Positions 1-32,157 of a DNA stretch of 32,157 nt are shown one piece after another (the stretch's first letter is position 1; each line of letters begins with the position of its first letter). The notes under the pieces were generated by a model. That model saw only the letters and a list, made by a program, of their open reading frames with translations, had not been told where the DNA came from and searched no databases. Source of the DNA: Desulfurobacterium pacificum (GTDB lineage Bacteria; Aquificota; Aquificia; Desulfurobacteriales; Desulfurobacteriaceae); contig NZ_FXUB01000007.1 of NCBI RefSeq assembly GCF_900182835.1, positions 1-32,157 on the forward strand. The letters are read 5' to 3'. The translations under genes were made by a program, and so were the position numbers.

Positions 1-174
1 AAGCTTATTCGTGTCCTGTTCGCTATGCTTTCTAAGGGTCAGTGCTTTCAGCATCCTGCTCAGGCTCCGTGTTTAATTTCTGATAGTTGACTCCTCTATA
101 AATTTCCTTTCTACTTCATTTCGCACTTACTATTATCCCACCTATTATAGGAATCTCTAAATTGTTATTAAAAA
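1..174. other. Left-edge non-coding stretch, unidentified
   Basis: No convincing gene is seen before hmdII. The first 75 bases contain nested short inverted repeats: AGCATCCTGCT at 51-61, and the direct repeat TGCTTTC at 26-32 and 43-49 with GCA partners. They could fold, but they match no RNA family I recognise. A minus-strand reading frame opens with ATG at 54 and runs off the left edge with 18 codons. It has only a poorly spaced purine tract ahead of it, so it might be the 5' end of a gene or chance. Positions 76-174 show nothing definite. Confidence 0.25.
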
Positions 175-183
175 TGATATACT
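175..183 (+). promoter_or_regulatory. Possible extended -10 promoter for the hmdII operon
   Basis: TGATATACT reads as an extended -10 element (TG-N-TATACT), 46 bases before the hmdII start, in an AT-rich stretch. No good -35 hexamer lies 16-18 bases upstream, which fits an extended -10 promoter. It is a visual match only. Confidence 0.3.
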
Positions 184-228
184 TAAATCAGCTTCTAATG
201 AAACTCAACTAACTCCGGGAGAGAAACT

Positions 229-1302
229 ATGAAAGTCGCCGTATTCGGATTCGGAAGCCTTAACTACTATCTTAACAAATTGAACGTCCCCGAAAGGTTG
301 GGAGGAGAACCTCCCTACGGCGGTTCAGCAATGGCGTTAGAATTTGCAAAAGCTGGATACGACACGGTTTTAGCAGACCCTAACCTTGACAAAGTTCCAG
401 CTGAAGTCATTAAAAAGTTAGAAGATGCAGGTGTTAAACTAACCGGTGACGACGTTGACGCAGCAGAAGGTGCAGACGTAGCCATCCTGTTTACACCTTT
501 CAGAGCTGGTATCACGTTCAAAGTAGCCGAGACGATTCTGCCTCATTTAGCAGAAAACGGCGTTATATGCACAACCTGCACAATGTCCATACTGGTACTC
601 AACTCTTACCTTCAGAATGCCGTTTTAATGGAAGGAAGAGAAGACGTTGGCTTCTCAACCATGCACCCTGCTGCAATACCGGGGACACCTCAGCACAAGC
701 ACTACTTAATAGCAACGAACGAACTACTCAAAAGACCGATAGTTTCTGAAGAACAGATAGAAAGACTCAAAAAGTTAGCAGAAGATGCCGGCAAGAAAAC
801 TTATCTACTGCCAGCTGAATTGGTTTCCCCTGTGGGGGATATGGGAATTGTGACAACTGCAATAGCCTTTGCCGGCGCAATAGAATACTACAGAGTCGCA
901 AGGGATGTTCTCAAAACGAGACGTTCAATGACAGAGTTTCAAATAGTTCAATCTTTGCAGGTAGTTGCCAGCCTTGTAGCAAAATACGGATTAGGCGGCT
1001 TAATAAAACTTCTAAATATTGACGCCATGAAGGATTCTCTCAAGTCCATGGTTTTAGACGAAAACATACAGAAGACCACGCTCAGCGCTTCCGAAATATT
1101 AGAAAAGCTTCCAGAAATTGCACCGGAACTCTTGAAAGAGGCAGAAACCTTTACACCTTCAGAGCCGTGCCATCCTTCAGCTCCATCACCGATGTTGCTT
1201 AACTACATGGAAGAATTGGTTGGCGATGACGTTTTGAAAGGTATATTAAGAGAAACCTGGAAGAAGTTTTATAGTGACGTATCTCAGAGAGAAGAAAGCT
1301 AA
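229..1302 (+). CDS. hmdII: HmdII, [Fe]-hydrogenase paralogue
   Basis: Paralogue of H2-forming methylene-tetrahydromethanopterin dehydrogenase, which binds the FeGP cofactor and moves hydride between H2 and a C1-pterin. The 357-residue protein starts with a Rossmann domain (GFG at 7-9). GGEPPYGG at 25-32 is a motif I associate with HmdII rather than HmdI. The segment CTTCTM at 114-119 aligns with the HmdI segment carrying the iron-ligand cysteine, making Cys117 the candidate Fe ligand. MHP at 145-147 matches the conserved HP of the family. The HmdI catalytic base His14 is not present: residues 12-14 are Asn-Tyr-Tyr. The start is ATG with GGGAGAG at 217-223. The gene heads an operon with all visible hcg genes, so it is probably loaded with cofactor. 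From memory, a Desulfurobacterium HmdII has been reported to use tetrahydrofolate-type substrates; a sensor or cofactor-carrier role is an alternative. Confidence 0.9.
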   Translation: MKVAVFGFGSLNYYLNKLNVPERLGGEPPYGGSAMALEFAKAGYDTVLADPNLDKVPAEVIKKLEDAGVKLTGDDVDAAEGADVAILFTPFRAGITFKVAETILPHLAENGVICTTCTMSILVLNSYLQNAVLMEGREDVGFSTMHPAAIPGTPQHKHYLIATNELLKRPIVSEEQIERLKKLAEDAGKKTYLLPAELVSPVGDMGIVTTAIAFAGAIEYYRVARDVLKTRRSMTEFQIVQSLQVVASLVAKYGLGGLIKLLNIDAMKDSLKSMVLDENIQKTTLSASEILEKLPEIAPELLKEAETFTPSEPCHPSAPSPMLLNYMEELVGDDVLKGILRETWKKFYSDVSQREES

Positions 1303-1317
1303 TAGGGAGGATGAAAT

Positions 1318-1698
1318 ATGGCAAGCAAAAAGGAGCAATTAGAGAGCATTCTTTCCGACCTTGCAGATTCTTTAGGTTCCGACCTGTTTGGCGCTTTAAT
1401 AGCCACTCCTGACGGTCAGGTTGTAGTTTCCACTGTTCTCAAAAGCTCCCTCAACGACCAGAAGTTAGCAGCTATGGCAGCAGCTGTAGTGGGAACGTCG
1501 GAAAGGCTTGCGAAGTTGGTGGAAGCAGGGGATTTTCACGATGCACTGGTAAGGTGTAGCAACGAAAACATTTTATCCAAGAAAGCAGGTAGAAGGGCAA
1601 TACTGGTGTGCGTTGTAAAATCGGATGCAAACATAGGTCTTCTCAACATTGAAGTAGAAGATGCTATAGAAAGGATTATTTCCGTCTTAGGTTCCTGA
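1318..1698 (+). CDS. Roadblock/LC7 domain protein
   Basis: A 126-residue single-domain protein with the roadblock/LC7 (MglB-like) pattern: an N-terminal helix, then the strand turn LFGALIATPDGQVVVS (residues 23-38), a long central helix LAAMAAAVVGTSERLAKL (50-67), and a C-terminal helix after DANIGLL. Roadblock proteins usually dimerise and bind or regulate small Ras-like GTPases; no GTPase gene is in this window. The ATG has GGGAGGA upstream and lies 15 bases after hmdII. Its stop overlaps the hcgA start (TGATG at 1696-1700), so it is clearly in the operon. Its role in cofactor assembly or HmdII control is unknown. The domain call is good; the function is not assigned. Confidence 0.8.
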   Translation: MASKKEQLESILSDLADSLGSDLFGALIATPDGQVVVSTVLKSSLNDQKLAAMAAAVVGTSERLAKLVEAGDFHDALVRCSNENILSKKAGRRAILVCVVKSDANIGLLNIEVEDAIERIISVLGS

Positions 1699-2573
1699 TG
1701 CTGGTAGAGATAACCTCTACCATACACGTTAGCAACTACTGTTCTCTGCCGGTGAAGTGTCACTTCTGTGGATTCGCAGCAGGCACTTCGCCGGAAGGTT
1801 ACTTCCAGAACTTTTCACGACTATCTGAAGATGTAAAAAAAGCCGCCATATCCATTGAAAAAAGTGGAATAAAGAGAGTTAGTCTATCTGCAGGTTATGG
1901 GAATTTTTCATTAATTCTCAGAGCTTTAGAAACGGTAAAAGAACACACTAACCTGAAAGTTTTAATCAACGTAGGCGGAGACTTAGATAAACAGAAAATA
2001 AAAACGTTAAAGTCGGCCGGCGCAGATACCATCTGCTGCAACTTAGAAACTACAAATAGAGAGCTATTTCAAAAACTAAAGCCATCAGACTCTTTTGAAC
2101 AACGCTTAAAAGTGTGCTTCTGGATTAAAGAAGAAGGGATAGAACTCTCTTCTGGGATTCTATTAGGTATAGGTGAAACGGAAAAAGACAGAGAAGCACA
2201 TATAAAGCTCCTGAAAGAAATAGAAGCAGAAGAGATACCTATCATGAGATTCCAGCCTTACAGAGGAACACCTCTTGAGAACAAACAACCTCCTCCTATA
2301 CCAACGCTAATCAACCTCATTAAAAAAGTAAAAAATGAAATTAACCCTAAACGAATCACTATTCCATTTCCCACTATTGACTACAACAATTTGATAGAAG
2401 TCATCAAGGCAGGCGCTACAAATATTGCCACCGTTATCCCTGAAAACTATCCTTTCATAGTGAAAGGAGTGGCAAAACCGGAAGCAGGAATATTAGAAAA
2501 AATCCTCCCCCTCCTCTCCTCCGCCAACATCAAAACAAACGTTAAAACGCGAGAAGCCGATGCTAAACTTTAA
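1698..2573 (+). CDS. hcgA: HcgA, radical SAM enzyme of FeGP cofactor synthesis
   Basis: A BioB/HydE-like radical SAM protein of 291 residues. The iron-sulfur motif is Cys15-X5-Cys21-X2-Cys24, the unusual CX5CX2C spacing known for HcgA instead of the normal CX3CX2C. Further radical SAM features are SLSAGYG (about 62-68) and GILLGIGET (about 153-161), which resembles the GxGET segment of biotin synthase-type enzymes. HcgA is thought to act early, in building the pyridinol ring of the cofactor. The start ATG overlaps the roadblock stop by one base, and the 3' end overlaps hcgBC by 14 bases. I recall archaeal HcgA proteins as longer at the N-terminus; here the cluster motif begins almost at once. 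Confidence 0.9.
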   Translation: MLVEITSTIHVSNYCSLPVKCHFCGFAAGTSPEGYFQNFSRLSEDVKKAAISIEKSGIKRVSLSAGYGNFSLILRALETVKEHTNLKVLINVGGDLDKQKIKTLKSAGADTICCNLETTNRELFQKLKPSDSFEQRLKVCFWIKEEGIELSSGILLGIGETEKDREAHIKLLKEIEAEEIPIMRFQPYRGTPLENKQPPPIPTLINLIKKVKNEINPKRITIPFPTIDYNNLIEVIKAGATNIATVIPENYPFIVKGVAKPEAGILEKILPLLSSANIKTNVKTREADAKL

Positions 2574-3729
2574 AAACGCTTACCTTGAATCCCTAACGGG
2601 CAACCGAAAAGGTGACAAACCTGAAGAAACAGAAAAAATCGTAGAGCTGCTCAAAAAGGGAATGTTAGGTATAGCAACGAACAACTACAAAAAATTCCTG
2701 ATAGCCAAAAAAGTCGCTCAAAGCTTTGGAATAAAGAGTGTCCAACAAATAACTATTCCAACAAACTGTTTTGACCTGACTCCCATTCCAGCTCTCTCAA
2801 AAGCAACTGCCGGTAGTTTCATTTCAGACTGCGACTTCCTGTTAGCCCGCGGAAGGCTTGGCGCTCCAGGAAGCGGCGCCCTGACAGTCCTGATTCACAA
2901 AAGCGGCGCAATAGTTTCAGCCGTAACGTCCCCTCCCTCCCACATTCACAAGCTCCCCTTAGAACAAGCCTTAATAGCCAACGTATCAGCACTTTTCCAG
3001 CGGTTAGGAATGAAAAGAACCGGGAAAGGCATAACCGAAAAAACAGAAACAATCTACTCAAACGCTACATTCTTAGACCTGATACGAAAAATAGCAGAAA
3101 AAAAAGCAAAACTCTTAAAAACCTTTAAAGGAAATTCACTTTTAATAATCGGCGGCTACCTGTGGGGCGCATTCCTGCCAAAACTGCTCAAAGATAACTT
3201 TCAAGAAATCTACATCTACGACATCAACCACGACGTTCTCCAGTTATGCTCTACTATCTCAAAAGCAAAACAGCCTGAAACAGACAAATTTGACCTTATC
3301 ATAGACCTTACAGGTTACGGCGGCGTAAAAGTGGAAAAAGAAAAAGCAGGCAAATTCACGGCTAAAATCACAGTGAGCGAAGAACCGTCGGCAGACAGAA
3401 AACTAAAAACCGAAAAATCCCCCCACTACCTCCTCAAACTCAAAAACCGCAACTTCAACACAAGCGGAACGATGACCCTCACCGTCAAAATCTCAAGAAA
3501 TGCCGCAGATAGAGCAGAAAAAGAACTCCCCATCCTCTACGCAGTTCCACAGCTTTCCTTCTTTGAATCCCTGCTCTTTGAATTCTCATCTCCAGACTCT
3601 TTCCTGAACGCCCTCAACAATCCTATCCTGTCCGTTTCAGCCCCAAAGGGCAAAGTAAAAAGCGAAGACCTTGACGAAATCATAGAAAAAGAGGTGGGAA
3701 ACCTTGAGTTTATCCTTGAAAGAGTTTGA
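2560..3729 (+). CDS. hcgBC: HcgB-HcgC fusion, guanylyltransferase plus SAM methyltransferase
   Basis: A 389-residue protein that reads as two Hcg enzymes in one chain. Residues about 30-155 look like HcgB, the ITPase-fold enzyme that joins GMP to the pyridinol. Supporting features are GIATNNYKKF (37-46) near the start of the fold and ARGRLGAPGSGALTVLI (96-112), the conserved glycine-rich segment. Residues about 165-389 look like HcgC, the SAM-dependent methyltransferase of pyridinol C3, with a Rossmann start SLLIIGGYLWG (193-203) and the acidic strand end IYIYDINHD (217-225). In methanogens these are separate genes. No other hcgB or hcgC is present here, which supports the fusion. The assignment of each half is from family knowledge and motifs; the exact boundary is uncertain. 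The start ATG lies inside the hcgA end and has only a weak purine tract. Confidence 0.75.
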   Translation: MLNFKNAYLESLTGNRKGDKPEETEKIVELLKKGMLGIATNNYKKFLIAKKVAQSFGIKSVQQITIPTNCFDLTPIPALSKATAGSFISDCDFLLARGRLGAPGSGALTVLIHKSGAIVSAVTSPPSHIHKLPLEQALIANVSALFQRLGMKRTGKGITEKTETIYSNATFLDLIRKIAEKKAKLLKTFKGNSLLIIGGYLWGAFLPKLLKDNFQEIYIYDINHDVLQLCSTISKAKQPETDKFDLIIDLTGYGGVKVEKEKAGKFTAKITVSEEPSADRKLKTEKSPHYLLKLKNRNFNTSGTMTLTVKISRNAADRAEKELPILYAVPQLSFFESLLFEFSSPDSFLNALNNPILSVSAPKGKVKSEDLDEIIEKEVGNLEFILERV

Positions 3730-4387
3730 AGAAATCGTAGAAACGCTCGCACCAAAATCGTTCATAATGGAAGGTGACTTCTATGGCTGGTTGAACTCAC
3801 CGCCCAAAAAGATAGATTCTGTTGCCGTCGCCGTTGACCTGCCCTCTAATCTTATAGGTTGCTCCGTCCTCATTCTCCATCACAAACCCCTCACCGTTCC
3901 CGAAATACCCACATTCATTCTCCACACGCCCCTTGACAGGTGCAACGGCGGATGCCACGAAGCCCTTTTAAACACTTTCGGATTTAAAACCTTCCAATAC
4001 ATCAAAGACAGATTAGGCGTCTTCACAAAAACGCACATAACTCCAGAAGAACTGCTGAAAAAAGCAAAAGAAACCTTTAAAAACGTCCCCTTACGATACC
4101 GCTTCTTCAAAAGAGAAATCAAGAAAGTTGCCTTTTTTAGCGGTTGCGGTCTCAACTACTTCCCATTCCTGAAAGAATGCGAAAAACTAAACGTTGATGC
4201 CGTAATATCCGGCGACCTGACCCACAAGTCCTGCCAGTTCCTCCTGCACAACAGAATAAGCTTCATAGATGTCCCGCACCCGCTAACGGAAGTTTTCGGC
4301 GTAAAAAAGTTTGCAGAAAAGCTGTCAAACTACGTCAAAACAACCTTCATACCACCGGAGGTTCCATTTGACGTTTGCGTCGGCTGA
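3704..4387 (+). CDS. hcgD: HcgD, NIF3-like iron-binding protein
   Basis: A NIF3-family protein of 227 residues. It shows the usual metal-ligand pattern: ILHHKP (57-62) with paired histidines, ILHTPLDRCNGG (72-83) matching the HTxxD segment, and SGDLTHKS (169-176) followed by VPHPLTE (190-196) matching the C-terminal GHxxTE ligands. HcgD binds two irons and is proposed to supply iron to the FeGP cofactor. The start is TTG at 3704, with GGTGGGA just upstream; a second TTG at 3716 is possible. The gene overlaps the end of hcgBC by 26 bases, which suggests translational coupling. General NIF3 proteins are also found outside this pathway, but the context makes HcgD the better name. Confidence 0.88.
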   Translation: MSLSLKEFEEIVETLAPKSFIMEGDFYGWLNSPPKKIDSVAVAVDLPSNLIGCSVLILHHKPLTVPEIPTFILHTPLDRCNGGCHEALLNTFGFKTFQYIKDRLGVFTKTHITPEELLKKAKETFKNVPLRYRFFKREIKKVAFFSGCGLNYFPFLKECEKLNVDAVISGDLTHKSCQFLLHNRISFIDVPHPLTEVFGVKKFAEKLSNYVKTTFIPPEVPFDVCVG

Positions 4388-4868
4388 ATGCTTTACCCAC
4401 TGCCAGATAGGAATAAAAATCCACCACCTCTCCGCCCCCTACACTCCCAACCCCTTACCGCTAAAAGTTGTTTTTGCAGGATTTTTCCCCACCGTAGAAT
4501 CGGCAGAAAAGCTCTTAAAAATCAAACTACCAAAACCCCAACATACAATAAAAGGAATAAAAGTTTACGACGAAAAAACAGACCTTGAAGCAGCGTTTCT
4601 ACTTGCAAGAGGCGTAAAGGATATTTTCAACGCCGAAATAGCCATCGGCTCATCTGCAGGAATAGGCAGAGGCGCCGTAGTCATAATCTACAACGAGAAA
4701 ACCTACTTCCTGCGCTCTCAAGTAAGCGCAAACCTTTTAGACTCAAGTGCCGAAGAGATAAAAGAGCGCAGCCAGTCTGCTGCCGAGCTTACGGTAAAAG
4801 CCATAATTTCCCTCGTCAAACACAAAAAAATCCCCCCTTTCCTGGAGGCGCTGAATTGGATGAAGTAA
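4368..4868 (+). CDS. hcgF: HcgF, thioester-forming enzyme, TTG start
   Basis: HcgF binds guanylylpyridinol and forms a thioester with it through a conserved N-terminal cysteine (Cys9 in the methanogen protein). Here the start was chosen at TTG 4368: GGAGG lies at 4357-4361, six bases before it. The resulting 166-residue protein begins MTFASAECFTHC, placing the candidate catalytic cysteine at residue 8, next to the expected position. A longer reading from ATG 4311 would add 19 residues encoded inside hcgD and is unlikely. Residues around 100-112 (IAIGSSAGIGRGA) give a glycine-rich segment. The gene overlaps hcgD by 20 bases and hcgE by 13. Confidence 0.85.
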   Translation: MTFASAECFTHCQIGIKIHHLSAPYTPNPLPLKVVFAGFFPTVESAEKLLKIKLPKPQHTIKGIKVYDEKTDLEAAFLLARGVKDIFNAEIAIGSSAGIGRGAVVIIYNEKTYFLRSQVSANLLDSSAEEIKERSQSAAELTVKAIISLVKHKKIPPFLEALNWMK

Positions 4869-5500
4869 AAAAGTTAGAAGAAAAGCTCAAACCCTTTGGC
4901 TCTCTCCTCCTTTTAGGTGCAGGAAGGCTCGGCTTTAGAGTATTTGAAAAGCTAATTCAGGTTCACAGAGGAGGCTTCAAAAAAATAACCGTCTTTGACG
5001 GCAGCAGAATTGACGGAAAAGACGCTTACCACCTATCAAAAGGTGCCAGAATAGGTGAAAAGAAAGTGGAATTTCTAAAAAGGCTCTATCCCGTAGAGCG
5101 AAATTACAGAATTGTAGAAACGTTCGGAGTTAACTTCTCAAAAGAACACTTCCATCTAATAAAAAACCACGATGTAATCGTCTCCACAATAGCCGGAGGA
5201 AACACACTTAACTTAGTCGCTGCCATTTCAAAGGAGGCAGAAAAACACGGCATCCCCCTAATTACAACAAACGGCGTATTTGGCTTTGGCGATGAAGAGG
5301 TAAAAGTAGAAAAACTACAAAAGGCAGGCGCAGGTCCCGCCCTCTACCTAAAAAAGCTAACCGGCGCTGAAAACGTCTTCGTCGTTGGAACGGGAAAACT
5401 GATAAAAGACGGACTCCCCATAACTTCAACCATACTTGAAAACGTTGCCGAAAAGATAGCAATACTTTCTCTTAAACTACTTTACGGGAGAAAAACATGA
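4856..5500 (+). CDS. hcgE: HcgE, E1/ThiF-like adenylyltransferase
   Basis: A ThiF/E1-like Rossmann protein of 214 residues that is expected to adenylate the carboxyl group of guanylylpyridinol with ATP before HcgF takes it over. Visible features are the nucleotide-binding loop LLLLGAGRLGFRVF (18-31), the acidic strand end ITVFDGSRID (44-53) and ISTI-like VSTIAGGN (109-116). The protein contains no cysteine at all, so it has neither the CxxC zinc pairs nor the catalytic cysteine of many E1-like proteins, which agrees with adenylation only. The start is TTG 4856 with GGAGG at 4844-4848. It overlaps hcgF by 13 bases and hcgG by 4 (ATGA). Confidence 0.88.
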   Translation: MDEVKKLEEKLKPFGSLLLLGAGRLGFRVFEKLIQVHRGGFKKITVFDGSRIDGKDAYHLSKGARIGEKKVEFLKRLYPVERNYRIVETFGVNFSKEHFHLIKNHDVIVSTIAGGNTLNLVAAISKEAEKHGIPLITTNGVFGFGDEEVKVEKLQKAGAGPALYLKKLTGAENVFVVGTGKLIKDGLPITSTILENVAEKIAILSLKLLYGRKT

Positions 5501-7014
5501 AAGAGCTGATAAAAGGTGCAATTGAAGGTAACTTTGAAAGCAAAAAGTCCCTCATGGAAGAAGGCAGGAAAAATCCCGAAAACCTCCTCTCCACACTCAA
5601 AACTTTAACAGACGAAGAACTCCAGCGTTTAGGAACGGAAATGAAGGCGTTTCCGTTCGGCTGTAACGTGATAGAAACCCTCGTTGATGTCGTGAGCTTG
5701 AAGCAAAGCATAGACGAAATAAAAGGCGCCTTCAGACTTACAGACCGTTTAGGCTTCACCGTCCACGTCTGCTCATACGTTGTTGCAGACTTAGCAGAAA
5801 GAGAAAACAAAACGCCCCTTGAACTTTTAAAAGAACTAAGGCAGCTAACGGACATGCCGATGGATGCAGACCACTTCGGCGCATCTGGACCTATGCGCTA
5901 CCCCGAATACATCTCAAAATGCCCCGCCTACTGCTACAAAGAAGGCAAAGGATTTAACGGATGCCCGAGAGGAAGAATTCACAGAAGGCTGATAGAAAAA
6001 GAAAAACTCTACGAAAACGAAAAGGAAGGCTGGGCAGAGCTTGTCCAGTCAATAAGCGTCAGCCTAATGTCTTTCCAGAAAGAAACCTCTCATTCGGCTT
6101 CTAAGGAAGAAACTCTTTCAGTTATAAAGTTTGCAAAAGAAAGAGGCAAAGGGGTCGGCGCAATCATATGCGTAGGAAACGGCGAAGACGAGCTATTGAA
6201 AGGACTAATAGCCTGCATGGAATACGACATAGATGAAATCGTTATAGAGGGAGGACCCTACAACACGGCAGAAAACAGACCGAGAGCCTTTGGAGAAGCA
6301 ATTGTTGCTGCAAGAATTCTCTCAAAAGGCAAAATTGTAGCCTCAAACGGACAGTATGAAGATGAACTGAGGTTTGGATTAAGGTGCGGACTCAACAGCG
6401 TGATAACAGGATTTCCCGGCAACCACCACGCCTACATGTCCGGTTACTATCCCGAAGAGATAACCCCCGACAAGTTCGGTCTTCCAAAAGTTGTAGAGGT
6501 AATGAACCAGGAAATCAAAAAATCCCCCTTCCCCGTCCCATCAGACAGAAAAACGATAGAAATCATAACGGCTTCTGCAAAGTTTTTAGGCTTTGAATAC
6601 CTCTACCCTTCTTTTGAGTTATGCGGCATTCCTTTAGGCGACGCCCACTGGTTTTTAACTCTCTCTTCACCGCTTGGCAAAAAGGTAAAAACGAACTTCA
6701 CACTCAAATCGGTGAAAGAGCTAATAACAGAAAGGAAAGTAAAAAGGCTGGGGATTTTAGGAGCAAGGTTCTTAAGCTGGGGAATTGCCCACCACCTTTC
6801 AGACGTTGTAGAAGAAGTTCACATAAGCGATAAAGACCTAAAAGCTGAAGAATCCACATTTAAAGTGCTTTCAGAAAGCCTGCCGATAAAGGTAAAAAGG
6901 CACTACGGAAGCGACGCTTCCTGCATTGAAAGTTCAGACCTTACAGTTTTAGCATCATTCATTCCAGAGCTAAAAGAAAGGTTCCGCCAGATAGAAAAAG
7001 TAATTCTTTTATAA
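5497..7014 (+). CDS. hcgG: HcgG, FeGP cofactor biosynthesis protein
   Basis: The last gene of the operon, 505 residues. It is recognised as HcgG by its size, its position with the other hcg genes and a distinctive body including KCPAYCYKEGKGFNGCPRGR (141-160). Its chemistry is less settled than that of the other Hcg proteins; together with HcgA it is a candidate for ring synthesis or for forming the acyl or CO ligands. Cysteines 142, 146 and 156 (CX3CX9C), with 56 and 92, could hold an iron-sulfur cluster. Residues about 415-440 (VKRLGILGARFLSWG) start a second Rossmann-like segment, possibly the part called fibrillarin-like. The ATG overlaps hcgE (ATGA) and GGGAGA precedes it. Confidence 0.83.
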   Translation: MKELIKGAIEGNFESKKSLMEEGRKNPENLLSTLKTLTDEELQRLGTEMKAFPFGCNVIETLVDVVSLKQSIDEIKGAFRLTDRLGFTVHVCSYVVADLAERENKTPLELLKELRQLTDMPMDADHFGASGPMRYPEYISKCPAYCYKEGKGFNGCPRGRIHRRLIEKEKLYENEKEGWAELVQSISVSLMSFQKETSHSASKEETLSVIKFAKERGKGVGAIICVGNGEDELLKGLIACMEYDIDEIVIEGGPYNTAENRPRAFGEAIVAARILSKGKIVASNGQYEDELRFGLRCGLNSVITGFPGNHHAYMSGYYPEEITPDKFGLPKVVEVMNQEIKKSPFPVPSDRKTIEIITASAKFLGFEYLYPSFELCGIPLGDAHWFLTLSSPLGKKVKTNFTLKSVKELITERKVKRLGILGARFLSWGIAHHLSDVVEEVHISDKDLKAEESTFKVLSESLPIKVKRHYGSDASCIESSDLTVLASFIPELKERFRQIEKVILL

Positions 7015-7015
7015 A

Positions 7016-7041
7016 AGGGAAGGGGATTACTCCCTCTCCCT
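7016..7041 (-). terminator. Terminator hairpin between hcgG and the MscS-like gene
   Basis: AGGGAAGGGGA (7016-7026) pairs with TCCCTCTCCCT (7031-7041) around a TTAC loop, with one mismatch and one G-U pair. On the minus strand it is followed by TTTT, so it mainly ends the MscS-like transcript, whose stop codon lies in the loop. It may also slow plus-strand transcripts leaving hcgG. Confidence 0.65.
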
Positions 7042-8145
7042 CAAAAATAGCTTTTTCAATACCTCAGCCGCAACGTCTTTACCGCCAAACCCAAAAGCAA
7101 GGGCAAATGCAAGTCCAAGCCCTATTGAGATAGAGAATACAACGATTTCTATAACTCTGCCGGAAACTCCAACGTAAGGTAGCGCTATAAATATAGCAGC
7201 AACGATAAACGCAGCCTTTATCAGCTTTCCTATTTCTCTGTTTTCCACTCTGCTTTCAAATATTGAGCCAAAGTAAGCACCTGCAAAAACGATGGCAGAG
7301 GCAACAACTAACTTGAAGGCTATTACCGTGAACTTGTAGGTAATTGAGTAAAGCGCCTGAGCTTCAATGTAGTGAAAAGCTTGAGAAAGACCTATCAAAA
7401 CGGCAAAGGCAACAATCACGTATCTGACAAGCTCGTCAAACTTTAACTTATCGGAAGAAATTCCAACAACTTTGGCAATCTCGTCAAAGTTAAGCTCGTT
7501 AACGATTTTTGACGCAACGTCAGCTACGAACCTGCCAACGTAGTAGATAATTGCAAAGATAATTATCGCAGCTATGATTCTTGGAACGGCATTTAAAATA
7601 GAACCTATCATGGCAATGGCAGGTTTTGAAATAGCTTCTATTTGCAGAGCGTTAAGCGCAGCTATGGCAACGAACAGAAGAATCATAAGGTAAACAAAGT
7701 TGGCAACGGCACCGCTCAAATCCTCTATGCCGTATTTCTCACCAATCTCTTTAATCTGGAACGTGTCAAGGAGCGAGTGAACGAACTCTTTTGCAATCTT
7801 TGCAAAAAATCCCCCCGCCACCATTATCACAACAGCACCAATCAAGTTCGGCAGGTAAGCACCAACCTTGTTCAGAAGGTCAAGAAACGGTTGCGTCACA
7901 TACTTAAGTCCTAAAACTTCTAACACTGCAACGGCAGTTACTAAAAGAATCAGGTAGTAAACCAGGTCTCCTGCACTTTTTGGCAGGTCCTTCTGCTTCT
8001 TCAACACCTCAAAGCGCTCAAAAATTGCCCTAACGCCCGCACCTGCAAGAGCAGCAATAACCCAACCGATAACTGCAATTACAACGGCTTTAACCGCAAC
8101 AATTGCGTAAGGTATCACTTCCTTCCAGATGCCGTAAACCTCCAT
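7027..8145 (-). CDS. MscS-like (CmpX/TM-helix repeat) membrane protein
   Basis: A very hydrophobic 372-residue inner-membrane protein with about nine predicted membrane spans, grouped in repeats of the kind seen in TM_helix/CmpX-type small-conductance mechanosensitive channel relatives. Examples are residues about 12-35, 63-82, 98-116, 150-170 and 190-215. The end (IGLGLAFALAFGFGGKDVA) resembles the glycine/alanine-rich pore helix of MscS. The cytoplasmic beta domain that follows this helix in true MscS is missing, because the protein stops about 12 residues later. GGAGGCGGG precedes the ATG. It is transcribed alone. An osmotic-release function is possible but not shown by the sequence. Confidence 0.75.
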   Translation of the reverse strand: MEVYGIWKEVIPYAIVAVKAVVIAVIGWVIAALAGAGVRAIFERFEVLKKQKDLPKSAGDLVYYLILLVTAVAVLEVLGLKYVTQPFLDLLNKVGAYLPNLIGAVVIMVAGGFFAKIAKEFVHSLLDTFQIKEIGEKYGIEDLSGAVANFVYLMILLFVAIAALNALQIEAISKPAIAMIGSILNAVPRIIAAIIIFAIIYYVGRFVADVASKIVNELNFDEIAKVVGISSDKLKFDELVRYVIVAFAVLIGLSQAFHYIEAQALYSITYKFTVIAFKLVVASAIVFAGAYFGSIFESRVENREIGKLIKAAFIVAAIFIALPYVGVSGRVIEIVVFSISIGLGLAFALAFGFGGKDVAAEVLKKLFLRERE

Positions 8146-8231
8146 TTTCCCGCCTCCTTAAATTTTGTTAAACTATACTAAGTAGAAATATATGAAAATT
8201 TTCTCACTTTTCAAATAATTTTCTTTACATA
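8146..8231. other. AT-rich spacer upstream of the MscS-like gene
   Basis: Very AT-rich. On the minus strand it contains a possible -10 (TAGTATAGTTT, about 8168-8178) ahead of the MscS-like gene and several TTTTC/TTGAAA -35-like words, but no pair with good spacing. No terminator hairpin for vapBC is evident. Confidence 0.3.
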
Positions 8232-8606
8232 TTAATAAAATTCTTCCTCACTCAACATCGGATAATGCTTCTTATTGTATGTCCACAACTTCATCCCCCT
8301 TTTCTTAGCAGTTGCAGCAATCAAAGCATCTGCAAGCTCAACTGAATGAGATTTTCTAAACTTTCTAACAAATTCTCCTGCAAGTTCCCCGGTTTCTCTA
8401 TCTATTGGAATAACAGGAATAGCTTCAAGTAACTCTCTGGTTTCTAATTCCTCTCTTTTGCGCATACCGGCAAAAATTTCAGCAATCTGAACAGGCGTTA
8501 TGTAAAGTTTCCCCCTCGTTTCTTTTATTGCCCTTTCAAACTTCTCTTTAACTTCCTCATTTCCTCGCAATACCCAAATCAGCACATCAGTATCTATAAC
8601 TATCAA
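8232..8606 (-). CDS. vapC: VapC-type PIN-domain toxin
   Basis: A 124-residue PIN-domain ribonuclease, the toxin of a type II toxin-antitoxin pair. It begins MIVIDTDVLIW, with the first catalytic Asp at residue 5. ITPVQIAEI (36-44) supplies the conserved acidic residue, and SVELADALIAATA (88-100) holds the third acidic position (ADALIAATA is a typical PIN signature). The end LWTYNKKHYP matches the usual LxTxNxxHF. Known members cut specific tRNA or rRNA and are neutralised by the neighbouring antitoxin. It overlaps the antitoxin gene by 20 bases and is translated after it. Confidence 0.9.
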   Translation of the reverse strand: MIVIDTDVLIWVLRGNEEVKEKFERAIKETRGKLYITPVQIAEIFAGMRKREELETRELLEAIPVIPIDRETGELAGEFVRKFRKSHSVELADALIAATAKKRGMKLWTYNKKHYPMLSEEEFY

Positions 8607-8844
8607 TCCTTTCCCCTCTCCTTAACTCCCTAACGAAAGTTTCAACATCTATCTGTTTATCTTTCCAGGTACCAAAAGCTCTGCCAAGAACTCTTAAAAG
8701 TTTTTCTTCTCTCACACTTTCTTCTTTAAAAACTTTTCTCAACTTCTCAACCATTATCTCAGAAACCGTCTTACCAGTCCTTTTGCTCTCTTCACTAAGT
8801 AAGGAAAAAAGCTCCTCATCTAAACTTATCTGCATCTGCTTCAT
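8587..8844 (-). CDS. vapB: VapB-type ribbon-helix-helix antitoxin
   Basis: A small basic/acidic protein upstream of the PIN toxin. Residues 1-45 fit a ribbon-helix-helix fold: the strand KQMQISLDEELFSLL, then two helices with TGKTVSEIMVEKLRK between. The C-terminal part would bind the toxin. The start was set at ATG 8844 (85 residues) because GGGGA at 8850-8854 sits five bases before it. An in-frame GTG at 8856 and an ATG at 8847 are alternatives, but GTG 8856 has no ribosome site of its own. RHH antitoxins normally repress their own promoter, expected in the 8845-8983 spacer. Confidence 0.82.
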   Translation of the reverse strand: MKQMQISLDEELFSLLSEESKRTGKTVSEIMVEKLRKVFKEESVREEKLLRVLGRAFGTWKDKQIDVETFVRELRRGERIDSYRY

Positions 8845-8983
8845 CATATTCCCCACAATTATTTATACCTATAGATTAATCCTCAAGCACCACACCTGCA
8901 AAGATTATACCCCCACTATTTGCCTCACAAAAAAAGTATTATACATTTTGTTAGCCGACACCCCCTAAAAGCGAGGCTGAAAG

Positions 8984-11077
8984 ATGGGAAAAAAACTCCT
9001 TATCGTAGAGTCACCTGCCAAAGCCAAAACGATTCAAAGATACTTAGGCAAAGACTTCATAGTCAAAGCGTCTATGGGACACGTAATTGACCTGCCAGAA
9101 AAAGAGTTCGGCGTTGACATAGAAAAAGACTTTAAACCAAAATACGTAACGATAAAAGGAAAGGACAAAATACTCAAAGAGATAAAGAAAACGGCAAAAG
9201 AAGCAGAAGCCGTTTACCTTGCAACAGACCCGGATAGAGAAGGAGAAGCGATAAGCTGGCACATAGCCAACGCCCTTAAAAGGTTGAAAAAAGACGGCAT
9301 ATATAGAGTCCGCTTTCACGAAATAACGAAAAAAGCTATAGCTGAAGCCGTTAAAAACCCGGATAAAATAGACGAAAACAAAGTAAACGCCCAGCAGGCA
9401 CGCAGAATATTGGACAGAATCGTCGGCTACACGATTTCTCCTCTCCTCTCAAAAAGGTTCAAAAAAGCTCTCTCAGCAGGTAGAGTTCAGTCAGCAGCGC
9501 TAAGGCTCATCTGCGACAGAGAAGAAGAAATCAGAAAGTTCGTTCCAAAAGAATACTGGACCGTTGAAGCCACATTTGAAAAGGAAAAGAGCGAGTTCCC
9601 GGCAAAACTCTACGCCGTTGACGGCAAAAAGTTAGACAAGTTCTCAATAGAAAACGAAAAACAGGCTAAAGAGTTAGTTGAAAGGGCAAAATCCGCAGCG
9701 TTCACAGTTACCCGCGTTGAAAAAAAGGAAAGGCGCAGAAAACCCTATCCGCCTTTTATCACCTCAACGCTCCAGCAGGAAGCTTCAAAACGGTTCGGAT
9801 TTCCAGCAAAAATGACCATGCAGATAGCCCAGCAACTCTACGAAGGTATAGACTTAGGAAGCGAAAGGGTAGGTTTAATTACCTACATGAGAACGGACTC
9901 AACGAGAGTGTCGGACGAAGCAGTTAAAGAAGCAAGAAAGTTCATAAAAGAAGCGTTCGGCAAAGAATCCTTGCCTTCAAAAGCAAGAGTTTACGAAACA
10001 AAAAGCGCCAGCGCACAGGACGCCCACGAAGCGATAAGACCAACTTCCGTTTTCAGAACGCCAGAAAGCGTAAAGAAGTACTTAACGCCAGAACAATTCA
10101 AGCTCTACGACCTAATCTGGCGCAGATTTGTAGCTTCACAGATGAAAGACGCCGTTTTCAACACCGTATCTACAGACATAGAAGGCAACGGTCTTACCTT
10201 CAGAGCAACCGGAAGCACGCTAAAAGATGAAGGCTTCCTTAAGGTTTATCCGGTAGAAGTAGAAGAAAAGCTCCTGCCGCCGCTGGAAAAAGGCAATTCA
10301 GTTAACCTCAAAGAAGTTAAAGGCGTTCAGCACTTTACAGAACCGCCCCCAAGGTTCACAGAAGGAACGTTAGTAAAGGCGTTAGAAGAGGAAGGAATCG
10401 GCAGACCATCAACTTATGCCACAATCATCTCAAACATCATCCAAAGAGGCTACGTTGACAAAGAAAAGCAGAAGCTAAAACCGACAGAATTAGGCGAGTT
10501 CATCAACTCCATACTTAAAAAGCTGTTCCCAAGAATAGTTGACATAAAGTTTACCGCCTCCATTGAGGAAGAGCTGGACAAAATAGAAGAAGGAAAAAAA
10601 GACTGGAAAGAACTGCTGAAAGAGTTCTACTTCGGAGAGTTTAAGAAAGTTTTAGAAAATGCAGAAAAAGAGCTTAAAAACATAAAGGGCGAAGAAATAG
10701 GAAGAATTTGCCCCGAATGTGGCGCTCCGCTTTTAAAAATTCACGGGCGCTACGGAGCGTTTATAGCCTGTTCAAACTACCCAGAGTGCAAGTACAAAGA
10801 AAGCCTAAAAGAAAAAGAGGAAAAGACAGGAGAAAAGTGTCCTAAGTGCGGCGGTGAACTGGTGATAAAGAAAGGAAGGTTTGGAAGGTTTATAGCCTGT
10901 TCCAACTATCCAGAATGTAAGTACACTGCCCCCATCACTTATGGAAAGTGCCCAAAGTGTGGCGAAGGAGAAATAGTAGAAAGGAGAAGCAAAAAAGGTA
11001 GAATATTCTACGGCTGCAGCAGGTATCCGAACTGCGACTACGTTTCAAACAAACCGCCAGAGGGAGCGAAGAAATGA
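8984..11077 (+). CDS. topA: DNA topoisomerase I
   Basis: Type IA topoisomerase of 697 residues, which relaxes negative supercoils by cutting one strand. The Toprim domain comes first: Glu9 in LLIVESPAK and DPDREGE (82-88) with the metal-binding acids. The active tyrosine is Tyr301 in LITYMRTDST. SAGRVQSAALR (164-174) is another type IA signature. The C-terminus (about 575-690) holds three four-cysteine zinc fingers, each of the CPxCG...CxxYPxC form. Length and layout fit a standard bacterial TopA; this is not a reverse gyrase. The ATG follows GAGG at 8973-8976. It overlaps the following phosphoesterase gene by four bases (ATGA). Confidence 0.97.
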   Translation: MGKKLLIVESPAKAKTIQRYLGKDFIVKASMGHVIDLPEKEFGVDIEKDFKPKYVTIKGKDKILKEIKKTAKEAEAVYLATDPDREGEAISWHIANALKRLKKDGIYRVRFHEITKKAIAEAVKNPDKIDENKVNAQQARRILDRIVGYTISPLLSKRFKKALSAGRVQSAALRLICDREEEIRKFVPKEYWTVEATFEKEKSEFPAKLYAVDGKKLDKFSIENEKQAKELVERAKSAAFTVTRVEKKERRRKPYPPFITSTLQQEASKRFGFPAKMTMQIAQQLYEGIDLGSERVGLITYMRTDSTRVSDEAVKEARKFIKEAFGKESLPSKARVYETKSASAQDAHEAIRPTSVFRTPESVKKYLTPEQFKLYDLIWRRFVASQMKDAVFNTVSTDIEGNGLTFRATGSTLKDEGFLKVYPVEVEEKLLPPLEKGNSVNLKEVKGVQHFTEPPPRFTEGTLVKALEEEGIGRPSTYATIISNIIQRGYVDKEKQKLKPTELGEFINSILKKLFPRIVDIKFTASIEEELDKIEEGKKDWKELLKEFYFGEFKKVLENAEKELKNIKGEEIGRICPECGAPLLKIHGRYGAFIACSNYPECKYKESLKEKEEKTGEKCPKCGGELVIKKGRFGRFIACSNYPECKYTAPITYGKCPKCGEGEIVERRSKKGRIFYGCSRYPNCDYVSNKPPEGAKK

Positions 11078-11556
11078 AAATAGCAATCGTTTCTGATTCC
11101 CACGACAATTTAGAGAAAATCAAGCGCTTCACTGAGATTGTGAATAAAGAATCCGTTGACCTCGTAATCCACTGCGGAGATTTTGTCTCTCCGTTTTCCA
11201 TTAAGCTTCTGCTGTCAGAATTAAAGTGCGATTTTTACGGGGTTTTCGGCAACAACGACGGAGAAATTGCAGGACTTATCTCCGTTTCCGGTGGACTTAT
11301 AGAGAAACCACCCGCTTTAAAGGTCATAGACAACAAAAAATTCGCCATAATGCATGAACCTTTATTCGTTGAAAGCCTCGCTAAATCGGGCGACTTTGAC
11401 TACATCCTCTACGGGCATACTCACGAAATAGATACGAGAGTGATAAACGGCTGCCAGGTTATAAATCCAGGAGAGTTGTGCGGTTATTTAACGGGAAAAT
11501 CCACGTTTGCTATACTTGATACTTTACAAAACGTAATTGAGGTGAGAGAGGTTTAA
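11074..11556 (+). CDS. YfcE/MJ0936-family metallophosphoesterase
   Basis: A 160-residue calcineurin-like phosphoesterase of the YfcE/MJ0936 family, which hydrolyses phosphodiesters in the cytoplasm with two metal ions; the natural substrate is not known. The metal ligands are all visible: SDSHDN (7-12), HCGDF (33-37), FGNND (about 58-62), MHEP (about 90-93) and YGHTHE (about 110-115). The length is normal for the family. Its ATG overlaps the topA stop and its own end touches the next gene, so the three are probably co-transcribed. Confidence 0.92.
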   Translation: MKIAIVSDSHDNLEKIKRFTEIVNKESVDLVIHCGDFVSPFSIKLLLSELKCDFYGVFGNNDGEIAGLISVSGGLIEKPPALKVIDNKKFAIMHEPLFVESLAKSGDFDYILYGHTHEIDTRVINGCQVINPGELCGYLTGKSTFAILDTLQNVIEVREV

Positions 11557-12197
11557 TGGAAGCAGTAAAAGTAATAGAAAAGTTACTGCTGAGGGATTGC
11601 GCAGTAAAGGAAGAACCTTCTCACCACGATTGCTGCATAGTAACAACGTCTTCTATCGTCTGGAGATTATCTTCTCTATTTCCCGAAAGCTATATCATCG
11701 CAAACTCTGCCGTTCAGGCGTTCCCGAACCTGACATCAATCTACTACGCCGTCAAAGAGCTTTCCGTTCCTTTAGTGGCAATTGCAGGTTCCTCCGCACT
11801 TGACCTTGAGAAGTTCGTTTCCTTTGAGTTTCAGGCATCTGAAGTGGAGTTTAAACTACTAAAGAAAATCTACGAAGAAAACTCCGACATAATAGTTTCA
11901 CTCTACGAAGAGGACGAAAAGAGCCGAAAAGCAGCCTTAATGGAAATAAACATAGACGTCCAGATAGAAAAACTCCTCTCCATCCCCGAACTTTCAGAAA
12001 AAATAGAAAAGAAAGAACTGCTGCTGTGCGGTTTCGTTTTAGATGAAGCCTGCGTTTACGGAGAAAGAAGCGGTTTCTACCTGATAAACCTTAACGGTCT
12101 CAAAGACCCGGAAGAGATAAGAAACAGCGACCTGCTTTCCAGCATTCCAGAATCATTAAAGGAAAGAAAGATAAAAAGAATTCACCTGCAGTTTTAA
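11556..12197 (+). CDS. Beta-carbonic-anhydrase-like protein lacking zinc ligands
   Basis: A 213-residue protein whose order of segments resembles beta-carbonic anhydrase: an early strand (CIVTTSSIVW, 27-36), IIANSAVQAFPN (47-58, compare VxRNAGN), a helix SIYYAVKEL (61-69), then VPLVAIAGSSALD (71-83) where the enzyme has VxxIVVxGHTxCGA. The late segment INIDVQIEKLLSIPEL (131-146) corresponds to NVxxQvxxLxxxP, and LLLCGFVLD follows. The Cys-Asp-x-Arg and His-x-x-Cys zinc-binding residues are not conserved, so it is unlikely to hydrate CO2. It could be a structural or regulatory pseudoenzyme. The homology is inferred by eye. It abuts the phosphoesterase gene. Confidence 0.5.
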   Translation: MEAVKVIEKLLLRDCAVKEEPSHHDCCIVTTSSIVWRLSSLFPESYIIANSAVQAFPNLTSIYYAVKELSVPLVAIAGSSALDLEKFVSFEFQASEVEFKLLKKIYEENSDIIVSLYEEDEKSRKAALMEINIDVQIEKLLSIPELSEKIEKKELLLCGFVLDEACVYGERSGFYLINLNGLKDPEEIRNSDLLSSIPESLKERKIKRIHLQF

Positions 12198-12267
12198 CGA
12201 AAATTTAACGTCTAACTGGTAGAATTAGCACTATACCTGTAAGGTGGCTACTAATAGTTAATAATTT

Positions 12268-13935
12268 TTGTTGCATCTTACAAAAAGAGAATTAAATTCA
12301 ATAGAAATTTGCATTTTTATTTTGGCGGTAAGCAGGGTGGAGTGGAGGATTTTTCTATCAGAGGAAATAGTTAAATCCTCAGAGTGCATAGATTACTTTA
12401 AAGATTCCTACATCATTGAATTCCTCAGGCTGCTTTCAGAAATTCCCCAAGAAGAAGCTCTTGAAACTCTAAAGAGAAAGCTTCAATCCATCTCTAAATC
12501 TTTCAACACTCTTTTTCCAAAAAACCTATCAGAAGCCGAAATACCTGTAAAGGTCAAAGAGCTGATAGAAAACAACCAACCCTTACTGCTACCCTCCTCC
12601 CTAACGATAGTAAAAGTGGACTCTTCGTTTTTCATGCTTTTCCTGAAAAAACTGAAAAATAAATTTTTCCTGGCATTAGCAGAACTTGACTGCTCAGTCG
12701 CCGAAGATAGCCAGATTATAAACGAAAGTCTCGTCATAGAATACATAAGCAACCTGGTAAAGAACGGCGACAGATTCTTAATCCTATCCGTTGACATTGA
12801 AAACTTTTCCAGAATAAACGACAGCTACGGCATAAAGGCAGGCGACAGAATACTTTCAGAAATACTGAAAAGGTTAAAAGAAACGTTAGAAGACTGCAAC
12901 AGCAAAGTATTCAGATTTTACTCCGACAAATTCATCATCGTCCATCACCACGACTGCGAAAATCCCCTCAAAGAACTCAAACCCATAGTCAGCAAGGTTT
13001 TAGACGTTTTCAAAGAACCTTTTTCAACCAACGGCAAAAAGGTATACGTAGTCCCCAACATCGGCGCATCGTTCTTCCCTGAACACGGAGAAAGCGTTTT
13101 GGTAAAAGCAGAATTAGCCCAGAAAGAAGCGTTCCTGAGACAGGTGCCTCTCATCGTATTCTCAGAAGATATCGGCATCTCAGAAAAAGTCCTTGAAATA
13201 CTAACCAAAATAAAAGAAGACCTTAAAGAGAACAGGATAACAATATACCTGCAGCCAAAGGTTGACCTGAATTCAGGCGAAATCATAGGTGCAGAAGCGT
13301 TGATGCGCTGTTCCGTCCCGCCAGGCGAAGCGATTCCAGTAATCACAGAATACGGTCTCCTTTTTGATGTCGGCGAAGTCATACTGAAGAAAAGTCTCAA
13401 CGTTTTAAGAAGGCTTGAAAGGTTAAACGTTAATATTCCCATTTCGGTAAACGTATCCTACTCTCAACTGATAGATAAAAGGTTCATTCCTCTAATAGAC
13501 AAACTCATCAAAAACTACCGAATCAACCCGGAACTTTTAGTGTTTGAGATAACAGAAACAGAAGCAACCAAATGCACAGAAAACCTGATGGAAACGTTAG
13601 AAGAGATTAAAAAGCGGAAGATAAAACTCTCAATTGACGATTTCGGAACCGGATACTCTTCTCTATCAAGGCTCAAACTCCTGAAAGCCTGGGAAATCAA
13701 AATAGACAAAAGTTTCATTTTGAACTTAGACAGAAACATAGAAGACAAAAGCATCGTAAAGTTCATAATAGACATAGGAAAGCTTCTATCTTTAGAAGTT
13801 GTAGCCGAAGGCATAGAGAAACAGGAACAGATAGATATACTCAAAGAGTTGGGATGCTACAAAGGACAGGGATTTTTCTTCTACCCTCCGCTACCGGTAG
13901 AAGAGTTCTTCAACCTGATAACGAAAAAACGTTAG
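12268..13935 (+). CDS. c-di-GMP phosphodiesterase (EAL) with degenerate GGDEF
   Basis: A 555-residue cytoplasmic protein with three parts: an N-terminal region with no recognised domain (about 1-150), a GGDEF fold (about 155-300) and an EAL domain (about 310-553). The GGDEF signature is replaced by YSDKF (218-222), so cyclase activity is unlikely; the domain may bind GTP or act structurally. The EAL domain looks active: QPKVDL (329-334), EAL (343-345), SVNVS (393-397), EITETE (427-432), DDFGTG (457-462), KIDKSF (478-483) and VAEGIE (512-517). It should degrade c-di-GMP. The start is doubtful: TTG 12268 has no ribosome site, and downstream GTG 12337 is possible. The gene's last bases overlap tlyA, tail to tail. 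Confidence 0.88.
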   Translation: MLHLTKRELNSIEICIFILAVSRVEWRIFLSEEIVKSSECIDYFKDSYIIEFLRLLSEIPQEEALETLKRKLQSISKSFNTLFPKNLSEAEIPVKVKELIENNQPLLLPSSLTIVKVDSSFFMLFLKKLKNKFFLALAELDCSVAEDSQIINESLVIEYISNLVKNGDRFLILSVDIENFSRINDSYGIKAGDRILSEILKRLKETLEDCNSKVFRFYSDKFIIVHHHDCENPLKELKPIVSKVLDVFKEPFSTNGKKVYVVPNIGASFFPEHGESVLVKAELAQKEAFLRQVPLIVFSEDIGISEKVLEILTKIKEDLKENRITIYLQPKVDLNSGEIIGAEALMRCSVPPGEAIPVITEYGLLFDVGEVILKKSLNVLRRLERLNVNIPISVNVSYSQLIDKRFIPLIDKLIKNYRINPELLVFEITETEATKCTENLMETLEEIKKRKIKLSIDDFGTGYSSLSRLKLLKAWEIKIDKSFILNLDRNIEDKSIVKFIIDIGKLLSLEVVAEGIEKQEQIDILKELGCYKGQGFFFYPPLPVEEFFNLITKKR

Positions 13936-14726
13936 TCGTCAACCTTCACAACTCTATCAACAAAAGAAGCATCTACCCTATCATCACCTTCCTTTTGAGA
14001 GAGCAAAACTAAAAATTCCTTATTCCCTTTAGGACCTCTCGGCTTAGAAAGGGTCAATTTTTCAGGATAAAGTCCGATAGAACGAGCAAACTCTAAAACT
14101 TTATTAATCGCTTTCTTGTGAAGTTCAGGGTCTCTTATCACCCCTTTACCTCTATCAACCTCCCTCTTGGTCAATTCAAACTGGGGCTTTATAAGAACAA
14201 TCATCTTTCCTTCAGGCTTTAAAAACTGCTTAACCACCGGTAAAAGTTTCGTCACAGATATAAAAGAGACGTCCATAACAACCAAATCCACCTTTTCAGG
14301 AATCTCCTTTTCGGTTAAATACCTTGCGTTGAAACGTTCAATAGAGATAACTCTCGGGTCATTTCTCAACTTCCAGTCAAGCTGACCTCTACCGACGTCA
14401 ACGGCGTAAACCTTCTTTGCTCCGTGCTGAAGAAGGCAATCGGTAAATCCACCCGTTGAAGCGCCAACGTCAAGACACACAAAACCTGAAACGTCAACAC
14501 CAAACTCCTTCAGAGCTGTCTCTAACTTCAGTCCACCCCTTGAAACGTAAGGAATGTCCTCCTCTTTCACCTCTATCACGCTGTCTGCAGGAACAGACGT
14601 TCCCGGTTTATCAACAACCTGACCGTTAACCTTTACTTTTCCAGCCATTATCAGAGCTTTCGCCCTTTCTCTGCTTTTTACAAGACCTTTTTCAACTAAA
14701 AGTTTATCTATCCTTTCCTTCTTCAT
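13932..14726 (-). CDS. tlyA: TlyA family rRNA 2'-O-methyltransferase
   Basis: A 264-residue TlyA/hemolysin-A family RNA methyltransferase. An S4 RNA-binding domain fills residues about 1-60 (RIDKLLVEKGLVKSRERAKA), joined to an FtsJ-like SAM-dependent methyltransferase: LDVGASTGGFTDCLL (about 84-98, SAM loop), YAVDVG (about 106-111) and VMDVSFIS (about 149-156), with IKPQFE further on. In characterised members it methylates 2'-OH of ribose in 16S and 23S rRNA. The ATG overlaps the ClC stop (ATGA), so it is the third gene of a pepA-ClC-tlyA unit. Confidence 0.95.
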   Translation of the reverse strand: MKKERIDKLLVEKGLVKSRERAKALIMAGKVKVNGQVVDKPGTSVPADSVIEVKEEDIPYVSRGGLKLETALKEFGVDVSGFVCLDVGASTGGFTDCLLQHGAKKVYAVDVGRGQLDWKLRNDPRVISIERFNARYLTEKEIPEKVDLVVMDVSFISVTKLLPVVKQFLKPEGKMIVLIKPQFELTKREVDRGKGVIRDPELHKKAINKVLEFARSIGLYPEKLTLSKPRGPKGNKEFLVLLSQKEGDDRVDASFVDRVVKVDD

Positions 14727-15997
14727 TTCACCTTCCTCTTAAACCCTTTAAGCACTAATTTCCTGACATCAAAAATCATCCCGGTAAGCAAAGATGAAAC
14801 GGCAACTATAAAACCTACAGGAACAACAACGTTATAGTCGTAAGTTATTTCAAGAGCCAGAACAACAGAAGTAAACGGAACTTTCATGACAACACCGACG
14901 AAAACAGCTGCACCTATCGCCGCAAAGTAAAACGGCTCAGTTGAGAAACCGAAACTCCTCATAATCTCGCCAAAACCGTATCCTACCAAAGAACCTATGC
15001 TCATAAGCGTTATGAACAAACCACCAACGGCGTTCGCGTAGAGAGAAACTGCGTTGGCAACAATCCTCAAAACAGCCAACAGGAAAATCAGAAACAGAGG
15101 AAAGTGATACTTACTGTTCATAAGCGCCACAACAACCTCGTGACCGGAAAACGCAGCGTAAGGTGAGACTTTCAGAAGCAAACCTATCACTATTCCGGAA
15201 GTCACAGAAATAAGCGGTATCCTGTAAGAGCGGGGAACTTTCCTCTCAAGGAAGGAAGAGAGGAAAAACATCACTCTATCTCTGAGCGTAAGGTAGAGGT
15301 AAATAGATGAGGTAATTAAAGGAATAAAAAGCATAACTGCTATCAGATAATCGGTCTGAAACAGCTTCCCGGCTGAATACTTGAAAACAACGGGCATCAG
15401 AAAGTGTAGAGCAACTAAAAATGCGGAAAAGCTACCGACTATGAGAAAGCCTATAAAATCCTTTACTAAAAAGTAAGCAACGTTCTCTACGGCAAAGAGA
15501 ATCCCCGTTATGGGGGAAACGAAAACGGCAGAGATACCGCTTCCTGCTCCTATACCTATTGAAACTTTGGTAAGCTCTTTGGGTAAATTAAAGAGCCTGT
15601 GAAATCTGGAAGATATCATTGCGCCAATCGCAGCAGAAGGACCTTCATTTCCAACTGCGAAACCGCTACCTATGCAAAGAGCAGAAGCTATGATTTTTAA
15701 AATCAGGTCGCCAAAAGTGTAAGTAATCCTGTTATCTGCTATAGCCTGAGCGATTTCTCTCAGTCCGTATTCCCTGACTCTATCGTTCCTTTCTATCAGG
15801 TAGTTAACGAAGAGAATTACAGCAGTAGGAACGAAAATGAGATACCAGAGAGGCAGATGAGGTATTGTTTCAATCGGGTCTCCCTGAAAGAAAATGAAGG
15901 AAAACACTTTACTCATCAAAACGTAAACGGAAACGAAAAATCCCGTCACCACCCCGGTAATTAACGAAGAAAAGAACAGAACGTTAAGCTTTCTCAA
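14723..15997 (-). CDS. ClC-family chloride channel or antiporter
   Basis: A 424-residue integral membrane protein of the ClC family, which carries Cl- (or exchanges Cl- for H+) across the inner membrane. The signature GNEGPSAAIGA (116-126) contains the gating glutamate, Glu118. GIGAGSGISAVFVSPITGILFAVE around 145-170 is the conserved pore segment. VVMKVPFTSVVLALEIT in the last quarter is also typical. There are no CBS domains, so it is a short bacterial form. The start is TTG 15997 with AAGGTGA just upstream. It lies downstream of pepA, with a hairpin between. Confidence 0.93.
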   Translation of the reverse strand: MRKLNVLFFSSLITGVVTGFFVSVYVLMSKVFSFIFFQGDPIETIPHLPLWYLIFVPTAVILFVNYLIERNDRVREYGLREIAQAIADNRITYTFGDLILKIIASALCIGSGFAVGNEGPSAAIGAMISSRFHRLFNLPKELTKVSIGIGAGSGISAVFVSPITGILFAVENVAYFLVKDFIGFLIVGSFSAFLVALHFLMPVVFKYSAGKLFQTDYLIAVMLFIPLITSSIYLYLTLRDRVMFFLSSFLERKVPRSYRIPLISVTSGIVIGLLLKVSPYAAFSGHEVVVALMNSKYHFPLFLIFLLAVLRIVANAVSLYANAVGGLFITLMSIGSLVGYGFGEIMRSFGFSTEPFYFAAIGAAVFVGVVMKVPFTSVVLALEITYDYNVVVPVGFIVAVSSLLTGMIFDVRKLVLKGFKRKVK

Positions 15998-16014
15998 CGC
16001 TTCACCTTATTTAA

Positions 16015-16034
16015 AGGGGGGATTACTCCCCCTT
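16015..16034 (-). terminator. Hairpin at the end of pepA
   Basis: AGGGGGGA (16015-16022) pairs with TCCCCCTT (16027-16034) around a TTAC loop. The pepA stop codon lies in the loop. The tract after it on the minus strand is only TTTAAAT, so it is probably a leaky terminator that lets some transcription reach the ClC gene. Confidence 0.5.
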
Positions 16035-17456
16035 AATTATCGCTTCAGCAACGGTTCTAACCGGCTGCCCTGTAGCGCCCGGAGCGTAATACTTCCATTC
16101 TCTATCCAGGAAAGCTGGTCCTGCTATATCTATGTGCGCCCAGGACTTAACTTTCTTGCTGTCAACGAACTTCTGAAGGAAGAGCGCAGCCGTAATGGCA
16201 CCACCGTATCTCGTTTTTCCAACGTTCTGAACGTCAGCGTAAGTGCCTTTAATATCTTCTTTCAGGTCTTCATCTAAAGGCATGCACCACAGCTTTTCAC
16301 CCGTTTCCTTTGACACCTTTAACAGCTTGTTGGCTAACCTGTCATCTTCTGTAAAGAGACCTGACGTGTAATGTCCCAAAGCCACAACGCAAGCGCCTGT
16401 AAGCGTTGCCATATCTATCATAACATCAGGTTCAAGCTCAGAACCGTAGATAAGGGCATCAGCCAATATGAGTCTACCTTCGGCATCAGTGGAATGGACT
16501 TCAACGCTTACGCCGTTCTTATAAACGATTATGTCGTCAGGTCTGTAAGCTTTACCGTCAGGCATGTTCTCAACAGTTGGTATAAGGGCGTGAACCTCAA
16601 CGTCAGGCTTAACTTCACCTACTACCTTCATAATGCCTAAAACGGCACAGGCACCTGCCTTGTCAGACTTCATTGTCTTCATAAACTGTTCAGGTTTTAT
16701 GTTTAGACCGCCACTATCAAACGTTACGCCCTTTCCGACTAAAACAACTCTTTTCTTCGGTTTTTTGGGTTTGTAGGAAAGGTGGATGAAGCGGGGGGGA
16801 TTTTTACTTCCCCTTCCAACGGTCAATATTCCAACCATCTCTTCTTTCTCAAGCGCTTCTTCGTCAAAAACCTTGCACTCAAATCCATACCTTGCAGCCA
16901 ACTCTTCAGAAACCTCGGCAAGCTTTTCAGGTGTGATAACGTTTCCCGGCTCATTCACCAGGTCTCTCACGAAGTTAACAGCTTCGGCAAAAATCCTCCC
17001 CTCCTCAAACTCCTCCTTAAACTCCTTCTTCCCGGCAACAACTATCTCTTTCAACTTACTACCTTCTTCCTTCTTATACTTAGAAAACTTATAAGCGCCA
17101 ATAATTACCCCTTCGGCAATCGCTTTAGCTTCTTTTCCTCCCAATCTCTCAACTTCAGGAAAATCCACCACAACCTTCTTCGCTCCACTCTTCTCAGCAG
17201 CTCTGATACCCTTAGCAGTAGCTACCCTGACCTTTTCAAGGTCTACATCTCCCTTCTTGCCAAGCCCAACGTAAACGACCGATTTAAAACTCCCCTCTCC
17301 TGGAAGAGTTACAGTCTCCCCAACCTTCCCTTTAAAACCAAGACTCTTCAGCTGTTCAGCATCTTTATCCATCAAATCTTTCAATCCTTCAAAAACACCA
17401 AAAACGAGAGTATCAGCCTTCCTGCCAGCTATCTCAGAAGCGTAACGTACCTTCAT
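16023..17456 (-). CDS. pepA: Leucyl aminopeptidase, M17 family
   Basis: A 477-residue cytosolic M17 aminopeptidase that removes N-terminal residues from peptides using two metal ions. The catalytic and metal residues are all present: Lys242 and Asp247 in GKGVTFDSGG, Asp265 in MKSDKAG, and Asp324 and Glu326 in TDAEGR. They sit exactly 28 positions below those of E. coli PepA, so the core is colinear. The usual NTDAEGR appears as STDAEGR. The ATG is preceded by GGAGG. E. coli PepA also binds DNA in carAB control and Xer recombination; nothing here shows that second role. Confidence 0.96.
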   Translation of the reverse strand: MKVRYASEIAGRKADTLVFGVFEGLKDLMDKDAEQLKSLGFKGKVGETVTLPGEGSFKSVVYVGLGKKGDVDLEKVRVATAKGIRAAEKSGAKKVVVDFPEVERLGGKEAKAIAEGVIIGAYKFSKYKKEEGSKLKEIVVAGKKEFKEEFEEGRIFAEAVNFVRDLVNEPGNVITPEKLAEVSEELAARYGFECKVFDEEALEKEEMVGILTVGRGSKNPPRFIHLSYKPKKPKKRVVLVGKGVTFDSGGLNIKPEQFMKTMKSDKAGACAVLGIMKVVGEVKPDVEVHALIPTVENMPDGKAYRPDDIIVYKNGVSVEVHSTDAEGRLILADALIYGSELEPDVMIDMATLTGACVVALGHYTSGLFTEDDRLANKLLKVSKETGEKLWCMPLDEDLKEDIKGTYADVQNVGKTRYGGAITAALFLQKFVDSKKVKSWAHIDIAGPAFLDREWKYYAPGATGQPVRTVAEAIIKGE

Positions 17457-17560
17457 TCCTTACCTCCAAATAAAAATCGGTTAACCTGAATATAACACAA
17501 CTTAATCCTCAAATAACCGCTTTTTCTTCCCCTTTAAAAGCAAGGCAAATAAATTTTTCT

Positions 17561-17566
17561 TATAAT
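17561..17566 (+). promoter_or_regulatory. -10 element of the HEAT-repeat gene promoter
   Basis: A perfect TATAAT lies 35 bases before the HEAT-repeat gene start, in an AT-rich divergent spacer (17457-17600). No strong -35 word is found at 16-18 bases; TTTAAA at 17533-17538 is too far upstream. Confidence 0.4.
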
Positions 17567-17600
17567 CACAATAAATTTACATTCACAGGAGGACACAACA

Positions 17601-18848
17601 ATGAAAAACCCTACCCCCACCTCTTACATCCTAACAATAATAGGAATCTTAACAACACTATTCCTCTCACCAGTAGCACAGGCATTCCCCCAAGGTTCAC
17701 AGCAGGTTCAATCACCAAAGCTCTTTAAACTCAACAGCAGCGACCCAACAGAACGCAAATTAGCAGTTTACTACCTATCAGAAAGCGGCAATCCGCAGTT
17801 AGTAAAAAAGTTCTGTGAAATGCTCTTAAACGACAAAAGCACCGACGTAAGAGCAACCGTCGCAGAGAGGTTGGGGGATTACTACTATACAAACAAAGAA
17901 GCCGAGAACTGCCTACTCAAAGCTCTAAAAAAAGAGAAAAACAAAGCAGTGATAAAGAACATCGTTTACGCCATCAGCAATTTTGACGACGTAAAAGCAG
18001 GAAAAGTCCTCTGCAGATTTCTAAACAGCAAAGACCCGGATATCAGAAGAACTGCCATAGTAGGACTAATAAAGTTCCAAGGTTTGTGCGACAAGCAGCT
18101 CTTTGAACTACTCAAAAAAGACAAGAACGCAGACGAAAAAGTACTGTTAGCAAGAATCTTAGGAATGCACAAGTACAAACCGGCAAAACCTTACATGAAA
18201 AAACTCCTAAAATCACCAAAACCGGAAGATGTATTAGCCGCTCTCAACTTCTTCAAGTACTATCCTGACAAAACGGTCAACAAAACCGTTGAAAAAATAC
18301 TCAGAAATACAGAAGACCAAAAAATAGAAGAAGCTGCTTTTGACGTTTTGGTAGCTTCAAACGACCCTGCCTTCTACAGCACAATAGAAACCTATCTGCT
18401 GCAACCTCAATTCCAGAAACGTTTTGCTCTGAGATTGCCGAGCTTCAAAGGCAACATACCTCCTAAAGTCCTCAAACTACTCCTTCAAAGCGACGATACA
18501 ACCTCCCGTATAGCAGCTCTTACCTACATTGGAGAACACAAGTTAAAAGGCTACTGCGACTACGTAAAACAGAACGTTTATAACAAATCCGCAGACGTTC
18601 AAGCAGCAGCTATATGGGCTTTAGGCAAAGCAGGCTGTCAGGATGCCGTAAAAATTCTGTGCGACATAATATCCAACTACAACCTTGATGACGACGTAAG
18701 AGCAAACGCTGCCCAAGCTCTAAGCTTCCTGCCCAAGAAAACTCTTAAGAAGAACTTAAATTTAATAAAGGAAGTTTATAAGAACGAATTCTTGGACGAC
18801 ATCAAAGATACCATAATGAAAGCTATCAAGAAGGCAACCAGCAGTTAA
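17601..18848 (+). CDS. Exported HEAT-repeat protein
   Basis: A 415-residue protein with a signal peptide: short basic start, hydrophobic stretch YILTIIGILTTLFLSPV, and a likely signal peptidase I site at AQA (about residues 28-30). The rest is roughly nine to ten HEAT-type helical repeats of 30-35 residues (for example DPTERKLAVYYLSESG, DPDIRRTAIVGLIKF, SADVQAAAIWALGKAG and DDDVRANAAQALSFL). Such solenoids bind partner proteins; no catalytic motif is seen. It probably sits in the periplasm. Several paired cysteines (for example 72, 104 and 137) may form disulfides. GGAGG is upstream of the ATG. It is 10 bases ahead of the LysR gene and likely shares its transcript. The function is unknown. 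Confidence 0.8.
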   Translation: MKNPTPTSYILTIIGILTTLFLSPVAQAFPQGSQQVQSPKLFKLNSSDPTERKLAVYYLSESGNPQLVKKFCEMLLNDKSTDVRATVAERLGDYYYTNKEAENCLLKALKKEKNKAVIKNIVYAISNFDDVKAGKVLCRFLNSKDPDIRRTAIVGLIKFQGLCDKQLFELLKKDKNADEKVLLARILGMHKYKPAKPYMKKLLKSPKPEDVLAALNFFKYYPDKTVNKTVEKILRNTEDQKIEEAAFDVLVASNDPAFYSTIETYLLQPQFQKRFALRLPSFKGNIPPKVLKLLLQSDDTTSRIAALTYIGEHKLKGYCDYVKQNVYNKSADVQAAAIWALGKAGCQDAVKILCDIISNYNLDDDVRANAAQALSFLPKKTLKKNLNLIKEVYKNEFLDDIKDTIMKAIKKATSS

Positions 18849-18858
18849 GGAGGGGGGC

Positions 18859-19761
18859 ATGGTAGATTACAACACGCTCAAGGCTTTTAAATTAGTAGTT
18901 GACCTGAACAGCTTCTCGGCAGCTGCCAAAGTTCTCAACGTAAGCCAGCCGGCAATAACAAACAGAATAAAAACCCTTGAACGCTTCTTAGGCGCACCTC
19001 TCTTCATCAGGAAAGGTAAAAGGTTCGTTCTCTCTCCCTACGGTGAAATCCTCTACAGAGAGATAGACGCTGCCATAGAAAGCTTTGACAGAATCAGGAA
19101 CATCGTCATCAAACTCTCCAAAACGTCAAGAGAAAAGCTCAGATTTGCAGCAAGCACCACCGTAGGAAACTGGTTCATTCCGGACATCATCCAACCTTTC
19201 CTCAAGAAAGAGAAAGTAACCCTTGAAATGTTTATAGGAAACACTGAAGAAGTCGTTCACAACATTCTTTCAAGGTACTACAACTTAGGCATTGTAGAAG
19301 GCAGAGTAGAAGACCCAGAACTCAACGTTATACCTATAAAAGAAGATAGGCTCGTTTTAGTAAAAGCTTCCGATAGCGAATTACCCGACGAAATCAACAT
19401 AGAAGAAATCACCAACTACAGCTTAGTCATAAGAGAAGAAGGCTCCGGAACAAGAAAACTCATAGAGGAAATGCTCTCCAACTTCGGAATCTTGCCCAAC
19501 TGCCTCAAAGTAACGGCTGAAATAGGAACAACAACTGCCATAATCAACTTCGTTTCAAAAAACAAGGAAGTGTTCGCATTTGTCCCCGAAGTCGCAGTTA
19601 AGGATAACCCGAACGTTAAAATCGTTAAAATTCATGACCTTTCAATAAGAAGAAAGTTCTTCCTCATAACCCACAAAGAAGCTTCCTACAACCTAATAAC
19701 AAAGAACTTTATAAGTTACCTATTATCCTTCCAAGAAGGCACGCTAACGAAGGGGGAATAG
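18859..19761 (+). CDS. LysR-family transcriptional regulator
   Basis: A 300-residue LysR-type regulator. The N-terminal helix-turn-helix is clear: NSFSAAAKVLNVSQPAITN (17-35) followed by LERFLGAPLFIRKGK. A substrate-binding domain of the periplasmic-binding-protein fold covers about 90-295 and includes REEGSGTRKLIEE (about 192-204), close to the CysB/CbbR-like co-inducer pocket. It reads in the same direction as the HEAT gene rather than divergently, so its target is not given by the context. A very strong ribosome site (GGAGGGGGG) precedes the ATG. The co-inducer is unknown. Confidence 0.93.
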   Translation: MVDYNTLKAFKLVVDLNSFSAAAKVLNVSQPAITNRIKTLERFLGAPLFIRKGKRFVLSPYGEILYREIDAAIESFDRIRNIVIKLSKTSREKLRFAASTTVGNWFIPDIIQPFLKKEKVTLEMFIGNTEEVVHNILSRYYNLGIVEGRVEDPELNVIPIKEDRLVLVKASDSELPDEINIEEITNYSLVIREEGSGTRKLIEEMLSNFGILPNCLKVTAEIGTTTAIINFVSKNKEVFAFVPEVAVKDNPNVKIVKIHDLSIRRKFFLITHKEASYNLITKNFISYLLSFQEGTLTKGE

Positions 19762-19778
19762 ATACTCCCCCTTCTTTC
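19749..19778 (+). terminator. Intrinsic terminator after the LysR gene
   Basis: GAAGGGGGA (19749-19757) pairs with TCCCCCTTC (19766-19774), with an 8-base loop, followed by TTTCC. The LysR stop codon (19759-19761) is in the loop. Confidence 0.7.
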
Positions 19779-19780
19779 CA

Positions 19781-19809
19781 TTGCTAACCATTCCTAACAG
19801 TCTTAAATT
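19781..19809 (+). promoter_or_regulatory. Probable promoter upstream of rimP
   Basis: TTGCTA (19781-19786) and TAAATT (19804-19809) are separated by 17 bases, each matching four of six consensus positions. It lies just after the LysR terminator and about 105 bases before rimP, with a terminator in between. Confidence 0.45.
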
Positions 19810-19814
19810 TAACT

Positions 19815-19893
19815 CTGGCGGTTAGAAGCTGTCTGTGTTCATCGCACTCATATTTCTTTGAGAGCGCTCCAGCTGGAGCGCTCCTTTTTATTT
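19815..19893 (+). ncRNA. Short leader or small RNA upstream of rimP ending in a terminator
   Basis: A transcript from the promoter above would run about 75-80 bases and end at a perfect 22-base palindrome (19862-19883, nine-base-pair stem with AGCT loop) followed by CTTTTTATTT. This can be either a free small RNA or an attenuator controlling the rimP-nusA operon. No known riboswitch consensus is recognised, and no short reading frame with a ribosome site is evident. Confidence 0.4.
19862..19893 (+). terminator. Strong palindromic terminator or attenuator before rimP
   Basis: GAGCGCTCC (19862-19870) pairs with GGAGCGCTC (19875-19883), loop AGCT, then CTTTTTATTT. There is no gene end directly upstream, as the LysR gene already has its own terminator. 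The structure therefore belongs to the rimP leader. Confidence 0.8.
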
Positions 19894-19915
19894 AACCCGT
19901 TAAAAGGGGAAAGCA

Positions 19916-20404
19916 ATGGAAGAAAAAATCAACGCAATAGTTGAAAAGGTAAAGGAGTTACTTTTACCCATTTTGGAAGAAGGCGGTTTTGAATTGGTTG
20001 ACATTGAATTCGTCAGAGAACCAATAGGCTGGGTTTTAAGAATATACGCCGACCGTCCCGGCGGAGGTATAACAATTTCAGACTGCCAGTGGATAAGCGA
20101 AAGGATAGGAACCGTTTTAGACGTTGAAGACGTTATTCCCCATTCCTATAACCTTGAAGTCTCATCTCCTGGTCTTGATAGACCGCTTAAAAGCAAGAAA
20201 GACTTTGATAGACACATAGGAATAGTTGTGAAGATTAAAACTTTAAATCCTATGGACAACCAGCGGAACTTTAAAGGAGAAGTCGTTTCAACGAGCGATA
20301 CGGGCGTTACAGTCCACGACGTCTCAAGAAACGCAGAAGTAGAGATTCCGTATGAAAACATAAAGAGCGCCCGTGTGGACATAGACTCCCTGTTCAACAA
20401 GTAA
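19916..20404 (+). CDS. rimP: Ribosome maturation factor RimP
   Basis: A 162-residue RimP, needed for 30S subunit assembly. Conserved segments are ELVDIEFVRE (about 26-35), LRIYADRPGGGITISDC (about 42-58), YNLEVSSPGLDRPL (77-90) and the SH3-like C-terminal beta domain. It is the first gene of the usual rimP-nusA-ylxR cluster, 17 bases from nusA. AGGGGA precedes the ATG. Confidence 0.96.
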   Translation: MEEKINAIVEKVKELLLPILEEGGFELVDIEFVREPIGWVLRIYADRPGGGITISDCQWISERIGTVLDVEDVIPHSYNLEVSSPGLDRPLKSKKDFDRHIGIVVKIKTLNPMDNQRNFKGEVVSTSDTGVTVHDVSRNAEVEIPYENIKSARVDIDSLFNK

Positions 20405-20421
20405 ATAAGGAGGATTAAAAT

Positions 20422-21558
20422 ATGGAAAGTTTAGGGAAAACTATAGAACTGCTGTGTCGTGAAAAAGGTATATCCAAAGAAGATGTAATAGAAGCTGTAA
20501 AAACTGGAATCATTAACGCTGCTAAAAAAGCAGGATACAGGGGCAATTTAGTCGTTAAGATAGATGAAGATGGAAAAGATTTTGGGATATATCAGGAAAA
20601 GGTTGTAGTTGAAAAAGTAACAGACCCGGACCACGAAATCTCCTTGGAAGAAGCAAAACAGATTGCAGGAGAAGACGTAAAAGTAGGAGATAAGGTCTTA
20701 GTAGAAATTAAAACGGAAGAACTTGGAAGAATAGCGGCAAAAGCTGCTGCACAGGTTATTCACGACAAAATTACTGAAGCGGAAAGAAAAGCGCTGTTTG
20801 ATTACTTTAGAGAGAAAATAGGAGACGTAATCTCAGGCACCGTTAAGGAAATAAGAAGAAACGGCGATATCGTTGTAGATTTGGGAAGAGTTGTAGGAAT
20901 ACTGCCTAAAGAGGAACAGATACCGAAAGAGAGATACAGAATAGGCGACAGAATCAGAGCCTACATCTACGACGTTGTATTTGACTATAAACGTTATAAC
21001 AGAAAGAAACCCTCAAGAATTGAAGACCAGCCACCGCCATATATAATACTTTCAAGAACCCACCCCAAACTCCTTAAAAGGTTAATGGAAATAGAAATTC
21101 CGGAAATCGCAGAAGGATTAGTGGAAGTAAAAGCCGTTGCAAGAGAACCGGGTATAAGGGCAAAAGTAGCTGTTGCAGCGAGAGAGGACTACATAGACCC
21201 GGTAGGCGCATGCATAGGCGTGAAAGGTAGCAGAATTCTTCCCATTTCAAGAGAACTCTCTGGAGAAAAGATAGAAATTATCCTCTGGAGCGATGACGTA
21301 GCAGAGTTAGTTGCAAGGGCACTCTCTCCAGCTAAAGTTCTTCATTCAGAAGTTTACGAAGATGAGAACGGAGAGACGAGAGTAGAAGTTGTTGTTCCCG
21401 ATGACCAGCTGTCTTTAGCTATAGGTAAACATGGAGTAAACGCAAGGCTTGCATCAAAATTAGTAGGACAAACAGGACAAGTAGTGGGAATAGACATCAT
21501 AAAAGAAAGCGACTACAAGAAACTTGAAGAGCTTGAAGCGATGGAAGAGGAAGAATGA
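20422..21558 (+). CDS. nusA: Transcription factor NusA
   Basis: A 378-residue NusA, which binds RNA polymerase and affects pausing, termination and antitermination. It has an N-terminal polymerase-binding domain (1-125), an S1 domain (about 130-200, starting GDVISGTVKEI) and two KH domains (about 225-350) with the signatures GACIGVKGSRI and LAIGKHGVNARLA. It ends in a short acidic tail and lacks the C-terminal acidic repeats of E. coli NusA, as is usual for many bacteria. GGAGG precedes the ATG. It overlaps the next gene by four bases. Confidence 0.97.
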   Translation: MESLGKTIELLCREKGISKEDVIEAVKTGIINAAKKAGYRGNLVVKIDEDGKDFGIYQEKVVVEKVTDPDHEISLEEAKQIAGEDVKVGDKVLVEIKTEELGRIAAKAAAQVIHDKITEAERKALFDYFREKIGDVISGTVKEIRRNGDIVVDLGRVVGILPKEEQIPKERYRIGDRIRAYIYDVVFDYKRYNRKKPSRIEDQPPPYIILSRTHPKLLKRLMEIEIPEIAEGLVEVKAVAREPGIRAKVAVAAREDYIDPVGACIGVKGSRILPISRELSGEKIEIILWSDDVAELVARALSPAKVLHSEVYEDENGETRVEVVVPDDQLSLAIGKHGVNARLASKLVGQTGQVVGIDIIKESDYKKLEELEAMEEEE

Positions 21559-22094
21559 GAACCTGCGAAGGTTGCAGGAAGAAGGACGAAAAGGAAAAGT
21601 TTTTACGCTTCGTTGAATTTGAAGGTAACGTAATGCTTGATACTGCCGGGAAACTTCCCGGCAGGGGATACAACGTTTGTCCCGATTCCAAGTGTATAAA
21701 GCAGTTTGTTAAAAAGCGCTTTAAAAACAGGATAAACGCGGAAGAGTTAATAAAAAATGTTATATCTTCCCTACGTGAATACCTATTACACCTTCTTTCT
21801 CTCTGTCACAAAACCGGTATAACTGTTATCGGTCAGGACAACGTAAAAAGTTTTAAAAACAGAGAAGGTGTTCTTCTGCTCAGTTCAGACCTATCCGAAA
21901 AAACGAAAGAAAGGCTCAAAGAAGCTGCATCTCTTACCCTCAAAGACATGTTTACTTCTGAGGAGTTGGGAAACGCCCTGCGCAAAGAGAGAACGGCAGG
22001 TGTAGTCTTTGTAGAGAAAGCTGGACTTGGTAGAAAGTTTTATGAGGTTGCACAGAAACTTAAAACGCTAAGTGAAAGCTTAAAGGAAAAATAA
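21555..22094 (+). CDS. YlxR-L7Ae fusion RNA-binding protein
   Basis: A 179-residue protein that combines a YlxR (DUF448) domain and an L7Ae-like (YlxQ) domain, which are often two separate small genes downstream of nusA. The YlxR part is residues about 1-75, with MRTCEGCRK and GRGYNVCPDSKC. The L7Ae-like part (about 85-170) includes LSLCHKTGITVIGQDNV (96-112). Both domains bind RNA. Function is linked to ribosome or transcription control by context. The gene starts inside the nusA stop (ATGA) and its own stop overlaps the next start by one base. Confidence 0.88.
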   Translation: MRTCEGCRKKDEKEKFLRFVEFEGNVMLDTAGKLPGRGYNVCPDSKCIKQFVKKRFKNRINAEELIKNVISSLREYLLHLLSLCHKTGITVIGQDNVKSFKNREGVLLLSSDLSEKTKERLKEAASLTLKDMFTSEELGNALRKERTAGVVFVEKAGLGRKFYEVAQKLKTLSESLKEK

Positions 22095-23068
22095 TGAAAG
22101 ATGTTTTAGCTTTCGGTTCTATCGTAATAGATAACGTTTTAGTTGTTAAGAAATTTGCCTCTATAAACGAAACGGTACAGGCAGATAAATACAGATACAC
22201 GTTTGGAGGAGCAGGTGCCAACGTTGCAGTAGCCGTGGCACGGCTTGGGGGGAGAAGCGGTATTTTTGCAGTTTCAGGTTACGATTTTGAAAAAACCGGA
22301 TACAAAAAAGCCTTAACAGAGCAGGGAGTTGATGTTCGCGGCGTCATTAATACAAAAGCCTTTCCATTAGCAAGAAGCTTTATCATAAGCAAGAAAGAAA
22401 GTGACGACCAAATTCTCTACTACTACGAGGATAAAAGAGGCGTTGCAAAACTACTTTTCCAAAACGTAAAGCTCGCGCATAAATTGGCTGAGGAGTTTAA
22501 AGTCCTTCACTTCTCTACAGGTCATTTTGAGTTTTATTACCATTTTCTAAAGAAAAACAACATTCCAGCGCTTATAAGTTTTGACCCCGGTCAGGAAACG
22601 TTCTCGTATCCTTACAGAGTAATCAGGCTTTTAAAGTTCGTTCATATGCTGTTTATGAACAATCACGAAGCTAAAAGGATAAAAGAGTTATTGAAGATTC
22701 GTTCAATAAGAGAGATAGAAGGACCTAAACTGATATGCATCTCTTTAGGAGCAAGAGGTTCTATCATTCTGTTTAAAGATAAGGTTTATCGCATACCTGC
22801 CGTAAAACCAGAAAGGCTGGTTGACCCAACAGGAGCCGGAGATTCCCACAGAGCGGGATTTTTAGTGGCTTTGCTAAAAGGCTACGATTTAGAAACTGCA
22901 GGAAGGATAGCTTCAACCGTTGCATCCTTTACCATAGAAGCAGAAGGAGCACAAACCAGCCTGCCAACATGGGAACAGGTAGAAAAGAGGTATAAAGAAT
23001 TTTTTAAGGAAAGCCTCCCAACTCCTAACAGAAGCTGGGAGGAGATTGTGTCGGAATTAACGTCTTAA
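22094..23068 (+). CDS. PfkB-family sugar or nucleoside kinase
   Basis: A 324-residue ribokinase-like kinase. GGAGANVAVAVARLGG (about 38-53) is the PfkB N-terminal signature, and DPTGAGDSHRAGF (about 241-253) is the C-terminal signature with the catalytic Asp in GAGD. The substrate (ribose, adenosine or another sugar) cannot be told from sequence. It overlaps the end of the YlxR-L7Ae gene by one base, so it is part of the nusA operon and occupies the place where infB often lies. It ends tail to tail with the minus-strand membrane gene (4-base overlap). Confidence 0.9.
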   Translation: MKDVLAFGSIVIDNVLVVKKFASINETVQADKYRYTFGGAGANVAVAVARLGGRSGIFAVSGYDFEKTGYKKALTEQGVDVRGVINTKAFPLARSFIISKKESDDQILYYYEDKRGVAKLLFQNVKLAHKLAEEFKVLHFSTGHFEFYYHFLKKNNIPALISFDPGQETFSYPYRVIRLLKFVHMLFMNNHEAKRIKELLKIRSIREIEGPKLICISLGARGSIILFKDKVYRIPAVKPERLVDPTGAGDSHRAGFLVALLKGYDLETAGRIASTVASFTIEAEGAQTSLPTWEQVEKRYKEFFKESLPTPNRSWEEIVSELTS

Positions 23069-23556
23069 CCTCTCTGGTCAAACGTTTTCAAAGCAGGAGA
23101 AACTTTGTTCTTCCTGAAGTTTTCGGTTTCGCGGGGGAGGATTTTCTTAAGCTTCCTTTGAATCACAAAGTTCAAACCGAAAATCACAAGCGCAACTACC
23201 GTAGCACCGGCAAAGGCACTTTTCATATTCATAGAAAGCACGGCAAACGCTTTACCGGAATTCTGAACGATAAAATCAAGCATTATGAAGAAAATGTATA
23301 GAGAAACGATAAAGTAGGTCTGCTTTATGTACTCAATGTAGTCAAGAATCACAGCCGTTAAAAAAGTAATTCTGAAACTGAAGGTAAGCGCATAGGCAAT
23401 TCCTCCCGGCTTTATAGCGTTCAACGGAGAGAAGTTGTCATTCTCAGCTTCTAACAGGAACTTCAAAGCTGCATTAACCCTCATAAGTCCCGTTATGGTA
23501 GGAAGTCCTATTACTAAAAACGCTATCAAGCCCCATAAAAACATAGCCCAATTCAT
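23065..23556 (-). CDS. Small membrane protein of unknown function
   Basis: A 163-residue protein with four likely membrane spans, at about 4-24, 53-73, 82-98 and 110-133, and a basic, polar C-terminal tail. No family is recognised. Its ATG overlaps the stop of the TPR lipoprotein gene (ATGA), so the two are translated together and may work together at the cell envelope. Confidence 0.65.
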   Translation of the reverse strand: MNWAMFLWGLIAFLVIGLPTITGLMRVNAALKFLLEAENDNFSPLNAIKPGGIAYALTFSFRITFLTAVILDYIEYIKQTYFIVSLYIFFIMLDFIVQNSGKAFAVLSMNMKSAFAGATVVALVIFGLNFVIQRKLKKILPRETENFRKNKVSPALKTFDQRG

Positions 23557-25343
23557 TTTTCCTCCTTCTTACCTTTTTTCTCTATTAAAAACAGGATTTT
23601 ATTAATTCTCTCAAGAATTCCTGGCTCTTCTTCCTGTAAGGATTGGTCAGCTTTTATCTTTTCAAGTGCAAACCTCAAATATCTCTCAGCTTCTTTATTC
23701 TTCCCTAATTTGAACAAACACTCCCCATAATGTTCACTAATAACAGGGTCGTTAGGTTTTAATTCTAACGCTTTCTGGAAAAACCTACAGGCTTCACTGT
23801 ACTTGCCCATCTTGTACAAAATCCACCCCTTCGTATCCAAATAGGCAGGATTGTCCGGCTCTTCTTTCAACGCTTTATTAACCAATTTCAAAGCTTCTTC
23901 AAGGTTCTTCCCTCTTTGAGCGTAGAAATAAGCAAGGTAGTTGTAAGTATCCGGGTCAGGATTTTCTCTAAGAAGTTTCTTTAAATACTTTTCCGTTTCC
24001 TCATATTTACCTAACTTTTCAGCAAAGTACGCAAGGTAGAAATAAGCCTTGGGGAGTTTCTGGAAAGACTTTTCAGACAATTTTAGTATTTTATAAGCCT
24101 GCTCTGTATCCCCTTCTTTATCCGCTATTAGAGCCACTTTCAAAATATAATCTGGATTGTGAGTTAATTCCCAAAGTCTCTGATAGTAGGCTTCCGCCTC
24201 CTGCAACTTACCCAAACGGTAAAGGACAGAAGCCGTCCTCTCCAAAACGGTTGGGTTTTCAGGGTAAATGTCTAAAGATTTCTCATAAGCTTTCAAAGCG
24301 TTCTTAAGGTCCCCCGTCATTTCATAGGCAAGACCTAACATAAAGTAAACGTTCGGATTTTCAGGGTTAAGCTTTGTAATCCTTTCAATAATAGGAATTA
24401 CTTTTTTGTACTCTTTCATCTCAAAAAGATGTGCAGCAACCCAGGAAAGAAGTTTTAAGTTGTAAGGCTCCATTTCAACTAACTTGTTAATAATCTTCAA
24501 CGCTTCCTGTGGCTTATTTTCCTTTATATAGATGTAAAGAAGCTCTTTCAAAGCAAAAACGTTGTTTGGCGTCTTTCTAAGAACTTCTCTAAGAAACCTT
24601 TCCGCTTCCTTATATTTCTTCTCTTCTCTGAAAATCTTACCCAAAAGGACGCAGGCACTTTCAAAATGAGGATTTAGCTTTACCGATTTTTCCAACAGAG
24701 GAATAGCCGCTTCTTTCTTCCCTTCAAGGTAATAAACCTGCCCTAAAAAGTAACTCACCAAATAATCGTTCGGATATTCTTTCTCCGCTTCTTTTAAAAG
24801 TTGTTCCGCTTCTTTGTACTTCTTTAAATTGATATACAAGTTTGCCAACATAACGTAAGTGCCCTTATCCTTTTTCAGCGAAAGAATCTTCTTATATATC
24901 TTCTCCGCTTCGTTCAATTTACCTTCAACAACCTTAATACCAGCCAAAAGTTTAAGCGCTTCTACACTATCAGGCTTAACCTTGAGAGCTTCCTTTACGT
25001 ATTTTTCTGCTTCTTTCAGTTTCCTCAACTCTGCACAGAACTTAGCTGCTTCCAAAAGTAAAGAAAAATTACGAGGTTCAAGCTCTACTGCCTTTTCAAT
25101 AGATTGAAGTGCGAGAGAGTAGTTACCATCAGCCTTAGCGTTAAGGTAAAGCATATAGTAATACAACGAAGTAGGTTTCGTTTTTTCTTTCTTCAGTGAA
25201 ACCTTTCCCTCTACTTCTGTTTTCTTTTCCTTGTTTCCCTTTATAGTTTTAGGAGGAGCTGTTTTCATTCTTTCTTTTAGAGGGATTTGACAAGAGGAAA
25301 AAATTAAAACCCCAGTTACAGCCAATATTAAACGTTTTCTCAT
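23553..25343 (-). CDS. TPR-repeat lipoprotein
   Basis: A 596-residue lipoprotein. The signal sequence ends in a lipobox, IFSSC (Cys about residue 19), so it should be lipid-anchored. A Lys/Glu-rich linker (about 25-60) leads to about 14 tetratricopeptide repeats (residues about 60-570), many with the typical W/LG...A...YP pattern (for example YFLGQVYYLEGKKEAAIPLL and AYLDTKGWILYKMGKYSEA). TPRs hold protein partners together; no enzyme motif is seen. It could act in outer-membrane assembly or secretion. GAAGGAG precedes the ATG. It lies upstream of, and overlaps, the small membrane gene. Confidence 0.9.
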   Translation of the reverse strand: MRKRLILAVTGVLIFSSCQIPLKERMKTAPPKTIKGNKEKKTEVEGKVSLKKEKTKPTSLYYYMLYLNAKADGNYSLALQSIEKAVELEPRNFSLLLEAAKFCAELRKLKEAEKYVKEALKVKPDSVEALKLLAGIKVVEGKLNEAEKIYKKILSLKKDKGTYVMLANLYINLKKYKEAEQLLKEAEKEYPNDYLVSYFLGQVYYLEGKKEAAIPLLEKSVKLNPHFESACVLLGKIFREEKKYKEAERFLREVLRKTPNNVFALKELLYIYIKENKPQEALKIINKLVEMEPYNLKLLSWVAAHLFEMKEYKKVIPIIERITKLNPENPNVYFMLGLAYEMTGDLKNALKAYEKSLDIYPENPTVLERTASVLYRLGKLQEAEAYYQRLWELTHNPDYILKVALIADKEGDTEQAYKILKLSEKSFQKLPKAYFYLAYFAEKLGKYEETEKYLKKLLRENPDPDTYNYLAYFYAQRGKNLEEALKLVNKALKEEPDNPAYLDTKGWILYKMGKYSEACRFFQKALELKPNDPVISEHYGECLFKLGKNKEAERYLRFALEKIKADQSLQEEEPGILERINKILFLIEKKGKKEEK

Positions 25344-25386
25344 AGACGCTCCTTCAACCTGATATTTGCTGAAATCATAACAAAAC

Positions 25387-25400
25387 TTTATCGTAAAATT
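25387..25400 (+). promoter_or_regulatory. Shared 14-base element upstream of recG
   Basis: TTTATCGTAAAATT occurs here, 24 bases before the recG start, and again in identical form before carB (27884-27897). TAAAAT could serve as a -10. It may be a promoter core or an operator. Confidence 0.4.
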
Positions 25401-25424
25401 CTTTCTGCAAGCAGTGAGGAAACC

Positions 25425-27878
25425 ATGAAAGAAACGTTAAAGCGCCTAAAAAATCTGCTTAACCTCTTAACACAGGACAATTTCAAATACTTTCACAGAG
25501 TAAAAAATCCCCACCTCACCCTCCAAACCCTCCTCTCCCAGCTCCTTCCCCACCTTGACGAAAAAAGAAAAAACTGGACGCAAAAAGCAATAAACCTGCT
25601 TAAAAACTATAATTCCCTATCAGAAGAAGACAGAAAAAAGTTAATTAAAGAACTCCACAGGGTAATTACCCTAAAATTCTTAGAAGAGGAAATAGAAAGC
25701 GACCTAAAAAAAGAAATCCGCCCCAGCGAACGCATAGTAGTAAGCCAAGAAAAACTCCAAAAAAAGAAAAGCTACCCCATAAAAGCGTTCTTCCAGCCGA
25801 TAGAAAAAGTAAAAGGCGTAACTGAAAAACGAGCCAAAAGGCTCAAAAAGTTAGGCATCAACACGGTATTAGACGCAATCTACTACCTTCCATACCGATA
25901 CGAAGACAGAACCAGCGTAACAAAGATGTCCCAGCTAAAGCCAAACACAACCGCCCTTGTAAAAGGCAAAGTCACTGCCGTTTCTGTCATTGAAACTTCA
26001 AAGAAAAAGAAAAAGCTCCTCAAAGCCATACTCTACGACAAAACCGGTTACGTAAACCTTATTTTTCTTCAGGAAAAAGTAATCAACTATTACAAAGCAA
26101 TCCTTTCAAAAGCAAAAGAGTTAGATAAAGAAGTTTTAGCCTACGGAAACGTCAAAAGAGAAATCGGCGGATATTCAATGATTCACCCGGAAATTGAAGT
26201 CTTAGACAAGAACAAGAAACTTTCTAAATTAGGCAAAATCCTCCCCATCTACCACACCGCCGAAGGATTAAACCAGACAACCGTCAGAAGAGACGTTCAA
26301 TCAGTAGCAAAGCAGGTAATCCCGTTCCTCCCCGAATACCTCCCCGAAAAGATAATTAAAAAACACAACTTCCCAAAATCTTACGAAGCCTTCTGGAACG
26401 TTCACTTCCCTTCAGACGAAGACGCAAACGCCCTCCTTGAATTTAAAAGCCCCTCACAAAAAAGAGTCATATTTGACGAACTCTTCCTGTTTCAGTTAGC
26501 CCTTGCCCTACACAAAAGAAAGATAAAAGAAGAAAAAGGCATTTCTTTTTCCATAACCGAATCCCTCATAGACGAATTCAAAAAGCACCTACCGTTCAAG
26601 CTCACAAACGCTCAAGAAAGAGTTCTAAAAGAAATAGTAGAAGATATGAAGTCGCCAGAACCAATGAACAGACTCGTTCAAGGAGACGTGGGAAGCGGTA
26701 AAACGGTCGTCGCAGCAGCAGCCGCCTTCTTCGCAGCAAAAGGTGGATACCAAACGGCAGTAATGGCGCCAACAGAAATCCTAGCCAACCAGCACTTTAA
26801 AAAGTTTAACGAGTTTCTAAAACCTTTTGGCGTAAGGGTAGGACTCTTAACCGGCTCAATGACCAAAAAGGAAAAAGAGACCGTTTACAGAGCAATAAAA
26901 GAAGGCTTTTTGCAGGTAGTTGTAGGAACCCACGCTCTCATACAAGAAAACGTAGAGTTCAAAAACTTAGGACTAACGATAATAGACGAACAGCACCGCT
27001 TCGGCGTAAAGCAGCGCCTTGCCTTAAGGAAAAAGGGCAGCATGCCAGACACTTTAGTCATGACGGCAACACCCATTCCGAGAACTTTAGCCATGACAGC
27101 CTACGGAGATCTTGACATCTCTGTAATAGACGAACTGCCCGCCGGCAGAAAGCCGATAAAAACGAAAATCATCTTTGACGATGAAAGAGAAAAACTCATT
27201 AACTTCCTCAAAAAAGAACTCTCAGCAGGCAACCGCGTTTACATCGTCTATCCGCTCATAGAAGAATCGGAAAAGCTTGAACTGAAGGCTGCAACAGAAA
27301 TGTTCCACTACTGGGAAGAAAAACTAAAAGGCTTCAGCGTCGGACTGCTACACGGCAGGATGAAGCAGGAAGAAAAAGACGCCGTCATGGAAAAGTTCAA
27401 AACTGGCGAGTATCAGGTATTGGTTTCAACAACCGTTATAGAAGTCGGCGTTGACGTCCCGGAAGCTACCGTAATGGTAATAGAACACGCCGAACGCTTC
27501 GGCCTTGCCCAGCTACACCAGTTAAGAGGAAGAGTAGGCAGAGGGGACAGGCAGTCCTACTGCTTTTTAGTAACCTCGCGCAAAGTGGGAGAAGATGCAG
27601 TTAAAAGATTAAGAGTTTTAGAAGAAACCACGGACGGATTTAAAATAGCAGAAGCAGACCTGAAGTTTAGAGGTCCTGGCGAAATCTTTGGCACAAGGCA
27701 GTCAGGGCTTGGCGACTTCAAAGTAGCAGACTTAACAAGAGACTTTGAACTCCTTAAAACAGCAAGACAGGAAGCTCAAGAATTAATCGAAAAGGACGAC
27801 CTCTCAAACTATCCAGACTTAAAAGAACTCTTGGAACAGCGCTTTGGCGAAAAGTTTGAACTAATTGAATCAGGGTAA
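25425..27878 (+). CDS. recG: ATP-dependent DNA helicase RecG
   Basis: An 817-residue RecG, which regresses stalled replication forks and branch-migrates Holliday junctions. A long N-terminal extension (about 1-115) is present, as in Thermotoga and Aquifex-type RecG. The wedge/OB domain follows (about 125-260), beginning VKGVTEKRAKRLKKLGI. Helicase motor motifs are GDVGSGKTVVAAA (Walker A), IIDEQHRFGVKQR (DEAH-like box), MTATPIPRTLA and HQLRGRVGRG (motif VI). The C-terminal region includes FRGPGEIFGTRQSG, typical of RecG. TGAGGA lies upstream of the ATG. It is divergent from the TPR lipoprotein gene. Confidence 0.97.
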   Translation: MKETLKRLKNLLNLLTQDNFKYFHRVKNPHLTLQTLLSQLLPHLDEKRKNWTQKAINLLKNYNSLSEEDRKKLIKELHRVITLKFLEEEIESDLKKEIRPSERIVVSQEKLQKKKSYPIKAFFQPIEKVKGVTEKRAKRLKKLGINTVLDAIYYLPYRYEDRTSVTKMSQLKPNTTALVKGKVTAVSVIETSKKKKKLLKAILYDKTGYVNLIFLQEKVINYYKAILSKAKELDKEVLAYGNVKREIGGYSMIHPEIEVLDKNKKLSKLGKILPIYHTAEGLNQTTVRRDVQSVAKQVIPFLPEYLPEKIIKKHNFPKSYEAFWNVHFPSDEDANALLEFKSPSQKRVIFDELFLFQLALALHKRKIKEEKGISFSITESLIDEFKKHLPFKLTNAQERVLKEIVEDMKSPEPMNRLVQGDVGSGKTVVAAAAAFFAAKGGYQTAVMAPTEILANQHFKKFNEFLKPFGVRVGLLTGSMTKKEKETVYRAIKEGFLQVVVGTHALIQENVEFKNLGLTIIDEQHRFGVKQRLALRKKGSMPDTLVMTATPIPRTLAMTAYGDLDISVIDELPAGRKPIKTKIIFDDEREKLINFLKKELSAGNRVYIVYPLIEESEKLELKAATEMFHYWEEKLKGFSVGLLHGRMKQEEKDAVMEKFKTGEYQVLVSTTVIEVGVDVPEATVMVIEHAERFGLAQLHQLRGRVGRGDRQSYCFLVTSRKVGEDAVKRLRVLEETTDGFKIAEADLKFRGPGEIFGTRQSGLGDFKVADLTRDFELLKTARQEAQELIEKDDLSNYPDLKELLEQRFGEKFELIESG

Positions 27879-27883
27879 ACGAA

Positions 27884-27897
27884 TTTATCGTAAAATT
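27884..27897 (+). promoter_or_regulatory. Shared 14-base element upstream of carB
   Basis: The same TTTATCGTAAAATT as before recG, 29 bases before the carB start, within the 48-base recG-carB gap. It suggests carB has its own promoter or is regulated together with recG. Confidence 0.4.
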
Positions 27898-27926
27898 TCC
27901 ATAACATAGAAAACTGGAGGTTCCCG

Positions 27927-30900
27927 TTGCCAAAAAGAGAAGACCTCAAAAAAATCCTCATTATCGGCTCAGGTCCAATCGTTATCGGACAAGCAGCCGA
28001 ATTTGACTACTCCGGAACTCAAGCCTGCAAGGCATTAAAAGAGGAAGGATACGAAGTCGTTTTAGTCAACTCCAACCCCGCAACGATAATGACAGACCCG
28101 GGAATAGCAGATAAAACTTACATAGAACCGCTGACCGTTGAGGTTTTGGAAAAAATAATAGAAAAAGAACGTCCCGACGCTCTCTTGCCTACCGTCGGCG
28201 GCCAAACTGCCCTCAACTTAGCTGTAGAACTTTACGAAGCCGGCATTTTAGACAAGTTCGGCGTTGAGCTAATCGGCGCAAACGTTGAGGCGATAAAGAA
28301 GGCAGAAGATAGGGAACTCTTCAAAGAAGCGATGCTTAAAATCGGTCTTGAAGTCCCCAAAAGCGGTCTTGCAAGGTCTTTAGAAGAAGCAATGGAAGTT
28401 GTCCGAGAAGTAGGACTTCCCGCAATTATCCGTCCAGCGTTCACCTTAGGCGGAGAGGGCGGCGGCGTAGCCTACAACATAGAAGAGTTCAAAGAAATTG
28501 CAAAAAGAGGTCTTGACGCAAGCCCCATAAACGAAATCCTAATAGAAGAAAGCGTTTTAGGTTGGAAAGAGTTTGAACTTGAAGTGATGAGAGACCTGAA
28601 CGACAACGTTGTTATCATCTGTTCCATTGAAAACGTTGACCCAATGGGCGTTCACACAGGTGATTCCATAACCGTTGCTCCTGCCCAAACGCTTACAGAC
28701 AAAGAATACCAGATGCTAAGAGACGCTGCCATAGCGATAATAAGAGAAATCGGCGTAGAAACCGGCGGTTCAAACGTTCAGTTTGCCGTAAACCCTGAAA
28801 ACGGAAGAATAATCGTTATTGAAATGAACCCAAGAGTTTCCCGCTCTTCAGCTTTAGCTTCAAAGGCAACGGGCTTCCCGATAGCAAAAATAGCGGCGAA
28901 ATTAGCCGTAGGCTACACCTTGGACGAACTGCCAAACGACATAACGAAAAAGACACCAGCTTCTTTTGAACCTGCCATTGACTACTGCGTCGTAAAGTTT
29001 CCCCGCTGGGCTTTTGAAAAGTTTCCAGAAGCAGACCCAACGCTTACAACCCGCATGAAATCTGTCGGCGAAGTAATGGCAATCGGCAGAACCTTCAAAG
29101 AAGCTCTACTGAAAGCTATAAGGTCCCTTGAAATAGGAAGGTACGGACTGCTACTTAAAGGCGTAGAGAAAATGTCTGACGAAGAACTTGAAAGCAAAAT
29201 TGCCGTTCCAAATGCAGATAGAATTTGGTTCATCGCAGAAGCTTTAAGGAGAGGCTGGAGTTTAGACAAGCTCTACTCCCTCTGCCACATTGATAAGTGG
29301 TTCCTGCACAACATAAAGCAAATTGTAGAAGTTGAAAAAGAAATTAAGAAATACGAAAACGTTGAGGAGCTACCGGAAGAGGTTTTAAGGTTTGCGAAGA
29401 AGTGGGGATTTTCAGACAGATACATCGCAGAACTCCTCAACACAAACGAAAAATCAGTCAGAGAAAAGAGAAAGAACACAACGCCGGTTCTCTACAAAAC
29501 CGTTGACACCTGCGCCGGAGAGTTTGAAGCCTACACTCCTTACTATTACTCCACTTACGATGGAAGAGAATGCGAGGCAAACCCTTCAGACAAAAAGAAA
29601 GTCACCGTTTTTGGCTCCGGTCCAAACCGCATAGGTCAGGGCGTAGAGTTTGACTACTGCTGCGTTCACGCCGTATGGGCTTTAAGAGACTTAGGTTACG
29701 AAGCTCACATGGTCAACTGCAACCCGGAAACCGTTTCAACAGACTACGATACCTCCGATAAACTCTTCTTTGAACCCCTCACCCTTGAAGACGCTCTAAA
29801 CATCGTTGAAAAGGAAAAACCTGAAGGTGTAATAGTTCAGTTTGGCGGTCAAACTCCACTAAAGCTTTCCGTACCTTTAGAAAGAGAAGGAGTAAAAATA
29901 TTAGGAACTTCTTCTGAAAGCATTGACATAGCCGAAGATAGAGAAAGGTTTAGAAAGCTCTTAAACGAATTAGGGCTAAAACAGCCGCCTTCCGGAATTG
30001 CACGCTCTCTTGAAGAAGCCGAAAAAGTAGCAGAAGAAATCGGATTTCCAATACTGATGCGCCCTTCTTACGTTTTAGGTGGCAGGGCAATGAGAATCGT
30101 TTACAGCATGGAAGAGTTGAGAAACTACATGGAAGAAGCTGTTGAAGTATCAGAAGAAAAACCCGTTCTCATAGATAAATTCCTCGAAGATGCAGTAGAG
30201 TTTGACGTTGACGCCGTTTGCGACGGTAAAGAGGTAATTATCGGCGGCGTCATGGAACACATAGAAGAAGCTGGAATACACTCCGGCGACAGCGCCTGCG
30301 TCCTTCCAACGTTTTCCGTTCCAAAAGAAATCGTAGAAAAGATGAAAGAAATCACACGAAAAATCGCTCTCAAACTCAACGTTAAAGGATTGATAAACAT
30401 TCAGTTTGCAGTGAAAGACGGCGAAATATACATCATTGAGGTAAACCCAAGAGCCTCCAGAACAGTTCCGTTCGTCAGTAAAGCAACCGGGGTAGAACTT
30501 GCCAAAGTGGCAACAAAAGTAGCTATGGGTAAAACGCTAAAAGAATTAGGCATCAAAGAAGTTGAGCCAAAATACTACTCTGTAAAAGAATCCGTCTTTC
30601 CATTTAACAGATTTCCAGAAGTTGACCCAGTTCTCTCACCAGAGATGAAGTCAACAGGCGAAGTAATGGGGATAGATAAGGACCTTGGAATTGCCTTCTA
30701 CAAAGCTCAGCTTGCAGCCGGTTCAAGACTTCCAATAGACCCATCAAAAGGCAAAGTGTTCATAAGCGTTAAGGATAAAGACAAACCTAAAGTTTATCCG
30801 ATAGCTGAAAAACTCCACAAGTTGGGATTCAAAATCGTCTCAACGGAAGGAACTTACAAATTCCTAAAAGAAAAGGGAATTCCCGTAGAGTTAGTTTACA

Positions 30901-31157
30901 AAATACAGGAAGGAAGAAGACCAAACATCGGTGACTTAATCAAAAACGGCGAGATAATCTTAATCATAAATACGCCAACAGGAATGAAGTCAAAGAAAGA
31001 TGCAGTCAGCATCAGAAGATTAGCAGTTAACTACAATATTCCATACTACACAACAATAAGAGGCGCTCAAGCAGCAGTAATGGCAATAGAATCAATGAAA
31101 AAACATCAACTATCCGTTAAGTCACTCCAAGAATACTATACTCAGGAGGTTAGGTAG
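27927..31157 (+). CDS. carB: Carbamoyl-phosphate synthase large subunit
   Basis: A full-length 1076-residue CarB, making carbamoyl phosphate from bicarbonate, ammonia (from the CarA glutaminase) and two ATP, for pyrimidine and arginine synthesis. It has the two homologous ATP-grasp halves, at about 1-545 and 546-930, each starting with a similar motif: [20 protein letters not shown] and [19 protein letters not shown]. The C-terminal MGS-like allosteric domain is about 935-1076. [18 protein letters not shown] and [18 protein letters not shown] are the matching metal-binding segments. The start is TTG 27927 with GGAGG at 27916-27920. carA is not in the window. The downstream thioesterase gene starts two bases after the stop. 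Confidence 0.97.
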
Positions 31158-31158
31158 T

Positions 31159-31734
31159 ATGGCAGAAGAAAAAGATAAAAAAGAGCAAACCCCTCAAGAA
31201 CAACCACAAGTAATAGTAGGAAGCATGCCATACAGAGTATCTATGGCTGAAGTAGATGCTTACGGCGTTATGTATTACTCCCGTTTCTTCGAAATCTTTG
31301 AAAGAGGAAGAACAGAACTTTTTAGAGCATTAGGAATTGAATACAAACAGATATTTCAGCAGAAACAAATACTTATGCCTGTAGTTGAAGCTGCTTGCAG
31401 ATATATGGCACCAGTAGTTTACGATGACCTTATCACCGTAGAGACCGCCATAACAAGCATAGGTTCAAGAGGAATGCGTTTTGACTATCGCATCTTAAGA
31501 GAAGACGTTGTTTTAGCAGTAGGATTTACTCAGCATATTTTCATAGACCCACAAGGAAGACCTGTAAACTTCGGTAAAGAAGTAGTCAACGTTCTTAAAG
31601 AAAAAGGGTTAATCAAAGAAGATATAGAAGTTTCCGAAGGAACAGGTGAAAAGGAAGAAGACGTAACAAACAAACTCAAAAAGTTCGTATCCGAAAGAGT
31701 CACAAACAAAGACGAAGATAACCTTCCTAATTAA
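31159..31734 (+). CDS. YbgC/4HBT-family acyl-CoA thioesterase
   Basis: A 191-residue hotdog-fold thioesterase. The core (about 20-155) has the 4HBT signature VDAYGVMYYSRFFEIFERGR, with Asp in place as catalytic acid, and later MRFDYRI and HIFIDPQGRP. Members hydrolyse acyl-CoA or similar thioesters; the substrate is not known. The first 20 residues (Lys/Glu/Gln-rich) and the last 35 (acidic/basic) are extensions beyond the usual 130-140 residue family length. It starts two bases after carB, with AGGAGG, so it is in the same transcript. It is followed by a strong terminator. Confidence 0.88.
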   Translation: MAEEKDKKEQTPQEQPQVIVGSMPYRVSMAEVDAYGVMYYSRFFEIFERGRTELFRALGIEYKQIFQQKQILMPVVEAACRYMAPVVYDDLITVETAITSIGSRGMRFDYRILREDVVLAVGFTQHIFIDPQGRPVNFGKEVVNVLKEKGLIKEDIEVSEGTGEKEEDVTNKLKKFVSERVTNKDEDNLPN

Positions 31735-31740
31735 ATCCAT

Positions 31741-31782
31741 AATTCGGCAGCGATTCTCTTGCTGCCGAATTCCTTAATTTTT
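31741..31782 (+). terminator. Strong terminator after the carB-thioesterase unit
   Basis: AATTCGGCAGC (31741-31751) pairs perfectly with GCTGCCGAATT (31761-31771), a 9-base loop, followed by a T-rich tail (CCTTAATTTTTTTCC). Confidence 0.92.
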
Positions 31783-31807
31783 TTCCATTTCTCAAAAATT
31801 CCCTTAT

Positions 31808-31837
31808 AAAGGACATTTTTAGTCCTTTTCTTTTTTT
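31808..31837 (+). terminator. Second terminator-like hairpin before the zinc-ribbon gene
   Basis: AAAGGAC (31808-31814) pairs with GTCCTTT (31822-31828), followed by TCTTTTTTT. It lies about 36 bases after the first terminator, with no gene between. It may be a backup terminator or an attenuator for the small gene at 31885. Confidence 0.6.
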
Positions 31838-31884
31838 AAAGTTTCTCTTAGAGAAATAATCCCAATCAAATAAGGAGGGAAACT

Positions 31885-32064
31885 TTGGAAAAGGAACTTC
31901 AAAAAACCAAAATAAAAGAAAACCCTTACAAAGACATTTTTGTTTTCTTAGACAGAATCTGCCCTTTCTGTGGAAGTCCCATAGCTGAAAGAGAAATAAC
32001 AGATGGCAAGAGAATACTGGTATGTACAAATCCTTTATGTAACTTTTTACAAAAGAAAAAATAA
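31885..32064 (+). CDS. Small zinc-ribbon protein, 59 residues
   Basis: A short gene starting with TTG 31885 and a strong ribosome site (AAGGAGG at 31872-31878, six bases away). The 59-residue product has a charged N-terminus and a four-cysteine zinc ribbon: Cys26-Pro-Phe-Cys29-Gly at one end and Cys47-X4-Cys52 at the other, with GKRILVC between. This resembles the topoisomerase-type C4 zinc fingers. It probably binds one zinc ion and perhaps nucleic acid; the function is not known. It ends in KKK-stop, four bases before the end of the convergent 5S rRNA, so its last codons share the A-tract that forms the 5S terminator on the other strand. Confidence 0.7.
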   Translation: MEKELQKTKIKENPYKDIFVFLDRICPFCGSPIAEREITDGKRILVCTNPLCNFLQKKK

Positions 32065-32069
32065 AAAAG

Positions 32070-32157
<88 letters not shown>

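Follow-up and report, generated by a model that had tools for sequence, protein, structure and literature searches.

A Roadblock gene beside the [Fe]-hydrogenase paralogue HmdII points to a possible FeGP-based input to an MglA-type GTPase switch

The most informative part of the FeGP-cofactor operon of Desulfurobacterium pacificum is a gene that had been missed: a separate Roadblock/LC7 gene, with its own ribosome-binding site, between hmdII and hcgA. HmdII was described around 2000 and its role has been open since, with scaffold, storage and sensor ideas offered without a partner protein. The genes and their order, the linkage of HmdII to Roadblock in two domains of life, the co-occurrence of the two proteins, a kept FeGP-binding cysteine and a lost catalytic histidine can all be read from sequence, and we consider it about an even bet that HmdII with its FeGP cofactor serves as the sensing input of a small-GTPase/Roadblock switch rather than as a bulk C1 enzyme. 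A Roadblock partner and an MglA-type GTPase output conserved across two domains would reduce the HmdII question to a simple binding or GTPase assay.

The FeGP-cofactor operon

Profile searches of the window (the whole analysed stretch of 32,157 nucleotides of D. pacificum DNA) recovered every gene that the initial annotation had claimed within positions 229-7014, and matching each protein against Hmd and Hcg family models upheld its assignment of HmdII and all seven HcgA-G activities to one operon (Table 1). Its inventory was nevertheless incomplete, as it passed over the Roadblock gene. HcgD and HcgE are assigned by superfamily and conserved position, and HcgA, at 318 bits, falls 2.7 below the TIGR03957 cut-off of 320.9 and carries the HcgA motif CX5CX2C (CSLPVKCHFC). 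For hcgF the downstream of two TTG codons is the more likely start, because GGAGG lies upstream of it and homologues align from that position.

Table 1. Genes of the hmdII-hcg operon, in window coordinates
Gene or product	Position	Strand	Evidence
hmdII, [Fe]-hydrogenase paralogue	229..1302	+	TIGR01724 over cut-off; alignments A4, A5; PDB 6huy 1.8e-189
Roadblock/LC7 (MglB-type), 126 aa	1318..1698	+	PF03259 3.8e-9; PDB roadblock/MglB matches
hcgA, radical SAM, CX5CX2C	1698..2573	+	TIGR03957 5e-95; PF04055
hcgB-hcgC fusion (guanylyltransferase + pyridinol methyltransferase)	2560..3729	+	PF11576 7e-48 at 4-151; PF06690 3e-43 at 156-383
hcgD, NIF3/DUF34 family	3704..4387	+	PF01784 4e-25; TTG start, GAGG upstream
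hcgF	4368..4868	+	PF06787 7e-47; TTG 4368 preferred over TTG 4311
hcgE, ThiF/E1-like	4856..5500	+	PF00899 6e-7; conserved position; 49-54% identity in relatives
hcgG, radical SAM 'fibrillarin-like' FeGP protein	5497..7014	+	TIGR03958 2e-158, over cut-off; PF10113 5e-159

The cluster had been described as settled, and we agree, because its genes have a GC content (0.40-0.46) that is ordinary for the window (0.37-0.46 in the remainder) and the bacterial HmdII proteins of four genera group into a single clade with full support; given the long stem of that clade and the GC content, we reject recent acquisition. Gene order in the operon is identical across four genera of Desulfurobacteriaceae, and HcgB and HcgC are fused in all bacterial relatives with a full gene. 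The host is a heat-loving bacterium. The operon copy in genome G123, very probably that of D. thermolithotrophum, as we assume, has the same gene order as the window, including the Roadblock gene and the HcgB-C fusion. D. thermolithotrophum belongs to a different genus, and its MglA-type GTPase gene lies three genes upstream of hmdII, whereas that of D. pacificum is on another contig. As an arrangement the operon is already known, and the novelty appears to reside in the gene neighbours of HmdII. The statement that a Desulfurobacterium HmdII had already been studied is borne out by the work of Watanabe et al. 2019, to which PMC7460606 refers, and by PDB entries 6huy and 6huz, which hold the D. 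thermolithotrophum protein, 78% identical to window HmdII.

HmdII active site and folate C1 metabolism

Window HmdII scores 333.5 bits against TIGR01724 (hmd_rel; cut-off 167.2) and 364 bits, over the cut-off, against NF009208 (NCBIfam), while reaching just 79.7 bits against the Hmd equivalog TIGR01723 (cut-off 341.5). Its FeGP-ligating Cys117 aligns with the corresponding cysteine of Hmd and is near-invariant in alignment A4, and His146 is likewise kept in the alignment. His14, a catalytic residue of Hmd that the archaeal Hmd of locus L181 retains, is replaced by Tyr14 in window HmdII and in every other HmdII aligned. HmdII binds FeGP (PMC3087415), and the protein is presumably loaded with the cofactor in D. 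pacificum as well.

The retained cysteine and His146 are compatible with HmdII working as an H2-dependent methylene-THF dehydrogenase that passes H2 electrons into folate C1 metabolism, as are the presence of FolD and MTHFR in the window genome and the use of tetrahydrofolate derivatives by D. thermolithotrophum HmdII announced in the title of Watanabe et al. 2019. We nonetheless regard such a function as unlikely: the reconstituted D. thermolithotrophum protein is listed at just 8 mU/mg, compared with hundreds of U/mg for Hmd (PMC7460606 Table 1), the catalytic histidine is gone from all HmdII aligned, and the Roadblock/GTPase linkage would be left unexplained. Furthermore, the C1 step is already covered, since FolD was found in all 22 Desulfurobacteriaceae genomes searched, which rules out HmdII as the sole methylene-THF dehydrogenase. 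The initial annotation had noted the absence of methanogenesis, in keeping with our failure to find McrA in the genome, and had left the choice between a folate-type C1 reaction, a sensor and some other role open; FolD and MTHFR in the genome, the low activity and the Roadblock/GTPase tie now tilt that choice towards a sensor or regulatory role. Fujishiro et al. (as cited in PMC7460606) had earlier put forward a sensor role for HmdII for different reasons, and M. jannaschii HmdII reportedly binds ProRS and tRNA (PMC4394549), another possible role.

That HmdII is instead a scaffold, store or carrier of FeGP, with Roadblock as an assembly or chaperone partner, would fit both its binding of the cofactor and the location of its gene within the cofactor operon of D. 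pacificum, yet we judge it very improbable. These bacteria have one or two HmdII only and no Hmd to store the cofactor for, M. maripaludis is reported to produce active Hmd in the absence of hmdII (Lie et al. 2013), and the second copies in bacteria, like most copies in archaea, stand away from the hcg genes and still keep the Roadblock gene.

Roadblock and GTPase genes around HmdII in bacteria and archaea

Every one of the 12 bacterial hmdII copies is directly followed by the Roadblock gene, and this holds also for four second copies away from the hcg genes. The window protein scores 36.6 bits against PF03259 (cut-off 23), its profile matches MglB structures in the PDB at 8e-12, and across these genera identity to the window protein is 74-84% for Roadblock versus 35-62% for the Hcg proteins. 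An AlphaFold model of Roadblock from four sequences had a pLDDT of 43. The window Roadblock was rejected as the genome's ordinary MglB, a 160-aa protein encoded by a separate gene (contig 3) that tblastn with the window Roadblock does not find at E<1.

An MglA-type GTPase (GxPGQ) is encoded in 12 of 12 bacterial genomes that have the Roadblock type of the window, with the gene c17 adjoining it. The window genome carries its copy outside the operon (G000 contig 4, 83882; P-loop GKYNAGKT, G3 motif FMGVPGQ), and we propose this gene as the candidate cognate GTPase of the window Roadblock. The D. thermolithotrophum (G123) and G116 loci have a GTPase gene upstream of hmdII, the second-copy loci have none adjacent, and the G4 motif of the bacterial GTPases is degenerate. 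Profile comparison of c17 and c18 with Roadblock proteins was not significant; a low-confidence AlphaFold model of c17 from one sequence (pLDDT 56) had exclusively MglC/MglB/roadblock-type structures as its top PDB matches, and c18 gave a weak DUF4388 match in one member only.

Among the Methanococcales, Roadblock lies within one gene of HmdII in 18 of 39 HmdII loci, all 18 on one strand and ordered HMD>GTP>ROBL (12), ROBL>HMD (4) or HMD>ROBL (2), and the linkage was also seen at loci L016, L185 and L186. The linked loci include that of MJ1338, identical over 342 aa to PDB 4yt2; an adjacent Roadblock is missing from around half of the HmdII loci in archaea, strongly duplicated ones among them. 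The archaeal GTPases at HmdII loci possess a P-loop and the MglA-type G3 motif FGTPGQ. Across the 36 genomes searched, a set that leaves out the HmdII loci of Methanobacteriales and Methanopyrus, 28 of the 29 with HmdII have Roadblock, and it is strong in none of the 7 without HmdII (Fisher p about 1e-6, counting genomes as independent despite their relatedness).

The linkage could also be one of position only, hmdII having been inserted by chance into a GTPase/Roadblock cluster with no functional contact. Four HmdII-less bacterial relatives retain Roadblock and an adjoining GTPase gene, and Roadblock therefore has a role independent of HmdII; conserved synteny within a clade, moreover, inflates the counts. 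We still find chance insertion quite unlikely, as the pair persists in two domains although the flanking genes differ, occurs in several arrangements and has survived in each of the copies that an ancient duplication produced, and Roadblock presence tracks that of HmdII.

A proposed HmdII-Roadblock-GTPase switch

For HmdII as the sensing input of a GTPase switch, we envisage that the Hcg proteins would build FeGP, that HmdII would take it up via Cys117 and bind H2 and/or a folate C1 ligand, and that the resulting open/closed change would be relayed to the Roadblock protein encoded alongside, and that protein, in the manner of MglB, could set whether an MglA-type small GTPase is in its GTP or GDP state. 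Here we infer that HmdII touches Roadblock, what ligand it senses, which way the signal runs and what the output is. A sensor would explain why bacteria without methanogenesis keep a cofactor pathway of seven activities and, if H2 is the signal, would join the [NiFe] and [FeFe] H2 sensors as a third chemical class.

EarA (PF07381), an archaellum activator, precedes the HmdII set in Methanococcus-type loci, and elsewhere the set adjoins FIST-TrmB or V4R sensor proteins; with EarA and FIST-TrmB as neighbours, the output of the methanogen trio is probably transcriptional or motility control. More tentatively, HmdII may be the first FeGP-based sensor, reading H2 or the C1-folate/pterin state and switching an MglA-type GTPase via Roadblock in both bacteria and methanogens, so as to control motility or gene expression (hydrogen-seeking; EarA in Methanococcus). 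Our literature search, whose reach did not extend to the operon account of the 2019 HmdII paper, found no paper that treats HmdII together with roadblock, and searches by the gene names MJ1338-MJ1340 and MJ0714-0715 found no HmdII-roadblock link.

The closest archaeal counterparts, methanogen HmdII/HmdIII (MJ1338, MJ0715; MMP1716), share the family, the kept cysteine, the lost His14 and the partner Roadblock, from which a GTPase gene often separates them; they differ in being 42% identical to window HmdII, in occurring alongside Hmd and methanopterin, and in having hcg genes outside the HmdII cluster. The GTPases here are likened through their MglA-type G3 motif to Group 4 MglA, of which they are candidate members, a group found almost only in methanogenic Euryarchaeota and reported with no conserved gene neighbour in the 2014 survey (Wuichet and Sogaard-Andersen 2014, PMC4316618); this methanogen-specific group thereby gains a candidate input. 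Roadblock and an MglA-type G3 GTPase are also common to the Myxococcus MglA/MglB polarity switch, where Roadblock acts as GAP/GEF of the small GTPase, but an Fe-cofactor protein as partner would be new relative to known systems. The conservons of Streptomyces (CvnA-D) likewise combine a sensor gene with genes for Roadblock and MglA-type GTPase proteins; the sensor there is a histidine kinase, whereas a hydrogenase paralogue would take its place here.

The hmdII-hcg operon and its Roadblock gene

The initial annotation assigned hmdII, encoding an [Fe]-hydrogenase (Hmd) paralogue, and seven Hcg activities of FeGP cofactor synthesis to a run of the window that holds eight genes on a single strand, separated by short gaps or overlapping; comparison of each protein with Pfam and NCBIfam models upheld all Hcg assignments, but the list had missed a Roadblock/LC7 (MglB-type) gene between hmdII and hcgA. 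HcgA carries CX5CX2C, the family's universal motif (PMC3087415). The host genome (1.59 Mb, 99.9% complete) encodes a single HmdII together with FolD and MTHFR and has no McrA, in keeping with the claimed absence of methanogenesis genes. The operon as first described is real, but already known in kind.

Features and their coordinates
Locus	Position	Strand	Content
Window	229-7014	single strand	hmdII, Roadblock/LC7 gene, hcgA, fused hcgB-C, hcgD, hcgF, hcgE, hcgG
Window	1318-1698	as hmdII and hcg genes	Roadblock/LC7 gene
Window	8232-8856	minus	PIN-domain protein and small upstream partner gene, likely a VapBC-type toxin-antitoxin pair
Window	12268-13935	plus	GGDEF-EAL protein (cyclic-di-GMP turnover)
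L152 (G121:C92:15000-31929)	4394-9738	minus	hcgA-BC-D-F-E-G
L016	11131-11570		GTPase gene between HmdII and Roadblock, split into two frames
L119	6986-7536		GTPase gene between HmdII and Roadblock, split into two frames

HMD is found in eight of 136 Aquificota-phylum genomes, which all belong to the same family as the window genome and span four genera; HcgG is found in ten. Wherever the contig permits, the operon order including Roadblock is unchanged (G116, G124-G127, in part G128, and G123, which we take to be the type genome of D. thermolithotrophum). G121, a relative (98% complete, 120 contigs), has an unrelated divergent gene before hcgA in place of hmdII and Roadblock and no HMD match anywhere, so that either FeGP synthesis lacks a known user or hmdII falls in an assembly gap.

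Four genomes of genus g4 carry a second hmdII (57-61% identity to that of the window), apart from the hcg genes and each followed by its own Roadblock gene. As the HmdII tree resolves one bacterial clade (support 100/100) whose two sub-clades are the two copies, the duplication is old and included the hmdII-Roadblock pair. These second pairs (L021, L023, L025, L027) lie directly 3' of four same-strand genes: rpoN (sigma-54) and glnE, observed in the first three loci, an uncharacterised gene and a protein-kinase-like one.

HmdII, Roadblock and MglA-type GTPases in two domains

In 36 archaeal genomes of the group centred on Methanocaldococcus sp. SG1, HmdII exceeds the family cut-off in 29. Roadblock genes are present in 28 of these (one is cut off by a contig end), and all seven genomes that lack HmdII also lack a strong Roadblock gene (Fisher p about 1e-6, without correction for kinship). 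Of the 39 archaeal HmdII loci whose surroundings were compared, which include L103, M. jannaschii MJ1338 (342/342 residues identical to PDB 4yt2), 18 have a same-strand Roadblock gene within one gene of HmdII, with differing flanking genes: the order is HmdII-GTPase-Roadblock in 12, Roadblock-HmdII followed by a V4R/DUF2507-type protein in four, and HmdII-Roadblock in two. SG1 holds three further linked loci (L016, L185, L186). The GTPases have the P-loop GSSDVGKTT and a G3 motif, FFGTPGQ, without the aspartate of other Ras-type GTPases, a mark of the MglA family. The frame splits in their genes in two methanogen genomes (L016, L119) reflect either genuine decay or an error of sequencing. G166 and G168, both small methanogen genomes, hold some five to seven copies of HmdII, several of them in tandem and none adjoined by Roadblock (L128, L129, L130, L134, L135).

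In bacteria, hmdII of G123 and G116 is preceded on its own strand by an MglA-type GTPase gene (c30) and the neighbouring c17 and c18; the window genome carries c30 outside the operon, on contig 4. For c17, a low-confidence model has its best matches in MglC, MglB and other proteins of roadblock fold, and one c18 homologue gives a weak DUF4388 (PATAN-like) match. All eight bacterial HmdII genomes encode c30, as do four HmdII-less genomes, exactly those retaining an HmdII-type Roadblock gene beside c18-c17-c30; beyond these, a c30 fragment occurs in just one genome. Because the Roadblock sequences of the four nest within the HmdII-linked ones, these genomes have probably lost HmdII. GTPase and Roadblock would accordingly form the core, with HmdII as the attached input.

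A possible sensory role for HmdII

The alignment shows Cys117, counterpart of the Hmd iron-binding Cys, and His146 conserved in HmdII, with Hmd His14 replaced by Tyr throughout. Solved bacterial structures (6huy/6huz) belong to the family of D. thermolithotrophum HmdII. Reconstituted D. thermolithotrophum HmdII is listed at 8 mU/mg versus hundreds of U/mg for Hmd, and scaffold and sensor roles are on record as proposals (PMC7460606). The most economical reading is that HmdII senses H2 or C1 state and signals through a small-GTPase switch, with contact, ligand and output inferred. We found no report of the HmdII link to Roadblock and an MglA-type GTPase across two domains in the freely accessible literature searched, to which the 2019 HmdII article does not belong.

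Archaeal neighbours and proteomics point to regulation and perhaps motility. In five loci (L117, L118, L120, L121, L122), an EarA-like gene (PF07381, E-values between 8e-34 and 2e-37) together with a methyltransferase gene precedes the cluster on the same strand, with successive gaps of 7, 63, 11 and 19 bases in L118. In M. maripaludis, EarA is MMP1718, co-transcribed with MMP1717 (PMC7515710), and HmdII is MMP1716 (PMC1852104), so the EarA-to-HmdII order agrees. A FIST-FIST_C-TrmB protein, a ligand sensor joined to a DNA-binding domain, adjoins Roadblock in G158, G159 and G171, and a FIST protein precedes HmdII in G136/G141. Under nitrogen limitation, M. maripaludis HmdII decreases along with flagellins and chemotaxis proteins in the primary proteomics (PMC2723118), whereas a review gives it as increased (PMC3600222).
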